Shown piece by piece: positions 1-64,000 of a DNA stretch of 64,000 nucleotides; position 1 is the stretch's first letter, and each line of letters begins with the position of its first letter. The stretch spans positions 1 through 64,000 of the forward strand of contig PKCS01000009.1 of assembly GCA_002862305.1 (NCBI GenBank), given 5' to 3'. Source of the DNA: Phycisphaerae bacterium (GTDB taxonomy: Bacteria > Planctomycetota > Phycisphaerae > Phycisphaerales > SM1A02). Below the pieces are notes generated by a model. That model made no database searches and had not been told where the DNA came from. It saw only the letters and a program-made list of their open reading frames with translations. The position numbers and the translations under genes are program-made.

Positions 1-915
1 GTCGTGTCCGGGACGATCCCGGACGAATCTGATCAGTGCCTCCACGGATCCCCCCGTGGCCGCGGGGCATCCCGGGAACCGATCGCGAAGCATGGTCGAT
101 CCCTCGAACCGTTCCTGGATCACCGCGCACACCGAGCGCACCACGTCGATGTTCGTGACCTCGTTGCCACCCCCCACGCAGTACGTCTCCCCGGGGCGGC
201 CGTCGTCCATGCAGCTCGCGAGTCCCCGGCAATGGTCGGAGACGTGCAGCCAGTCACGCACGTTCGACCCGTCACCGTAGACCGGAAGCTCCCGACCTTC
301 GAGGGCGTTGACCACCATCAGTGGAATGAGCTTCTCGGGGAACTGGTAGGGACCGTAGTTGTTGGTGCAGTTGGTGGTGATGGTCTCCAGGCCGTAGGTC
401 TCCCGATAGGCGCGGACCAGGTGGTCCGATCCGGCCTTGCTCGCGGAGTACGGTGAATTCGGTGCGTACCGGGTCCGCTCGTCGAAGGGTCGTTCCCCCT
501 CCGCGAGCGATCCGTACACCTCGTCGGTGGACACGTGGAGGAATCGGTGCGGGATCCAACCCCGGTCCTTCCGCCACGCCCGGCGGGCGGCCTTGAGCAG
601 GCTGTGCGTGCCCAGGACGTTGGTCTCGATGAACGAGTCCGGTCCCTCGATCGATCGGTCCACGTGGCTTTCCGCCGCGAGGTGCACGATCCCCGAGATC
701 CCCCCACCGGAAAGCAGTCCGGTGACCAGTTCCGTGTCCCGGATGTCGCCCTTCACGAACTCGATCCCCTCGATTCCCTCGAGGCTCATCAGGTTGCCCG
801 CGTAGGTGAGGGAATCGAGCACCACCAGCCCGTCCGCGGGCCGGTTCCGCCTCCACCAGCGGACCAGGTTCACGCCGATGAATCCGGCTCCTCCGGTCAC
901 GAGGATCTCAGGCAT
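1..915 (-). CDS. rmlB: dTDP-glucose 4,6-dehydratase RmlB (3' end cut off)
   Basis: Catalyses the second step of dTDP-L-rhamnose synthesis, converting dTDP-glucose to dTDP-4-keto-6-deoxyglucose in the cytoplasm. The reading frame is open from the ATG at 915 to the window edge, so about 305 residues are visible and the C-terminal tail is missing. The NAD-binding motif TGGAGFIG is at residues 7-14, the dehydratase signature STDEVYG at 129-135 with the catalytic T-D-E, and the YSASK proton-relay motif has Tyr156 and Lys160. The start overlaps the end of rmlD by 8 bp, so translation is probably coupled. It is the last visible gene of the rmlA-C-D-B run. Confidence 0.95.
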   Translation of the reverse strand, partial: MPEILVTGGAGFIGVNLVRWWRRNRPADGLVVLDSLTYAGNLMSLEGIEGIEFVKGDIRDTELVTGLLSGGGISGIVHLAAESHVDRSIEGPDSFIETNVLGTHSLLKAARRAWRKDRGWIPHRFLHVSTDEVYGSLAEGERPFDERTRYAPNSPYSASKAGSDHLVRAYRETYGLETITTNCTNNYGPYQFPEKLIPLMVVNALEGRELPVYGDGSNVRDWLHVSDHCRGLASCMDDGRPGETYCVGGGNEVTNIDVVRSVCAVIQERFEGSTMLRDRFPGCPAATGGSVEALIRFVRDRPGHD

Positions 916-1783
916 CGGTCAGGCCCTCCATGGTCCTTCGAAGGTTCTCCCGCCAGTCGACCGGCGGCATGCAGCGGGTGCCCTCCAGTCGATCCCAGGT
1001 CTCGGTCTTGTCCAGGACGGCGTACCCGGGACGACGCGCCGGGGTCCGCCGCTCGCTGCTCGACACCCCGGTGATCTCCGGGAGCGAGTCGAGCATCCCC
1101 AGTTCGAGTCCGATCCGGGCGATCTCGCGGGCGAAGGAGCACCACGTCGCGGTTCCATCGTCCGTCCAGTGCTGTATCCCCCCGAGCTCCCCTTCCACCA
1201 TGCACCAGATCGCGGTCGCGAGCGAGTCCGCGCTGGTGGGCGTGCCCAGCTGGTCGTCGACCACCCGAAGGGACGTCCCCGAACCCATCTGCTGAAGCAT
1301 CGACGTCAGGAAGTTCCGACCGTCTCCGGAGTAGACCCACGCCGTCCGAACGATCATCCAGGGCCCGTTCGACCGTTCCGCCACCGCACGTTCCCCCTCC
1401 AGCTTGCTGCGCCCGTACGCCGAGCCGGGATTCGTCGGTGCGTCCGTACCCAGGGGCGTCGCTCCCGAACCCTCGAAGACGTAGTCCGTCGATGGCTGGA
1501 CCAGCCGGCAGGCACGCCCCGCTGCCTCCGCGAGGTATCCGGGACCCGCCCCGTTCACCGCCCGGGCTCGAGCCTCCTCGGACTCGGCGAGGTCCACCGA
1601 GGTGTACGCGGCGGCATTGATGATCACGTCCGGCCGCACCGTGGCCACGCACTCGACGACCTCGCCCCGGTCGGAGACGTCGAGCCTCTCCCTTCCCAGC
1701 GCAACCAGCGTGCATCCCGGGGGAGCGGTTCGCTGGAGGGCTCGTGCGAGCTGTCCCCCCGACCCGGTCAGGAGCACCCGCAT
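908..1783 (-). CDS. rmlD: dTDP-4-dehydrorhamnose reductase RmlD
   Basis: Performs the last step of dTDP-L-rhamnose synthesis, the NAD(P)H-dependent reduction of dTDP-4-keto-L-rhamnose. The 291-residue protein begins MRVLLTGSGGQLA, with the Rossmann glycine motif at residues 6-12. STDYVF is at 98-103, and the catalytic YGRSK has Tyr123 and Lys127. A longer in-frame start exists upstream, but the ATG at 1783 is preferred because it makes a TGATG junction with the rmlC stop and gives the normal family length. Family assignment is secure. Confidence 0.95.
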   Translation of the reverse strand: MRVLLTGSGGQLARALQRTAPPGCTLVALGRERLDVSDRGEVVECVATVRPDVIINAAAYTSVDLAESEEARARAVNGAGPGYLAEAAGRACRLVQPSTDYVFEGSGATPLGTDAPTNPGSAYGRSKLEGERAVAERSNGPWMIVRTAWVYSGDGRNFLTSMLQQMGSGTSLRVVDDQLGTPTSADSLATAIWCMVEGELGGIQHWTDDGTATWCSFAREIARIGLELGMLDSLPEITGVSSSERRTPARRPGYAVLDKTETWDRLEGTRCMPPVDWRENLRRTMEGLTDA

Positions 1784-2328
1784 CACGGCAGCTCCCCGTC
1801 GCGCATCAGCGGGGCGGTCCGGTCGCGCTCGGAAAGGACCGGTTCGGATCCCGGGGGGATCGGCCACTCGATGCCCAGTTCGGGATCGTTCCACCGTATC
1901 GCGCGGTCTCCGGAGGGGTCGTAGAAGTCCGTGCACTTGTACTGGAGGTCGGCCGACTCGCCGAGGACCAGGAATCCGTGCGCGCATCCCGGGGGTATCC
2001 AGAGCTGTCGCTGGTCCTCCCCGGAGAGCCGGATCCCGAACCATCGAAAGGACGTCGCCGAATCCCTTCGAAGGTCGACCACCACGTCGAAGACCGCGCC
2101 GGAGGTCACCCGGACCAGCTTCCCCTGGGGGCGGTGGACCTGGTAGTGCAGGCCCCGCAGCACGCCCCGGGCCGACCGGGTGTGGTTGTCCTGGACGAAG
2201 GCCTTGTCCAGCCCCGCCGACCGGAAGGTCCGTTCGTTCCAGCTCTCGGTGAGGAATCCACGGGCGTCGCGGTGGACCGTGGTCTCCAGCAGCAGGCAGT
2301 CCTGGATCTCCGTCTCGTGTACGTGCAT
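1783..2328 (-). CDS. rmlC: dTDP-4-dehydrorhamnose 3,5-epimerase RmlC
   Basis: Epimerises dTDP-4-keto-6-deoxyglucose at C3 and C5. The 181-residue cupin contains RGLHYQ with catalytic His61 and the downstream YKCTDFYDP segment near residues 130-138, both typical of RmlC. An upstream in-frame ATG at 2352 would add eight residues. The ATG at 2328 is chosen because GAGGAAG lies 5 nt upstream and the protein then begins MHVHETEI, which matches the usual family N-terminus. It sits between rmlA and rmlD. Confidence 0.94.
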   Translation of the reverse strand: MHVHETEIQDCLLLETTVHRDARGFLTESWNERTFRSAGLDKAFVQDNHTRSARGVLRGLHYQVHRPQGKLVRVTSGAVFDVVVDLRRDSATSFRWFGIRLSGEDQRQLWIPPGCAHGFLVLGESADLQYKCTDFYDPSGDRAIRWNDPELGIEWPIPPGSEPVLSERDRTAPLMRDGELP

Positions 2329-2338
2329 GCCGGCTTCC

Positions 2339-3217
2339 TCACTTCGATCCAAGGAGTCTCAGGAGGTATTCGCCGTAGCTGTTGTCGGGCAGTTCCCCAC
2401 CGATGCGTGCGAGGTCCTCCGCCGAGATCCATCCCTGCCTCCAGGCGATCTCCTCTGGACAGGCGATCGCCAGACCCTGGCGCTGCTGGATCGCCTGCAC
2501 GAAGGAGCCCGCCTGCTGCAGGGTCTCGAACGACCCGGTGTCGAGCCACGCGGAGCCCCTGCCCAGCATCTCGACGGTCAGCTTGCCGGCCTCGAGGTAC
2601 GCCTCGTTGACGCTGGTGATCTCGAGCTCGCCCCGGTCGGACGGCCGTACCGACCTCGCGATCTCGACCACGTCGGTGTCGTAGAAGTACAGGCCGGTCA
2701 CCGCGAGTTCCGACCTCGGATTCGCCGGCTTCTCCTCGATGCCGAGGGCGTTCCCCTGCTCATCGAGTTCCACCACCCCGTAGTCCCCGGGATTGCTCAC
2801 CGGGTACGCGAACACCGTGGCCCCGGTCGGTCGTTCCGAGGTCGCTCTCAACCTGTGCCGGAGCTGTGCCCCGTAGAAGATGTTGTCCCCGAGGATCAGG
2901 GCGCAGCACGATCCGTCGATGAATCGCTCCCCGATGAGGAACGCCTGGGCCAGTCCCTCCGGGCGGGGCTGCACCCCCCACTGGATCTCCATCCCGAGTC
3001 GACTGCCGTCCCCCAGGAGCCTCATGAAGCCTTCCTGCTGCTCGGGAGTCGTGATCACCAGCACCTCGCGGATGCCGGCCAGCATGAGGGTCGAGAGCGG
3101 GTAGTAGATCATCGGCTTGTCGTAGACCGGCATCAGCTGCTTGCTCACCCCTGCCGTCAGGGGATACAGCCGGCTGCCGGTTCCTCCCGCCAGGATGATG
3201 CCTCTCCGATTACCCAT
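2339..3217 (-). CDS. rmlA: Glucose-1-phosphate thymidylyltransferase RmlA
   Basis: Makes dTDP-glucose from dTTP and glucose-1-phosphate, the entry step to dTDP-rhamnose. The 292-residue protein has the nucleotide-binding GGTGSRLYP at residues 11-19, the conserved Lys26 in [11 protein letters not shown], and the metal/sugar site GDNIFYG. The start overlaps the end of the upstream TPR gene by 8 bp and the stop is 10 bp before rmlC. The order rmlA-C-D-B is a complete rhamnose cassette attached to the end of an exosortase-type exopolysaccharide operon. Confidence 0.96.
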
Positions 3218-6200
3218 TGTCCGGATCGCTCCTCGTCGTTGACTGTCCCTTCATCGACTCGATCAGTTCGGCGACCGCACTGATTCGCACCCCGCCGCGG
3301 TCTGGAGCGAGCAGCAGGGACTCCCGGGCACTCGCACGCTCCCTGCCCGCCTCGTCGCTCCTCCCGCAGCCCTCGAGGATCTCAACCAGCCGAAGGCGGT
3401 GGTCGAGGTTGCCTGGATCGACATCGATGGCGGACCGGATGCTTCGCTCCGCCGCGAGGCACTCCCCGCCGCGGAACTCGATCAACGACCTGGTCTCGAG
3501 CAGCGCGCCGCGCGCTCCGGGGGGTGCCGACTCCAGTGCCTCGTCGATGATCTCGAGGGCCATCGTCCGTTCCCCCGCAAGACCTTCCGCGTACGCGAAG
3601 GCGAGTTCGTCCGATGCGGTGAGGAAATCCTCCAGCTGGTCGGGGGTCGACGAACCAGCCGGGGTCGCGCGGAATCGTTCAAGCACGTTCGAGAGGATCA
3701 GCCTCGCGGCCTGGTCCTCGCCCCGTAACGTGAGCAACCGAGCCTCCCTGAGGTCGACGGGGTCCCGATTCGGGGCCCCGGAACTCCACAACTCGATCGC
3801 CCTGTCGGCCGCCTCGAGGTCCTCGGTCCGTCCCGTTCGCTCCGCGATGCGGAGCAGGGCGTCCGCCCGGCGCATCAGGTCCTCCTGACTCGACTGCAGC
3901 GACGAATCGATGAGCCGCATCGCCTCCCGGGCCTCGTCGTTCCCGAGGCCGAGACTGGTCTCGATCCACGAATCCTTCAGGCCGGGTCCTTCCTCGATCA
4001 ACGGACCGAACCGCTCGAGGGCCTCCCTGGCCCGGCCGGATGCGATGAGGCACTTCAGGGTGGCCAGCCGGGCCTGCTCGGGGAAGTCCGCGGGAAGCAG
4101 CACCGGGTTGCCCGCCTCTCCCAGGATGCGATCTCGATCGTCGATGACCGGGAGGTAGCGCTCCATGAACTCCATGCCGGCAGGTCCGTCGCCGAGTGCC
4201 ACGCAGAGCTCCGCCGTCCGCACCTCCTGCATCGAACGCTCGCTGGGCGTCATCCGCCCCCCCGCCCGCTTCGCGAGTTCGATCGCCTCCTCCCAGGCCC
4301 CCGAGGACAATGCACTCTCCATCGCCCACAGGCATGGCTCGACCGCCGACGGCCGCTGGTCCATGGCGGTCATCGCGATGTCCAAGGCGCCCGGGTGGTC
4401 CCCCACCGAGCGGTGGAGCTGCCAGGAGAGTCTCGCGGCTTCCAGGCTCGCGGGCAGCTGCCGGGTGAGTTCGCCCGACCTCCGCACGTGCCCGGACTCG
4501 GGCGCCAGCGCCCCGGTCCTTCGATCGGTCGCATCGATCCTCAGCTGCTGGATCGATGCGCTTTCCGGAAGCGCTGCCCGGAGTGACTCGATCGCGCGGC
4601 TGGTGGTCCGGAGGTCCCCGGCGGCCATCGATTCGTCGACCAGTTCCCGGGAGGCATCGACGTTCCCCGGATCCAGCTTGAGGACCCGTTCCAGGAGTTC
4701 GATCCGTTCCAGCGTTCCAGGTGGGTCGGGGAGCGATCGATAGAGTGCCATCCAGGACCGGGGATCCTCCGGTGCGGATTCCGACAACCGGCGATCCCAG
4801 CGGGGCGCCTCCCCGGGATCCCCGCCGGGGGGATGGATGAGGATCCGGTACCTGATCCGCTCCTCCTCCGTGAGGCCATCATCCTCGTTGATCGTGGAGT
4901 ACGCCTCCTCCATCCGTCCGAGCTTCGCCAGGAGGCGGGCCTTCCCGAGTCGCGCGAGCACGTTGCCCGGGTCCTGCTGGAGGACCTCGTCGTAGCCGGC
5001 CAGCGCCTCCTCGAACCGTTCCCGTCGTTCCAGCAGGCCGGTCCGGTACAGGTGATCCACGGTGGAAGTCCCGGGGCTCGTGAATTGTTCGTGCACGTCG
5101 GGCACGCCCCGACCCTTCACCCGACGATCACCGGGACCATCCTCGACCAGCAGTTCCCGGTAGCGTTCGAGGTACTCGAGCGCGAGCCCTCCGTGGCCGG
5201 TCTTCTGGAGGAGGTCGATCAACGTGGGGTAGAGCTCGACCAGTCCGGGCCGGAGGTCCAGCACCCGCCTGAGGTAGCTGATCGCCTGGAGTGGGTCGGG
5301 GTCCTCCCCCGCCCTGAGGAGTGCCGACATCGCGAGGGCGCCGGGCAGCGAGGCGTTGCCCGCCTCGACGATGTCCCCGACGGAGACGATCGCCTCGGCC
5401 TTCGATCTGGGCGAGAGATCCTCGCCTCGCAGGGCACGCCCTGCTCGCGCGAGCACGTGGAGCGGGGAATCCTCGCCGAGTCGATCACCCACCACCTCGA
5501 GGGAGGCCTCCGCGAGATCCGGGGCGTGCGTCCAGACCCCGGGGATCCGGAGCACCATTCGCGCGGAGTCCAGGTCGTCGGCGAGTTCGTCGTGGATGGA
5601 TCGGATCAGCTGGAGTCTCGACTCCCAGGAGCCGCCTTCACGTCCGTAGTGGTCCATGATCCTCCGGAAGGCGGCCCGCCGTTCCGGGGATCCCTCCGGC
5701 AGCCCGCGGGCGGCGTCCAGCATCGAGTCGATCACGAGCTGCCGTGCCCGGGCGTCGTTCGAGCGACGTGCCTGGATCATGTCCGCCTCTGAATCAGTCC
5801 CCCCACGCCTCCTGAGGTGTTCGATCAGCGCCCCGTCGTCCCGGTCGTCCCCGAGTTCCGGAAGCTCGATGATCCTCAGGACGTCCTCGTGGTCGATCGA
5901 ATCGCTCGACACGACCTCTTCGCGTGCGAACCTGAGTCCCTCTTCGTCGGACTCGATGAAGGCGGCCTCGGCCACCAGTGGCAGCAGGACGCTGGCGTCC
6001 ACCCCTGCATCCCTCCACCCCAGGTAGCGCGCCTTGACGTTCTCGAACAGGCTGTCGCCCTGGTCCATGCGGCGGTCGGCGGCGGACGCGTTTCGACCGG
6101 TTCGCGCGAGCTCGACCAGGACCAGGCATTCCAGCACCGACACGTCGATCGACGGGTGCTTCACGGCCAGCAGGGCGGTGGTGTCGATCGCGCTGCCGAA

Positions 6201-7517
6201 CTGCCGCTCGTCGAGGTACGCCCGGGCCAGGAGCATTCCCGCGAGCTTCGCTCCCGAGCGCTTGAAGGCGCGCTGGTAGGCCTCGATGGCCCGGGCATCC
6301 CGGCCGACCTCCTCCAGCAGCAGGCCCTCGAGGACCAGGAGGTAGTCGGCGAGTTCCCCATCGACGTCGACACCCTCGATCCCCCTCAGTTCCAGCAGGC
6401 CTTCCCGGGGATGGACCGGTGTGCCCGAGCGGATCGACCGGTCCAGTCTCGCGATCGCCTCGTCAAGCGGGGTGCGGGGATCCTCCGGTTCCTCCGGGTC
6501 CATCACCAGGAGGCCGTCGTCCACCGCTGCCGGCAGGGTGGCGGCCTGGATGGCCCGGAGCAGGGTCGCTGCTCGGAGGAATCGCCCGTCTTCGGGAAAC
6601 CGCCCGGCTGCGGCGTCCGCGGTGTCCAGGGCCCCGGCCACGTCCCCCGCTCGCCACTGGAGACCGACGAGTTCATGCGCCACCTCGGAATCCTTCATCG
6701 CGGCCTCCCGGATCACGGACTCGATCCGTTCCCGCCGGCCTTGCAGTCCGAGGTGTTCGAGCCGGGATCGAAGATCGACCAGCCGTTCCGGAGTGAGGTC
6801 CTCCTGTTCCGACATCCGGGAGGCCAGGACCCGCGCCTCGAGCTTGCGACCCATCCCCTGCAGCAGCAGGATCCGGGCCAGGTCGACCTCCTCGGTCGAT
6901 CCGTGCTTCTCGATGGCCTCGAGTACGGCCTCGGGTGACTCCCCCATCCCCATGCGAAGCTCGTACTCCAGCATCACCCACCGTCCGTCATCGGGATCGA
7001 GTTCCCTCAGCCGGTCGATCGCTTCCAGTGCCCGGCGGGGCCTGCCTGAACTCTGTTCCAGTCGGGCCAGCCGGATCAGTACCTCCGCGTCCGGCTCGAG
7101 GAGGCGACCCGCGATCTCCAGTGCCTCGGCCGGACGGTTCGTGGACAGGTACGCATCGAACAGGGCCTTCAACGCGGGCTGGTTGCCGGGATCGAGCTCC
7201 AGCACCGCCTCGTACTGGTTGATGGCGCTCGCCAGGTGCCTTCGATCACCGGAGGGGTCTGGGTTCCTGAGCCTCGACCCCGCGTAGGCAAGGAGCAGTT
7301 CCGGGTCCTTCCTCCGATGTTCCGCCGCATAGCTGAGCAGCCTCAGCGCCAGTTCGTGTTCGCCCCGCTCGTGGGCAGCGATGCCCTCCGTGACCGCGGT
7401 GTCGATCCGCCTTTGCCGGTTCCATGCGGCAAAGCCCATCCACGCACTCACCATGCCCGTGCACACCACGAGCAGGATCCCCAGCAGCCAAAGTCGTCGC
7501 TTGACCCGTCTGTTCAT
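3210..7517 (-). CDS. Giant membrane-anchored TPR-repeat protein
   Basis: A protein of 1435 residues with one N-terminal membrane segment (about residues 8-30, after a basic MNRRVKRR start), so most of it probably lies outside the cytoplasm. Helical tetratricopeptide repeats recur along it, for example near residues 95-200 and 800-870, recognisable by repeated LELDPGN/LQQDPGN-type turns. It resembles in size, position and repeat type the large TPR proteins of exosortase/PEP-CTERM exopolysaccharide loci (PrsT-like), which are thought to scaffold polymer assembly. That role is inferred from context. It lies 38 bp after the sugar-transferase gene and overlaps rmlA by 8 bp. Confidence 0.8.
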
Positions 7518-7555
7518 GACTCCTCGATTCCAGGATCACGCTGCATGGGGGACCT

Positions 7556-8995
7556 CTACCCGGAGATCGTCCGCTGGATGGTCTTGATGCATATCTTCGC
7601 ATCGAGGAGGAGGCTGGCCTTGTTCACGTACTCGATGTCGTAGCGGATCCACTCCTGGAAGTCGAGCCCCGGGGCGCGGGTCCGCTCGACCTGCCACAGG
7701 CCGGTGATCCCCGGTCGCACGCTCAGTCTCGCCTCCCGCCATGCGGGGCAGAACTGGTTCTCCTTGTCGGGGCTGGGTCGAGGTCCGACGAGGCTCATGT
7801 CCCCGGTCAGCACGTTCCAGAACTGGGGGAGCTCGTCGAGGTGAAACCGCCTGAGGACCTTGCCGATCCTCGTGATCCTGGGGTCGTCCCGGATGAACAC
7901 CTGTGGCCCGTCGGCCAGGTTGTCCGACTGGAGGTCCTTCACCATCGCCTCGGCGTTGTTGAGCATGGTCCGGAACTTCCAGCACTTGAACTCCCGACCA
8001 CCCCGGGTCTGACGCTTGTGCCCGAAGAAGATCGGCCAGCCGTCGTCCGCCACCACCGCGATCGCCACCACCAGGAGGATCGGGGAGAGCGCGAGGAGGA
8101 TCAGGAACGACACCGTCATGTCGATCAGTCGCTTCGCGAGGAGGTAGGCGGTCAGTTCAGGCTTGCGGATCCCGACCCGGCGATTCTCCGCTCCGGAACG
8201 GATGTCCCCCACGTCGATCATCCTGAGTCTTCGCTCGGGGGGGATCCGGCCCTCGTCCAGGGCGGCGCAGGGACCGATCAGCATGCCGTCACGGTCCCGT
8301 CCACCCTCGAAACCGATCCAGGCGGGCGAGATGATGTGGGATATGGAACCGAGCTGCTCGGGCTCCAGGCCCCAGACCCCGGGCATCAGCTCGCGGACGC
8401 CCTCGATGGCCCGGGAGGGGTCCTTCCAGGAGGCGACGATGCTGTCGAGCAGCTTCAGGGATCGATCACGGTTGGTCCCGTCCGCGAGCGTCCCGTCGAT
8501 CCGGTACTGGTCGGTTCGGGTCCAGTCGATGTACCGGCGGAGTTCCGTCCATCCCTGTCGCCGGCTGGCGCATTCCGACCACGCCTGGGCGAGGCTGGGA
8601 CGCCGGGTGAGCAGCACCCTGCAGGAGCCCGCATGGTGGTCCCCGTACTCCCTGGAGACCCTGACCAGTTCGTCGTTCGGATTGACCACGATCCTCTCGA
8701 CGTAGCTTCGCCTGGTGTCCATCACCCTGATCCGGGACAGCGGCGCCTGGTTCCAGACCATGGCGTTGGCGAGCTGGGTGAGGTCGAAGACCGCACACTG
8801 CCCGGGCTCCATCAGCATGAAGAGGTCGCTTCCGGCCTGGAGTTCCAGATCCTCCTCCCGCCTGACGCACTGGACCCCCTGCGATCGCCAGAACGCATCG
8901 TGGATCTCGACGACATCGAGTCCCCAGATCCGGGGTCCCGGCGTGTCGAGGGCACCCTCTCGGGGCGTTGGTTCTACTTCACTGGTCGATGGCAT
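7556..8995 (-). CDS. Polyprenol-phosphate sugar transferase with N-terminal nucleotidyltransferase-like region
   Basis: Likely attaches the first sugar-1-phosphate to undecaprenyl phosphate to start the repeat unit. The C-terminal half (about 285-479) is a canonical bacterial sugar transferase: a membrane segment near 293-315, then GWPIFFGHKR, FKCWKFRTM, DELPQFWNVLTGDMSLVGPRP around 387-407 and VRPGITGLWQVERTR. The first 280 residues are not the usual CoA-binding-like domain of WbaP/EpsE proteins. They read as a degenerate nucleotide-sugar pyrophosphorylase plus a few hexapeptide turns (around 223-245). It starts 13 bp after the Wzc-like gene ends. Function of the C-terminal half is firm; that of the N-terminal half is unknown. 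Confidence 0.88.
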   Translation of the reverse strand: MPSTSEVEPTPREGALDTPGPRIWGLDVVEIHDAFWRSQGVQCVRREEDLELQAGSDLFMLMEPGQCAVFDLTQLANAMVWNQAPLSRIRVMDTRRSYVERIVVNPNDELVRVSREYGDHHAGSCRVLLTRRPSLAQAWSECASRRQGWTELRRYIDWTRTDQYRIDGTLADGTNRDRSLKLLDSIVASWKDPSRAIEGVRELMPGVWGLEPEQLGSISHIISPAWIGFEGGRDRDGMLIGPCAALDEGRIPPERRLRMIDVGDIRSGAENRRVGIRKPELTAYLLAKRLIDMTVSFLILLALSPILLVVAIAVVADDGWPIFFGHKRQTRGGREFKCWKFRTMLNNAEAMVKDLQSDNLADGPQVFIRDDPRITRIGKVLRRFHLDELPQFWNVLTGDMSLVGPRPSPDKENQFCPAWREARLSVRPGITGLWQVERTRAPGLDFQEWIRYDIEYVNKASLLLDAKICIKTIQRTISG

Positions 8996-9008
8996 GTCCC
9001 GTCCCGGT

Positions 9009-11201
9009 TCATTCGTAGGTGCTCGATCCCCTGGTCCTGAGCGATTCGGCCAGGGCGTTCTTCTTCCTGATCCCCTCGGCTTCCTCCCGGATCACCTGAT
9101 CGATGGACTTCGAGATCGAGGAGACGTCTCGGTAGTCCGAGCGGTCCGCGTAGTTCAGCACGACGCCGAGGTACCGGGCCCCGAGTTCGTGCAGGTCCCG
9201 GACGCACCTCCTGAGCGGGGTCCTCGACCGTCCCTTCCTCAGCGCCAGCAGGACGCCGTCCACGTTGGTCGCGATCGGGGTCGACTCGATCGATCCGGTG
9301 AGTGGTCCGGTGTCGATGATCGTGAAGTCGAAGTCGGCTCGAAGGCTCGCCAGCAGCGACGCCGTTACCTCGGACTGCATCATGGCCGCATCGACCCGGT
9401 CGTCGAGGCCGATGGGGAGCAGGGAGAGTTTCCCCTCGTCGACCTGCACGAGTTGCTCGGTCAGATCGGAACCCATGATCACCTCCTTGAGGCCCTCGGA
9501 CTTCAGTTCCTCGAAGTGGTGCGACAGGGACCTTCCGATGAAGTCGCAGTCGACCAGGCAGGTCCTGAACCCGGCGGTGGCGTAGGAGTGCCCCAGCAGG
9601 GTCGCCAGGGTGGTCTTGCCGTCCCCCTGGAACGGACTCGAGATGAGGATCACGTACCCGCCCTCACCCCGGGTCCTGATCGACTCGATCTTGTTCCGGA
9701 GCCGGTGCACGCAGGTCATGGCGATGTTGAGCAGGTCGGGATCGGAATCCGACCTGGTGGTGTCGGGGATCACGCCCAGGCACTGGAATCCGTCGCCCTC
9801 CGACTTGAGCTGTCGGACCGCGAATGCGCGCTGGTCCACGGATCCGATCACGAAGAACCCACCCAGTACCGCCGCGATCCCGCCGAAGAACGCGACGCCC
9901 GCGACCTGCAACCGTCGATTCCCGGTGGCCACCGGTTCAGTGGCGTCCTGCACGATCTTGATCCGATCCCCGATGTAGGGAGCCTCGCGCTCCACGCTCG
10001 TGAGGCGGCCCTCGAGGTTCGCGTAGTCCTCCTCGAGGACCCCGATGTCCTTCTGGATCTGGACGTACTGGGCCTGGTGCCTCTGCAGCTGCTGCATCCG
10101 CTCGCGCCTGGTCAGAAGTCGATCCTTCAGCCGGTCTCGCTCGAGTTGCAGGTTCCGGTAGGAGAGTGCCTGCCCCGGACCCGCGTACCAGCCTGCGCGG
10201 GCCTGCTCGATCGCGTCCTCGAGGGATCGCTGCTGGGTCTCGATGCCGAGGGTGAGCTTCCTGACCAGGCGGTGGGACTCCTTGAGCCTGGGTCGAATCT
10301 TGTCGAGGTCGTTCTGGTCCCGCAGGATCGCCTCCCGCATCGCGACCAGCCTGGGGTCGAAGGCCTCGAGCTCCTCCGGGCTGGGCACCGGCATCTCATC
10401 TCCGGTCATCTCCGCGACGCCGATCCCGGCGTCGATGGAGGACCGCTCGAGCGTGGACATCACCTCCTGGATCCGTTCCTGGTCGGCGAGCATCGCCTGC
10501 CGCTCCTCGGCCAGTCGTTGCATGATCCCGGACACGTCCCCCATGCCGTCCTGGCTTCGGCGGATCAGGTCCTGGAGCTCATCGCGCTTCGCCTGCAGCC
10601 GATCACGATTCGCCTGCTTCTCCAGCCTCAGGTTCTGCGAGGTCTGGTCGAGTTCGGACCCCCGGGAGTTCCCGTGGATCTCGATGTAGGAAAGCATGAC
10701 GGCGTTGGTCACCTCCATCGCCGCCAGCGGGCTGGTATCGGTGTAGCTGACCCGGATCTGGTAGGACCTCGAGGGGATGCTGACCTCCAGGTTCCGCTCG
10801 ATCGAGTTGATCAGGGACTCCCCGCTCCGGGTGAGCCGGAGCGAGCGCAGTTCCGGGGACTCGATCGCGGCCTCCCGGACGCGTTCCGAACGGATCAGGT
10901 TGATCTGGTTCTGCAGGTACATCGTGAAGGTCCTGCTGCTCTCGTTCTCCTCGGGCAGTCGGGAGACCACCACCCCCCGTCGTGCATCCACCTCGATGAG
11001 CCCCGAGGATTCATAGCTGGCCGGGACCACGTACCAGCACGCAAGCGAGGCGAGGCATCCCATGACGATGCTGGCCGGGAGCGCCACCGCCCACCGGCCC
11101 GCGAGCCGGTCGCGGAGCAGCTCGATCCAGTTCTGGTGCTCGTTCCGGGCTACGGACATCGCGCCCAGTTCCTCGTTGCTGTATTCCCGTCGGTCGTTCA
11201 T
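9009..11201 (-). CDS. Wzc-like chain-length determinant with cytoplasmic P-loop ATPase (BY-kinase type)
   Basis: A 730-residue inner-membrane polysaccharide co-polymerase. It has a Wzz domain with membrane segments at about 37-58 and 432-454, a long coiled-coil periplasmic region between about 190 and 400, and a C-terminal P-loop ATPase. Walker A reads SSPFQGDGKTT at about 521-531, Walker A' is LVDCDF near 549-554, and Walker B is FTIIDTGPL. Such proteins control polymer length and export. The usual C-terminal tyrosine cluster is absent: the tail ends in SSTYE with one Tyr next to the last residue. The stop overlaps nothing, and the start overlaps the EpsI gene end by 4 bp. Confidence 0.9.
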   Translation of the reverse strand: MNDRREYSNEELGAMSVARNEHQNWIELLRDRLAGRWAVALPASIVMGCLASLACWYVVPASYESSGLIEVDARRGVVVSRLPEENESSRTFTMYLQNQINLIRSERVREAAIESPELRSLRLTRSGESLINSIERNLEVSIPSRSYQIRVSYTDTSPLAAMEVTNAVMLSYIEIHGNSRGSELDQTSQNLRLEKQANRDRLQAKRDELQDLIRRSQDGMGDVSGIMQRLAEERQAMLADQERIQEVMSTLERSSIDAGIGVAEMTGDEMPVPSPEELEAFDPRLVAMREAILRDQNDLDKIRPRLKESHRLVRKLTLGIETQQRSLEDAIEQARAGWYAGPGQALSYRNLQLERDRLKDRLLTRRERMQQLQRHQAQYVQIQKDIGVLEEDYANLEGRLTSVEREAPYIGDRIKIVQDATEPVATGNRRLQVAGVAFFGGIAAVLGGFFVIGSVDQRAFAVRQLKSEGDGFQCLGVIPDTTRSDSDPDLLNIAMTCVHRLRNKIESIRTRGEGGYVILISSPFQGDGKTTLATLLGHSYATAGFRTCLVDCDFIGRSLSHHFEELKSEGLKEVIMGSDLTEQLVQVDEGKLSLLPIGLDDRVDAAMMQSEVTASLLASLRADFDFTIIDTGPLTGSIESTPIATNVDGVLLALRKGRSRTPLRRCVRDLHELGARYLGVVLNYADRSDYRDVSSISKSIDQVIREEAEGIRKKNALAESLRTRGSSTYE

Positions 11202-11947
11202 GGCTGGTCCGCCTCCCGTCCGTCTTCCTCCGGCGTGGGGGGCTGGTCGAGCTCCGAGAGGTCCACGATCCCCTGGATGGTTCCCTCCGGGAAGAGCCCC
11301 ATGAATTCCGTCGCCAGCTCCGAGACCTCCTGGAGGCCGGGCCGGCCATCGAATTCGAGTCGTACCTGCGCGACCCCCAGCAGGGTCGTCCGCATGCTGA
11401 CCGACTCCACCTGGTTGAGCTCACCCAGGTGGGTGATCACACCCTGCTCCGGAAGCACGAAGATGCTGGCCACCGTCCGGAACTCCTCGATGCCCTGTCG
11501 ATCCATGCGCCGGAACCGGAAGACCTCCATCTCCGCTCTCCGGCCTTCGATCGACACCGGCACGGTCAGCGTCTCGTATCGGGACCACCCCCCGGCCTGG
11601 AAGGCCCGTTGTGGCCGGTGTGCATGCATGTCCCGGACGTCCTTGCAGTGGATCAGGCCCAGGTTCACCGCGCCCGATCCACCGATCCTCGAATACCGCC
11701 TGCTCACCACGATGTTCGGCTCCACCGCGTTCTCCTCGGTGGGCAGGGCCACGTCCACTCCGGCCCAGCTCCCGAGTCGGTAGGGGAACCCCGAGAGGTG
11801 GGCGGCCACCGATTCGTGGTAGGTGCGGATCTGGGCGCCGCTCAGCCCGGGGTTGGTGATCACCACCGCAGGGACCAGCAGCACCAGAAGGCTCAGGGCC
11901 GGCGCGATTCGGTTGATCCGTATGTTCAGGGACCGCTTCACCTTCAT
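11198..11947 (-). CDS. EpsI/DUF3485-family protein (exosortase-associated)
   Basis: A 249-residue protein with one N-terminal membrane segment (about residues 15-33) and an outside-facing remainder. It resembles the EpsI domain that accompanies exosortases, either as a C-terminal fusion or as the next gene. Recognisable features are the GSWAGVDVALP region and a central strand-rich part. Translation starts at the ATG at 11947, which forms an ATGA overlap with the exosortase-like gene; a longer frame reads back into that gene and is not used. Its biochemical role is not known. The context ties it to exopolysaccharide or exosortase function. Confidence 0.8.
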   Translation of the reverse strand: MKVKRSLNIRINRIAPALSLLVLLVPAVVITNPGLSGAQIRTYHESVAAHLSGFPYRLGSWAGVDVALPTEENAVEPNIVVSRRYSRIGGSGAVNLGLIHCKDVRDMHAHRPQRAFQAGGWSRYETLTVPVSIEGRRAEMEVFRFRRMDRQGIEEFRTVASIFVLPEQGVITHLGELNQVESVSMRTTLLGVAQVRLEFDGRPGLQEVSELATEFMGLFPEGTIQGIVDLSELDQPPTPEEDGREADQP

Positions 11948-12822
11948 TGGGGCACCAGCCTCCACTTCATGGTCGGCACGTCGAGCCAGTTCAGCAGGTT
12001 GATCAGCCCGATCACCATCAGGAGTGCCATGGGGAGCATGATGAAGCCCGAATACCAGTGGAATGCGTCGGCGAATTCGTGGCTTCCGTGTCCGTAGACG
12101 AGGCTCGTGGGGATCATCCTGATCACGTTGCACAGCAGGGCGATGACCGGGCAGCTCGCCAGCAGGAGGAGCCTCGTCTCGATCCGGTACGGAGCGCTGA
12201 AGGCGAATCCGTAGACGACCAGGAACAGCCCGAAGATGATCCTCATCCCGTTGTAGGCCTCCCCGATCACCACGTTCTTCGGGGGGTATCCGATCTGCAT
12301 CACCACCCCGTCATGGACCGCATCGACGTTGGTCAGGTCCAGCACGGAAATCGCCCCCGCGGTCGCGAGGTCCTGCAAGGGCGCCGCCAGGAGCATGCGC
12401 ACCGAACCCGGGGTCGGCACCAGGAAGAACAGGCAGATGATGACGGGTGCGAACTGCCGGACCACCTCGAACCCGGTCATGGTGATGACGCAGCCCACCA
12501 GCAGCAGCACCGCGGCCAGGTGCCAGAGTGAAAGCAGGTTGCGTTCGCTGCCGAGGTAGAGGAGGAAGATGCTGCCGGCGATCACCAGCGTCCCCCCGAG
12601 GCTCGGACGGAACCTGAGGAACTGGAGTCGGGACCGCCGAAGCCAGAACAGGTAGGCCGCGATCGGGGGGGCGAAGAGTGCCTGCCCGTGCTCGGGATTG
12701 ACCATCGCACGGTTGAACATGTCCAGCCAGGCGTCCCGCGCGAACCAGATCGAGACCGACACCAGCGCCAGCAGCATGACGTAGTCCCGGATGATCCAGC
12801 CTCGGCGCTCCCCCAGCCTCAC
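11944..12822 (-). CDS. Exosortase-like integral membrane protein with Tyr in place of the catalytic Cys
   Basis: About 292 residues with roughly eight membrane segments, matching the exosortase/archaeosortase fold. Exosortases cleave and transfer C-terminally tagged proteins using a Cys, two Arg and a His. Here the motif that normally reads (A)C(S/N)G(M/I)R is GEAYNGMRI, with Tyr190 (codon TAC at 12255-12253) where the Cys should be. The other signature residues look intact: Arg194, Arg235 in NVIRMI, and His255 in FHWYSG. The GTG start at 12822 is preferred because it makes a GTGA overlap with the preceding gene; upstream frame is antisense-like shadow coding. Either the protein is a pseudoenzyme or a different nucleophile is used. 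Confidence 0.82.
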   Translation of the reverse strand: MRLGERRGWIIRDYVMLLALVSVSIWFARDAWLDMFNRAMVNPEHGQALFAPPIAAYLFWLRRSRLQFLRFRPSLGGTLVIAGSIFLLYLGSERNLLSLWHLAAVLLLVGCVITMTGFEVVRQFAPVIICLFFLVPTPGSVRMLLAAPLQDLATAGAISVLDLTNVDAVHDGVVMQIGYPPKNVVIGEAYNGMRIIFGLFLVVYGFAFSAPYRIETRLLLLASCPVIALLCNVIRMIPTSLVYGHGSHEFADAFHWYSGFIMLPMALLMVIGLINLLNWLDVPTMKWRLVPQ

Positions 12823-13751
12823 GAGAGCACGCTCGTTTCCAGCATCGAGGAGTCCCCCTCGTAGGGTGCTCCCCTGACCACCTTGGTCCCCGGTGCCAGG
12901 GTGATGCCTCCCTTGATGACCGAATCGACGATCAGGCAATCCGCCCCGATGACCGCTCCCTCGAGGAGCACCGAGTCCTTGACCACCGAGTTGGCCCCGA
13001 TCCGGCAGCCCTCGGAGACCAGGGTCCCGGTCTTCACGTCCGCGTCCTCGTGGACGTGCGATCCGTCCGCTATCCACGGGCCCCGCGCCGCCGGGCCCAG
13101 GGCGCGCGCACCAAGCTCCCGGACCCCCCGCAGGTAGCTCGTACGATCCGAGATCCGGTTGCCCCCCTCCCCGGTCGGTCGGACCAGGATCCGTTCCCCT
13201 CGTTCAAGTGCACGGGGGATCAGCTGTTCCTTGAGGTCGAAGAATCCGATCTCCGGAATGAGGTCCAGGATCCGGTTCTTCATCAGGAACAGGCCCGACG
13301 GCTGGAAGGATCGATCCCGGCCCAGCACCCCGATCACGTCCTCGCGGTCGTACTCGAGGTCGAACAACGCCTCCGGATTGCCCGGGGGGATTCGATTGCC
13401 CTCGATCACCAGCAGGTCGCTCGAGTAGTTGAGCGAGGTCGCGAAGTCACGCAGGGCCCCCGCGGTGCCGCGATGGTCGTTGTGGTCGGCGTGCACCCCG
13501 GTCTGGCCGAGGTGGCCGGCGTCCCATTCCCCCGCCGCGGCCCCGATGACCCGCTTGTCATCCGGTCGCCCGGTCAGCACGTGGATCTTGTTCACGGGAT
13601 CCATCCGCTGGACGATCTCGAACCAGGCATGCAGGCAGTGCCGGTACCCGGGGACCGGCAGCAGCGAGACCGAATGACCCGCAATGTCCCTCAGGGAGGA
13701 CTGTCCGGGGCCGCCCACCAGGATGACGACGTTGACTTCATTGAGTGCCAT
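12819..13751 (-). CDS. Nucleotidyltransferase-like protein with C-terminal hexapeptide repeats
   Basis: 310 residues resembling nucleotide-sugar pyrophosphorylases. An N-terminal Rossmann-like domain begins NVVILVGGPGQSSLRDI, and a left-handed beta-helix of hexapeptide turns occupies about residues 225-295 (ADGSHVHEDADVKTG onwards). The consensus GGxGTRLxPLT plus Lys is not preserved, as Arg and the following Lys region are replaced, so catalytic activity is doubtful. It is the first gene of the ten-gene exopolysaccharide run and overlaps the exosortase-like gene by 4 bp. It could be a regulatory or assembly subunit. Confidence 0.75.
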   Translation of the reverse strand: MALNEVNVVILVGGPGQSSLRDIAGHSVSLLPVPGYRHCLHAWFEIVQRMDPVNKIHVLTGRPDDKRVIGAAAGEWDAGHLGQTGVHADHNDHRGTAGALRDFATSLNYSSDLLVIEGNRIPPGNPEALFDLEYDREDVIGVLGRDRSFQPSGLFLMKNRILDLIPEIGFFDLKEQLIPRALERGERILVRPTGEGGNRISDRTSYLRGVRELGARALGPAARGPWIADGSHVHEDADVKTGTLVSEGCRIGANSVVKDSVLLEGAVIGADCLIVDSVIKGGITLAPGTKVVRGAPYEGDSSMLETSVLS

Positions 13752-13863
13752 GGGTTGATTCTCGACCAGGGTCGGGGCTCGGCCGTGAGGGGTCCGGTAA
13801 TCCTCGGCGGTCGTCGGGCCCGCCGGGGATCGGGACGGGTTCGATCCCGGGATCGACCACCTC

Positions 13864-13891
13864 AGTCTACCCCCCTGAATTCGTCCTCAAA
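13864..13891 (-). promoter_or_regulatory. Possible promoter of the exopolysaccharide run
   Basis: On the minus strand a TTTGAG hexamer (13891-13886) and a TAGACT hexamer (13869-13864) are separated by 16 bp, about 113 bp upstream of the first gene. The match to a housekeeping-type promoter is moderate (4 of 6 in the -10). This is a visual candidate only. Confidence 0.25.
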
Positions 13892-13918
13892 GCGGCGCTT
13901 TGGAGATCGGTGCATCTC

Positions 13919-13963
13919 TCCTTTATCGGCTGCTCCAGCGCTGCCGGGTCCACTCATAAAGGA
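13919..13963. repeat. 8-bp inverted repeat in the intergenic region
   Basis: TCCTTTAT at 13919-13926 and ATAAAGGA at 13956-13963 are perfect inverted copies 29 bp apart, in an A/T-rich patch of an otherwise G/C-rich intergenic stretch. The left arm overlaps a GCCGATAA octamer on the minus strand (13930-13923). It could be an operator or mRNA-leader element for the run that starts at 13751. Confidence 0.35.
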
Positions 13964-14013
13964 TGCGGACCTTGCCGGTTCCCGGCTCCCCCCGGGGTGC
14001 AGCACGCCTCGGC

Positions 14014-14496
14014 TCAGTCCGGCCGGTCGATGAAGTCCCGGAGGGCATCGATCAGGTCCTGGCCGGCCACCCCGCTCATCGGCACGGTCGCCTCGAGGGA
14101 ACCGGCACGATCGAGTTGCCGGGCGAGTTCATCCATGTCTCGAGCGGCGTGGATCCCGGGGAGGTTGGCGAACCGTTCGGCCGTCGCCACCTGGTGGTTG
14201 TTCCGGGTCTCGTGGAATCTCGCGAGCCGGGGCACGATGACCATCGGCCTGCCGTGCTCGATTCCCGAGACGATGCTCCCGATCCCAGCATGGAAGACCA
14301 GCAGGCTCGCCTCCCGGACCCGTTCCTTGAACCTCCCGAACGAGAGCTCCCTGACGTACTCGCATCCCGTCGGGGTCCAGTCGGTGCGCCCGGTCTGGAT
14401 GAACACGTCGTCCCGTCCCTCCCGGACCGCCCAGTCGTCGACCGCCCGGCACAGCCGGTCGAACGGGGCCTGGGTTCCCACGCTCACGAAGATCAC
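14014..14496 (-). CDS. Alg13/PssE-like glycosyltransferase subunit (GT28 C-terminal domain)
   Basis: 160 residues starting MIFVSVGTQAPFDRL, the characteristic opening of Alg13/PssE and of GT28 C-terminal domains. The FHAGIGSIVSGIEHGRPMV segment (about 68-86) is the nucleotide-sugar binding loop. Proteins of this kind are soluble and work with a membrane-bound Alg14/PssD partner, which is the next gene upstream with a 4-bp overlap. Together they would add a sugar to a lipid-linked intermediate. The donor sugar cannot be told from sequence. Confidence 0.85.
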   Translation of the reverse strand: MIFVSVGTQAPFDRLCRAVDDWAVREGRDDVFIQTGRTDWTPTGCEYVRELSFGRFKERVREASLLVFHAGIGSIVSGIEHGRPMVIVPRLARFHETRNNHQVATAERFANLPGIHAARDMDELARQLDRAGSLEATVPMSGVAGQDLIDALRDFIDRPD

Positions 14497-15137
14497 GCGT
14501 CCCCCCCGCCCCGCTGGAGTGCATCATCCAGCTCCGGAAGGACCGAACCGCTGAAGACGGGACCCTCGGGTCGTTCAAGGTGCTTCCACTGGGTCAGCCA
14601 CAAGCCCGCGAACTTCCGGCTCATCCTTCCCGACAGCGACATGCGTTCGATGTTCGCGATGGAGTCGACCCAGCAGGTCCTGATCCGCAGGTACCGACCG
14701 ATCACCATGGCGAAGTACCCGGGTGCGGCCCCGGTGCTCACGATCACCTGCGGGCGAACCCGGATGATGCAGTACAGAACCTTGAGGAACAGCCGGATCA
14801 GCCTCAGCTTCTCCCACTGGGTGGCGTCGGGTATCGAGAGCACCCGGCCCTCCACCTCGAACTCCTCGCGACCCTTCCCGCTGGTGACGGTGACCCAGGT
14901 GACCTCCGAACCCTCGAAGGCCGGGGCCAGCCGGGTCAGCTGGATCCAGTGACCACCACCGGAGCTGATGGCCAGGACCCGTCGTGGTCTCGATCTGTCA
15001 CCTGGGTTCGACAACGTCGAGGCTCCCTGCCCGCGGTCCCTGCCGGTGCGTGTCGACGCACGCGGCCGTCCTCCTGAAGTGTCCTTCGGTTTGTCGGGGC
15101 AGTCTCGTGCATGATCCCCGATTTCCGGGTCTTTCAC
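14493..15137 (-). CDS. Alg14/PssD-like membrane anchor subunit of a glycosyltransferase
   Basis: 214 residues. After a roughly 50-residue polar N-terminus comes RRVLAISSGGGHWIQLTRL, the standard Alg14/PssD beginning, and later the STGAAPGYFAMVIGR motif. It is expected to anchor the Alg13-like partner at the membrane and bind the acceptor. The GTG start at 15137 overlaps the stop of the Wzy/ligase-like gene as GTGA, which supports coupled translation. The N-terminal polar extension is longer than usual, and a later internal start is possible. Confidence 0.82.
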   Translation of the reverse strand: MKDPEIGDHARDCPDKPKDTSGGRPRASTRTGRDRGQGASTLSNPGDRSRPRRVLAISSGGGHWIQLTRLAPAFEGSEVTWVTVTSGKGREEFEVEGRVLSIPDATQWEKLRLIRLFLKVLYCIIRVRPQVIVSTGAAPGYFAMVIGRYLRIRTCWVDSIANIERMSLSGRMSRKFAGLWLTQWKHLERPEGPVFSGSVLPELDDALQRGGGDA

Positions 15138-16624
15138 GACGCTGCCCCCCGGGATCGGCCTTTATCAGCCGAACCACCTTCCCGTGGTCGGGCCGCCGCC
15201 CCTCCCGGGCGGGTCCCCGGGCGCGGGGGGCCCCCGCCGGTCCGGGGACGGTCGGCCGGGAACGACGTCCCCCCGACCGACTGGGATACCGAGACCAGTG
15301 CCCCCAGGAGTGCGTACCAGGTGAAGGCACCCTGACCGAAGCAGGCCACCGCGGTGAACGACACGCAGGCCACCATGAACGCGCACCCCAGCCCGTAGCA
15401 GGTGAGCAGCCCGTCCCGGGTGGCCGAGGACCGGATCCCCGCGGCCGCGGACCTGAACGCCGCGACCACGAGCGCGACCTGGATCCCCAGCGCGAGCAGT
15501 CCTCCAGTCAGCGCGGTGATCACGTACATGTTCGTCTGGTCCTGGAACGACTGGTTGTAGCCGGGATCGCTGTCCCCGAGCAGGGCCCAGCTGGACACGT
15601 TCTTGAGCATCCCGTCGACCAGGAGGTACCGGTGGTAGCCGGTCGAGGAACCCGTGAAGTCGACGCGGTTGAACACCACCCCGTGCAGTCCCCTCGAGGA
15701 GGCGAAGTGCGCCGCGAGCCCGAGCACCAGCAGCGCCCCGATGCAGATCCCGAAGTTCCTCCGGAGCCTGAACACCGACCATCCCAGCAGCCCGATCAGC
15801 ACCCCGGCGATCGGCGTGCTGCTGTTGGTCATGACGACGACCACCATCCCGAGCCCGATCGGGACCCAGCCCCCCAGCAGCACCGCCGTCCGTCGTGCCC
15901 GGCTCAGGATGATGCCCACCGAGACCGGAAGCAGGCACGCGAAGAACACGCCCGCGATGATCGGGTGGCAGAACGCTCCCTGCGCCCTGAGCTTCCCCGC
16001 CCGGAGGATCGTGTAGGTGTCGACCCCTCCGAACACGCTGAAGTTGTTCCGTCCGGTCAGCTGCTCGATGGTCATGAACAGGGCCACCGGCACCGCGACC
16101 ACCCCCACCGCGATCATCAGCTGCCGTACGTCCTCGCTGGTCCGGACCAGTCCCCGCCCCGCCCAGTACATGGTGAAGAAGCTCAGGCCGGCCCCAGCCT
16201 GGGTGATCGCCTCCCCGGCCCCGCCCCGCAGGAGGGAGAGGACCACCACCGTGCCCACCAGCGCGATCATCAGCCGGTCCGCGAGCTGGATCCGGATGGT
16301 CCGGAGTTCACCGTAGAGCAGCAGCCTGAGCAGTGCGCAGACCCCGATGATCCTCAGGAAGTTGAAGTCAAGCTCGACGATCGCGATCCTCTGGGCGACC
16401 GGTATGAAGCAGGCGATCACCAGGATCGACCAAATCGCCCTCCCCCTCGGGGCCGCGAACATCCAGATGACCGAAACGCCGAGGACCAGCAGGGCCAGGG
16501 GATGGACGATGCTCGAGTCCACCTGCTGTTCCCACGCCCGGGCGGACACCTCCCCGGCCTCCTGGGCCAGGGTCGTCGACCAGATGCGGTCTCCCGCGAA
16601 CGCGATGGCGGCCTGCGTGGTCAT
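15134..16624 (-). CDS. O-antigen ligase/polymerase-like membrane protein
   Basis: 496 residues with about ten to twelve hydrophobic segments and a large periplasmic loop near residues 310-360, the layout of the Wzy/WaaL family. Such proteins polymerise or transfer lipid-linked polysaccharide. The TGYHRYLLVDGML segment and the following loop lie where the family has its conserved periplasmic region. The last 50 residues are a Pro/Gly/Arg-rich tail of low complexity. It heads a minus-strand trio with the Alg14- and Alg13-like genes, and is divergent from the GT4 gene at 16777. Confidence 0.8.
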   Translation of the reverse strand: MTTQAAIAFAGDRIWSTTLAQEAGEVSARAWEQQVDSSIVHPLALLVLGVSVIWMFAAPRGRAIWSILVIACFIPVAQRIAIVELDFNFLRIIGVCALLRLLLYGELRTIRIQLADRLMIALVGTVVVLSLLRGGAGEAITQAGAGLSFFTMYWAGRGLVRTSEDVRQLMIAVGVVAVPVALFMTIEQLTGRNNFSVFGGVDTYTILRAGKLRAQGAFCHPIIAGVFFACLLPVSVGIILSRARRTAVLLGGWVPIGLGMVVVVMTNSSTPIAGVLIGLLGWSVFRLRRNFGICIGALLVLGLAAHFASSRGLHGVVFNRVDFTGSSTGYHRYLLVDGMLKNVSSWALLGDSDPGYNQSFQDQTNMYVITALTGGLLALGIQVALVVAAFRSAAAGIRSSATRDGLLTCYGLGCAFMVACVSFTAVACFGQGAFTWYALLGALVSVSQSVGGTSFPADRPRTGGGPPRPGTRPGGAAARPREGGSADKGRSRGAAS

Positions 16625-16776
16625 GTGTTGGCGCTCGTGGTCGCGACTTCATCCATCCCGCCGATCGGTCGGGATTGCGTATACATCGCCCAGACCTCGT
16701 CGGTGGCAGGAAAGAACCCCACTTAATTTGGCCGGCTCTGGCGCATACAAACGCACAATGCCGATCTTGGATCCGG

Positions 16777-18123
16777 ATGCATCGTCCCTCCCTCCTACTC
16801 GTCGCCTGGTACTTCCCGCCCGACGGCGGCGCGGGGTCCCAGCGTCCCGCCTCCTTCGCGCGACACCTCCCGGACCTCGGCTGGGAGACGACGGTGCTGA
16901 CCAGATCCTCCGATCACCCGCGCTCCCGGTACGAACCCCGTGATGACGGACTGCTGGAGTCCATCGGCGATGCCTCGCGGCTCATCCGGGTCGAGGAACG
17001 CGCCCCCCTCGAGCTCCCCCACGGCGGCGTCGAGCGGACGATCGCCTCCTCCTGCGGCCCCTTCTGCTCGTCCATCGAACACACCTGCGAACGACTCGAT
17101 CCGGACGTCGTCCTGATCACCATGAGTCCGTTCATCACCGCCAGCGTGCTTCCCGCACTGAGGAAACTCGGGCGTGCCCGCATCGTGCTCGACCTGCGTG
17201 ACCCGTGGGCCCTCGACCCCTGGCCCGACCGACCGTTCTGGCGACAGCCCGGGGAACTCCGGCGCATGCGCGAGGCGCTCGACCTCGTCGACGGGGTGGT
17301 CCTGAACACCCCGGAGTCCCTCCTGCGGATCCGCCGGGTGCTCGGCCGCGGACTCGCCCTCGACCTCGAGCGACGTGCGATCGTGGTGACCAACGGATTC
17401 ACGGCCTCCGACTTCTCCGGTCCCGCCCCCGGACCCTCGGAACGACTGGAGATCCTCCACTGCGGCACCTTCCTGTGCGAGCACGCGTCCTCGCAGCGCA
17501 CTCCCGTCCGACGGGTGGTCGATCGCCTCCGGAGGATCGGGCAACCACGCCTGGATCGCTCCGGCCGCACCCCCGAGCACCTCCTGGCCGCGGCGGGACT
17601 GCTTCGTCGAACCGATCCGTCGATCCACGAGCGCCTTCGATTCCACTTCATCGGCCAGGCGGACGATCGACTTCGCGACTGCGTGGCGCGTTCACCCTGT
17701 CCGGAGCAGGTCGAGCTCCGGGGGTACCTCGAGCATTCCCGGATGGTCGAACGCCTCCGGACCGCCTCCGCGCTGTTCCTTCCCTGCGGGGCGCTGCCCC
17801 CGTCTTCGCGCGAGCTGATCGTGCCCGGGAAGACCTACGAGTACCTGGCTTCGGGTCGCCCGATCCTCGCCGCCCTTCCCCCCGGTGACGCACTCGACCT
17901 GGTGTCCTCCATGCCCGGCTGCTATCCGTGCGTACCCAATTCCCCCGAGTCGATCGCGGAGTCCATTCGCGAGCTGGACCGCGACCTGAGCGCGGGCGCC
18001 CTGGATGGGTTGGCCGACCGACGGGCGAACGGCCTCGCACCCTACGAACGCGGGCATCTCGCGGAGCGGTTGTCCGGCTTCCTGAACCGGATCCTCGCCC
18101 TCCCCGCGACGTGCGATTCGTGA
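16777..18123 (+). CDS. GT4-type glycosyltransferase
   Basis: 448 residues beginning MHRPSLLLVAWYFPPDGG, a classic GT4 N-terminus. The C-terminal KTYEYLASGRPILAALP segment is the family's donor-binding region. The central part carries an insertion around residues 245-285 that looks poorly conserved. The ATG at 16777 is chosen over a TTG 34 codons upstream because conserved sequence starts there. It is the first gene of a plus-strand trio with the asparagine-synthase-like and acyltransferase genes. Acceptor and donor are unknown. Confidence 0.82.
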   Translation: MHRPSLLLVAWYFPPDGGAGSQRPASFARHLPDLGWETTVLTRSSDHPRSRYEPRDDGLLESIGDASRLIRVEERAPLELPHGGVERTIASSCGPFCSSIEHTCERLDPDVVLITMSPFITASVLPALRKLGRARIVLDLRDPWALDPWPDRPFWRQPGELRRMREALDLVDGVVLNTPESLLRIRRVLGRGLALDLERRAIVVTNGFTASDFSGPAPGPSERLEILHCGTFLCEHASSQRTPVRRVVDRLRRIGQPRLDRSGRTPEHLLAAAGLLRRTDPSIHERLRFHFIGQADDRLRDCVARSPCPEQVELRGYLEHSRMVERLRTASALFLPCGALPPSSRELIVPGKTYEYLASGRPILAALPPGDALDLVSSMPGCYPCVPNSPESIAESIRELDRDLSAGALDGLADRRANGLAPYERGHLAERLSGFLNRILALPATCDS

Positions 18124-18214
18124 ACCACCGGCCGACGTGTCCACGGCGATGCTTGGTACGCTCTAGCGCGGTCGGAGGCCACGAACCCCGGTGCCCGATC
18201 CGGCTGGAGCGTCC

Positions 18215-19705
18215 ATGTACCCCCTAGTCAAGCTCAGAACCGTCGACGGCGTCGCCACCGCCACCGGTGACCTGGCACACCACTCCGGTTCCCACCTGCC
18301 GGAGTCCGGTGCCGTGGGGACCGAGACCACGGGGGGCTGGAGCTGGGACGGGGCGACGTTCGAACTGCGCACCGACCGCTACGGCTACCTCCCCTTCTAC
18401 CACCACCACGATCCATCCACCGGGGCGCTGACGATCTCCGACGCCCCCCAGCGGGTCGCGGCCTCGATCCCCGGCATGGAGTTCGATCCGCTGGGCGCGG
18501 GAGTCCTGTGTCGCGCGGGCTTCATGGTCGGGGATCGCACCCTCTATCGCGGCGTGCACCGGGTACCGGCCGGTTCGGTCCTGAGATGGTCCCGCGAGGG
18601 ACTCTCGATCGAGGATGCTCCCGGATCGGTCCACCCCGATTCCCCCGGTTCACCCGAGGATGCCCTCGACGGCTGGATCGACCGGTTCCGCGTCGCGATT
18701 GACCGCACGCGTCCGGCGGATGACGGTTTCCTGATGCCCCTTTCCGGTGGTCGGGATTCCCGGATGATGCTCCTGGAGCTGCTGTCCCTCGGGACCCCTC
18801 CCCGGGAGGTCGTCACCATCGGCTCGCGGGGCAACGCCGACGTCCGTCTCGCGCGAACGATCGCGCGGAGGTCCGGACTGCCGATGCGGGAGGTCGGTCC
18901 CTCCCGGTCGACGTGGCTCGAGGCCGAGCGGATCCGGCACTCCCGATGCGGGTACGAGGCGGTGGAGCATGCCTGGCTGCTCCCGCTGTGGTCGGAGCTG
19001 CTTCGCGGCGGCCACGGCTGGTACGACGGCCTGGGATGCGGCTCGGTGCTGAGGAACCCGCTGAACACCCGTCGAATGCACGACCTGCTCGGCACGGGGG
19101 CGCTCGACCAGTGGTGCCGCGAACTCTTCGCCCTGACCTCGGTGGTCCCCTCCGGGTGGCTCGAGCGCATCAGTCGTGATTCACCCGTTCCCATCGCCGG
19201 CGAGCCCGAGGTGGTCGAGTTCGTGTCCAAGGAACTGGCATCGCACCTGGACCGGCCCAATCCGATCACCAGCTTCACCTTCCACAACTGGGGCCGACGC
19301 TCGATCGCCCTCAATCCCTTCGGGCTCTGTCGCGCGTCCCGCGGGATCCGGGTCCCCTACATGGACCCCGATCTCGTCGACTGGTCGCTCTCGATCCCCG
19401 CGGGGTGGTCGACCACCCCGGACCTCCAGACGCGCGCCTGCCACCGGCTCTTCCCGGAATACGACGACCTCCCCTTCGAACTCCCTCGCGCGACCAACCG
19501 GAACCGCCGACCCGGCCCCGTGGTCCGGCTTCGCGGCAGCCTGCAGCGTCGGCGCTTCTTCGATCGGGAGGGCGCCTGTTTCCGGTCGCTCCATCGACAG
19601 GCTGCTGATAACCGCGGGGACCCCGGCGCTTTCAAGGCCGTGAATCTCATGACCCACCTGGTGCTGGCCGATAGCACCCTCAGGCCGGTCCCTGAACCCG
19701 GATGA
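18215..19705 (+). CDS. Asparagine-synthase-like amidotransferase without the glutaminase Cys
   Basis: 496 residues. The second half carries the ATP-pyrophosphatase loop PLSGGRDSRMM, typical of asparagine synthetase B relatives. The first half resembles the end of a class II glutaminase domain (RTDRYGYLPFYHHHD) but starts MYPLVKL and lacks the N-terminal catalytic Cys2, so glutamine hydrolysis is not expected. It probably activates a carboxylate as the adenylate and couples it to another amine. The ATG at 18215 has GGAG 5 nt upstream and is preferred to a GTG at 18191. Its place between a GT4 and an acyltransferase suggests modification of a polysaccharide. Confidence 0.8.
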   Translation: MYPLVKLRTVDGVATATGDLAHHSGSHLPESGAVGTETTGGWSWDGATFELRTDRYGYLPFYHHHDPSTGALTISDAPQRVAASIPGMEFDPLGAGVLCRAGFMVGDRTLYRGVHRVPAGSVLRWSREGLSIEDAPGSVHPDSPGSPEDALDGWIDRFRVAIDRTRPADDGFLMPLSGGRDSRMMLLELLSLGTPPREVVTIGSRGNADVRLARTIARRSGLPMREVGPSRSTWLEAERIRHSRCGYEAVEHAWLLPLWSELLRGGHGWYDGLGCGSVLRNPLNTRRMHDLLGTGALDQWCRELFALTSVVPSGWLERISRDSPVPIAGEPEVVEFVSKELASHLDRPNPITSFTFHNWGRRSIALNPFGLCRASRGIRVPYMDPDLVDWSLSIPAGWSTTPDLQTRACHRLFPEYDDLPFELPRATNRNRRPGPVVRLRGSLQRRRFFDREGACFRSLHRQAADNRGDPGAFKAVNLMTHLVLADSTLRPVPEPG

Positions 19706-19730
19706 CCTCCCCCACGCCGCGACCACCGAC

Positions 19731-20399
19731 ATGACCCAACGATCCCCCGACAACCAGGACCATGGCCAGCCCCGGGCGCCCGGTGTCGTGGACCTCGCCC
19801 CCTTCCACCGTTCCTTCACCCAGCGGTTGCTGCGGTCGGTCTGGCGGCGTGCCTCCACCGCGGTCCTCAAGCGGGGGTTTGCCGCCTTCGGCCGGGGCAG
19901 CGGCATCGACGCCCCGGCCTGGATCTACGGCGCCCGTTCGATCGCCGTCGGTTCGGGGGTCCAGATCTGGCGATCCGCCCGGATCGAGGCGATCAACCAC
20001 GAGCCCGGCGAGATCAAGATCGAGATCGGGGACGGCGCGGTCCTCCAGCCCTACCTCCACCTCGCCGCGGTCACCTCGGTCCGGATCGGTGAGGGTGCGG
20101 GGATCGGAAGCCACTGCTTCATCACCGACCACGACCACCATCTGCCCGACGCCTCCACCAGCGTGCTGAGCAGTCCCCAGCTGGTCACCGCACCCACCAG
20201 CATCGGCGCCCACGCATGGATCGGCGATCATTCCTGCATCCTCAAGGGCGTCAGCATCGGCGACCGTTCGGTCATCGGTTCCGGGAGCGTGGTGACGAAG
20301 GACGTGCCCCCGCTGAGCATCGCGGCGGGGGTTCCGGCCCGGGTGATCAAGGTCTGGGACGAGGACGCCAACCGCTGGGTCCGCTCCGGCGCGCGCTAG
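19731..20399 (+). CDS. Hexapeptide-repeat acyltransferase
   Basis: 222 residues with a left-handed beta-helix from about 60 to 200: repeated turns such as IGEGAGIGSHCFI, IGAHAWIGDHSCI and IGDRSVIGSGSVV. The ITDHDHH segment carries the catalytic-type His, and the end VPPLSIAAGVPARVIK is the usual closing motif of the maltose/colanic-acid acetyltransferase group. It probably O-acetylates a sugar of the polymer. The gene is 25 bp after the asparagine-synthase-like gene and converges with the MFS gene, overlapping by 4 bp at the stop codons. Confidence 0.88.
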   Translation: MTQRSPDNQDHGQPRAPGVVDLAPFHRSFTQRLLRSVWRRASTAVLKRGFAAFGRGSGIDAPAWIYGARSIAVGSGVQIWRSARIEAINHEPGEIKIEIGDGAVLQPYLHLAAVTSVRIGEGAGIGSHCFITDHDHHLPDASTSVLSSPQLVTAPTSIGAHAWIGDHSCILKGVSIGDRSVIGSGSVVTKDVPPLSIAAGVPARVIKVWDEDANRWVRSGAR

Positions 20400-22000
20400 C
20401 CGATCTCGTCGAGTGCGCGTTCCAGGGGCTCGTCGTCCTCCGCCCCCCTCCGGCGACGGCGGACCGGCGGTTCGCGACCGATCATGGTCAACCCCACCAC
20501 GACCATGCTGAGGGCGAATCCGGAGGCCGACCACATCCCGGTGCTGATCCCGTCCGAGACCACCCTCGCCAGCTCGCCCGCGGTGTCCGGATCCTCCTCG
20601 CGAAGCTTGCGCAGTGCGTCGGCGTTCCCCCGGGCCGCCCGGTCGAGCAGCGAGCTCTCCGCCAGCGTCGCGTGCGCACGCAGCTCGGGGTCCCGGTCGA
20701 GCTCGGCTGCCTGCGTCCCCGCGATCACCGCTCCCATCGCGGCCAGCCCGATGACCGCGCCCGACTGCCGGAAGGTCTGCAGCACCCCGCTCGCCGTGCC
20801 CCGGCTGGTGGAATCCACCCGGCCGAGTCCGTCGGTGTTGGCCGGGAGCTGCACGAACGGCACCCCGGTCCCGATCGTGCACATCCCGATCGCCATGACC
20901 AGGTAGCTGCGCTCGTCCATGCCCAGCGCAAGCACGCCCAGTCCGACCGAGATCAGCGCACCACCCAGGATCACCGGCACCCTGCCGCCCATCCGGTCGA
21001 ACGCGCGGCCGGCCGCGTAGATCATCAGCGCCGCCGGCAACAGCACCGGCAGCATCGCGAGTCCGGCCCGGTCCGGGCTGAAGCCCATGACCACCTGGAG
21101 GTGGATCACCACGAAGATGGAGACCCCGGTCAGACACGCCTGCGCGCAGAAGAGCAGCAGCGAGTCACCGAGGAACGTCCTCATGCGGAACAGGCCCAGG
21201 GAGACGATCGGATCCTCGATCCTGAACTCGATGACGGCGAAGCACACGAGCAGCACCACCCCGGATGCGAGCAGTCCGATGGTGATCGGGCTGTCCCACC
21301 CCCATTCGCTGGCCTGCTGGATCGCGATGATCAGGCTCGGCATCCCCAACCCCAGCAGGATCGTGCCCAGCCAGTCGAACCTGATCAGGGGTTTCCTGAC
21401 GTCCGGGATCCTCAGGATGATCGCGGCCACCGAGACCACCGCGGCCACGGGGACGTTGAGCAGGAAGCAGTAGCGCCACGACCCGTATTCGGTGATGAAC
21501 CCACCCAGCACCGGACCGGCGGTCAGGAAGAGCAGCGGGATCCCGGCGTAGACCGCCATCGCCTTCCCTCGTTCACCCGGCGCGAAGGAATTGATCACGA
21601 TGGCGCTGGAGGACGGCTGCATGATCACCGCGAAGAATCCCTGCATGATCCTGAATCCGATCAGCGCCTCCCCGTTCCAGGCCAGCCCCGACAAGAGCGA
21701 CGAGACCCCGAACCCGATGATGCCGATCACGAACGCCCGCGGCTTGCCGATCACGTCTCCGAATCGACCGCCAAGCGCCATGAACGAGGCGAGGATCACC
21801 AGGTAGGCGACGATCACCCACTCCAGCATGTTCTGGTCGACGCCCAGGCTCTTCTGGATGGAGGGAAGCGCCACGGCCACCACCGTGGTGTCCAGCATGA
21901 TCATCGCCAGCGATCCGGTCATCGCGAGCAGGATCAGCCACCTGCCGGGCGTGGCCACCACCTGCTCATCCGCGCGCATCTCTGGATCCTGGTTCGCCAA
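20396..22000 (-). CDS. MFS drug/proton antiporter, DHA2 (EmrB/QacA) family
   Basis: 534 residues and about 14 membrane segments, the DHA2 length. The first segments read MIMLDTTVVAVALPSIQ (motif D1 region), followed by the A motif GGRFGDVIGKPR and a C-like motif in IPLLFLTAGPVLGGFITEYGSWRYCF. The last 35 residues are basic and cytoplasmic. It probably exports a hydrophobic compound; the substrate cannot be told. It follows the chagasin-like gene by 18 bp, so the two are likely co-transcribed. Confidence 0.9.
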   Translation of the reverse strand: MANQDPEMRADEQVVATPGRWLILLAMTGSLAMIMLDTTVVAVALPSIQKSLGVDQNMLEWVIVAYLVILASFMALGGRFGDVIGKPRAFVIGIIGFGVSSLLSGLAWNGEALIGFRIMQGFFAVIMQPSSSAIVINSFAPGERGKAMAVYAGIPLLFLTAGPVLGGFITEYGSWRYCFLLNVPVAAVVSVAAIILRIPDVRKPLIRFDWLGTILLGLGMPSLIIAIQQASEWGWDSPITIGLLASGVVLLVCFAVIEFRIEDPIVSLGLFRMRTFLGDSLLLFCAQACLTGVSIFVVIHLQVVMGFSPDRAGLAMLPVLLPAALMIYAAGRAFDRMGGRVPVILGGALISVGLGVLALGMDERSYLVMAIGMCTIGTGVPFVQLPANTDGLGRVDSTSRGTASGVLQTFRQSGAVIGLAAMGAVIAGTQAAELDRDPELRAHATLAESSLLDRAARGNADALRKLREEDPDTAGELARVVSDGISTGMWSASGFALSMVVVGLTMIGREPPVRRRRRGAEDDEPLERALDEIG

Positions 22001-22018
22001 GGCGACCTTCCCTCTGGT

Positions 22019-22480
22019 TCAGCCTGCGTTGTTCTCGCTGGGTCGCGGGGACACGATGACCTCGAGTCGGTACCGGGGCGAATCCGCCCGGGTGCCGACC
22101 TGCGGCTGCACGTACACCAGTTCGAGGGTGGTCCGCCCCGGTTGCTGTCCCCGGAACCTGAGGTACTGCGACCCGACCTCCTCCTGCATGCGCTTCTGGT
22201 CGGCGGTCCGATTGAAACGACTCCCGTCGGGCAGCAGCACGTTCTGGTCGATCTGCTGGTCGATCTCCCACTGGAATCCGGTCACCGGGTTGGACTCGAG
22301 TTCGACCACCAACTGCTGGCCCGGTGCCAGTCGGACCAGCTTCCCGGAGTCGGCGAGGCCGACCATCACCGCGTCCTGGGACACGCCCTGCGGCAGGGAC
22401 TGGCATCCGCCACTCGCGAACAGGGTGACGCCCGCCAGGAGGACCGCCACCTTCGTCATCGACCACCTGTTGAATCTCAT
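22019..22480 (-). CDS. Chagasin-like (family I42) lipoprotein
   Basis: 153 residues. A hydrophobic signal ends in FASGGC, a loose lipobox with Cys26, so the protein is likely exported and lipid-anchored. The mature part has ESNPVTGFQWEI, matching the NPTTGY.W loop of chagasin-type cysteine-protease inhibitors, and then FRGQQPGRTTLELVYVQP, matching the G...L.Y.RP loop. Inhibition of a papain-like protease is inferred from family only. Translation starts at the ATG at 22480 after AAAGGCGG. It sits 46 bp after the flavin oxidase gene. Confidence 0.72.
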   Translation of the reverse strand: MRFNRWSMTKVAVLLAGVTLFASGGCQSLPQGVSQDAVMVGLADSGKLVRLAPGQQLVVELESNPVTGFQWEIDQQIDQNVLLPDGSRFNRTADQKRMQEEVGSQYLRFRGQQPGRTTLELVYVQPQVGTRADSPRYRLEVIVSPRPSENNAG

Positions 22481-22526
22481 GTGTCCGCCTTTCCGTTGGT
22501 TCGAGCCATGATCACCCGGTCGGGCC

Positions 22527-23684
22527 TCACCCCTGCCGGTGCAACAATCTATCAAGTCCGAGGAATCCGACCGGCATCGAGGTGCCTCCGTCGAGCGCGA
22601 GCTCGGCGAGGGCCGTGCCCAGCGCGGGAAGGAACTTGAAGCCGTGCCCGCTGAAGCCCGCGGCCAGCACCACCCGGTGGTCCTGCGGGTGGCGGTCTAT
22701 GATGAAGTGACCATCCTCGGACATGGTGTACAGGCAGGTCTTCAGGGACGTGACCGGCCCGAACGCCGCGGGGACCCGCGACGCCAGCCCGTCGAGCACC
22801 ATCCGTTCGTCCGCGTCATCGACCTCCCGGCGCATCGTGTCCGGGTCGCAGCGTTCAGCCCGGCAGTGCCGGGCGACCTTCACGCCTTCCGGTCCCGGAA
22901 GCCCCGGACAGCGGGGGAACCCGTACTGGATGGACTCGTCGTGGTCCGCGAACAGCCAGACCGGCAGTCGCCCCTCCTCGACCAGGTCCGGTCGACCCGG
23001 ACGGGTCCAGCCCAGGAGCTGGCGCTGGGGCTCGAGCTCGACGTCGAGGTCCGGGAGGAACCGCTTCATCCAGGGTCCGAGCGCCATCACCACCGACCCC
23101 ACCCGGTGGCTGGAACGCTCGGTCCGGACGAGGATGCAGTCCTCCTCCGGTTCGACCCGTTCGATCCGCTCGCCGGTGAGCAGCCGTCCCCCGCTGGCCA
23201 CGCCCTCCCCGAGCAGCACCTCGATCGCGTGTTCGGGGCAGACGATCCCCGCCGCGGTCTCGTGGAAGCAGACGTGGTCCTCCGGGATCCTCAATGCCGG
23301 CCAGCGCCGCATCGCCTCCCCGGGCTCCAGCAGTTCGTGCGCGAGACCGTGCTGACGCGCACTGTGCAGCGATTCGCCCACGTGCCGTCCGTCCCGCGGT
23401 CCGATCCACGCCCCCCCGGTCGGGATGAACACCCGCTTGTCCGATCTTCGATCGAGTTCGGTCCAACGCGACCTCGAGTACACCCCCATCGGCACGTAGT
23501 CCGGATGCTCGAAGTACGCGATCCTGAAGATCCGCGACTGGCCGTGCGAGGAACCCCTGTCGTGGACCGGCTCGAACTGGTCGATCCCCAGCACGCTGAT
23601 CCCCCGGGTGCCGAGCGCATGGAAGGCCGCGGCCCCCACGCCGCCCAGTCCCAGAACCGCAACCTCGTAATCGACGGCACGCAT
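22527..23684 (-). CDS. FAD-dependent amine oxidase of the monomeric sarcosine oxidase / N-methyltryptophan oxidase family
   Basis: 385 residues, the normal family length. The FAD Rossmann motif VLGLGGVG is at residues 10-17, followed by GIDQFEP. The covalent flavin attachment segment SLKTCLYTMSEDGHF (313-327) keeps the Cys (Cys317), and the C-terminal GFSGHGFKF (343-351) is typical. It should oxidise a secondary amine or N-methyl amino acid, producing an aldehyde and hydrogen peroxide. The real start is the ATG at 23684; the frame extends upstream without conservation. The gene follows an unknown protein by 55 bp. Confidence 0.9.
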   Translation of the reverse strand: MRAVDYEVAVLGLGGVGAAAFHALGTRGISVLGIDQFEPVHDRGSSHGQSRIFRIAYFEHPDYVPMGVYSRSRWTELDRRSDKRVFIPTGGAWIGPRDGRHVGESLHSARQHGLAHELLEPGEAMRRWPALRIPEDHVCFHETAAGIVCPEHAIEVLLGEGVASGGRLLTGERIERVEPEEDCILVRTERSSHRVGSVVMALGPWMKRFLPDLDVELEPQRQLLGWTRPGRPDLVEEGRLPVWLFADHDESIQYGFPRCPGLPGPEGVKVARHCRAERCDPDTMRREVDDADERMVLDGLASRVPAAFGPVTSLKTCLYTMSEDGHFIIDRHPQDHRVVLAAGFSGHGFKFLPALGTALAELALDGGTSMPVGFLGLDRLLHRQG

Positions 23685-23739
23685 CGAGTCGTTTCTCCAT
23701 GGAGTGACCCGACTGTAGCACCGATCCGACCCCGATTCC

Positions 23740-24273
23740 TCAGGAGAGTCTGGCCGCCGGTTCCGAGCCCCGGGCCCGCACCGGGGTGAAGCGTATGAAG
23801 CCCAGTCGTTCGCGGTCGTCGGGCACGGCGGTCGCCTGCAGGTTCCATGCGCCCGGCCCGAGGGTGATCTCCCCGGGCGTCCCGTCAAGCACGAAGACCA
23901 CCTCGTCCTCGACCCCGCGGACCACCATCGGCGGCCCGCTCCCGCCCCCCACCATGGTGAGTTCGATCCGGGTGTCCTCCACGACCTCGAAGTCCACGGC
24001 CATCGTCGCATCCGCCTCGTGCTCGATCGGTGATCTCAGGTTGAAGACCAGTTCCTGGTCGCTGATGAAGACCATCGATCCCGAGAGGTTGTCCTCCAGC
24101 TCGCCCCTGGCCTCGACCTCGTAGGTGGTCCCGTCGATCGCGGCGGACCGCATCATGTGGAGGCACGGCCCCCGACCGGTCTCGACGTGTGCGGTGACCA
24201 GGACCGTGTTCCAGATCACGCCCTCCCGCTGTCGGGGCTGTGCGTCCCGTGCCATGTATTCATCACGCTTCAT
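23740..24273 (-). CDS. Uncharacterised beta-rich protein
   Basis: 177 residues without signal peptide, membrane segment or recognised domain. The pattern of alternating hydrophobic residues with many Gly and charged residues (for example TRIELTMVGGGSGPPMVVRG near 100-119) suggests an all-beta fold. GGAGG lies 5 nt upstream of the ATG at 24273, which supports the start. It lies between the alpha-mannosidase gene (82 bp upstream) and the flavin oxidase gene (55 bp downstream), so it is probably part of the same transcript. No function is proposed. Confidence 0.7.
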   Translation of the reverse strand: MKRDEYMARDAQPRQREGVIWNTVLVTAHVETGRGPCLHMMRSAAIDGTTYEVEARGELEDNLSGSMVFISDQELVFNLRSPIEHEADATMAVDFEVVEDTRIELTMVGGGSGPPMVVRGVEDEVVFVLDGTPGEITLGPGAWNLQATAVPDDRERLGFIRFTPVRARGSEPAARLS

Positions 24274-24355
24274 CGCGTCCTCCAGACTGCCCGGTGGGGA
24301 CTCGATGATCGATACGCGCCGAAGGCCCGCGATGTTTGCCGGATTGCCCGTCCCC

Positions 24356-27300
24356 TCAGCGAATCCTGAGGGTCCGGATCTGGAACGGTTCCAGCCGCAG
24401 GGTGCAGCGACCCTCCTCCAGCACGAGCCCCTCCCCCGGGAGCGGTCGTTCGAGGAGGTCGACCACCTCGACCTCGTGGAGGTCCGGAGGCAGCGTGAAC
24501 CCGACGGCTTGCGAACCTCCCCGCATCTCGACCACCCGCACGATCCATCCCGATCCGTCCTCGGCCTCCTTGAGGGCGCTGAGCTCGATCCCCGCGGCCG
24601 ACCCCAGGCCCTCGAGGCAGCTCCACCGGGTCCCCGCCGCCCCCGACCTGCCGGCGTTCGCGGTCATCGTCCGCGCGGGGCGGAGCAGGCGCTCCGCCTC
24701 CTCCCAGACCCCCGCGGTTCGCCAGTCGCCTTCATGGGGCATCAGCCCGTAGGTGAATCGATGCACGCCGCGGTCCGCCTCGGGATCGGGGAACCCCGAC
24801 GACCTCGCCAGCGAGAGTCCCATCCGGCGTCCGTGGCAGGAACGGCCGATCCGGGACCCGTCGTCGAGGACCGCCAGTCCCCGGCCCGGTTGGGAGAGGT
24901 CCATCCAGAGGTGGCCGGGAACCTCGAAGGCCGCTCGGTCCCAGCTGGTGTTGGCGTGGGTGGGTCGCTGGATGCTCCCGAACTGGATGCCGTGGGTCGC
25001 GGACCTGGCTCGGATGGTGGGTGCGAACTCCGCCCTGAGCATCGTGTCGTCCTCCCGCCAGTCGAGGTGGGTCTCGATCCTGATCACCGGGGACTCCGCC
25101 TCCAGGACGTATCGCTGGGTGATGCGGCTGGCGGTCCCCAGCGAGCGAACGCATTCGATCACGCCCCGAAGCTCGGATCGCTCCACCAGTTCGACCCGTT
25201 CCGCCTCCCCGTCCTGGACCGCACGGTGGTCGACGTAGTCGCGGTCGAGGTCCCAGGCCTGCCATCGTCGCGGACGATCCGCGTGCAGCACCAGGGTGTT
25301 CAGCGGCTCCTCGATGGGAAGCTCCCCCGCGGCCCCCCCGAGGGAGCCGATCCGTCCCGTGGGGTCCACGGTGAACCGGCAGAGTCCGTTCTCGAGGGTC
25401 GTCCCCTCCGCCCGGACCGGATGCTCCGGACGGTCCGGCTGTTCCAGGTCGATCATCCGGATCCCGACTCCCGGCAGGTCCCTGGCCAGCACCGGACCGG
25501 CCTCGGTGTCGACCACTCGATCGGACCCGCAGGAAGCGGGGTTCCAGACCAGCACCGGGCGCGCGAGGGTCCGGGTGTCCGCCCGCGCCACCGCCTCGCG
25601 GAGTGCCTCCTCGATCAGCTCGTGGCAGGTGCCGTGCAGCTCGTCGAGCTGGCGATGGGCCTCCCGGTTGACCTCGTTGATCGACGAGCCGGGGAGGATG
25701 TCGTGGAACTGGTTCAGGAGCACCGTCTTCCAGGCTTCATCGAGGCGAGCCGTTCCTTCCAGGGCAACGCCCGCCACCCGGTTCAGGTACCCCAGTGCCT
25801 CGATCTCGCGCAGCTCGCATTCGGCCCTCCGGTTGGAAGCCTTGAGCCGCGCCTGCGAGGTGTAGGTGCCCCGGTGCAGCTCGAGGTAGAGCTCCCCGTC
25901 CCACTGCGGGCCGCGGGGATGCTCCCGGAACTCCTCGTGGAGTCGCCGGCAGAACCCGCGGGCGCTCCCGTGCTCGACCTCGGGAAGCCCCGCGGCGATG
26001 GACGCGTTGCGCGCGTTGCTCATCTGCACGCGATCCGGGCCACCGCCCCCGTCGCCCCAGCCGTAGGGCTGGAGCCAGGTCCGGCACCCCGCCCCGTCGG
26101 ACGCCAGCATCCGCTTCTCCGCGTCGATGAAGTCCTGCGGGTCGATCGACGAGTTGTAGTTGTGGCCGGGCGTGAAGTGGGTGAGGAGGCAGCTCCCGTC
26201 GATCCCCTTCCATTCGAAGGTCACGTGCGGGAACCGGTTGGTCTCGTTCCAGGCGATCTTGTTGGTGATGAAGGTGTCCAGCCCGCAGCCCCGGCAGATC
26301 TGGGGGAGCGAGGCGGGGAACCCGAAGGTGTCGGGAAGGTAGAGCGCATCGTCCTTCGCCCGGTCCCCGAATCGATCCCGGAAGTACCGGGTGCCATGCT
26401 GGATCTGCCTGATCAGGGACTCCCCGGAGGGTATGTTCGCGTCCGGCTCCACCCACATCGCCCCGAAGGGTTCCCAGCGCCCTTCCTCCACCCGCCGGGT
26501 GATCTGCCTGAACAGCTCGGGACTCCCCTCCTCGATGAACCGGTACTGCTGGGGCTGGCTGCAGAGGAAGCGGAACTCCTCCTGCTCCTCGAGGTTTCGC
26601 AACTGCGTGGCGAAGGTCCGCATGCACTTGCGTCGGGTCTCGGACAGCGGCCACAACCACGCGGTGTCGATGTGGGCGTGCCCGATCGCCACGCAGCGCG
26701 TCGATCGCTTCGGACCCTGTTCGAGCAGCGACCTCAGTTCGGGCAGCCTGCGCTCGAGCCGCGCTTCGGGACCTTCCGAGAGGATCGAGGACTTCAGGTC
26801 CCTCAACCCGCGTTCGAGTCCGTTGGCCAGCGACTCGGACTCGTTGGAGGTCCGCATCAGCTTCACCGCGAACATCCAGTCCCTGCAGAAGTCCCGAGCA
26901 CCCTCGTCGTGGAGTTCGAGGGCCGCCTGCTCGAGGCGTCCCGGGGACTCCTCCCCCCAACGACCGTGCTCCTCGGCATGCTCCCACCAGAACATGGTCG
27001 CCCCCAGGGGACGATTGCAGGCGGCCTCCACCAGCAGCGAGGTGGCCTCGATCCCCGTGAGGTCGAGGCGGGCGTGGTGGTGGTACGGGTCGAATCCCTG
27101 GTGCGGCACCCCGTCGATCCAGAGCAGGGCCTCGGTCCCGCTGGAGAAACGAAGCACGACCCGGTCGTTGCGCATCGAGGGCGGAACCGCGCCCCGGAGC
27201 CGGAACCACGCCGTCGACCAGACGGGTCCCCACCGCCAGCCGGTCCGCACCGCCTCGAAGTCCCGCTCCTCGACCTCCCCGGGTTCGAGGTGATCGGAAC

Positions 27301-27412
27301 ACTGGTGCACGTCGACCGCCAGTTCCACCCGCTCGCGGACCACCAGCTTCCGAAGGAAGTCGTCGTGGAAGGTCTCGAAGCCAAGGGCCGCGTACTCGAT
27401 TCGATCAAGCAT
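24356..27412 (-). CDS. GH38 alpha-mannosidase
   Basis: 1018 residues, the usual size for bacterial GH38. The zinc-binding GHAHIDTAWLWPLSET begins at residue 244 with His247 and Asp249. LPDTFGFPASLPQI at 359-372 has the nucleophile Asp361. FTPGHNYNSS and NQFHDILPGSSI further on are also family signatures, the latter with the His and Asp of the active site. An N-terminal jelly-roll of about 230 residues precedes the catalytic domain. No signal peptide is seen, so it probably acts on alpha-mannosides taken up into the cytoplasm. Confidence 0.93.
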   Translation of the reverse strand: MLDRIEYAALGFETFHDDFLRKLVVRERVELAVDVHQCSDHLEPGEVEERDFEAVRTGWRWGPVWSTAWFRLRGAVPPSMRNDRVVLRFSSGTEALLWIDGVPHQGFDPYHHHARLDLTGIEATSLLVEAACNRPLGATMFWWEHAEEHGRWGEESPGRLEQAALELHDEGARDFCRDWMFAVKLMRTSNESESLANGLERGLRDLKSSILSEGPEARLERRLPELRSLLEQGPKRSTRCVAIGHAHIDTAWLWPLSETRRKCMRTFATQLRNLEEQEEFRFLCSQPQQYRFIEEGSPELFRQITRRVEEGRWEPFGAMWVEPDANIPSGESLIRQIQHGTRYFRDRFGDRAKDDALYLPDTFGFPASLPQICRGCGLDTFITNKIAWNETNRFPHVTFEWKGIDGSCLLTHFTPGHNYNSSIDPQDFIDAEKRMLASDGAGCRTWLQPYGWGDGGGGPDRVQMSNARNASIAAGLPEVEHGSARGFCRRLHEEFREHPRGPQWDGELYLELHRGTYTSQARLKASNRRAECELREIEALGYLNRVAGVALEGTARLDEAWKTVLLNQFHDILPGSSINEVNREAHRQLDELHGTCHELIEEALREAVARADTRTLARPVLVWNPASCGSDRVVDTEAGPVLARDLPGVGIRMIDLEQPDRPEHPVRAEGTTLENGLCRFTVDPTGRIGSLGGAAGELPIEEPLNTLVLHADRPRRWQAWDLDRDYVDHRAVQDGEAERVELVERSELRGVIECVRSLGTASRITQRYVLEAESPVIRIETHLDWREDDTMLRAEFAPTIRARSATHGIQFGSIQRPTHANTSWDRAAFEVPGHLWMDLSQPGRGLAVLDDGSRIGRSCHGRRMGLSLARSSGFPDPEADRGVHRFTYGLMPHEGDWRTAGVWEEAERLLRPARTMTANAGRSGAAGTRWSCLEGLGSAAGIELSALKEAEDGSGWIVRVVEMRGGSQAVGFTLPPDLHEVEVVDLLERPLPGEGLVLEEGRCTLRLEPFQIRTLRIR

Positions 27413-27454
27413 CCAACGAGTTTAGCGGAGTGTCCCCCCACATGGACCCGATGC

Positions 27455-28882
27455 TCAGGCCGGTTCCCCGGTGCCGAGTTCCAGCCCGACGTCGCCCATG
27501 CCCCGCCATCCCTCGCGGACGTTGATGGCCCGGATCCCCCTGCGCTCCAGTCCCGCGCAGGCCACCGCGCTTCGCACCCCCCCGAGGCAGTGCACCAGCA
27601 GCGGGAGGTCGTCCGGGGGCAGCTCCTCGTTCGGATCCTCCAGTCGCGTGTACGGGATGTTGCAGGCGCCCACCACATGTCCCTCGGTGAACTCGTCCGG
27701 TCGGCGCACGTCGAGCACCCGGTGTCCGTCGGCGACGTGCCGGGCCATCTCCGCCGCGTCGATCTGCCGGCTCGCCACCAGTCGTGAAGCGCCCTCCCCG
27801 TCGGCCCACCCCTGGAACCGTTCGGCCTCGCAGTGGGCCACCACGTCGTCCAGACCGATCCGGACCAGGCCCCGCACCAGTCGTTCGACGTCCGCCTCCC
27901 CGCAGATCAGCCCGATGGGCTGGCCTGGTTCGAGCAGGGAGCCGACCGCCGCGCTGAACAGCGGCCCGGTCTTCGTCCACAGCGCCCCCGGCAGGTGCCC
28001 CGTCCTGAACGAGTCCCAGCTCCGCAGGTCGACGACCGCGAGTCCCTCCTCGAGCATCCGTTCCGGCGTCCGGGACTCCGGTGCCGGCACCTTCTCGAGC
28101 AGCGGCACCCCGTCCCGGTTCTGGCGCTTCATCCGGGCGAAGTACAGGGGTGGCGACGGCTGGCCGCTGAGCATCCGCTCGACGAAGCGATCCTCGTCGT
28201 CGAGGTCGCCGAGCGCCGCATTGAATCGACGCTCGTAGCCCACGGTCGACTGCGGGACCGCACCCAGCGCCTTCCCGCACGCGCTGCCCGCGCCATGCGC
28301 GGGCAGCACCTGGAGGTAGTCGGGGAGCTGGAGGAACCGGTGCGCGGAGGCGACCAGTTCGCGGGCCGCCCGTTCCTTGGTCCCCTCGAGGCCGGCCGCG
28401 GTCTCCAGGAGGTCGGGTCGTCCGAGGTCCCCCACGAAGACGAAGTCCCCGCTGAGGATCCCGATCGGCTGGTCGGCCCCTCCACCCACGTCCGTGACCT
28501 GGTAGCAGAGGTGCTCCGGGGTGTGGCCCGGCGTGTGGAGTGCCTTGAGTTCGATCCCCCCCACCACGATGGTCTGGCCGTCCCGCAGCTCGGTGTGGTC
28601 GTGGTTCGCGAGCCACCGCGCGTTCCAGTCCTCGCCGCCCTCGCCGGACACGTACGCGTGCGCGCCGGCGTCCACCGCCAGCTGCCTCGCCCCGGAGAGG
28701 AAGTCGGCATGGACGTGGGTCTCCGCGACCGCGGTGATCCGGAGGCCGTGGGAGTTCGCCAGCTGGAGGTACACGTCGACGTCCCGGGCGGGGTCGATCA
28801 CGATCGCCTCGCCCGTCCGCTGGCAGCCGATCAGCCAGGCGGCGTGCGCCAGGTCCTCGTCGTAGATCTGTCTGAGCAGCAC
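27455..28882 (-). CDS. MBL-fold persulfide-dioxygenase-like protein with two rhodanese domains
   Basis: 475 residues. The N-terminal half (1-250) is a metallo-beta-lactamase fold with ETHVHADFLSGARQL (about 53-67) and HTPGHTPEH as metal-binding motifs, of the ETHE1/CstB group that oxidises glutathione or CoA persulfide. Two rhodanese domains follow. The second has the canonical loop HCLGGVRS with its active Cys, while the first has CGEADVER, a noncanonical loop. It should handle reactive sulfane sulfur. The GTG start at 28882 has GGAGG 6 nt upstream and removes an implausible 25-residue extension. Divergent from the LOG gene by 73 bp. Confidence 0.88.
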   Translation of the reverse strand: MLLRQIYDEDLAHAAWLIGCQRTGEAIVIDPARDVDVYLQLANSHGLRITAVAETHVHADFLSGARQLAVDAGAHAYVSGEGGEDWNARWLANHDHTELRDGQTIVVGGIELKALHTPGHTPEHLCYQVTDVGGGADQPIGILSGDFVFVGDLGRPDLLETAAGLEGTKERAARELVASAHRFLQLPDYLQVLPAHGAGSACGKALGAVPQSTVGYERRFNAALGDLDDEDRFVERMLSGQPSPPLYFARMKRQNRDGVPLLEKVPAPESRTPERMLEEGLAVVDLRSWDSFRTGHLPGALWTKTGPLFSAAVGSLLEPGQPIGLICGEADVERLVRGLVRIGLDDVVAHCEAERFQGWADGEGASRLVASRQIDAAEMARHVADGHRVLDVRRPDEFTEGHVVGACNIPYTRLEDPNEELPPDDLPLLVHCLGGVRSAVACAGLERRGIRAINVREGWRGMGDVGLELGTGEPA

Positions 28883-28943
28883 GTCGTGCCTCCGGGCTGT
28901 GATTGTGATCGTTCCGGTTGGCCGTGTCGAGGTCCCGATTCGG

Positions 28944-28949
28944 TATCTT
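28944..28949 (+). promoter_or_regulatory. Possible -10 element directly upstream of the LOG-family gene
   Basis: TATCTT ends 6 bp before the ATG at 28956. No ribosome binding site is visible between them, so a leaderless transcript is possible. No convincing -35 is seen at normal spacing. Confidence 0.25.
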
Positions 28950-28955
28950 GTCCCC

Positions 28956-29798
28956 ATGACGCACGAATCCCAATCAGCATCGCCGGATCCCGGGGACCCC
29001 GAACTCGTCGAGGAGGCGATGGCCCGCCGGGTCAGTCCCGTCTACTTCCCCTCGCCGGAGGAGCCCTCCGACTACGAGACGATCCGGTTCCTGGAGGGAC
29101 CCCAGCAGGCCGTCGACGAGGCCGCGACCCTCGACGGCTTCACGGAGGAGTTCAGGCGAGCCTTCGACGTGTTCGGCGAGCTCTCGCCCTGCATCACGTT
29201 CTTCGGCAGCGCGAGGACCAGGCCCGACGATCCGCTGTACGAGACCTGCCGGGCCACCGCCTACCTCGTGGCGAAGGAGGGGTTCACGGTCATGACCGGT
29301 GGGGGTCCCGGCATGATGGAGGCCGCCAATCGAGGCGCCTCCGAGGCCGGTGGCCGTTCGATGGGCGCCACCATCCGACTCGAGCACGAGGAGGCCGCGA
29401 ATCCCTACGTCACCCGCGAGGTGCCCTTCGAGCACTTCTTCGCCCGCAAGACGGTGATGGTGAAGTACTCCTACGGATTCGTGGTGATGCCCGGTGGGCT
29501 CGGGACCCTTGATGAGTTCTTCGAGATCATGACCCTGATCCAGTGTCGAAAGCTCCGGGAGTTCCCGGTGGTGCTGATGGGAATGGACTACTGGTCGGGG
29601 CTCGTCGACTTCATGTCGTCCCAGCTGCTGGCCCGCGAGATGATCAGCCCCGAGGATTTGAACCTCTTCCACATGACCGACGATCCCCGTTCCGCGTGCG
29701 CGTTCATCTCGAAGATCGCCGTGCGTCGCTTCAAGCTCCACAAGGGCGCCCCCTCCGCCTGCATTCTCGATTGGAACCAGCACCGTGCACGTCCATGA
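28956..29798 (+). CDS. LOG-family protein (TIGR00730-type nucleotide phosphoribohydrolase-like)
   Basis: 280 residues with the two family signatures: GGGPGMMEAANRGA at 115-128 and PGGLGTLDE at 179-187. Relatives release a base from nucleoside 5'-monophosphates, as in cytokinin activation by LOG enzymes, or hydrolyse pyrimidine/purine nucleotides. An extra N-terminal segment of about 75 residues precedes the Rossmann-like domain. The ATG at 28956 is preferred to a start 19 codons upstream. The gene overlaps the YtoQ gene by 14 bp, so both are probably one operon with the nitrilase-family gene. Confidence 0.9.
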   Translation: MTHESQSASPDPGDPELVEEAMARRVSPVYFPSPEEPSDYETIRFLEGPQQAVDEAATLDGFTEEFRRAFDVFGELSPCITFFGSARTRPDDPLYETCRATAYLVAKEGFTVMTGGGPGMMEAANRGASEAGGRSMGATIRLEHEEAANPYVTREVPFEHFFARKTVMVKYSYGFVVMPGGLGTLDEFFEIMTLIQCRKLREFPVVLMGMDYWSGLVDFMSSQLLAREMISPEDLNLFHMTDDPRSACAFISKIAVRRFKLHKGAPSACILDWNQHRARP

Positions 29799-30267
29799 AC
29801 CCGAACTGCTCGTCTACCTCTCCGGAGAGGTCCATTCGGACTGGCGCACCGAGCTTCAGTCCCTCGCCGAGGACCGCGAGGTCCGGTTGCGCTTCGCCGC
29901 TCCCATCACCGACCACCCCGCGAGCGACGCGTGCGGTGCGGCCACCCTCGGCCCCGAGGACACGGCGTTCTGGCATGATCACAAGGGTGCGAAGCTCAAC
30001 GCGATCCGCGCCCGGGTCCTCATGGGCCGTGCGGACGTGGTGGTCGTCCGCTTCGGGGAGCAGTACCGGCAGTGGAACGCCGCCTTCGATGCCGGCTGGG
30101 CCCTCGCCTCGGGGATCCCCCTGATCACCCTGCACGACGCGTCACTCGACCATGCGCTGAAGGAGGTGGACGCCGGCGCCCTGGCGGTGGCCAGGACCCC
30201 CCGCGAGGTCATCGACGCGCTCCGCTACGTGACGAGCGGCGACCTCCCCGATGGATGGAGGTCCTGA
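29785..30267 (+). CDS. YtoQ-family protein (nucleoside 2-deoxyribosyltransferase-like fold)
   Basis: 160 residues with LLVYLSGEVHSDWR near the start and LMGRADVVVVRFGEQYRQWNAAFDAGWA further on, both typical of YtoQ proteins. The fold is related to nucleoside 2-deoxyribosyltransferases, and the conserved Asn/Asp and Gly residues in the second segment lie where the active site is in that fold. The biochemical function of YtoQ is not established. The GTG start is inside the end of the LOG gene (14-bp overlap). One base separates its stop from the next start. Confidence 0.85.
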   Translation: MHVHEPELLVYLSGEVHSDWRTELQSLAEDREVRLRFAAPITDHPASDACGAATLGPEDTAFWHDHKGAKLNAIRARVLMGRADVVVVRFGEQYRQWNAAFDAGWALASGIPLITLHDASLDHALKEVDAGALAVARTPREVIDALRYVTSGDLPDGWRS

Positions 30268-30268
30268 C

Positions 30269-31111
30269 GTGTCCGACTCCGCCAACCGACGGACGATCGC
30301 CCTCATCTCCGAGGTGTTCTGGGAACCCGACGGCCCCCAGCGACTTCGGGAGCGACTTCGCGAGGCCAAGGACCTCGGGGCGGAGGTCGCGGTGCTCCCC
30401 GAACTTCCCTTGAATCCCTGGTCCCCGAGCGGGCGGACCCCGTATCCCGAGGACGCGGAGCCCCTGGACGGCCCTCGAACCTCCACCCAACGGGAGCTGG
30501 CCTGCGAGGTCGGGATCGGCCTGGTCGGGGGCTCGATCATCCTCAATGAGGCGGGGGTCCGGCACAATACCGCACTCGCTATCTCCGCAAGTGGTGATCT
30601 CACAGGAGTTTGGGAGAAAGCACACCTGCCCGACGAACCGGGTTTCCGGGAAGCCGACCACTATCGTCCCGGGACCACCCCCTTGACCCCCCTGCATGGG
30701 TTCGGATTTCCCATGGGACTCCAGATCTGTTCGGACATGAATCGACCGCACGGCTCGCAACTGCTTGCTGCACAGGGAGCTGAGATCATCCTTGCCCCCC
30801 GCGCCACCGAATCCGCGACCTGGGATCGCTGGCGACCGGTCCTGGTGGCGACTGCGCTGACGGCCTGCTGCTGGGTGGCCACCGTCAACCGCCCCCGGCC
30901 CGAACAGGGCGTCCTCATCGGTGGCCCATCCTTCGCCGTCGATCCGGACGGCCAGGTGCTGGTCGAGACGGTCGATCGCCTCTCGGTCTTCAGCTACGAC
31001 CCGGGCACCCTGGGCGAGCACCATCGGCGCTACCCCGGGTACCTTGCGCTTCGGTCGGACCTCTATGCACCGGCCTGGCAGGCGATTCTCGACGCCGACT
31101 CCCCGAGCTGA
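30269..31111 (+). CDS. Nitrilase-superfamily carbon-nitrogen hydrolase
   Basis: 280 residues carrying the family's Glu-Lys-Cys triad: Glu45 in VLPELPLNP, Lys117 in WEKAHLPDEPGF, and Cys154 in LQICSDMNRPHG. It should hydrolyse an amide or carbamoyl bond; the exact substrate (for example a ring-opened base derivative) is unknown. The GTG at 30269 with GGAGG 7 nt upstream is preferred to the ATG at 30251. It directly follows the YtoQ gene, so LOG, YtoQ and nitrilase form a compact three-gene set. The last 60 residues are more divergent than the core. Confidence 0.88.
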   Translation: MSDSANRRTIALISEVFWEPDGPQRLRERLREAKDLGAEVAVLPELPLNPWSPSGRTPYPEDAEPLDGPRTSTQRELACEVGIGLVGGSIILNEAGVRHNTALAISASGDLTGVWEKAHLPDEPGFREADHYRPGTTPLTPLHGFGFPMGLQICSDMNRPHGSQLLAAQGAEIILAPRATESATWDRWRPVLVATALTACCWVATVNRPRPEQGVLIGGPSFAVDPDGQVLVETVDRLSVFSYDPGTLGEHHRRYPGYLALRSDLYAPAWQAILDADSPS

Positions 31112-31132
31112 CGTCCCTCGGTCCGAGGTTCG

Positions 31133-31138
31133 TATACT
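31133..31138 (+). promoter_or_regulatory. Possible -10 element of the PhoD-like gene
   Basis: TATACT, 5 of 6 matches to TATAAT, lies 68 bp upstream of the ATG. A CTGACG at 31108-31113 could be a -35, but the spacer of 19 bp is long. Confidence 0.3.
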
Positions 31139-31205
31139 CGACGGCCCTCATGGCCGGGGTTCGTCCCCGCGGCCGTCCTCACGACTTCCTCACCGAGCGA
31201 ACTCC

Positions 31206-33926
31206 ATGTCCGGCCTTCGAACCTTCCTGGCGGGTACCGTGCTCGCCCTGCCCATCGTCCCCCCTGCCTCGGGCGCCCCGGAGCCTTCGGTTCCCCAGGC
31301 CCCCGACGGTTTCCAGAGCTCCTGGGCGCTCGACCACGATCGGACCTGGGTCGGCAGCGCCTTCCACGCCAACCGCTGGCAGGACTGGAGGGTCCGCGAT
31401 GGTCGGCTGGAGTGCACCGAGGTCGCCGAACGGCTGCCGATGCGCACCGTCCAGGTCCTCACGGAGACCCTCGATCCGAAGCGTGGACCGATCCGACTCC
31501 GGGTCTCCCTGGGGGAGATCGAGCTGCCGTCCACCTTCTCCGGGTCGAGTCGTGCGGGGTTGATCATCGGGTGCGGCGGTCCCGGCATCGACTACCGACT
31601 CACCGCGCTGGTGCACCACCAGCCGGCCCCCGACGGTGGGCTGGTGGTCCTCGTCGACGAACACGGGTCGGTGACCATCCGAAGCAACGAGCAATCGGTC
31701 CCGGGGGCGTCCAAGTGGGTGATCACCGGCGACGTCACGGACGACGACCTTCCGCTGCTCTCGAGTCCCGCCGAGCCCGCCAGCGCGACGCCGTCCACCC
31801 TGGTCGGCGTCGATGGCTTCGAACTCACCGTCGAGATCACCGGGGCGGGTCCGTCCTACCGGGTCGACGCCCGCGTCCACGACGCCGAGGGAACCACGCC
31901 GATCTCGCACGCCGTCGCGAAGGCGGTACCGCTGCGGTTGGTGGAAGGTGGCTTCGGCGTGGTGTCGAACCACGGCCCGTCGGATTCCTCGCTGGGTTGG
32001 TGGTTTCGCGGGTTGTCCGCGCGGGGGGAGGGCGTGGTCTCGCAGGCCATGCGTGAGTTCGGCCCGGTCCTCGGGACCCTCTACACCCTCGATGGGAGCG
32101 TGGTGAAGATGACCGCGCAGTTCCCGCCGCTGGGGGACCGTGATCGATGGAGCGCATCCCTCCAGGTGCAGACCGATCCACGTGCAGGGTGGGAGACGGT
32201 CGCGACCGCACCCATCGACCGGGACAGCCGGACCGCGCACTTCAGGGTGGAGGGGTGGCGGCATGCGGAACCCGTCCCGTACCGGGTGGCCTACGCCCTC
32301 TCGCGTCGTGACGGGACGCTGGTCGCGAACGACTATCGCGGCGTGATCCGTCCGCAGCCCGCGCCCGAGTCCCCCCTGCTCGTCGCGTCGCTCTCCTGCC
32401 ACAAGACGTTCACCGGCGGCCTTGCCTGGAATCCCGACGGCCTGTGGTTCCCGAACGAACGCATGGTCGCGGCCCTCGTCGAACGCGACCCGGATCTCGT
32501 CTTCTTCGCGGGCGACCAGATCTACGAGGGTGACCTGACGCCCGCTCGCCAGCGGACCGAGGATGCGTACATCCTCGACTACCTGTGGAAGTACACCCAC
32601 TGGCACTGGGCGTTCAACGACCTGCTTCGCGATCGCCCGGCGGTGGTGATCCCCGACGACCACGACGTCTACCACGGGAACATCTGGGGTGCCGGTGGCC
32701 GCCGTGCCGTGCGGTCGGAAGGCCGCAGTGCACAGGACTCCGGTGGCTACAAGCGTCCGCCGCGTTTCGTCAACGCCGTGCACCGGACCCAGGTCGGCCA
32801 CCTTCCAGACCCCGAACGCGACGAACCGATCGGAGCCGGGTACACCACCTACCACACGTCGTTCCAGCTCGGGGGCGTGTCCTTCGCGGTCATCGCCGAT
32901 CGTCAGTACAAGGAATCACCATCGGTCGCGGTTCCCGAAGGCAAGGTGCGGAACGGTTGGTTCACCGCCGAGGGATTCGACGTCGTCACCGACGGGGACC
33001 CTCGTCGAAGTCCCCTGCTCGGACCCGAGCAGGAAGCGTTCCTCGAGGGATGGATCAGCGACTGGACCCCCACCACCTGGATGAAGGTGCTTCTCTCCCA
33101 GACACCGTTCGCCTGCGTGCAGACGTTGCCCGAGGGTGCCGCGGGCGGCGTGCAGCCGGGACTCACGGTGTTCCCCGTCGGGGGCTATCCCCGAAACGAC
33201 GTGCCCTGCGCCGACGCGGACAGCAACGGCTGGCCGATGCACGCACGTGATCGCACCCTCGACCTGCTCAGGCCGGCGCAACCATTGCATCTCTGCGGCG
33301 ACCAGCACCTGGCCTTCGTCGCGCAGTATGGAGTGGACCGGCAGCGTGATTCCGGCGTGGTCTTCTGCAGTCCCGCGATCGCGAACACCTGGCCGCGTCG
33401 CTGGATGCCGCGGAACGCCGACGGTGCGCCAGACCCGCTCGGTGAACACGTCGATGGGTTCGGGAACCTCGTCGCGGTCGACGCCGTCGCGAATCCCTTC
33501 AAGACCAACGTCCCCCCCATCGCGCTCAACGACCGGTGCCCCGGTTACGGGCTCGCCCTGCTCGACCCCGTGAGCGGGACGATCACCCTCGAGGCCTGGC
33601 CGAGGTGGTCCGCGGGGGCGGAGCGTCCTCGCCAGTTCGCCGGCTGGCCGCGCACCTACCGAACGCACGCGTTGCTCGAATCGGCGTGGTCGTGGCAGCT
33701 TCCCCTCGAGGACCCCCGGCTCGCCGGACTCGAACACGGTGCCCTCGTCGAGCTTCGCGACGCCGGAACCGATCAACTGGTTCGGATCATGCGTCTCAGC
33801 TCCGACGCCCCGGGCTCACCGTGGCGCGTGCCTGCACCGGGTGACTATTCGGTCCGGATCACCGCGCCCTCCTCCGAGGAACCTGTGCGGTTCCTCATGC
33901 CAGCCCGGCGTGTTCCCGCCAACTGA
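31206..33926 (+). CDS. Secreted PhoD-like metallophosphatase
   Basis: 906 residues. A signal peptide (MSGLRTFLAGTVLALPIVPP, then ASGA) indicates export. The first 380 residues are beta-rich with no recognised motif. The phosphatase domain follows: SLSCHKTF, FFAGDQIYEGD, VVIPDDHDVYHGN with the metal-binding D-D-H-D, and LCGDQHLAF with a further His. This is the PhoD calcium/iron phosphodiesterase-type arrangement. The protein is longer than most PhoD proteins because of the N-terminal region and a C-terminal beta domain of about 120 residues. It likely mobilises phosphate from organic esters outside the cell. Confidence 0.88.
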   Translation: MSGLRTFLAGTVLALPIVPPASGAPEPSVPQAPDGFQSSWALDHDRTWVGSAFHANRWQDWRVRDGRLECTEVAERLPMRTVQVLTETLDPKRGPIRLRVSLGEIELPSTFSGSSRAGLIIGCGGPGIDYRLTALVHHQPAPDGGLVVLVDEHGSVTIRSNEQSVPGASKWVITGDVTDDDLPLLSSPAEPASATPSTLVGVDGFELTVEITGAGPSYRVDARVHDAEGTTPISHAVAKAVPLRLVEGGFGVVSNHGPSDSSLGWWFRGLSARGEGVVSQAMREFGPVLGTLYTLDGSVVKMTAQFPPLGDRDRWSASLQVQTDPRAGWETVATAPIDRDSRTAHFRVEGWRHAEPVPYRVAYALSRRDGTLVANDYRGVIRPQPAPESPLLVASLSCHKTFTGGLAWNPDGLWFPNERMVAALVERDPDLVFFAGDQIYEGDLTPARQRTEDAYILDYLWKYTHWHWAFNDLLRDRPAVVIPDDHDVYHGNIWGAGGRRAVRSEGRSAQDSGGYKRPPRFVNAVHRTQVGHLPDPERDEPIGAGYTTYHTSFQLGGVSFAVIADRQYKESPSVAVPEGKVRNGWFTAEGFDVVTDGDPRRSPLLGPEQEAFLEGWISDWTPTTWMKVLLSQTPFACVQTLPEGAAGGVQPGLTVFPVGGYPRNDVPCADADSNGWPMHARDRTLDLLRPAQPLHLCGDQHLAFVAQYGVDRQRDSGVVFCSPAIANTWPRRWMPRNADGAPDPLGEHVDGFGNLVAVDAVANPFKTNVPPIALNDRCPGYGLALLDPVSGTITLEAWPRWSAGAERPRQFAGWPRTYRTHALLESAWSWQLPLEDPRLAGLEHGALVELRDAGTDQLVRIMRLSSDAPGSPWRVPAPGDYSVRITAPSSEEPVRFLMPARRVPAN

Positions 33927-34226
33927 TCAGTACTCGTCCTGGTCGGACGTTCGTAGGTGGTCAAGGCATCACGGTGGCGGTTATAAAGTCCGATAAATAT
34001 ATACCTCGTTCAAAGCCTGGTCTTGCGATCCTGGCGGTCTGTTCACGATGCCTCGCCCCGCTTTGTGTCGTTGCCAGCCCAACGCCAGATCCTGCGGGGT
34101 GCCGTGGTTGAGGGGACTCCAGGTGTGGCGATGATCGAGCGAGTCGAACTTCGTCCTGATTGACGTTCCCCGTGGAACATGGGATAACCCAACTGATCCA
34201 GATTTCATGCCACGAAAGGACTCGAC
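33927..34226. other. 300-bp intergenic region upstream of parB
   Basis: No gene is supported here. It holds an A/T-rich patch at about 33980-34010 (with TCCGATAA at 33989-33996 and a run of A/T around 33993-34003) that contrasts with the surroundings, and a parS-like site at 34165-34178. The A/T-rich patch may be the parB promoter. No DnaA-box cluster was noticed, so a replication origin is not claimed. Confidence 0.5.
34165..34178 (+). other. parS-like site upstream of parB
   Basis: GTTCCCCGTGGAAC differs at one position from the palindrome GTTCCACGTGGAAC, a common bacterial parS core. It lies 48 bp before the parB ATG. The identical 14-mer occurs again, inverted, inside parB. ParB spreading from such sites is established for the family; binding here is inferred. 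Confidence 0.7.
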
Positions 34227-35324
34227 ATGGCCACCCCCCCATCAAAGCGCTCTTCGTCTCGTTCGGCTTCCGCACCCAAGGCGCCTGCCCCACCTGAATC
34301 CACCGCAGATTCCCCAGGTGCGACCGCGTCCCCCAAGAAGAAGCGGCGGCTGGGCCGTGGGCTTGGGAGCCTGATCCCCGTTCCGGTCGAGGCGCCCGGG
34401 GACGCGACCCCGGCGAGATCCGGAGCGTCCTCATTAGCCAGCCCTGGCCTGGAAGTCCCGGGGGTGGACGCTGCGACTGCCCGCTCGTCTGCACCCAGTG
34501 CGGAGGTGAGTGGTGAAGCCGTCCAGAGGCTTCCAGTGGAGTCGATCGTCGCCAATACCTACCAGCCTCGAGCGTCGTTCGAGGCTGAGCCACTCGAGCA
34601 GCTGGCGGCGTCGATCAAGCGGTCAGGGCTTATGCAGCCGATCGTGGTACGTTCCACGGGGAACCCTGGCCAGTGGGAACTGGTGGCGGGTGAACGCCGG
34701 TTGCGTGCCGTGAAGTCCATCGGTCAGGCTGAAGTCCCGGCACTGGTCGTCGAAGCCACCGATCAGGAAGCCGCCGAACTGGCGTTGATAGAAAATGTTC
34801 ACCGCGAGGATCTGAATCCGATCGAGCGTGCCTCCGGACTGCTCAAGTTGCACGAAGGCTTCGGGCTGACCCACAAGCAGCTTGCCGAGCGGGTGGGACT
34901 CAGTCGAACATCGATCACCAATCTGTTGCGGATCCTCGAGTTGGATGACTTTTCCCGGGCCGCCGTCCAGCGTGGAAGTCTGACCCTGGGGCATGCCAAG
35001 GCATTGTTGTCCATCAGTGATCCCGCCATTCGGCGGTCGACTGCAGCCGCGGCCGTGAACGGGGGGTGGTCGGTTCGCGAACTAGAGCGACGGGTCCGAA
35101 CGCTGTTGGGTACCGAGCAGGGGGAGACCAGCGAAATAAAGAGTCCGATAACGAGCAGGCAAGCCAACGTCGAAGACCTCGAGCGGCGGCTCACCGAAGC
35201 GCTGGGCTTGCGGGTGCGCATCGCCCTGGGACGCAAGAAGGGTACGGGCGCCATCCAAGTCCGCTTTGAAACCCTCGAGGAATTCGATCACCTGACCGAA
35301 CGACTGGGCCTTCCGCCCCAGTGA
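34227..35324 (+). CDS. parB: Chromosome-partitioning protein ParB
   Basis: 365 residues. The N-terminal region (1-95) is long, Pro/Ala/Ser-rich and basic, and contains LGRGLGSLIP, the usual ParA-contacting start of chromosomal ParB displaced about 40 residues inward. The CTPase/ParB domain has QPRASF, VAGERRLRA and ENVHREDLNPIE. The helix-turn-helix LTHKQLAERVGLSRTSITN lies near 210-230, and a dimerisation domain ends the protein. AAAGGA lies 6 nt upstream of the ATG. No parA gene is adjacent, which is unusual because parA normally precedes parB. Confidence 0.95.
   Translation: MATPPSKRSSSRSASAPKAPAPPESTADSPGATASPKKKRRLGRGLGSLIPVPVEAPGDATPARSGASSLASPGLEVPGVDAATARSSAPSAEVSGEAVQRLPVESIVANTYQPRASFEAEPLEQLAASIKRSGLMQPIVVRSTGNPGQWELVAGERRLRAVKSIGQAEVPALVVEATDQEAAELALIENVHREDLNPIERASGLLKLHEGFGLTHKQLAERVGLSRTSITNLLRILELDDFSRAAVQRGSLTLGHAKALLSISDPAIRRSTAAAAVNGGWSVRELERRVRTLLGTEQGETSEIKSPITSRQANVEDLERRLTEALGLRVRIALGRKKGTGAIQVRFETLEEFDHLTERLGLPPQ
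34651..34664 (-). other. parS-like site inside parB
   Basis: GTTCCACGGGGAAC on the plus strand is the exact reverse complement of the 14-mer at 34165-34178. It overlaps the codons for RSTGN in the ParB domain. Two identical sites within 500 bp at parB are more than chance would give for a 14-mer, and parS sites inside par genes are known. Confidence 0.65.
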
Positions 35325-35373
35325 ACGCCTCGAGAAGTCGATTGCCACCTGAACGTGCTCGAACACACGTGAT

Positions 35374-35408
35374 CATCATCGATTCATTACCCAAATGAAT
35401 CGATCATG
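35374..35408. repeat. Long A/T-rich hairpin (inverted repeat 1)
   Basis: ATCGATTCATT (35378-35388) pairs with AATGAATCGAT (35394-35404) around the loop ACCCA. After one C:C mismatch, three more pairs extend the arms to 35374 and 35408. The stem is not G/C-rich and no T-run follows, so it does not look like an intrinsic terminator. Confidence 0.6.
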
Positions 35409-35450
35409 CACGAATCAACCTCCTGCTGCCTAGTTGAATCTAAGTCGATC

Positions 35451-35481
35451 TTTCGCGAACGAGTATCGATCGTTCGCGAAA
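35451..35481. repeat. 12-bp perfect inverted repeat with palindromic arms (inverted repeat 2)
   Basis: TTTCGCGAACGA (35451-35462) and TCGTTCGCGAAA (35470-35481) are exact reverse complements around a 7-nt centre. Each arm contains TTCGCGAA, which is itself palindromic, so the element has two nested operator-like halves. This suggests a protein binding site rather than an RNA terminator. Confidence 0.6.
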
Positions 35482-35719
35482 TGCTTTGAATTCCGGTAAT
35501 TGATCGACGCACCTGGGGCTCCCTGCGGCATGTCCTGATGACGTCCTTGACGCTGAGCGGGGGGGTGGCCCCGATCTGGTGAAATCCCGAGAAGTGGCCG
35601 GCTGGTCCTTGAGTCGCCCCCATGGGCGTCCGATGTCAGCAGCAGCCGGTGCGAGGGCACCGGTCCTGCGGGCCACGTGGCCTCGCGGCGTTCCAGGGCT
35701 TTTCACGAAACGGTACGAC

Positions 35720-35902
35720 ATGACCGCCCCCACCCAGTTCGAAGCCGCCCAACAGGTCGAAGCGATGCGTCGGATGTACCAGCGCGCCCTGTCGATTTGG
35801 GCATCCCAGTTGCTCGAACTCAACCGTACTGATTCGTGTTCCCCGGCTTGGAACGCGTTCGAATCCCACGAGGGAACCGATGGTTGGGCCGCCGCGGCCT
35901 GA
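35720..35902 (+). CDS. Small hypothetical protein upstream of fliD
   Basis: 60 residues starting MTAPTQFEAAQQVEAMRR, helical in character, with no membrane segment or known motif. Support is modest: it lies 69 bp upstream of fliD on the same strand and its third codon positions look coding. No clear Shine-Dalgarno is visible. It could be a small flagellar export or assembly factor, but nothing in the sequence shows this. Confidence 0.4.
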   Translation: MTAPTQFEAAQQVEAMRRMYQRALSIWASQLLELNRTDSCSPAWNAFESHEGTDGWAAAA

Positions 35903-35971
35903 TCCCTCGAACGTGTCCGACCGTGCCCGGGGGACGTCAGCGTGGGTCTGCCACGTGTCGGGAGTCCTTCT

Positions 35972-38900
35972 ATGGGTGGAATCTCAGCGGGCGTCGGCTT
36001 GATCAGCGGGATCGACTCGGTCAGCCTCATCGAACAGCTGCTCGCGGTCGAGTCCCGGGTGAAGCTCCCGATTCAGGCAAGGATTGCCCGCCTCGCCACG
36101 GCGAAATCTGCGCTTCTGGACGTCAACTCCAGCCTGCTCGGACTGCAGTCCTCGGCAAGCGCCTTCCGCATCAACTCGATCTTCGAGTCGATCAGCGCCA
36201 TCTCCTCCGGTCCGGACGTGGTGGGGGTCAGCGCCACCGGGCGTGCACAGCCCGGTACCTACTCCTTCCTGGTGAAGCAGCTAGCCACGAGTTCGCAGTA
36301 CATCTCGCGCGGCTTCGCGAGCCGGGACGCCAGTCCCCTGGGGCTGGAGTCCTTCGGGGTCGAGTTCGGCAACGGTCGCCTCGCCTACGACGTCCCCCTC
36401 TCCGACCTCAACGGGGGCGACGGGGTGCAGCGCGGGATCATCACCATCACCGATCGTTCGGGAGGCAGCGCGGAGGTCGACCTCAGCCAGGCCACCACCG
36501 TCAACGAGGTGGTCTCCCTGATCAACGCGACGTCGGGCATCCGGGTGGAGGCCTCGATCAGCGGCGACTCGCTCGCGATCAACGACCTTTCGGGCGGACT
36601 CGGGAACCTGGTCGTCTCGAACGGCGTCGGCAACACCACCGCCTCCGACCTGGGCATCGAGGGCACGGTGAACGACGACCTCCTGCTCGGCGACTTCGTC
36701 AATCGACTCGGCCTCGACAGTTCGCTCTCGACACTGAACGGCGGGCTCGGGGTCTTCATCCGCGACGGCGTGACCGACTTCGTGGTCACCGTGGACGGGC
36801 AGGACTTCGACATCGATCTCGGCCGCGTCAACGCCCCGATCGCCGGCGACACCCTGCTCTCCGAGCTCGACGGCGGGGGGGGCATCGCGATCAACGACGA
36901 CCCCGACCAGCCCGACTTCACCATCACCGCCTCCAACGGGGTCGCGGTGGACGTCGACCTCGGTCGCGTCCTCGACGAGGACGGACTGACCGTACAGGAT
37001 CAGGTGGAGACGGTGCAGGACCTCATCGACCGCGTCAACGGGGTGCTCGCGGAGGAGTTCGGCGCCGGGCAGGTCACGATGACGATCAACGCCGACGCCG
37101 ACGGGTTCGTGCTCACCGACAACCTCGCCGGTGGTTCCGACCTGGTGATCGCCGGCGCGGGGCCTGGTGGCAGCTCGACCGCCGAGGACCTCGGGATCCT
37201 GGGAACCTCGACCGCCGGCGTGCTCTCCGGCGACGTGGTGATCAACAAGGTCCAGACCCCGCGGGCCCAGACCATCCGCGACGCGGCGGAACGGATCCTG
37301 GCCCAGACCGGCGGACTGGTCGAACTCTCCGAGAACGACAAGGGGATCGCCCTGCAGTTCACGTCCAACGGCGGCCCGATCAGCTTCGGTGCCGGCGCAC
37401 CCGGCTTCACCGGCGATCCGGCCGACATCCCGGAACGGACCCTCGCCAACCTCGGCTTCGCACTCGACGACTCGGGCGTGGAGCTGCTCGGCGAGCGGGT
37501 GATGGGGGGGTTCGGGACGGTACTGCTCGACCAGCTCAACGGCGGCGCCGGGCTCGGCGGCGCCAGCTCCCTGCTGGTCACCGACTCGGAGGGCAACTCG
37601 CTCGCCATCGACTTCCTCAACTTCGAATCGACCTTGTCCGGTCTGATGAACACCGTCAACACCCGGCTCGCCAACGCGGGCGTCGAGGTCCGGATGAGCA
37701 TCGACCAGGCGGGATCCGGGGTGGTGTTCACCGACAGCGCCGACGGGGACTCGGACTTCACGATCACGGGGTCGATGGCGACCGCCCTCGGGCTCCTGGA
37801 CGGGGACGATCCCACGACGATAGCCAGCGGGAACCTCGAGGTGCAGTACGTCACCCAGTCCTCGCGACTTTCCGAACTCAACTACGGCAGGGGGGTGGGG
37901 ACCGGTACCTTCCGCCTCACCGATTCCACCGGGGCCACCGCCACGGTCCGGATCGATTCCGATGCCGACTCCCTCTACGACGTCATGAAGCTGATCAACA
38001 CCCGCGGGCTGGAGATCAGGGCGGAGATCAACGCCACCGGCGACGGCATCGACCTCGTCGACACCACCCTCGAGAACGGCGCGACCGCGACCTCCCGCAT
38101 GAAGGTGGAGGACGTCTCCGGGACCGTCGCGAGCGCACTCCGCATCGGGGGGGAGTCCGAGGAGGTCGGGGGCGACCTCCGTGGTTCCTACGCGATCCGG
38201 CTCGACGTCGATCCCACCGACACCATCGACGACCTGATCGACAAGCTCGAGCAGGCCGACGCACCGATCACCGCGACGGTGCTCAACACCGGGGCGGGCA
38301 ACGCCCCGTGGTACCTCAGCCTCACCTCGTCGATCAGCGGCACGGTCGGGGAGCTGCTCATCGACACCGACGGGGTGGACCTCGGGCTGGAGGAGCTGGT
38401 CGCCGCCCGCGACGCCGAGGCCTTCATCGGATCCACCGACCCCGCGGACGCCCTGCTGGTGAGCGCCCACCAGAACGAGCTCGACTTCGTGGTCGACGGG
38501 CTGAGCATCGATCTCCTGCAGGCCTCCGACCAGCCGGTCACCATCACCGTCGAACGCGACGAGGACTCGATCCTCGCGGCGGTGACCGAATTCACCGAGG
38601 CGTTCAACCAGGTGATGTCCAAGATCAACCAGTACGACAGCTATGACTCCGAGACCGAGGTGCGGGGTCCGCTGCTGGGCGACTCCACCGTCTCGCTGGT
38701 TCGTTCGCGCCTCTACTCCACGCTCCAGCAGCGGGTCCAGAACGTCGACGGTCCCTACCAGTACCTCTCCCAGGTCGGGATCCGACTGGGATCCAACGGC
38801 GCGATCGAGTTCGACGAGGACAAGTTCCGCCAGGCGTACGAGAGCGATCCCGCGGCGGTCGAGGCGCTGTTCACCGCCTACGACGCGCAGACCTCCACCA

Positions 38901-39232
38901 CCGAGGTGCTGGAGGACATCGATCCCGGCATCAGCATCCAGCGCGACAGCACGGTCTACGCCTCGCTCGGTTTCGGGGATCTCTTCGACCAGCTGCTCGA
39001 CGACCTCACCGACGCGTCGATCGGCACCGTCACCCTCGCCGACCAGCGCTTCCAGACCCAGATCGACTCCCAGACCGATCGACTCGAACTCATCGACCAG
39101 CGCATCGAGGCCAAGCGCGAGCGTCTCCAGCGGGAGTTCCTCGCGATGGAGACGGCGCTGGCACAGCTCCAGAGCCAGCAGGGAGCGCTGCTCTCGCTCG
39201 GTTCCAGCCTCAACCTTCGTGGAGGGGCCTGA
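35972..39232 (+). CDS. fliD: Flagellar hook-associated protein 2 (filament cap) FliD, oversized
   Basis: 1086 residues against roughly 450-700 in most bacteria. The N-terminal FliD domain (GGISAGVGLISGIDSVSLIEQL) and the C-terminal FliD domain (from about 820, ending in a coiled-coil DRLELIDQRIEAKRERLQ) are normal. The extra length is four flagellin-hook IN modules at about 141-230, 251-410, 519-610 and 632-725, each with an LNGG-type turn, a short beta region and T(V/L)xDVVxxIN. FliD caps the growing filament and folds flagellin outside the cell. The ATG at 35972 has GGGAG 7 nt upstream and is preferred to a GTG at 35942. fliS follows 52 bp later. Confidence 0.93.
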   Translation: MGGISAGVGLISGIDSVSLIEQLLAVESRVKLPIQARIARLATAKSALLDVNSSLLGLQSSASAFRINSIFESISAISSGPDVVGVSATGRAQPGTYSFLVKQLATSSQYISRGFASRDASPLGLESFGVEFGNGRLAYDVPLSDLNGGDGVQRGIITITDRSGGSAEVDLSQATTVNEVVSLINATSGIRVEASISGDSLAINDLSGGLGNLVVSNGVGNTTASDLGIEGTVNDDLLLGDFVNRLGLDSSLSTLNGGLGVFIRDGVTDFVVTVDGQDFDIDLGRVNAPIAGDTLLSELDGGGGIAINDDPDQPDFTITASNGVAVDVDLGRVLDEDGLTVQDQVETVQDLIDRVNGVLAEEFGAGQVTMTINADADGFVLTDNLAGGSDLVIAGAGPGGSSTAEDLGILGTSTAGVLSGDVVINKVQTPRAQTIRDAAERILAQTGGLVELSENDKGIALQFTSNGGPISFGAGAPGFTGDPADIPERTLANLGFALDDSGVELLGERVMGGFGTVLLDQLNGGAGLGGASSLLVTDSEGNSLAIDFLNFESTLSGLMNTVNTRLANAGVEVRMSIDQAGSGVVFTDSADGDSDFTITGSMATALGLLDGDDPTTIASGNLEVQYVTQSSRLSELNYGRGVGTGTFRLTDSTGATATVRIDSDADSLYDVMKLINTRGLEIRAEINATGDGIDLVDTTLENGATATSRMKVEDVSGTVASALRIGGESEEVGGDLRGSYAIRLDVDPTDTIDDLIDKLEQADAPITATVLNTGAGNAPWYLSLTSSISGTVGELLIDTDGVDLGLEELVAARDAEAFIGSTDPADALLVSAHQNELDFVVDGLSIDLLQASDQPVTITVERDEDSILAAVTEFTEAFNQVMSKINQYDSYDSETEVRGPLLGDSTVSLVRSRLYSTLQQRVQNVDGPYQYLSQVGIRLGSNGAIEFDEDKFRQAYESDPAAVEALFTAYDAQTSTTEVLEDIDPGISIQRDSTVYASLGFGDLFDQLLDDLTDASIGTVTLADQRFQTQIDSQTDRLELIDQRIEAKRERLQREFLAMETALAQLQSQQGALLSLGSSLNLRGGA

Positions 39233-39284
39233 CCCCTCCCTCCGGACCAACGACTGACTCGACGCAAGGGCCCCGACCATCCCC

Positions 39285-39869
39285 ATGAACACCAATCCGC
39301 AGAACCCGATCTACGGTCCCAACTCCGGCCGCAAGCCCGAATCCGAACCCAAGCGGGCGGCCCCGGTCGCCTCGCCCCGGAACGAGTCCACCCCCAACGC
39401 CTACCTCAAGACCAGGGTGCTCGCCGCCTCGCCCGCCGAACTTCGACTCATGCTGATCGAGGGAGCGATCCGCTTCACCGAGCAGGCCCGCTCCGGTCTC
39501 GAGCAGTCCCATCCCGAGCACACCTTCGAAGGGTTCTCACGGGCCCGCGCGGTCATCACCGAACTGATCTCGGGGCTTGATCGGGAAGTCGCCCCCGAGC
39601 TCTGCGACCGCCTCAACGGGCTCTACACCTTCCTGTTCACCCGGCTGGTCAGCGCCTCCAGCGAACGCTCGATCGAGGCCTGCGACGAGGTCCTCGAACT
39701 GCTTCGCTACGAGCAGGAGACCTGGACCCGACTGGTCGAGGCTCTCGGCCGGGAGAACGACTCGGCCTCGAGGATGAGCGAGCTTCCGGATGCACCGCTC
39801 CCGGGCGTGTCCGGTCCAGGATCGGGCCTCGACCTCCCCGCGGGGGCGCGCATCTCCGCCACCGGCTAG
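39285..39869 (+). CDS. fliS: Flagellin export chaperone FliS
   Basis: 194 residues. The FliS core (about 38-155) has AYLKTRVLAASPAELRLML, the typical first helix, followed by GAIRFTEQAR and four helices. It binds the flagellin C-terminus in the cytoplasm and prevents early polymerisation. The protein is longer than the usual 130 residues because of a 35-residue polar start and a 35-residue Ser/Pro/Gly tail. It converges with the flippase gene, overlapping by 4 bp at the stops. Confidence 0.92.
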   Translation: MNTNPQNPIYGPNSGRKPESEPKRAAPVASPRNESTPNAYLKTRVLAASPAELRLMLIEGAIRFTEQARSGLEQSHPEHTFEGFSRARAVITELISGLDREVAPELCDRLNGLYTFLFTRLVSASSERSIEACDEVLELLRYEQETWTRLVEALGRENDSASRMSELPDAPLPGVSGPGSGLDLPAGARISATG

Positions 39870-41785
39870 GCGGCCTTCGCCCGGCGGAGCTTGCGCCACA
39901 CCTCGCCGGTCACCCCGAGCAGCTCCCGGTACCGTGCGGGTTCGACCAGCCTGATCAGCAGGATGTAGGCCGCCAGGGCGACCAGGAGCATCAGCGGGCA
40001 CCAGACCAGCAACGCGAGCCAGTCCGGGGTGATCGACCGGGAGCCGAGGGCCACCAGGACGAACGGCAGGCACGCCAGCATCGGCAACCCGTTGATGCGG
40101 ATGACCTCGAGCACCGAGTGCTCGTGTCGCACGCAGAGCCAGATCATGATCTGCGGGAACAGCGTGAAGAGCACGAACATGCCCCAGGTGAGTCCGATGG
40201 CTCCGCCCGCCCAGCTGGCGAGGGCCGCGGTACCGATGAAGAACACCGTCTGGACGAACTGGATCCTGAACCACGTCCCGAACCTGCCGGTCCCCTTCAG
40301 CACCGAGGTGCACAGCGACTGCGTCGCCGAGAAGGACTGGGCGATCAGGAGGATCGCCGCGATCTCGATCGCAGGATTCCACTGGGCCCCGAACACCACC
40401 GGTATCAGCACCGGAGTGACCGCGGCCGCTCCGATGAACAGGGGCATCGTGAACCCGCTGATGGTCCGTGCGGCCCGCATGAATCCGTGACTCACCCTCC
40501 GGGGGTCGTTCTGGAGGTTGCTGAAGATCGGCACCAGGGCATTGGAGAGGTTCACGGTCAGCACCACGTTGACCTGGACCGAGATCAGCGTCGCCCAGGT
40601 GTAGTAGCCGGTCTCGGAGCTGCTCGCGAACACCGCCAGCACCAGGGCGGGAACCTGCCGGCTGGCTCCGATCGACCACTGGCCGATCCAGAGCAGGATC
40701 GCGTCCTTCAACAGGGGGAGGATCGGTTCCCGGTCCGCCGCCTCGATCTTCGGGAGCGCCCCGGAGATGCGTGCGGAGTTGATCAGGACCGTCAGGGGGA
40801 ACAGCACCACCGGGAGCACCAGCCCGATCGCGCCTCCCCCCATGAGCACCACCCCGATCGCGATCCCGTACCCGATCACGTCGCCCACCAGGGTCCCGAA
40901 CGCGATCTGCTCGAACCGGAGGGTCAGGGTGGCGGCGGCCGCGAAGGGGGTGGCGAGCAGGTTGATCAGCGGCCGGATCCCCAGCAGCACGATCATCACC
41001 AGCAGGACGTTCGACCGTGCCGGGATCCCCAGCACCTCCATCACGTCGCTGGCGACCGAGTCACCGGTCTCCAGCACCGCGGTCCGACCATCCGGCGATC
41101 CGATCGTCAGTCGATCGGTGGCCGCGTCCAGCGAGGCCAGCACGCGTCCGTTCCCGAAGGTCTCGGCGAGGGTGGCATTGAGCAGCGCGGCGTACTGGTC
41201 GATCGTGGTCGAGCCGTCCACCGCCACGGGCAGCCGGAACCGGCCCTCCACGTCGCCGCACCGGAGCGAGACCTCGCCCCGGAGGTTCCCGATCAGATCG
41301 GGCAACGGCGGATCGGATCGGATCTCCGCCAGGGTGGTGGTTCCCCGCGCCGTCCCTCCGTCGATCGTCCGGATCTCGTCCCCCGACCGGACCGAGATGA
41401 ACTGCGCCGCCAGGAGGATCGCCACCGCACTCGCCACGCTCGCGAAGGACAGCAGCTTCCAGGCGCTCGGGAGCGCGTTGGCGAGGCGCTCGCCCCGCTG
41501 CACCAGCAGGTCCTTCAGTGATTCCGGCCGGACCACGCTCAGGAGGGCGTTGATCCCCAGCGCCACCGCCACCAGCCCGAAGTCGCTGGGGACCAGGAGC
41601 CTCGCGAAGATGATCTGGCAGACCAGGGTGAGCGAGCGTCCGACCCCGGTCTGGATCATGCTGACCAGGGATCCCCGGATCGCGTCGCCCTTGTACCCCC
41701 GCGGGCCCCGGGAGCCACGTCCCTCGTCGCCGGATTCCAGCGCTCCGGGAGGGGGGGCTTCGCGTTCGCTGCCGGGATCAGTCAT
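39866..41785 (-). CDS. Polysaccharide flippase (PST/Wzx-like) with an inserted FliD-like IN module
   Basis: 639 residues. The membrane parts fit the Polysacc_synt/PST flippase family: helices from about 45 to 128, then again from about 258 to the end. Residues 131-256, expected to be extracytoplasmic, are a soluble insert absent from ordinary flippases. The insert resembles the IN modules of FliD: GEVSLRCGDVEGRF, a TTIDQYAALLN helix, then LAETFGNGRV and VMEVLGI. The equivalent FliD segment (about 348-410) has TVQDLIDRVN, LAEEFGAGQV and AEDLGIL. It should flip a lipid-linked repeat unit of the second polysaccharide. It is divergent from the ligase-like gene by 149 bp. Confidence 0.85.
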   Translation of the reverse strand: MTDPGSEREAPPPGALESGDEGRGSRGPRGYKGDAIRGSLVSMIQTGVGRSLTLVCQIIFARLLVPSDFGLVAVALGINALLSVVRPESLKDLLVQRGERLANALPSAWKLLSFASVASAVAILLAAQFISVRSGDEIRTIDGGTARGTTTLAEIRSDPPLPDLIGNLRGEVSLRCGDVEGRFRLPVAVDGSTTIDQYAALLNATLAETFGNGRVLASLDAATDRLTIGSPDGRTAVLETGDSVASDVMEVLGIPARSNVLLVMIVLLGIRPLINLLATPFAAAATLTLRFEQIAFGTLVGDVIGYGIAIGVVLMGGGAIGLVLPVVLFPLTVLINSARISGALPKIEAADREPILPLLKDAILLWIGQWSIGASRQVPALVLAVFASSSETGYYTWATLISVQVNVVLTVNLSNALVPIFSNLQNDPRRVSHGFMRAARTISGFTMPLFIGAAAVTPVLIPVVFGAQWNPAIEIAAILLIAQSFSATQSLCTSVLKGTGRFGTWFRIQFVQTVFFIGTAALASWAGGAIGLTWGMFVLFTLFPQIMIWLCVRHEHSVLEVIRINGLPMLACLPFVLVALGSRSITPDWLALLVWCPLMLLVALAAYILLIRLVEPARYRELLGVTGEVWRKLRRAKAA

Positions 41786-41934
41786 CGTCGTTTATCCGCC
41801 GCCGTGGTCTGGGCGATCCGTCCCCCATGACCGCTTTCTGGATGCAGTTGTCCGATCAATCATATCGAGAAACCCGGTTCAAGCCGATAATGCTCCTGTA
41901 GTTGAGAACCTACCCTGCGCTGGGACACCTGCTG

Positions 41935-43290
41935 ATGCTGATCCTTGGCTTCCTGTTCATCATCGCCGTCGTGGTCGCCTTCGGCCTGGCACTCCTGAGG
42001 CCGTGGTTCTGCTTCGTGCTGCTCATCGGCTTCGTCCCCATCGAGGGCGTCATCCAGACCTACTTCCCGTTCTTCGCCTCCGACGCCAATCGGCCCCTGC
42101 TCAACTACACCGTCGCCCTCACCGGGGCGGCCACCGTGGCGATCCGGTTCTTCCGGGAACCCGACTCGTTCCGCAACGCGGTCAACCCGGTGCTGGTGCT
42201 GGTGATCATCCTCCAGTTCCTCGGCTACGCGGCGCTCCTCTGGACCCCCGACTACCCCAACGGCCTCGCGCTCACCTGGTCCAAGGCCCCGTACTCCATC
42301 CTGTACCTGCTGCTCACTCCGCTGCTCATCTCGACCCTTCCCGAGTTCGGCCGGGCCCGCATCCCCTTCATCTTCGTCTCGACCGCCGTGCTGATGTTCC
42401 TGGTGGCCAGTCCCAACGTCCGGTTCGAGAACGCCCGGCTGGTCAACTACATCGGTGCCGGGATGAAGACCGGGGTGCTCGCCAACGGCCAGCTCGGGGT
42501 GCTGGTCCTGATCTTCGTGGCCCTGATGACCTACCAGGGCACCCGCAAGCTGGTCTTTCCCCTCGCGGCCTTCGCGGGTCTCTACGGCCTCGGGATCGGC
42601 TTCTACACCGGGGCCCGCGGCCAGGTCATGGCCGGGATCCTCGTGGTCTTCCTCGCCTACCCCTTCGCGCGTCGCATCAAGAACTTCGGGAACTTCATGA
42701 CCATCGGGGCCGGTCTGGGGATCTTCCTGCTCCTGATGCTGCTGTCCATACGGTTCTTCATCGGCGACGGCAACGCCGATCGCTGGACGTTCGAGAGCCT
42801 CGCCAGCGGTGGGGGTCGCGCGGAGATCGTCGGGGTGTCCCTCGCGGCCTACTTCAGCAACCCGGGGTCCTGGTTGCTCGGTGCCGGGACCGGCAGCTTC
42901 TCCGAGCTGATGAACAACGAGCATGTCTACCCCCACAACTACTTCGTCGAGGCGCTGCTCGAACTGGGCCTGGTGGGATTCGTGGTCTACCTCGCGATCC
43001 TGTTTCTCGTCGCCCGCAGTGCCTACCAGCTCTACGTCAGGCACCGGGAGGACGACTACCTGCGTCCCATCGTGGTGCTCCTCATCGGGGTCGCGCTGTT
43101 CGTGCTGCTGATCTCCCTCAAGCAGGGGACCGTGCATTCCCCGGGACACACCTTCGTGTGGTTCCTGCTCATCGCCAGGCTGAACGCCCGCGACCTCTCC
43201 GAGGAGTCCCGCGAACTGCAGGCCGAGGACCCCCCCGCCGAGGAGTACCACGAGTCCGAAGCCATGGACGAGAGGCTCGAACATGCCTGA
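41935..43290 (+). CDS. O-antigen ligase/polymerase-like membrane protein (second locus)
   Basis: 451 residues with about eleven membrane segments. The conserved PHNYFVEALLELGLVGFVVY segment near residue 332 is the classic O-antigen ligase/Wzy signature. The N-terminal start is uncertain: the ATG at 41935 is used, while a TTG 11 codons upstream is also possible. The C-terminal 40 residues are acidic and cytoplasmic. It would polymerise or ligate the second polymer, and is divergent from the flippase gene. Confidence 0.85.
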   Translation: MLILGFLFIIAVVVAFGLALLRPWFCFVLLIGFVPIEGVIQTYFPFFASDANRPLLNYTVALTGAATVAIRFFREPDSFRNAVNPVLVLVIILQFLGYAALLWTPDYPNGLALTWSKAPYSILYLLLTPLLISTLPEFGRARIPFIFVSTAVLMFLVASPNVRFENARLVNYIGAGMKTGVLANGQLGVLVLIFVALMTYQGTRKLVFPLAAFAGLYGLGIGFYTGARGQVMAGILVVFLAYPFARRIKNFGNFMTIGAGLGIFLLLMLLSIRFFIGDGNADRWTFESLASGGGRAEIVGVSLAAYFSNPGSWLLGAGTGSFSELMNNEHVYPHNYFVEALLELGLVGFVVYLAILFLVARSAYQLYVRHREDDYLRPIVVLLIGVALFVLLISLKQGTVHSPGHTFVWFLLIARLNARDLSEESRELQAEDPPAEEYHESEAMDERLEHA

Positions 43291-43317
43291 TCTCGCCGCT
43301 CCAAGGATGGTGGATCC

Positions 43318-44469
43318 GTGACCAGCGTGGGCATCGTGCAGCCGATCATCCCGAGCTACCGGCAGCCCGTCTTCGCCGAGCTGGCCCGCCGGCCGGGGAT
43401 CGACCTGACGGTGTACGCCCCCCTCGGGAGAAGCCATGGGTCGCTGCCCGGCACCGGGGCGGTCGACGACTACGCCACGGTGGATGTCTCCGCCCGCAAC
43501 GCGGGCCCGTTCGTCTGGGACCCGGGGTCGCTCGAGGCGGCCCGGGCCGGACACGAGGTCCTGATCCTCTCCTGGCAGCCGCGGGCGCTCTTCCTGAGGC
43601 GAGCCCTTCGCACCGCACGTCGACTCGGGGTGGGCACCATCATCTGGGGACACGGCTACAGCAAGAACGACTCGCCGATGCGTCGTCGGCTCCGGCTCCG
43701 GCCCGCCCGCCTCGCGGACGCCTGCCTGTACTACGCGCCCGCCACCGCGGCCCGCGCCCCCCTCGACGGGATCGAGCCCGAACGGGCGTTCTCCGCCCCG
43801 AACGCGATCGACCAGAGCGCGATCGAGGCCGCGAAGTCGAAGTGGGCCGAGGTTCCGGGACGACTCCGGGCGTTCCAGACGAGTGCGGGCATCGATCCCG
43901 AGCGGACCCTGATCTTCATCTCGCGGATCGAGGAGGACAAGCGGCTGGAGCTCCTCCTGGAGGCCATGCCGCACGTGCTCGAGGCCGACCCCCGGATGAC
44001 GCTCCTGGTGGTCGGGGAAGGCACTGCACGCGCCTCGGCGGAGGCGTACTCGGACTCCCTGGGCCTCGGGGACTCGGTCCGGTTCCTCGGCGCGATCTAC
44101 GACGAGGAGGAACTCGCCGGCTGGTGCCTGTCCTCGATCTGCATGACCTATCCCGTGGCGGTGGGATTGAGCGTGATGCACGCCTTCGGCTACGGGCTCC
44201 CGGTGCTCACCTCCGACGACCTCGCCAGCCACAACCCCGAGATCAACGCGATACGCGACGGGGTGAACGGGATGCTCTATCGGGAGGGCGACGTGCGCTC
44301 GCTCGCGGATGCGATCATCCGGCTGGCCGGGGATCCCGAACTGAGGCGGCGGATGTCGTTGGCCGCCCTGGACTCGGTACGGGGACCGGACGGATGGACG
44401 GTCGAGAACATGGTCGACGGGTTCGTCCGCTGCATCGAGGCCGTACGGTCGATGCACCAGCGTGGCTGA
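43318..44469 (+). CDS. GT4-type glycosyltransferase (second locus)
   Basis: 383 residues. GIVQPIIPSYRQPVFAELAR at the start is the GT4 N-terminal pattern; FISRIEEDKRLELLLEAM and HAFGYGLPVLTSDD in the C-terminal half form the donor site. It starts with a GTG 27 bp after the ligase-like gene and probably uses GDP-fucose or GDP-mannose made by gmd and fcl, though the donor cannot be read from sequence. It converges with gmd. Confidence 0.88.
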   Translation: MTSVGIVQPIIPSYRQPVFAELARRPGIDLTVYAPLGRSHGSLPGTGAVDDYATVDVSARNAGPFVWDPGSLEAARAGHEVLILSWQPRALFLRRALRTARRLGVGTIIWGHGYSKNDSPMRRRLRLRPARLADACLYYAPATAARAPLDGIEPERAFSAPNAIDQSAIEAAKSKWAEVPGRLRAFQTSAGIDPERTLIFISRIEEDKRLELLLEAMPHVLEADPRMTLLVVGEGTARASAEAYSDSLGLGDSVRFLGAIYDEEELAGWCLSSICMTYPVAVGLSVMHAFGYGLPVLTSDDLASHNPEINAIRDGVNGMLYREGDVRSLADAIIRLAGDPELRRRMSLAALDSVRGPDGWTVENMVDGFVRCIEAVRSMHQRG

Positions 44470-44490
44470 CCTGCGGCGCCCGGCCTCCGG

Positions 44491-45540
44491 CTACTGGTCG
44501 TGGCCGCCGCCCGAGGGGATCTTGTGGCCGGCATCCACGAGGGTGCGTTCCTGGCGCGCGAGCTCGAGGTCGTGCTCGGCCATCATCACCGCCAGCTCCT
44601 CGACGCTGGTGCTGGCCTCCCAGCCGAGTCGTTCCCGGGCCAGGGAGGGATCACCCAGCAGTTCATCGACCTCCGCCGGGCGGAAGTAGCGCGGGTCGAT
44701 CTCGATGTACCGCTCCGGGTCGAGCTCGTGGTGCTCGAACACCAGTTCGCAGAACCTCCGAACGGGGATCATCTTCCCGGTCGCCACCACGTAGTCACCC
44801 GGTTCCTCCTGCTGGAGCATCCTCCACATCGCGTCCACGTAGTCCCCGGCGAAGCCCCAGTCCCGCTGCGCATCGAGGTTCCCCAGGTAGAGCTTGTCCT
44901 GGAGCCCGAGCTTGATCCGCCCGGCGGCCCGGGTGATCTTCCGGGTGACGAACGTCTCGCCGCGCCGGGGGCTTTCGTGGTTGAAGAGGATGCCGCAGCT
45001 GGCGTGCAGCTCGTAGCTCTCCCGGTAGTTGACGGTGAGCCAGTGGCCGAACACCTTGGCGCATCCGTACGGGGACCTCGGGTAGAAGGGGGTGCGTTCG
45101 GTCTGCGGGACCTCCTGGACCTTCCCGAACATCTCAGAGGAACATGCCTGGTAGTAGCGGATCTGCTTGCCGGAGGACTGCTGGCCGTCGCGGACGCCCT
45201 CCAGCAGGTTCGAAGTGCCCAGCGCCACGATGTTGGCGGTGTCGATCGGCTGGTCGAAGCTGACCCGGACGTGGCTCTGGGCCCCGAGGTTGTACACCTC
45301 GTCCGGCTGGATGCTCCTGATCAGCGCCGCCATCCGGGAACCGTCGGTCAGGTCCCCGTAGTGAAGCTTGAGCCTGGCGCTTTCCAGGTGGGGGTCCTCG
45401 TAGATGTGGTCGAGGCGGTCGGTGTTGAAGGTGGATGCTCGCCGGATCACCCCGTGCACCTCGTAGCCCTTGTCCAGGAGCTGTTCCGCGAGGTAGGACC
45501 CGTCCTGCCCTGTGATTCCGGTGATGAGCGCTGTCTTCAT
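44491..45540 (-). CDS. gmd: GDP-mannose 4,6-dehydratase
   Basis: 349 residues beginning [22 protein letters not shown], the diagnostic Gmd start. The catalytic region has [15 protein letters not shown], and YGCAKVFGH carries the Tyr and Lys of the SDR site. It converts GDP-mannose to GDP-4-keto-6-deoxymannose, the substrate of the divergently encoded fcl product. The pair would supply GDP-L-fucose for this polysaccharide locus. The gene is read opposite to its neighbours, ending 21 bp from the GT4 stop. Confidence 0.96.
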
Positions 45541-45671
45541 TGGTCTGTCAGGGTCCGTTCCTGGCTGGGGTCCGGAACCCCCCGGGAATCACGTTCTCCG
45601 CGGGGGATTGGCGGTACCTCTCTGGTCTGACCGATGGTACGGTCTGTTGGTACCTAATCGGAGTGCTTGTC

Positions 45672-46616
45672 TTGGATCTTTCAAATAAGCGCATTTCCGT
45701 CACGGGCGGGGCCGGGTTCCTCGGTTCCTTCCTCCTCGAGCGACTTCATGCCCGGAACTGCGGGGAGATCTTCGTGCCCCGTCGCGAGGACTACGATCTG
45801 ACCACCGAGCGAGGGGTGGCGGACTTTTATTCGGACGCTCGTCCGGACGTCGTCATCCACCTCGCCGCGGAGGTGGGCGGCATCGGCGCCAACCGCGACA
45901 ACCCCGGCCGCTACTTCTACGCGAACATGGCGATGTCCCTTCACCTGATCGAGCATGCCCGGATCAACGGGATCGAGAAGTTCGTCCAGACCGGCACCAT
46001 CTGCGCCTACCCCTGCCACACCCCGGTCCCCTTCGCGGAGGAGAACCTCTGGAACGGGTACCCCGAGCCGACGAACGCTCCCTACGGGGTGGCGAAGAAG
46101 GCGGCCCAGGTCATGCTCGACGGCTATCGCCGCCAGTACGGGCTGGCCGGCTGCTATCTGCTCCCGGTCAACCTGTACGGACCACGCGACAACTTCGACC
46201 CCCACTCCTCGCACGTGATCCCGGCCCTGATCCGGAAGTGCGTGGAAGCCTGCGATTCGGGGAGTGACCACATCGAATGCTGGGGGACCGGCTCGGCGAG
46301 TCGGGAGTTCCTCTACGTCGAGGACGCCGCCGAGGGGATCGTGCGGGCCACCGAGGTCATGGACGAGCCCACTCCGATCAACCTGGGCACCTGCATGGAG
46401 ATCACCATCAAGGACCTGGTCGAACTCATCGCCCGGCTCACCGGTTTCCAGGGCGAGATCCGCTGGGATCCCACGAAGCCCGACGGCCAGCCGCGCCGCT
46501 GCCTGGACACCAGTCGGGCCCGGGAGCTCCTCGACTGGGAGGCGGGGACCGGCTTCGAGGAGGGCCTGCGCGAGACCATCGACTGGTACCGGGCGCACCG
46601 GGAGTCGATCAGGTGA
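45672..46616 (+). CDS. fcl: GDP-L-fucose synthase
   Basis: 314 residues, the normal length. The NADP motif [12 protein letters not shown] is near residue 9, then [20 protein letters not shown], which is a Fcl signature, and YGVAKKAAQ with the catalytic Tyr/Lys. It epimerises and reduces GDP-4-keto-6-deoxymannose. Start choice: the TTG at 45672 has GGAG 8 nt upstream, whereas a GTG at 45663 would overlap that motif, and the longer frame reaches back into the intergenic region. It is divergent from gmd with a 131-bp gap. Confidence 0.94.
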
Positions 46617-46722
46617 GCAACCTCCCGGTCAACCTCGAATCAAGCATCCCCCCCGAGCGCGTCACCGATCCCACCCCTCCTCCGTGCGGGTCGGCCTAGG
46701 ACCCGTCTGGAAGGCCTGTTCA

Positions 46723-47616
46723 ATGTCCGCAGACGTCACGGTCCTCATCCTCACCAAGAACGAGGAATTCAACCTCCCCCACGCCCTCGAGAGCGTCTCG
46801 TCGTTCGCACGCCGGGTGGTGGTGGTGGACAGTGGAAGCACTGATCGCACCCTGGAGATCGCCCGGGAAGCGGGGGCCGACGTCTACGAGAACGAGTGGT
46901 ACAACTACGCGACCCAGCTCAACTGGGGGCTCGACAACACCGGGATCGACACCACCTGGACGTTCCGGCTCGACGCGGACGAGGTGGTGCTGCCGGAATT
47001 GCAGAAGTTTTTCCTCGAAGGGATCGATTCCGTCGCGGAGGACGTCGACGGGATCGAGATCCGCCGCAGGATGTACTTCCTGGGTCGGTGGATCAGGCAT
47101 GGCGGGATCTACCCCAGCTACATGGTCCGCATCTTCAAGACCGGAAGGGTCCGCTGCGAGATGTCGCTCATGGACGAGCACATGGTGGTCGAGGGTGCGA
47201 TCCACAGGGTGGAGGCCGACATCAAGGACGACAACACCAAGTCGATCCGCTGGTGGACGGCCAAGCACAACTGGTACTCGGACCGGGAACTCTTCGACAT
47301 CCTCGAGCGACAGGGCACCGGCGGGGGTGCGGAGCTGGTCGTCCCCCGACTGTTCGGAACTCCCGTGGAGCGGAAGCGGTGGATGAAGACCAAGGTCTAC
47401 GCCCGGGTCCCGCTCATGTTCCGGTCCACCCTCTACTACCTCTATCGCTACTACCTCAGGCTGGGCTTCCTCGACGGGCGCGAGGGCCAGATCTACCACT
47501 TCCTCCAGGCGTACTGGTACCGGTTCCTGGTCGACGCCAAGTTCTTCGAGACCAACCGGAATCCACGCATCAAGGAGGAGCTGGTCGAGGAGATCTACCA
47601 GTCCCTCAAGGACTAG
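46723..47616 (+). CDS. GT2 glycosyltransferase, copy A of a tandem pair (WaaE-like)
   Basis: 297 residues. VLILTKNEEFNLPHALESV opens the GT2 fold, VVVDSGSTDRT is at 33-43, and the metal/sugar site LDADE is at 83-87. A C-terminal amphipathic region with several aromatic clusters (YYLYRYYLRLGFLDG) probably associates with the membrane. The WaaE/KdtX-type length is typical. The neighbouring copy B has the same length and aligns from end to end without gaps that I could see. It likely adds a sugar to a lipid-linked unit. Confidence 0.88.
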   Translation: MSADVTVLILTKNEEFNLPHALESVSSFARRVVVVDSGSTDRTLEIAREAGADVYENEWYNYATQLNWGLDNTGIDTTWTFRLDADEVVLPELQKFFLEGIDSVAEDVDGIEIRRRMYFLGRWIRHGGIYPSYMVRIFKTGRVRCEMSLMDEHMVVEGAIHRVEADIKDDNTKSIRWWTAKHNWYSDRELFDILERQGTGGGAELVVPRLFGTPVERKRWMKTKVYARVPLMFRSTLYYLYRYYLRLGFLDGREGQIYHFLQAYWYRFLVDAKFFETNRNPRIKEELVEEIYQSLKD

Positions 47617-47739
47617 GCTCACCGGAACCCCCGAACCCGAACCCGAACCCCAGATCCAAGGAACCGATCAGGTGAACCATCCCCAGGTCCGACTCGAATC
47701 CGTCCGGAGAAGCCTAGAAACCGCAGGGAAGCCTGTTCA

Positions 47740-48633
47740 ATGTCCGCAGACATCACCGTTCTCATCCTGACCCTGAACGAGGAGTGCAACCTCCCTCGCG
47801 CGCTCGAGAGCGTGTCGTCGTTCGCGCGACGGGTGGTGGTGGTGGACAGTGGCAGCACGGATCGAACCGTCGAGATCGCACGGGAGGCGGGCGCCGAGGT
47901 GTACGAGCACGCCTTCGTCAACCACGCGATCCAGGTGAACTGGGGACTGGACAACACCGGGATCTCCACGCCGTGGATCTTCCGGCTCGATGCCGACGAG
48001 ATCGTCATGCCCGAGCTCGCGGACTTCCTCGAGCACGGACTCGCTTCCGTTCCCGACGAGGTCGACGGCATAGAGATCCGGCGGCGGATTCGATTCCTGG
48101 GTCGCTGGATACGCCACGGAGGGGTGTACCCCAAGTACCTGGTGAGGATCTTCCGGACCGGTCGGGTCCGTTGCGAGATGGCCTTCATGGACGAGCACAT
48201 GGTGGTGGAGGGGCGCACCCAGCGGGTCAAGGCGGACATCAGCGACGAGAACGCGAAGCCCCTGCGTTGGTGGACCGCCAAGCACAACTGGTACTCCGAT
48301 CGCGAGCTGTTCGAGCTGCTCGAGAGCGAGCGCGTCGCCACCCAGCCGGGTTCGGTCCAACCAAGGCTGCTCGGCACCTCGGTCGAGCGCACGCGCTGGT
48401 TGAAGACCAACGTCTACGGTCGCGGTCCGCTGGCGCTGAGGTCCTGGCTCTACTACCTCTACCGCTACTACCTGAAGCTGGGATTCCTCGACGGACCCGA
48501 AGGGAGGATCTACCACTTCCTCCAGGCCTACTGGTATCGCTTCCTGGTCGACGCCAAGTACTTCGAAGCCGGGAAGTACCCGAGGATCAGGAAGGAACTG
48601 GTCGACAGGATCTCCAGCTCCCTCGAGGACTGA
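47740..48633 (+). CDS. GT2 glycosyltransferase, copy B of a tandem pair (WaaE-like)
   Basis: 297 residues, same domain order as copy A: VLILTLNEECNLPRALESV, VVVDSGSTDRT at 33-43, LDADE at 83-87, then the aromatic C-terminal region. Differences from copy A cluster in residues 55-65 and 195-220 (a stretch of several substitutions before the LGTSVERTRWLK segment), which may change acceptor or donor choice. The 5' flank with GCCTGTTCAATGTCCGCAGA is shared with copy A, showing recent duplication of gene plus leader. Confidence 0.88.
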   Translation: MSADITVLILTLNEECNLPRALESVSSFARRVVVVDSGSTDRTVEIAREAGAEVYEHAFVNHAIQVNWGLDNTGISTPWIFRLDADEIVMPELADFLEHGLASVPDEVDGIEIRRRIRFLGRWIRHGGVYPKYLVRIFRTGRVRCEMAFMDEHMVVEGRTQRVKADISDENAKPLRWWTAKHNWYSDRELFELLESERVATQPGSVQPRLLGTSVERTRWLKTNVYGRGPLALRSWLYYLYRYYLKLGFLDGPEGRIYHFLQAYWYRFLVDAKYFEAGKYPRIRKELVDRISSSLED

Positions 48634-48649
48634 GCGCGACCCGACCTCT

Positions 48650-49243
48650 TCAGGGGGCCTCCTCGGTCCTCCCCTCGAACTGGCGGGGCTTGAGGGGGCG
48701 GCACGGGTTGCCGGCGCAGATGGTCCACTCCGGCATGTCCCTGGTGACCACGCTGGCGGCACCGATCACCGCGCCGGCCCCGATCCGCACCCCGGGGGCC
48801 ACGAAGGCCTTGGCGAAGACCATGGCGTCCTCCCCCACGTCGATCGCACCGATCGTGAGGGGCATCGCCTTGAGGCTCACGTCGTGGCTTCCGGTGCAGA
48901 CGTAGCAGTACTGGGCCACGGTGGACCGCTCGCGGAGCCGGATCGGCCCCAGCGCGTAGAGGACCGCCCCCGGCCCGACGCAGGACCGGTGCTCGAGGGT
49001 CACGTTCCACGGCATGGTCACCTGCGCGGAGGGCGCCACGTACGGGGTGCCCGTGATGGTGGCCCCGAAGCACCTCAGCACGAACAGCCTCCAGGGGTTG
49101 AGCGGGTTGGGGGTGATCCGGCAGGCCACGGCCCAGACCACCGAGAAGAGGACCTTGCCGAGCCTGGCCTTCAGGGTGAACGGCGAGTCGTAGGGGGAGT
49201 TCTGCTGCTCGTTGACCGGCTTGAGGCGCTGGTTCATGCTCAT
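48650..49243 (-). CDS. WcaF-like hexapeptide acetyltransferase
   Basis: 197 residues. NPLNPWRLFVLRCFGATITG is the conserved opening of colanic-acid-type (WcaF) acetyltransferases. A short left-handed beta-helix follows, with CTGSHDVSLKAMPLTIGAI carrying the catalytic-type His, and closes with MPEWTICAGNPCRPLK. It would acetylate a sugar of the second polysaccharide. It converges with copy B of the GT2 pair (16-bp gap) and is divergent from cysS. Confidence 0.87.
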   Translation of the reverse strand: MSMNQRLKPVNEQQNSPYDSPFTLKARLGKVLFSVVWAVACRITPNPLNPWRLFVLRCFGATITGTPYVAPSAQVTMPWNVTLEHRSCVGPGAVLYALGPIRLRERSTVAQYCYVCTGSHDVSLKAMPLTIGAIDVGEDAMVFAKAFVAPGVRIGAGAVIGAASVVTRDMPEWTICAGNPCRPLKPRQFEGRTEEAP

Positions 49244-49286
49244 GGGATCGATCCCTCGCGGTTGCCTGCTCGTCCCTCCCCGAAGC

Positions 49287-49292
49287 TACCAT
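49287..49292 (+). promoter_or_regulatory. Possible -10 element of cysS
   Basis: TACCAT ends 9 bp before the cysS ATG, with TTGCCT at 49262-49267 as a possible -35 (19-bp spacer). The same hexamer appears upstream of tRNA-Thr and of the gene at 59695. No Shine-Dalgarno is visible, so the transcript may be nearly leaderless. Confidence 0.25.
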
Positions 49293-49301
49293 GGGACCCG
49301 T

Positions 49302-50846
49302 ATGCAGCTGAGGATACACAACACCCTAACCCGATCACTGGAGCCGTTCCAGCCGGCCCCCGGAAACCCCGGCCCGGTGACGTTCTACACCTGCGGCCCC
49401 ACGGTGTACGACTACGCACACATCGGCAACTTCCGGTCCTTCCTCAACGCCGACGTGCTGAGGCGCACGCTCCAGCTCCTGGGCCACGAGGTGGTGCACG
49501 TGATGAACATCACCGACGTCGGCCACATGACCGACGATTCGAACGTGGACGGTGCGGGCGAGGACAAGATGGAGCTCGCGGCGAAGCGACTGCTCGAGGA
49601 CAAGAAGTCGGGGACCCTCCCCGAGGGTCACGACGTCGACCCGGGCGACCCCATGGCGATCGCGGACTTCTACGCCGAAGCCTTCCTGCAGGACGGACGA
49701 CTGCTGAACCTCCAGGTGGCGCTCGAGGCCGACGAACACCCCGAGCGGCTTCCTCGACCGACCCGGTACATCCCCCAGATGATCGCACTGATCGAGACCC
49801 TGATCGACCGCGGCAACGCCTACGTGGCCCCGGACGGGGCGGTCTACTTCGACGTGGCGAGCTACGAGGACTACGGGGCGCTCAGCGGGAACACGGTCGA
49901 AGCCCTCCGCGAGGGCGAGGGCGGACGGGTCCTCGAATCCAACCAGGCCGCCAAGCGTTCACCCGCCGACTTCATGCTCTGGAAGCCCGATGCCTCCCAC
50001 CTGATGCGCTGGCCCAGCCCCTGGGGCGAGGGGTATCCCGGCTGGCACCTCGAGTGCTCGGTGATGGCGGAGGCGCTCATCGGGGTCGACGGGGTGATCG
50101 ACATCCACTCCGGTGGCGAGGACAACATCTTCCCGCACCACGAGTGCGAACTGGCCCAGAGCCGCTGCGCGACCGGCGCCTCCTGCTTCGCCCGGTACTG
50201 GTTCCACACCCGACACCTCATGGTCGAGGGGCGCAAGATGTCCAAGAGCCAGGGCAACTTCTTCACGGTGCGGGATCTTCTGGATCGCGGGGCCACCCCC
50301 GCGGCCATCCGACTCGAGCTGATCCGCACCCACTATCGCCAGAACGCCAACTTCACCCTCCAGGGGCTTCGTGACTGCGGCCGCATGGTGGATCGCTGGT
50401 GTCGCCTTCGCGAGCAGCTGGAGGCCGGGATCGTGGCCGGCACGGAGGTCCCCGGCCCCCTCGCGCAGGCCCTGCCGGCCTTCACCGAGGCCCTCTGCGA
50501 CGACCTGAATTTGGCACGCGCCATCGGCGTGCTCAACGAGGCCGCCTCCCGCGCCCGGGCCGACGGGGACGCCGGCGTCGCCGACCCCGGCTCCGCGAGT
50601 TCGGAACTCGAGGCCCTGTCGAGGATGGATCTCGTCCTCGGGGTGCTCGATCGAAACCAGTCCCCCGCGGCCGAGCCGGATGACGACCTCGAACGGATCG
50701 TGGCGGAACGGATCGAGGCGAGGTCCAGGGCGAAGGCCGAGAAGGACTGGGCCGCGGCCGACGCGATCCGCGACGAGCTCACCGAGCTGGGGATCGCCAT
50801 CAAGGACGGGCCGGAGGGCACCACCTGGTCGAGGATCATCGAGTGA
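49302..50846 (+). CDS. cysS: Cysteinyl-tRNA synthetase
   Basis: 514 residues. FYTCGPTVYDYAHIGN holds the first zinc Cys and the HIGH-type motif; GWHLECSVM and FPHHECE give the other zinc ligands, and KMSKSQGN is the KMSKS loop. A class I enzyme charging tRNA-Cys in the cytoplasm. An insertion of about 35 residues follows the DVGHMTDD segment (residues 70-105). The ATG at 49302 gives the family N-terminus; the longer frame starts inside the acetyltransferase gene. The stop overlaps coaE as GTGA. Confidence 0.96.
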   Translation: MQLRIHNTLTRSLEPFQPAPGNPGPVTFYTCGPTVYDYAHIGNFRSFLNADVLRRTLQLLGHEVVHVMNITDVGHMTDDSNVDGAGEDKMELAAKRLLEDKKSGTLPEGHDVDPGDPMAIADFYAEAFLQDGRLLNLQVALEADEHPERLPRPTRYIPQMIALIETLIDRGNAYVAPDGAVYFDVASYEDYGALSGNTVEALREGEGGRVLESNQAAKRSPADFMLWKPDASHLMRWPSPWGEGYPGWHLECSVMAEALIGVDGVIDIHSGGEDNIFPHHECELAQSRCATGASCFARYWFHTRHLMVEGRKMSKSQGNFFTVRDLLDRGATPAAIRLELIRTHYRQNANFTLQGLRDCGRMVDRWCRLREQLEAGIVAGTEVPGPLAQALPAFTEALCDDLNLARAIGVLNEAASRARADGDAGVADPGSASSELEALSRMDLVLGVLDRNQSPAAEPDDDLERIVAERIEARSRAKAEKDWAAADAIRDELTELGIAIKDGPEGTTWSRIIE

Positions 50847-51445
50847 ACCCGGTGCCGATCATCGGACTCTCCGGGGGGATCGCCTCGGGGAAGAGCACGG
50901 TCGCGGACGTCCTCGAGGAACTCGGGTGCTTCGTCTCCGACAGCGACCTGCTCGCCCACGAGGTGCTCCTCGAACCCGCGGTCGTTTCCGAGGTGGTCGC
51001 CCGCTGGGGCGAGGCGGTGCTCGACGAGGGGGGTGCCGTCTCCCGCGGCGCCGTCGCGCAGCGAATCTTCGGGGACGCGGACGAGCGTCTCTGGTTGGAG
51101 GGCCTCGTCCATCCCCGCGTCAACGAGCGCCGGCGACGCGCGATCTCGGCGGTGATCGAATCGCGGGACGTGCCCGCCTGCGTCATCGACGCGCCCCTGC
51201 TGTTCGAGGCGGGGGTCGATCGCGAGTGCACGACCACCATCTTCGTCGATGCGCCGCGAGCGCTTCGCCTGGACCGGGCGATGTCGGGACGCGGCTGGGA
51301 CGAGGCGGAATTCGACCGGCGGGAACGTGCCCAGCTCGACGTGGCGGAGAAGGCCTCCCGCTCCGAGCACGTCATCGTCAACGACTCGGATCCGAAGGTG
51401 CTCAGGTCCCGCACGGGCGAGGTCTTCCGGTCGATCATCAGCTGA
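50843..51445 (+). CDS. coaE: Dephospho-CoA kinase
   Basis: 200 residues with the P-loop GLSGGIASGKST at 8-19 and the lid region with GWDEAEFDRR. Catalyses the last step of coenzyme A synthesis, the 3'-phosphorylation of dephospho-CoA. Translation starts at a GTG inside the end of cysS with a 4-bp overlap. Rho follows after a 280-bp leader. Confidence 0.95.
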   Translation: MNPVPIIGLSGGIASGKSTVADVLEELGCFVSDSDLLAHEVLLEPAVVSEVVARWGEAVLDEGGAVSRGAVAQRIFGDADERLWLEGLVHPRVNERRRRAISAVIESRDVPACVIDAPLLFEAGVDRECTTTIFVDAPRALRLDRAMSGRGWDEAEFDRRERAQLDVAEKASRSEHVIVNDSDPKVLRSRTGEVFRSIIS

Positions 51446-51725
51446 GCGCCCGGCGCGTCACGACCTGCGATTTACCGGTTTTTCCCCGCCCGGACCGCTC
51501 GGCAGCTTGACTTGCGACCGGGCTGGCTTCATCATCGTTCCGACGGTTGGTGATGAGTCCCTGACCCATCCCAAGGCGGGCACGTCAAGCGGCCCCGCCA
51601 AGCCCGTCGTCCCCAGTCTCAACCACATCAAGGTCCTCGGGTGCGCGACAGACGCACCGGTGACCGGAAAGAGTTTCGCGGTCCACCCGACCACGGGTGA
51701 ACCCGCAGCAGCACAGGTATCAATC
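51446..51725 (+). promoter_or_regulatory. Leader of rho with a candidate promoter
   Basis: TTGACT (51507-51512) and CATCAT (51530-51535), 17 bp apart, form a plausible promoter about 190 bp before rho. Long leaders are common for rho, which is autoregulated in many bacteria. The leader is open in the rho frame with no stop, so an N-terminally extended Rho cannot be excluded, but the extension shows no recognisable sequence. Confidence 0.4.
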
Positions 51726-53165
51726 ATGGCTAGCAAGTCCCGTCGGCGCGGACGCAGGAAGAGTGGCTCGAATTCAGGTTCCGGCGGCGTGGCCACCATG
51801 GTCCTCGCCCCCGGTTCGGTTCCCACCGATGAGCAGCTGGAGGAGGAGCTTCGCGAATTCGAGAGCGAGACCAAGGGCACGTACACCCCCGCCAAGAACG
51901 ACCTCACCCTGCCGATGCTGCAGAAGATGTCACCCGACGAGCTGAACAAGCTCGCCAAGAAGGAGAAGATCAAGGACTTCCAGACCATGCCGCGACAGCA
52001 GCTGGTCTTCGAGGTCCTCAAGGCCCGCGCCGAGAAGCAGGGCCTGATGATGGCGGAGGGGACCCTCGAGGTCATGCCCGACGGCTTCGGGTTCCTGCGG
52101 AGCCCCGAGTACTCCTACATGCCCTGTGCGGACGACGTCTACGTCAGCCCCGCCCAGATCCGGCGCTTCGGCCTGCGCAAGGGTCACGTGGTCAAGGGGC
52201 TGATCCGACCCCCCAAGGAGGCCGAGGTCTACTTCGCCCTGCTCCGGGTCGAGGAGGTCTGCGGGCTGGACCCCAAGAAGGTCCACGAGCTCTCCACCTT
52301 CGAGAACCTCACCCCGCTGCATCCCAACCGGCGCATCCAGCTGGAGGTGGCCGGGGAGCCGGAGAAGATGGAGACCCGGATCATCGACATGGTCACCCCG
52401 CTTGGATTCGGCCAGCGCGCGCTCATCGTCGCCCCGCCCCGGACCGGCAAGACCGTGATCCTGCAGCAGATCACCCAGGCGATCTCGAAGAACCATCCCG
52501 AGGCCCACGTCATGGTCCTGCTGGTCGACGAACGGCCCGAGGAGGTCACCGACTTCAAGCGAAACACCGAGGAGTCCGTGGAGGTGGTGGCCAGCACCTT
52601 CGACGAGGAACCGCACCGGCACATCCAGGTGGCGGAGATGCTCATCGAGAAGGCCCGCCGGCTGGTGGAGATCGGGGAGGACGTGGTGATCCTCCTGGAC
52701 TCGATCACCAGGCTCGCCCGTGGCTACCAGGCCGCGATGGGTTCCGGCGGCGCGGTCACCTCCGGGGGCATCAACCCCAAGGCGCTGATCCCCCCCAAGA
52801 AGTTCTTCGGATCCGCACGCAACATCGAGGACGGGGGATCGCTCACGATCCTCGGCACCGCGCTCGTGGACACCAATGCACGCAGCGACGAGGTGATCTT
52901 CGAGGAGTTCAAGGGCACCGGCAACGCGGAACTCCACCTCGATCGGAAGCTGGTGGAGAAGCGGGTCTGGCCCGCGATCAACATCCCCGCCAGCGGCACC
53001 CGTCGCGAGGAACTCCTGCTCGACCCCAAGGAGCACGAGCTGATCGTCAGGCTTCGCAAGGTGGTGGCCGACATGAACGTGGTCGAGGCGATGGAGCTGC
53101 TCCAGAGCCGCCTCTCCAAGACCAAGTCCAACGGCGAGTTCCTCATGACCATGAACATGGGCTGA
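51726..53165 (+). CDS. rho: Transcription termination factor Rho
   Basis: 479 residues. A basic start (MASKSRRRGRRKSGSNSG) and an acidic linker precede the Rho N-terminal domain (LTLPMLQKMSPDELNKLAKK). The RNA-binding cold-shock domain has GTLEVMPDGFGFLRSPEYSY. The ATPase domain has Walker A APPRTGKT, VLLVDERPEEVTDF, ILLDSITRLARGYQ and the C-terminal ring residues. It is a hexameric helicase that terminates transcription. No Shine-Dalgarno is clear at the ATG at 51726; an upstream start in the open leader is the alternative. Confidence 0.96.
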   Translation: MASKSRRRGRRKSGSNSGSGGVATMVLAPGSVPTDEQLEEELREFESETKGTYTPAKNDLTLPMLQKMSPDELNKLAKKEKIKDFQTMPRQQLVFEVLKARAEKQGLMMAEGTLEVMPDGFGFLRSPEYSYMPCADDVYVSPAQIRRFGLRKGHVVKGLIRPPKEAEVYFALLRVEEVCGLDPKKVHELSTFENLTPLHPNRRIQLEVAGEPEKMETRIIDMVTPLGFGQRALIVAPPRTGKTVILQQITQAISKNHPEAHVMVLLVDERPEEVTDFKRNTEESVEVVASTFDEEPHRHIQVAEMLIEKARRLVEIGEDVVILLDSITRLARGYQAAMGSGGAVTSGGINPKALIPPKKFFGSARNIEDGGSLTILGTALVDTNARSDEVIFEEFKGTGNAELHLDRKLVEKRVWPAINIPASGTRREELLLDPKEHELIVRLRKVVADMNVVEAMELLQSRLSKTKSNGEFLMTMNMG

Positions 53166-53170
53166 GGGAG

Positions 53171-53186
53171 GGGAGGATCGCCTCCC
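53171..53186 (+). terminator. Short hairpin after rho
   Basis: GGGAGG (53171-53176) pairs with CCTCCC (53181-53186) around a 4-nt loop, 5 bp after the rho stop. No T-run follows, so it is a weak candidate. Confidence 0.25.
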
Positions 53187-53326
53187 TCCGGTCCCGAACC
53201 GCCCTCCTTCGGGGAATTCTGGAACCGAAGCCCCCGATCCCGGAGTACCCTTAGTGTCCGGGGACGCTCGGTTCCCGCAACGGCCGCGCCGCCCCGGCGT
53301 CGGCACCCGATCACACGGAGCCTTCC

Positions 53327-54232
53327 ATGACCAAGATCCCTCCCGTCCCCCGGCACCACCCCAGAGGCCTGACCGTGGTGGAGATCATGGCCGTGATCGG
53401 GGTGATCGTGTTGCTGGTCGGGATCCTGCTTCCCGCCCTCAACGTGGCCAGCGGGAACGCGCGCTGGGCCAAGTCCCAGAACAACATGCGCCAGATCTAC
53501 CAGCTGATGCGGGAGTACACCACCGACCACCGGGAGACGATCGTGCCCGCCGCCTTCGACTACCGGGAGAACGGCTTCCTCGGGAAGGTCCGTTCCAGCC
53601 AGCCGCCTGGCGCGCTGCCGGGGCTCGACACGGAATTCGGGCAGGCCGTCAACTGCGGCACCTGGACCGACGTTCTGTTCACCTACGGCAAGTTCCAGGC
53701 CCCGCCCGTCTCCGACGGGGTCAACGACTCCGGCTGGAACTACCGGTACGATTCGCCCGACCGCATCTACTACGAGAACGACGGGGGGGAGTACCAGAGC
53801 ATCTTCCGGTCCGCGGTGCAGATGGGGCGGACCCCCGGAGGCTCCGAAGCGACGCCCTTCGGGGACGGCGCCCAGTCCAGCGAGGCCGGGCACCCCGGGT
53901 ACTTCGCCGCCAACATGCTCTTCGACACCCGGCCCGGTCCCGAGAACCAGTACGGGGACTGGAGGTCCTCCGCGGAGGTCCGTCGACCCGGCAACACCGT
54001 CTACCTGGTCGATTCCACCTTCGGGGAGACCATCGACCCCACCGCGGAGGCCTTCGGGAGTCCGCAGGACGAGGATCCCGGCCTGATCGCCGAAGGCCAG
54101 GTTGACTTCCGCTACCCCGGTCGGACCACCCTCATGCTCTTCCTCGACGGCCACGTCGGCACCGAGACGGAGTGGGAGCAGTTCAGCGATCTGAGGGGGA
54201 TTCGCAACATTCAGGTGGATTCGCTGAAATGA
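53327..54232 (+). CDS. Prepilin-like protein with N-terminal methylation motif
   Basis: 301 residues. GLTVVEIMAVIGVIVLLVG near residues 14-32 is a type IV prepilin/pseudopilin cleavage site (after Gly14) followed by the hydrophobic helix with Glu at +5. The rest is a beta-rich domain with MLFLDGHVG near the end, a form common in the large planctomycete family of such proteins. It would be processed by a prepilin peptidase and assembled in a pseudopilus or anchored at the membrane. No partner genes are nearby. Confidence 0.82.
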   Translation: MTKIPPVPRHHPRGLTVVEIMAVIGVIVLLVGILLPALNVASGNARWAKSQNNMRQIYQLMREYTTDHRETIVPAAFDYRENGFLGKVRSSQPPGALPGLDTEFGQAVNCGTWTDVLFTYGKFQAPPVSDGVNDSGWNYRYDSPDRIYYENDGGEYQSIFRSAVQMGRTPGGSEATPFGDGAQSSEAGHPGYFAANMLFDTRPGPENQYGDWRSSAEVRRPGNTVYLVDSTFGETIDPTAEAFGSPQDEDPGLIAEGQVDFRYPGRTTLMLFLDGHVGTETEWEQFSDLRGIRNIQVDSLK

Positions 54233-54310
54233 ACTCCCGGCAGAAGGGCCCCTGAGGGGCTCCCAGCGGCCCTGAACCCCTGCTGGAGGCCGTGGAGGCC
54301 CTGGACGGGC

Positions 54311-54338
54311 TTGCTTCACCGGTTGAATTCAGTACCAT
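54311..54338 (+). promoter_or_regulatory. Possible promoter for the tRNA-Thr/tuf unit
   Basis: TTGCTT (54311-54316) and TACCAT (54333-54338) are separated by 16 bp. Transcription would start near 54345, exactly where the terminator hairpin begins. CAGTACCAT also occurs at 59670-59678. Confidence 0.35.
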
Positions 54339-54345
54339 TCCTTGT

Positions 54346-54367
54346 CCGCCCCGCTGGGGCGGTTTTT
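54346..54367 (+). terminator. Rho-independent terminator
   Basis: CCGCCCC (54346-54352) pairs with GGGGCGG (54356-54362) around a 3-nt loop and is followed by five T. It would end transcripts of the prepilin-like gene before tRNA-Thr. Confidence 0.75.
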
Positions 54368-54398
54368 AGTCGGGCCCTCCCCGAGAGAAGCCTGCTTC

Positions 54399-54470
54399 GC
54401 CACCGTAGCTCAGTGGTAGAGCACACCCTTGGTAAGGGTGAGGTCACGGGTTCAAGTCCCGTCGGTGGCT
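54399..54470 (+). tRNA. tRNA-Thr (GGT anticodon)
   Basis: 72 nt with a full cloverleaf: acceptor GCCACCG/CGGTGGC, D arm GCTC/GAGC, anticodon stem CACCC/GGGTG around TTGGTAA (anticodon GGT), and T arm ACGGG/CCCGT around TTCAAGT. The discriminator base is T and CCA is not encoded. It lies 141 bp upstream of tuf, the classic tRNA-Thr-tuf order. Confidence 0.95.
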
Positions 54471-54611
54471 TCCCCCGGGACCCAGTTGTCAGGGTTCCGA
54501 ACCTATTGTCGATGTGGTGGAGCGCCGTAGCTCCGTCCCATCATGTCCATTCACGGGCCGCTCGCAGTCTGCGTGGGGTCATCGAAAGCATCTGTCGGAG
54601 AGATTCAGGCG

Positions 54612-55823
54612 ATGGCCAAGGAAACCTTCAATCGAACCAAGCCGCACGTCAACGTTGGAACCATCGGTCACGTCGACCATGGCAAGACAACCCTCACCGC
54701 GGCACTCACAACCGTTCAGGCAGCCAAGGGTCTCGCGACCCCCATTGCGTACGACGACGTCGCCAAGGCGTCGGAATCCGAGGGTCGTCGCGACGCGACG
54801 AAGATCCTCACGATCTCGACCAGCCACGTCGAGTACGAGTCCGCCTCCCGCCACTACGCCCACGTGGACTGCCCCGGTCACGCGGACTACGTGAAGAACA
54901 TGATCACCGGCGCCGCCCAGATGGACGGCGCGATCCTGGTCTGCTCCGCCTCGGACGGACCCATGCCCCAGACCCGCGAGCACATCCTCCTCGCGCGTCA
55001 GGTCGGCGTGCCCAAGATCGTGGTCTTCCTCAACAAGTGCGACCTCGTCGACGACGAGGAACTGCTGGAGCTCGTCGAGATGGAGGTTCGCGAACTCCTC
55101 GACAAGTACGACTTCCCCGGCGACGACACCCCGGTCATCCGTGGTGCCGCCTACCCGGCGCTCGAGAACCCCACCGACGAGGCGAAGACCGCCTGCATCC
55201 AGGAACTCATGGATGCTCTGGACAGCTTCATCCCCGAGCCCGAGCGCGAGACCGATAAGCCGTTCCTCCTCTCCGTCGAGGACGTCTTCTCGATCAAGGG
55301 CCGAGGCACCGTGGCCACCGGCCGCATCGAGCGCGGCGTGGTCAAGGTCGGCGACGACGCGGAGATCGTCGGCCTCCGTCCGGAGCCCCTCAAGACCACC
55401 ATCACCGGGGTCGAGATGTTCCAGAAGACCCTCGACGAAGGCCAGGCCGGCGACAACGTCGGTTGCCTGATGCGTGGCGTCGAGAAGGACGACATCCAGC
55501 GCGGGCAGGTCATCTGCAAGCCGGGGAGCATCAAGCCCCACACCGCGTTCGAGGGCGAGATCTACGTGCTGACCAAGGAGGAAGGCGGTCGCCACACCCC
55601 CTTCTTCAGTGGCTACAAGCCCCAGTTCTACTTCAGGACGACCGACATCACCGGCAAGATCGAGCTCCAGGGCGATGCCGAGATGTGCATGCCCGGTGAC
55701 AACATCACCGTGAAGGTCGACCTCGAGGGCAAGGGCGTCGCCATGGAAGAGGGCGTTCGGTTCGCGGTCCGCGAAGGCGGCCGCACCGTCGGGTCGGGCG
55801 TCGTCTCCAAGATCATCGAATAG
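54612..55823 (+). CDS. tuf: Elongation factor Tu
   Basis: 403 residues. The P-loop GHVDHGKT is at 19-26, with [12 protein letters not shown] (switch II) and NKCDLVDD for guanine recognition; the beta-barrel domains are intact ([24 protein letters not shown]). Switch I is unusual: before TSHVEYES the universal RGITIN reads KILTIS, with DAT just before it. The Thr equivalent to Thr61 is kept. The protein delivers aminoacyl-tRNA to the ribosome. Start at the ATG at 54612 with GGAGAG about 10 nt upstream. tRNA-Thr precedes it and rpmG follows. Confidence 0.97.
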
Positions 55824-55838
55824 TCGCATCGGATCATC

Positions 55839-55867
55839 GCGCCCCGTCGGTTCGACCGGCGGGGCGC
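55839..55867 (+). terminator. Strong hairpin after tuf
   Basis: GCGCCCCGTCGG (55839-55850) pairs with CCGGCGGGGCGC (55856-55867), twelve pairs including one G-T, around TTCGA. It starts 15 bp after the tuf stop. No T-run follows, so it may be a processing or partial-termination structure before rpmG. Confidence 0.5.
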
Positions 55868-55934
55868 CGTTCCGAGGCGACGAAGACCTGGTTTCAAACC
55901 CCCCGGTTCCCGGGATGCTTGATGGAGCAGCACG

Positions 55935-56114
55935 ATGGCAAAGAGAGCCATGGACCGCGAATACGTTTGGCTTCAGTGCACCGAGTCCGGTGACCTCAAC
56001 TACCGCACCAACATCCGTGTCAAGGGTGGCATCGACGAGAAGATCAAGGAGGGGCTCCAGAAGTACTCTCCGCGGCTTCGCAAGCACACCCTCCACAAGA
56101 TCAAGCGGAAGTGA
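55935..56114 (+). CDS. rpmG: Ribosomal protein L33
   Basis: 59 residues: begins MAKRAMDREYVWLQC and ends SPRLRKHTLHKIKRK, which matches L33 in its central YRTNIRVK region and its KHTLHK end. It has a single Cys, so no zinc ribbon. GGAG lies 7 nt upstream of the ATG. Located between tuf and tRNA-Trp, a placement found in several phyla where rpmG sits in the tuf-secE-nusG region. Its small size makes it easy to miss. Confidence 0.92.
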   Translation: MAKRAMDREYVWLQCTESGDLNYRTNIRVKGGIDEKIKEGLQKYSPRLRKHTLHKIKRK

Positions 56115-56178
56115 GTGATTTCAGCAACATGTCCCCGTTCCCATCGTCCCCCCGGGACGGATCGAACGAGGCATGCGG

Positions 56179-56251
<73 letters not shown>

Positions 56252-56342
56252 TTGACCCAGCGTGACGGCTCGACCACCCGGTTCGGGCCTCGCGAGACAG
56301 GAAGATCGGTCCCCGGGCCGGGACCAGGTAAGGAGCCACGTG

Positions 56343-56753
56343 ATGGCAGTCTCAATCTACAAGAAGGGCCAGGGGTACTACACGCGGGTCTACACCGCGA
56401 TCGGATACGCCCTGCTGGTGCTCTGGGGAGCCTACTGGCTGACCAGGCAGATGGACGTGCTCGACATGGGCGTGGCTCAGACCTACGTCCAGGCGGGCGC
56501 CGCCGTCCTGTTCATCTCGTTCTTCAGCTACATCGGCTACCTCTTCATCGGTCGCCGGAAGCGCTCCGTCGACTTCCTGGTCGCCACCGAGGCCGAGATG
56601 AAGAAGGTGAACTGGTCCACCCGACGCGAGGTCACCGGCTCCACCTTCATCGTGATCGTGATCTCCTTCTTCATCGCACTGTTGTGCTGGCTTTTCGACA
56701 ACGTCTTCGCTTGGTTCTTCGCCACCATCGATGTCCTTGAACCCACTCTCTAA
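56343..56753 (+). CDS. secE: Preprotein translocase subunit SecE
   Basis: 136 residues, longer than the minimal 60-residue form. Three hydrophobic segments at about 15-35, 50-75 and 110-135. The signature amphipathic helix TEAEMKKVNWSTRREV precedes the last one; the usual WPTRxE has Ser instead of Pro. It is part of SecYEG. AAGGAG lies 7 nt upstream of the ATG. nusG follows 4 bp later. Confidence 0.93.
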   Translation: MAVSIYKKGQGYYTRVYTAIGYALLVLWGAYWLTRQMDVLDMGVAQTYVQAGAAVLFISFFSYIGYLFIGRRKRSVDFLVATEAEMKKVNWSTRREVTGSTFIVIVISFFIALLCWLFDNVFAWFFATIDVLEPTL

Positions 56754-56757
56754 CGCG

Positions 56758-57678
56758 ATGGAGACTCCAGACGTCATGCACGAGCAGGACACCCAAGACC
56801 AGCAGCCGGACCATCCCGCCAACGACCCCGCTCCCACTCCCGCGGACCACGGCGATGTCCCAGCCCCCGAGGCCCCGGCGGTCCACGAGACCGTCGAGCC
56901 CCAGGCCCCCGAAGCGGAACCCGATGCCGCCGGTGGCTCCTCAAAGCCCAAGCTCTCCACCGGGCTGGCCGCGAACGCCCACGCCAAGGGTGCGAGCCTG
57001 AAGTCGCTGGGGGTCGCGACCCAGAGGATGGGTGTGGACGAGACCCCGGTCGAGGAACCCGTCGCCGCCGATCCCGACGGCGATGGCGAGATCGATCCGG
57101 CCACCGACATGCCGATGTACCGACCCGGCATGGACTGGTTCGTGCTCAGGGTCGCGAGCAACAAGGAGAGCTCGGTCCGCGAGACCCTGCTCCGGAAGGT
57201 CCAGATCGAGGCCATGGAGCAGATGGTGGGCCGGATCATGGTGCCCACCGAGAAGACCAAGACCCTCAAGGGCAAGCAGCAGCGCATCACCGAGACCAAG
57301 CTCTATCCCGGCTACGTGTTCGTCGAGATGCGCCTCGAACCCGACGGCCGGATCCCCCAGGACGTGTTCTTCCTGATCAAGGAGACCACCGGGGTGGGTG
57401 ACTTCGTGGGGACCGCAGGCCGCCCGACCCCGATGGGTCCCCAGGAGGTCGAGAAGATGCTCTTCGACTCCCGGCGGCCCGAGGAGGCTCCCCAGGTCAA
57501 GATGGAATTCGAGCCCGGGGACAACGTCACGATCAAGGAAGGTCCCTTCGAGAACTACGAGGGAACAGTCGATACAGTGCTTCCCGAAAAGGGCGTCGTG
57601 CGCGTGCTCGTCACCATTTTCGGCCGCCAGGCTCCCGTGGAACTGGAGTACTGGCAGATCGCCAAGAGCGAGGAGTGA
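56758..57678 (+). CDS. nusG: Transcription antitermination factor NusG with long N-terminal extension
   Basis: 306 residues with this start. The NGN domain begins near residue 125 (DWFVLRVASNKE), with LYPGYVFVEM and the FFLIKETTGVGDFVG segment. The C-terminal KOW has FEPGDNVTIKEGPFENYEGTV. The first 120 residues are acidic and Pro/Ala-rich and are not found in ordinary NusG of about 180 residues. Start is uncertain: ATGs at 56731 (inside secE) and 56776 are alternatives. It links RNA polymerase to Rho or to the ribosome. Confidence 0.93.
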   Translation: METPDVMHEQDTQDQQPDHPANDPAPTPADHGDVPAPEAPAVHETVEPQAPEAEPDAAGGSSKPKLSTGLAANAHAKGASLKSLGVATQRMGVDETPVEEPVAADPDGDGEIDPATDMPMYRPGMDWFVLRVASNKESSVRETLLRKVQIEAMEQMVGRIMVPTEKTKTLKGKQQRITETKLYPGYVFVEMRLEPDGRIPQDVFFLIKETTGVGDFVGTAGRPTPMGPQEVEKMLFDSRRPEEAPQVKMEFEPGDNVTIKEGPFENYEGTVDTVLPEKGVVRVLVTIFGRQAPVELEYWQIAKSEE

Positions 57679-57724
57679 AGCGCTTCCTCCAGCCGGCGGT
57701 CACCACCTGACGGGATGAACGACG

Positions 57725-58330
57725 ATGAACCGATGTCCAGCAAAGGTCCCTGCGTGCACCCCCCTCGCCACCCTGCTCCTGGCCGCGATCTCGTTCATCG
57801 GCCTGCAGGGCTGCGTGCCCTACGCCACCTATCCCCCGGATGGCCACGGCCCGAACGTCTATCCCTGGATAGCCCCCTGCCCCGAGGTGATGGCGACCGC
57901 GCTCAAGTCCGCCCATGAACGGGTCGCCCCCGACGTTCCCTTCATCTACAACCTCCCCAAGGGAGCCAGTCGGAAGGCATGGAAGGACGTCCAGTCGAGG
58001 CTGGGTCCCCGTGCCCGACGGATGATCGAGGGGGATACCGTGGTCTGGGACCTCGAACGGTTCGGCATCCGAAACACCAAGGCCTTCGCGGACATCCTCT
58101 ACTGGAACGACGGGCGATCGATCCTGCTCACCGTGTCGCTGGAGCGGGACAACATCATGCCCTTCAGGCTCTCCCACATCCAGCGCTTCTACCTCAAGGC
58201 CAAGTCGATGCCCGTGGACAACTACCCGCTGCCCGACCAGGACCAGGACCAGGTCGAGGAGGGTGGTGCGGTCGTCGAGGAGACGGAGGTCACCGTCGAG
58301 ACCGATGCCGGGCAGGGTGCCGAGCAGTAG
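57725..58330 (+). CDS. Uncharacterised lipoprotein
   Basis: 201 residues. The hydrophobic signal LATLLLAAISFIGLQGC ends in a good lipobox with Cys30. The mature protein has a conserved-looking middle (VVWDLERFGIRNTKAFADIL) and an acidic C-terminal tail (VEEGGAVVEETEVTVE). No known domain is recognised. It follows nusG by 46 bp and its TAG overlaps the ubiX GTG by one base, so it is translationally linked to ubiX, which is odd for an exported protein. Confidence 0.72.
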   Translation: MNRCPAKVPACTPLATLLLAAISFIGLQGCVPYATYPPDGHGPNVYPWIAPCPEVMATALKSAHERVAPDVPFIYNLPKGASRKAWKDVQSRLGPRARRMIEGDTVVWDLERFGIRNTKAFADILYWNDGRSILLTVSLERDNIMPFRLSHIQRFYLKAKSMPVDNYPLPDQDQDQVEEGGAVVEETEVTVETDAGQGAEQ

Positions 58331-58926
58331 TGCGTAAGAGACGGATCATCGTCGCGGTCACCGGTGCCAGCGGGGCGATCTACGCCCAGCGCGTCGTTTC
58401 CCTCCTTGCCGAAGCCGATTGCGAGGTCCACCTCGTCGTCTCGAAGCTGGGGCGTCGGTTGCTCCACGACGAGCTCGGCCACGACGGACTCGACCTCGAG
58501 GCCCTGACCGACGGGCGACCGGAGGCCGTCCAGGTGCATTCCGACGGTGACGTCGGCGCGGCGCCGGGCAGCGGCTCGTTCGTCCACGAGGGGATGGTCA
58601 TCGTTCCCTGTTCCGCCAACACCCTCGGACGGATCGCCGGCGGAATGACCGAGAACCTCGTCCAGCGTGCGGCCTCCTGCACCCTCAAGGAGCGTCGTCG
58701 ACTGGTCATCTGCCACCGCGAGACCCCCCTCAGTCTGATCGACATCGAGAACATGGCCACCGTGACGCGTGCCGGCGGCATCATCGCCCCCATGAACCCG
58801 GGCTTCTACCTGAATCCGGAGTCGATCGGCGACCTGGTCGACTACATGGCCGCCAGGGTCCTCGACGTCCTCGGGGTCGGGCACGAGCTCGACGTCCACT
58901 GGGACGAGCACCTCGGTCGTTCCTGA
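58330..58926 (+). CDS. ubiX: Flavin prenyltransferase UbiX
   Basis: 198 residues. VAVTGASGAIYAQR is the flavin-phosphate binding start, VPCSANTLGRIAGGMTENLVQR is the family core, and RRLVICHRETPLSLIDIENM is the third conserved block with the Arg and Glu of the prenyl site. It attaches a dimethylallyl group to FMN, making the prenylated cofactor of UbiD-type decarboxylases used in quinone synthesis. No ubiD partner is in the window. The GTG start forms TAGTG with the previous stop. Confidence 0.94.
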   Translation: MRKRRIIVAVTGASGAIYAQRVVSLLAEADCEVHLVVSKLGRRLLHDELGHDGLDLEALTDGRPEAVQVHSDGDVGAAPGSGSFVHEGMVIVPCSANTLGRIAGGMTENLVQRAASCTLKERRRLVICHRETPLSLIDIENMATVTRAGGIIAPMNPGFYLNPESIGDLVDYMAARVLDVLGVGHELDVHWDEHLGRS

Positions 58927-58962
58927 CGCCTCGTCCCGGCCCTCGGCCCCCGGTACCCGCTC

Positions 58963-59604
58963 ATGAACCACGCTCCACTCCCGCGGATCGACCACCTGGT
59001 CTTCGCGTGCAGCGATCTCGAGGTGGGTGTCGAACTGATCGCGGAGCTGCTTGGTGTCGGGCCGGTCCCCGGAGGTCGACACCCGGCGTGGGGGACCCGC
59101 AACGCCGTGCTGTCCCTGGGCGACCGCTGCTACCTGGAGGTCATCGCCCCGGATCCCCAAGCCGACCACCCCGGGGTGCACACCCCCGAGGTCTTCCGAG
59201 CTCCCGATCCCGGAACCCTCACCACCTGGGCCGCCGGGGTCCACCACCTGCAGGCGGGACGGAATCCCGACGGAACGGTCGATCCCGCCACCGGCGGGCT
59301 GCAGCACGGCACTCGACAGCGCCCCGACGGCACCACGCTCAGGTGGTCCCTCACCGATCCCGCGAAGCATTCCGAAGCCGGTACCGTGCCCTTCCTGATC
59401 GATTGGGGTGATTCACCGCACCCCGCCGACCAGCTCCCTCCCGCGTGCACCCTCGAGGCGCTCCGCCTCGAGCACCCGGACCCGGAGCACCTCGAATCGG
59501 TCCTCGCGCGCCTCCGCCTGTGCCACCTCGTCGAACTCTCCCGGGCACCCCACCCCCGGGTCCGGGCGACCATTCGCTCGCCCCGGGGCACCGTTCGGCT
59601 CTGA
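58963..59604 (+). CDS. Glyoxalase-like (VOC) domain protein
   Basis: 213 residues starting MNHAPLPRIDHLVFACSDLE, the usual start of the glyoxalase-like family (Glyoxalase_3 type), with GGRHPAWGTRNAVLSLGDRCYLEV as its second conserved block: His in GGRHPAWGT and Glu in YLEV are the likely metal ligands. Substrate unknown. It follows ubiX by 36 bp. Confidence 0.82.
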   Translation: MNHAPLPRIDHLVFACSDLEVGVELIAELLGVGPVPGGRHPAWGTRNAVLSLGDRCYLEVIAPDPQADHPGVHTPEVFRAPDPGTLTTWAAGVHHLQAGRNPDGTVDPATGGLQHGTRQRPDGTTLRWSLTDPAKHSEAGTVPFLIDWGDSPHPADQLPPACTLEALRLEHPDPEHLESVLARLRLCHLVELSRAPHPRVRATIRSPRGTVRL

Positions 59605-59650
59605 ACGACGATCGCCCCCGCGTCCCGCAACCACCCACCCGGTCCGCGCG

Positions 59651-59678
59651 TACACACCCCGGTTCGACTCAGTACCAT
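59651..59678 (+). promoter_or_regulatory. Possible promoter of the thioredoxin-fold gene
   Basis: TACACA (59651-59656) and TACCAT (59673-59678) with a 16-bp spacer, ending 16 bp before the ATG. It shares CAGTACCAT with the candidate before tRNA-Thr. Confidence 0.35.
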
Positions 59679-59694
59679 CGGGCAGGAACCATCC

Positions 59695-61197
59695 ATGCAC
59701 ACCGTCCCGCTCAACCAGGTCAACCAGTCCGGTGGCGATCGCCGCCTCGGCGGGCTCGCTTGGGCCCGGGTGTCGACGGCACTGGCCGGTCTGCTGGTCG
59801 CGGCCCCCGTTCATCCCCAGGAACCCGGTCCTTCCGGAGCTCCCGAGCCGGCCGCGGTGTCCTCGGGCGTCTCGACCGAGGCGCGCCCGATCCTCGAGCG
59901 CTTCAACGACTACTACCGTGCGCAGACCTACCTGGCCTGCACCGCGGAAGTCGCCCTCTCCTATCCCATCTCAGAGGAGACGATGAGCCTCGGGTTCTCC
60001 GCGCGTGCCCTCAGGCCCGGCCAGCTCGAGGTCCTCGCCTTCGACAACATCGGGGCATTCCCCACCAGCCAGCTGGTCAGCAACGGCACCGAACTCTTCG
60101 AGTTCTCCATGATGCGCGGGGCCTACATGGTCTCCGGCATGTCGTCCGGCTTCGATGCACTCTGGGATCGCTGTCTTGATCGTTCCTCCCCCAACCTGCC
60201 CGTGGAGGTCTTCCTGGCCCTGTTCACCAGCGAGCCGCTCCAGAATCTCCTGAAGCTCGAGGTCGAACCCGGGATCATCAGGCTCGTCGGCTCCGAGGAG
60301 GTGCGTGGGGTGCCCTGTGACGTGCTGGTCGTGAACGAAGGGGGGTCCCGGGCCTGGGTCGCCTCCGAGGGACCGCCTCGTCTCATGCGGTACCGGAACT
60401 CGCCCCGGGTCTCCCGGCCGCGCTACCTGCCCCGGGGCGCGAACGTGATGGGCCTCGATGCGGTGGTCGACTTCATGAGCTGGACGAACGCCGATCCCGA
60501 CGAGCCGTGGGGGTGGCGCGTTCCCGAGGGCGCCGCGAGGCGGGCGACCCTGCACGAGAGCGCCGCCGGTCCCGGTCCCGAGCCGGGGTACGAGTCCACG
60601 GAGCTCGAGTCCGACGATGTCCAGGGCGGTGCCGTCCCCGCCTTCCGTGTCCCGGGCCTCGATCCCGGACGACGCGAGCGACCGGAAGGGCTGCCCCCTG
60701 GATCGGAACTGCCCGAGGGGACGCTCCGGTCCGGGGATGGCTCGAGCATCGCCCTCGGCACGCTGCTTGATGGTCGCCCCGGGGTCCTGGTCTTCTGGAT
60801 TCCGGGCGGCAAGTTCACCCAGTCGAGTCTCGGACCGGTCATCGAGCTCGCCCGCCGGCAGTCCGACGAGCTGTCGGTGGTCCTCGTCGCACCGGGCGCG
60901 GATCCGGAACGGGTTCGACGATTCACCGAGCGGTTCCCGGCGTTCGAGGGGAGCTACCTCGACCCCGATGGATCGCTCGCCCGGTCCTTCGGAACCGGAG
61001 GGGTCCCCTCGGTGTTCATCGTCGACCGCGAAGGCATGATCGTCGACTCCCGGGTCGGTCCCACCCCCGGACTGCTCCGCGTGGTCCGTGATCGACTCTC
61101 CGAACTCCTGCATCGGGATCCTCCCGCCGCGACCCCGGCCGGGGGGGGCAAGGGCGATGCGCCCGACGAAGGGTCGTCCTCCCCCGACGCGCACTGA
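59695..61197 (+). CDS. Exported two-domain protein with a cysteine-less thioredoxin-like domain
   Basis: 500 residues. A hydrophobic N-terminal segment (about 24-42) suggests export. Residues 60-270 are beta-rich and resemble lipoprotein-carrier-like or DUF2092 proteins (TYLACTAEVALSYP, GVPCDVLVVN). Residues 330-475 have the AhpC/TSA thioredoxin fold, with PGVLVFWIPGGKF where W.P.CxxC is expected, a conserved GGVPSVFIVD with the cis-Pro, and no CxxC. It cannot work as a normal thiol oxidoreductase. The protein may bind or sense rather than reduce. The last 25 residues are low-complexity. Confidence 0.75.
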   Translation: MHTVPLNQVNQSGGDRRLGGLAWARVSTALAGLLVAAPVHPQEPGPSGAPEPAAVSSGVSTEARPILERFNDYYRAQTYLACTAEVALSYPISEETMSLGFSARALRPGQLEVLAFDNIGAFPTSQLVSNGTELFEFSMMRGAYMVSGMSSGFDALWDRCLDRSSPNLPVEVFLALFTSEPLQNLLKLEVEPGIIRLVGSEEVRGVPCDVLVVNEGGSRAWVASEGPPRLMRYRNSPRVSRPRYLPRGANVMGLDAVVDFMSWTNADPDEPWGWRVPEGAARRATLHESAAGPGPEPGYESTELESDDVQGGAVPAFRVPGLDPGRRERPEGLPPGSELPEGTLRSGDGSSIALGTLLDGRPGVLVFWIPGGKFTQSSLGPVIELARRQSDELSVVLVAPGADPERVRRFTERFPAFEGSYLDPDGSLARSFGTGGVPSVFIVDREGMIVDSRVGPTPGLLRVVRDRLSELLHRDPPAATPAGGGKGDAPDEGSSSPDAH

Positions 61198-61246
61198 TCG
61201 AAGAACCAACCTGAAACCAACGTGAATGCATCACGAAAGGAACCAC

Positions 61247-61912
61247 ATGAACCACCTCCCCAACCCGATCCGACTGACCACCCTCGCGCTCACCACCGGA
61301 CTCCTGATGGCGGGCGGCCTGGTCGCGGCCTCCGCCGTGGACGGACCCTCCGTGCAGGAGCAGGAGGCCGCCTCGTCCTCCCCCGACGCGTGGTCGGTGG
61401 ACACCGTCCATTCCTGCGCGATGTTCAGGGTCCGGCACATGGGAGCCGGCTACTTCTGGGGTCGCTTCAACGACATCGCGGGCACCATCGACTTCGACCC
61501 CGACCGACCTGAATCACTCGCCATGGACATCAGCATCGACGTCGAGAGCGTCGACAGCGGGCACCCCGGGCTCGACAAGCACCTCAAGAGCCCCGACTTC
61601 TTCGACGTGAAGGAGTTCCCTCTCATGACCTTCAAGTCCGAGCGCGTCAAGCAGAAGCCGACCGATCGTCGTGCCGACTCACCGGCCATGGCCTGGGACG
61701 TGACGGGACAGATCACGATGTGTGGAAAGAGCATGGAGCTCACCGCCGAGGTGGTCTACTGGGGTGCCGCCAACCTCGGCCGGGGGGATCGCGCCGGGTT
61801 CGAGACGACCTTCTCCATCAAGCGTTCGGAGTTCGGGATCAACTACGGGGTCGACCAGGGTTCCCTCGGCGACATGGTGAACGTCACCGCCGCCTTCGAG
61901 GTCACCAAGTGA
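61247..61912 (+). CDS. YceI-family exported protein
   Basis: 221 residues with an N-terminal signal segment. The YceI lipocalin-like domain is clear: WSVDTVHSCAMFRVRHMGAG, then FNDIAGTIDFD, LDKHLKSPDFFDVKEFPLMTFKS and WGAANLGRGDRAGFETT. It binds isoprenoid lipids in related proteins. AAAGGA lies 5 nt upstream of the ATG at 61247, preferred over the ATG 7 codons earlier. It is 60 bp from xylA. Confidence 0.9.
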   Translation: MNHLPNPIRLTTLALTTGLLMAGGLVAASAVDGPSVQEQEAASSSPDAWSVDTVHSCAMFRVRHMGAGYFWGRFNDIAGTIDFDPDRPESLAMDISIDVESVDSGHPGLDKHLKSPDFFDVKEFPLMTFKSERVKQKPTDRRADSPAMAWDVTGQITMCGKSMELTAEVVYWGAANLGRGDRAGFETTFSIKRSEFGINYGVDQGSLGDMVNVTAAFEVTK

Positions 61913-61972
61913 ACCCCCGCATCGATCCGCCCCGCCGGCCGTCCGGCCGATCCGGGAGCCAGGAGGTGACCC

Positions 61973-63289
61973 GTGACTGAGTACTTCCCCGACGTCCCCG
62001 AGATCCGGTACGCGGGGCCCGATGCCGTCGATGAATTCGTGTTCCGCCACTACGACCGGGAACGACCGGTCGCCGGGCGACGGATGGACGAGCAGCTCCG
62101 CTTCGCCTCCGCCTACTGGCACACCATGCGCAACCCGCTGTCGGATCCCTTCGGGGCGGGGACCGCCCGGATGCCGTGGGACGACGGGAGCGACTCGGTC
62201 CAGAACGCCCGTCGCCGGGTCGAGGCCTTCTTCGAGTTCCTCCAGAAGTGCGGCATCGACTGGTACTGCTTCCACGACCGGGACGTCGCCCCCGAGGGTT
62301 CGGACATCGCGGAGAGCGAACGCAACCTCGATGCCGTGGTCGAGACGCTCGCGGAGGCACAGTCACGCAGCGGTCGGAGGCTCCTCTGGGGTACGGCGTG
62401 CCTCTTCACCCATCCCCGGTACGTCCACGGGGCCGCCACCAGCTGCCTCGTGGAGGTCTACGCCCACGCCGCCGCGCAGGTCTGCAAGGCCATGGAGGCG
62501 ACCATGCACCTGGGTGGGGCGGGCTACGTCTTCTGGGGGGGGCGGGAGGGGTATTCCAGCCTGCTCAACACCGACATGAAGCGGGAGCTCTCGCACCTGG
62601 CGCGGTTCCTCCACCTCGCGGTCGAGCACAAGCACCGGATCGGATTCACCGGCCAGCTCTACATCGAGCCCAAGCCGAAGGAACCGACCACCCACCAGTA
62701 CGATTCCGATGCCGCCGCCTGCCTGAACTTCCTCCGCGAGCACGACCTGCTCGAGCACTTCACGCTCAACATCGAGACCAACCACGCCGAGCTGGCGGGC
62801 CACTCGATGCGGCACGAGCTCCAGGTCGCCCGCTCCGCGGGTGCCCTGGGCTCCATCGACGCGAACATCGGCACCGCCCACCTCGGCTGGGACACCGACT
62901 GCTTCCCCGGGAACCTCTACCTCGCCACGGAGGTCATGCTCGAGGTCCTGGCCATGGGGGGGTTCACGACGGGGGGGCTGAACTTCGACGCCAAGCGCCG
63001 ACGGGAGAGCTTCGAGCCGCGGGACCTCTTCCATGCCCACATCCTCGGCATGGACACCTTCGCGGCCGGACTCGAGGCCGCGGACGCGATCCGCGCCGAC
63101 GGGACCATCGATTCGTTCATCGCGGAACGCTACGCCTCCTGGGACTCCGAGCTCGGACGACGCATCGAATCCGGATCGATCACCCTGGCCGAGCTTCGCG
63201 ATCACGCGATCGTGGCGGGGGAGCCGACGATCGGGTCGGGTCGGCAGGAGCGACTGGAGTCGATCTTCAACCGCTTCCTGAGAGGTTGA
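61973..63289 (+). CDS. xylA: Xylose isomerase
   Basis: 438 residues. Family signatures: [12 protein letters not shown] with the catalytic His, [16 protein letters not shown] with the conserved metal Glu, [13 protein letters not shown], and [13 protein letters not shown]. It interconverts xylose and xylulose using two divalent metals. The start is a GTG preceded by an excellent AGGAGG. No xylulokinase gene is adjacent in this window. Confidence 0.96.
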
Positions 63290-63308
63290 TCCACCCTCCC
63301 TCCATGCA

Positions 63309-63338
63309 GCGCCCCCGCAGGGTGATCCGCGGGGGCGC
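63309..63338. terminator. Bidirectional terminator-like hairpin between xylA and proS
   Basis: GCGCCCCCGC (63309-63318) pairs with GCGGGGGCGC (63329-63338), ten pairs around a 10-nt loop, between convergent genes. There is no T-run on either side. The remaining bases to 63472 contain nothing recognisable. Confidence 0.5.
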
Positions 63339-63472
63339 GCCTCTGGCTCATGGGGGGCGATTGGGCCAGATGAGAAGAGATGTCACAGATGTATACGGCC
63401 CGGGCGATTCCTGGATCCATGTAAATCAGGCTTTTCGCGCGATCCGACGCGTTCGTGCCGCGTCCCCGGCCG

Positions 63473-64000
63473 CTAGTAGCTCTTCGCCCAGACCACCCGC
63501 GTCGCGCTCGGCTCGCCGGTGAAGGGGCAGGTCCCCGCCTCGTCCTGGCCGGGCAGGCCCTGCCCGCGGGTCGGCACGCAACGCACGGTGACCGCGAGGT
63601 CCTTCTTGATCCGGTCCTCGAGTTCGGTCGACCCGCAGAAGTGGGTCATGGCGAACCCGCCCCCACCCTCCGAGCCCTTGTCGAAGAAGTCGTAGAACTC
63701 CTGCTCGGTGTCGATCACCCTGACGTGGTCGTCGCGATGCTCGCGGGCCCGATGCAGCATCCCGACCTGGATCTCCTCCAGCAGCGAGTCGATCCCCTCG
63801 ATGAATTCCCCGCGTCCGATCGAAGCCTTCTCCGAATGGGGTCGGTCCCGCCTGGCCACGAAGACCGCATCCTGTTCCATGTCCCTCGGACCCACCTCGA
63901 CCCGGAGGGGGATCCCACGCTTGATCCACTGCCAGCTCTTCTCCCCGCCCCGCAGGTCGCGGGCGTCGAGCTCGACCCGGACGGGAGCCTCCCCGTACCG
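63473..64000 (-). CDS. proS: Prolyl-tRNA synthetase, C-terminal part (5' end cut off)
   Basis: The last 175 residues of a frame running off the right edge. WQWIKRGIPLRVEVGPRDM is the anticodon-binding domain opening of the archaeal/eukaryal-type ProS, followed by the C-terminal zinc-like region TCPFTGEPSATR and the terminal VVWAKSY, which ends on the Tyr typical of this type. It is convergent with xylA. The catalytic part is outside the window. Confidence 0.9.
   Translation of the reverse strand, partial: RYGEAPVRVELDARDLRGGEKSWQWIKRGIPLRVEVGPRDMEQDAVFVARRDRPHSEKASIGRGEFIEGIDSLLEEIQVGMLHRAREHRDDHVRVIDTEQEFYDFFDKGSEGGGGFAMTHFCGSTELEDRIKKDLAVTVRCVPTRGQGLPGQDEAGTCPFTGEPSATRVVWAKSY

Follow-up and report, generated by a model that had tools for sequence, protein, structure and literature searches.

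Wzx, WzxC/WzxE and MurJ, flippases of the MOP superfamily that act on lipid-linked oligosaccharides, and FliD, the flagellar cap protein, are the described proteins closest to the locus studied here. Flippases of the Wzx type tend to be compact, their membrane helices joined by short loops, and modules of the FliD type are expected in exported axial proteins. In a stretch of 64,000 nucleotides from a Phycisphaerae bacterium (contig PKCS01000009.1, hereafter the window), we find a flippase that carries a FliD-like module between two of its membrane helices. Both components are well known and their combination appears to be a new variant; a search of 5.39 million open full-text papers gave no report of a flippase with a FliD-type module.

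The flippase (Table 1) matches PF13440 above the cut-off of that profile, and its full-length AF2 model, of moderate confidence (pLDDT 66), ranks MurJ (6nc6; E 3.0e-6, probability 1.00) and WzxE (9g95; E 1.2e-5, probability 1.00) at the top of the PDB. The nearest NCBIfam entries, PRK10459 and an O-glycosylation Wzx, both remain under their cut-offs. The Pfam match and the proximity of the model to MurJ and WzxE identify the protein as a MOP-superfamily flippase; profile and model alike indicate an inner-membrane protein of the MOP/Wzx type, predicted to flip a lipid-linked glycan that probably contains fucose. Neither FliD_N nor FliD_C was detected in it with Pfam, and to judge from its domains it is not a FliD. 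With Wzx, WzxC/WzxE and MurJ it shares PF13440 and the MOP fold, and, as in Wzx-type loci, a Wzy-like ligase, glycosyltransferases and nucleotide-sugar genes are encoded alongside. It differs from these flippases by a folded domain of about 129 residues in the loop between helices 3 and 4.

Table 1. Features of the window discussed in the text (positions in nucleotides of the window)
Feature	Position	Strand	Details
fliD, flagellar cap protein with about six IN-like modules	35972..39232	+	PF02465 E 2e-18; PF07195 E 2.5e-41
Part of fliD best matching the insert (module 2 with lead-in)	36830..37168	+	FliD residues ~297-409; hhalign
fliS, flagellar export chaperone	39285..39869	+	PF02561 E 5e-26
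MOP-superfamily (Wzx-type) polysaccharide flippase	39866..41785	-	639 aa; PF13440 E 3.6e-28
Inserted soluble domain	41009..41395	-	Flippase residues 131-259, helix 3-4 loop, predicted periplasmic
IN-like core of the insert	41024..41281	-	Residues ~169-254; hhalign, 80 columns to combined FliD modules, and secondary structure of the model
Wzy/O-antigen-ligase-like membrane protein	41902..43290	+	PF04932 E 3e-6, below cut-off; synteny
GT4-type glycosyltransferase	43318..44469	+	PF00534 E 6e-23
GDP-mannose 4,6-dehydratase	44491..45540	-	PF16363 E 2e-137; kept in 6/6 genomes
GDP-L-fucose-synthase-like epimerase	45663..46616	+	PF01370 E 2e-55; in 5/6 loci as read
GT2-type glycosyltransferase	46690..47616	+	PF00535 E 6e-13

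A first-pass annotation of the window had described a soluble insert in this loop, and its coordinates proved right: positions 41395 to 41012 of the reverse strand encode flippase residues 131-258, which comparison with homologues extends by one residue. The Pfam match (PF13440/PF01943) flanks the insert on both sides and is broken exactly there, the best stretch starting at residue 261 and the match of the other family stopping at residue 96, while the segment itself matches no Pfam family. In all 22 other flippases of the family and order that were compared, the alignment shows a short loop joining helix 3 to helix 4, in agreement with the expectation that flippases are normally short-looped. 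Modelled alone, the insert is confidently predicted to be an autonomously folding domain (pLDDT 86.5, pTM 0.82) with the order strand-strand-helix-strand-strand-strand-helix; within the full-length model it is resolved poorly (pLDDT 28-65). The N-terminus of MOP flippases such as MurJ and Wzx is cytoplasmic, and the loop from helix 3 to helix 4 accordingly comes to lie in the periplasm. This orientation, predicted here from homology to MurJ and WzxE, agrees with the charges, as the insert is acidic (19 acidic against 12 basic residues) and the C-terminus of the flippase is basic (8 against 3).

The likeness of the insert to the IN modules of FliD had been proposed from short pairwise resemblances. 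Pairwise similarity alone is weak (BLASTP E 0.003 for one comparison) and was set aside as too weak to decide; the quoted pair LAETFGNGRV/LAEEFGAGQV is peculiar to the insert copy of the PKCS01000009.1 genome. The same annotation would have read the absence of a PF07196 match against the likeness. Formally there is none: with E values up to 10 admitted, the insert stays unmatched by PF07196 and below its gathering cut-off, but the profile is blind to the FliD modules of the same window as well. Its silence on the insert is thus uninformative, and PF07196 alone was set aside as a judge. As an observation in its own right, PF07196 under-covers planctomycete FliD, none of the roughly six modules being detected at E up to 10.

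At the profile level the likeness stood. Aligned with hhalign to the combined modules of five FliDs, the six known inserts score 35.9 over 80 columns, compared with maxima of 17.8 and 17.2 for 100 column shuffles each of the modules and of the inserts and of 17.8 for 81 decoy segments of real neighbouring protein families. The FliD modules score mostly 22-49 against each other in the same test, the sixth only 15-16 against modules 1 and 2. Against whole FliD from 19 genomes the insert scores 44.6 (E 2.4e-5; maximum of 40 shuffles 18.7, reversed FliD 20.6, flippase core 14.4), insert positions 13-110 aligning to FliD residues ~297-403 over 98 columns that include the lead-in before the module, at about 20% identity. 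Module 2 is the best single partner of the six (37.0), and without it the score is still 29.3. The insert can hence be classed among IN-type modules in the broad sense, its profile similarity to FliD extending over the whole module and above controls. As judged from these profiles, it shares ancestry with the IN-type modules found in axial proteins of the flagellum, FliD being the closest. It has the strand-strand-helix-strand-strand(-strand) order of the FliD D2/D3 modules (PF07196-like), in register over 80-98 columns. Unlike them, it is single-copy and belongs to a membrane transporter, where it is predicted to face the periplasm, whereas they are part of an exported filament cap; it also lies below detection by PF07196.

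The same picture emerged when genomes were scanned with only the insert profile, an approach that does not presuppose FliD. This search, one of the checks proposed with the first-pass annotation, returned FliDs as the best non-self matches. In the phylum sample of 392 genomes only one non-self match fell below 1e-3, a FliD of G785 (E 1.6e-4) whose identity PF07195 confirmed. In the order sample of 400 genomes, FliDs took the first two non-self places, at E 1.5e-6 and 2.7e-4. The 24 non-self matches of the order scan that were listed as loci comprise 12 FliDs and two FlgE-like hook proteins, and FliDs were again the best non-self matches among 2138 ORFs of the fetched loci. Structure prediction, also proposed as a check, gave a more mixed result: the top three Foldseek hits of the insert model in the PDB were flagellin p5, Helicobacter pylori FliD and domains D2/D3 of Pseudomonas aeruginosa FliC, at E 0.63-0.67 and TM of at most 0.42, none individually significant. 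The flagellin homologue p5 of Sphingomonas sp. A1 (2zbi, 3k8v), first in this fold search, also ranks second in a sequence-profile search of the PDB, where it is again not individually significant. In contrast to the insert-bearing flippase, p5 is a cell-surface flagellin homologue. It has been reported to bind alginate (PMC8286568), which suggests that axial-protein folds can engage polysaccharide.

Other candidate relatives were considered. The profile built from 24 hook proteins reaches 28.3 against the insert over 40 columns (shuffles at most 16.8), below the values for FliD module and whole FliD, and a FlgE hook module was rejected as the closest relative. FlgE-like ORFs of the order (L074, L078, L093-L122) share the stretch 'TTI.DF..FL..LG...V..D..TG.I.I.GN.G', which resembles both the insert and the FliD modules. 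Matches to GDSL lipases (L082, L084, PDB 3rjt) have only a short LP..(T)I.EY stretch in common with the insert and were taken as chance. Finally, several stretches of three giant ORFs (12094 aa in G048:C13, 6793 aa in G049:C18 and 3525 aa in L076 of genome G944) match the FliD or insert profiles; from their sequences, these ORFs look like large surface proteins composed partly of IN-like modules.

The insert is present in all six full-length flippase orthologues that we found, in two genera of one marine Phycisphaerales family. Searching 181 genomes of this family with the insert profile yielded these six carriers only, four in genus g1 and two in genus g7. The fifth g1 genome, in which the insert was not found, has a completeness of 54%; AG-333-L23, which has fliD at the same contig position and appears to be this genome, has a fliD contig that stops short of the place where the flippase is expected. 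Class-, phylum- and order-wide genome samples contained no further insert-carrying flippase detectable with the insert profile, plasmids searched with the insert gave no match, and neither did a first contig scan with the flippase as query. Those carriers that have public names are marine Phycisphaerales metagenome assemblies, e.g. TMED75 and SP135. Since all six orthologues carry the segment, an assembly fault or frameshift artefact is ruled out.

On a tree of the flippase core, built with the insert columns removed, the six carriers form one branch with 100/100 support, so that a single gain suffices. The tree indicates that the insert was gained once, in the ancestor of the two genera, and then kept. 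It is under purifying selection, weaker than that on the transporter core: dN is below dS in three close pairs (0.28/0.95, 0.67/1.34 and 0.86/1.25) and about twice the dN of the core, and identities of insert and core in close pairs are 39 versus 55, 59 versus 79 and 28 versus 57%. With this roughly twofold faster evolution and few invariant residues, the insert displays no evident site for binding or catalysis.

The genomic neighbourhood is equally constant. As the first-pass annotation had claimed, fliD and fliS adjoin the flippase, and in all six carrier genomes, each of them with this fliD-fliS neighbourhood, the flippase lies near these genes, a Wzy/O-ligase-like gene and a GDP-mannose dehydratase gene. 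The fliD product (about 1085 aa) is 60-70% identical across five genomes. In the window, fliS and the flippase stand tail to tail with a 4-nt overlap (39866-39869); the tail-to-tail arrangement is seen in G000, G003, G010 and G110, and in G002 and G004 the Wzy-like and dehydratase genes lie between fliS and the flippase. The Wzy-like gene diverges from the flippase across a 116-nt gap, likely a shared control region. Its product stays below the cut-off of Wzy_C (PF04932; 27.4 against 31.7 bits) and weakly matches the O-linking transferase TfpM (E 7e-4, 18.7 bits against a cut-off of 600), which makes protein O-glycosylation a possible fate of the flipped glycan.

Related flippases occur near flagellar genes also without the insert. 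In G029, from another genus, about 5 kb separate a related insert-less flippase from fliS, and several other genomes that lack the insert have genes of polysaccharide type after fliS. The association of flippase and flagellar genes may therefore predate the insert. In genome G036 (locus L052, positions 4456-6093), a second, distantly related flippase is found about 1.2 kb from fliS, hinting that flippases are repeatedly associated with fliD-fliS. Two further genomes, G020 and G028, contain close insert-less relatives of the flippase and no FliD match was found in them; the flippase thus seems to persist where FliD is absent.

What could a FliD-type module do in a flippase? Axial-protein modules are surface-exposed display domains, which makes their reuse as an interaction surface natural. 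In the explanation that we favour, such a module would have been inserted once into the helix 3-4 loop in the ancestor of the two genera and retained, and would form, at the periplasmic opening of the flippase, a rigid platform for docking or for guiding the glycan. This platform would pass the flipped glycan to the adjacent Wzy/O-ligase-like enzyme, encoded alongside in all six genomes. We give about an even chance (roughly 0.5) to the insert being such a periplasmic scaffold, for docking or for hand-off of the glycan toward the Wzy-like protein. That the conservation of the Wzy-like gene is common to the whole gene cluster counts against a specific hand-off partner. A related proposal, which we consider unlikely, is that an axial module was recruited as a functional periplasmic part of the flippase that holds or recognises the flipped glycan or else a periplasmic partner belonging to the flagellum or the envelope; if true, glycan export would be physically tied to another surface structure.

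The main rival to a hand-off platform is a passenger module: recombination with flagellar DNA close by would have brought it in by accident, and its independent folding in a permissive loop of the periplasm would have let it be tolerated since, with no role beyond leaving the flippase undisturbed. The faster evolution of the insert and its few invariant residues would fit such a passenger, as would the insert-less relative near fliD in G029, which suggests that the neighbourhood came first. However, the insert has been kept by every orthologue over three divergent lineages with dN below dS and, while constraint on folding alone could also explain this, we regard a mere passenger as possible but doubtful. 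It was also proposed that the module couples glycan export to the flagellum, and one can imagine it binding FliD, rod, hook or ring proteins and thereby tying export to the flagellum or to a switch from swimming to attached life. The constant fliD-fliS neighbourhood and the FliD-type ancestry of the module are in line with this idea, but adjacency alone means little when polysaccharide-type genes follow fliS in genomes devoid of the insert, and G029 has its insert-less flippase near fliD. Moreover, the flagellum exports FliD through a channel of its own, and the protein does not enter the periplasm freely. With the loop predicted to be periplasmic, no encounter between FliD and the insert is expected; the coupling is not supported and seems to us quite improbable.

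Common ancestry itself could be questioned, if a small alpha/beta domain of other origin had by chance acquired the secondary-structure pattern of FliD. The failure of PF07196 to see the insert, the non-significant Foldseek E values and the low insert-FliD identity would all be expected from such convergence. Against it, sequence-profile scans of about 800 genomes rank FliD ahead of all other proteins, the alignment runs through the lead-in, and decoys score half or less, which leaves convergence very improbable. The source of the module is a separate question. Capture from the neighbouring fliD, as first proposed, is plausible and consistent with the match of the family's own FliDs at one module together with its lead-in. 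FliDs of another family of the order nevertheless score as high or higher against the insert, in a comparison biased by their choice as the best of 400 genomes, and for this reason the donor cannot be named.

Whatever its role, the graft is genuine and old, and a small group of marine planctomycetes has conserved it. A single ancient graft kept across two genera indicates that modules of the flagellar filament are reusable in glycan export machinery. As a natural domain-insertion variant, this flippase also lends itself to the question of whether the release or hand-off of the flipped glycan is affected by a periplasmic domain.
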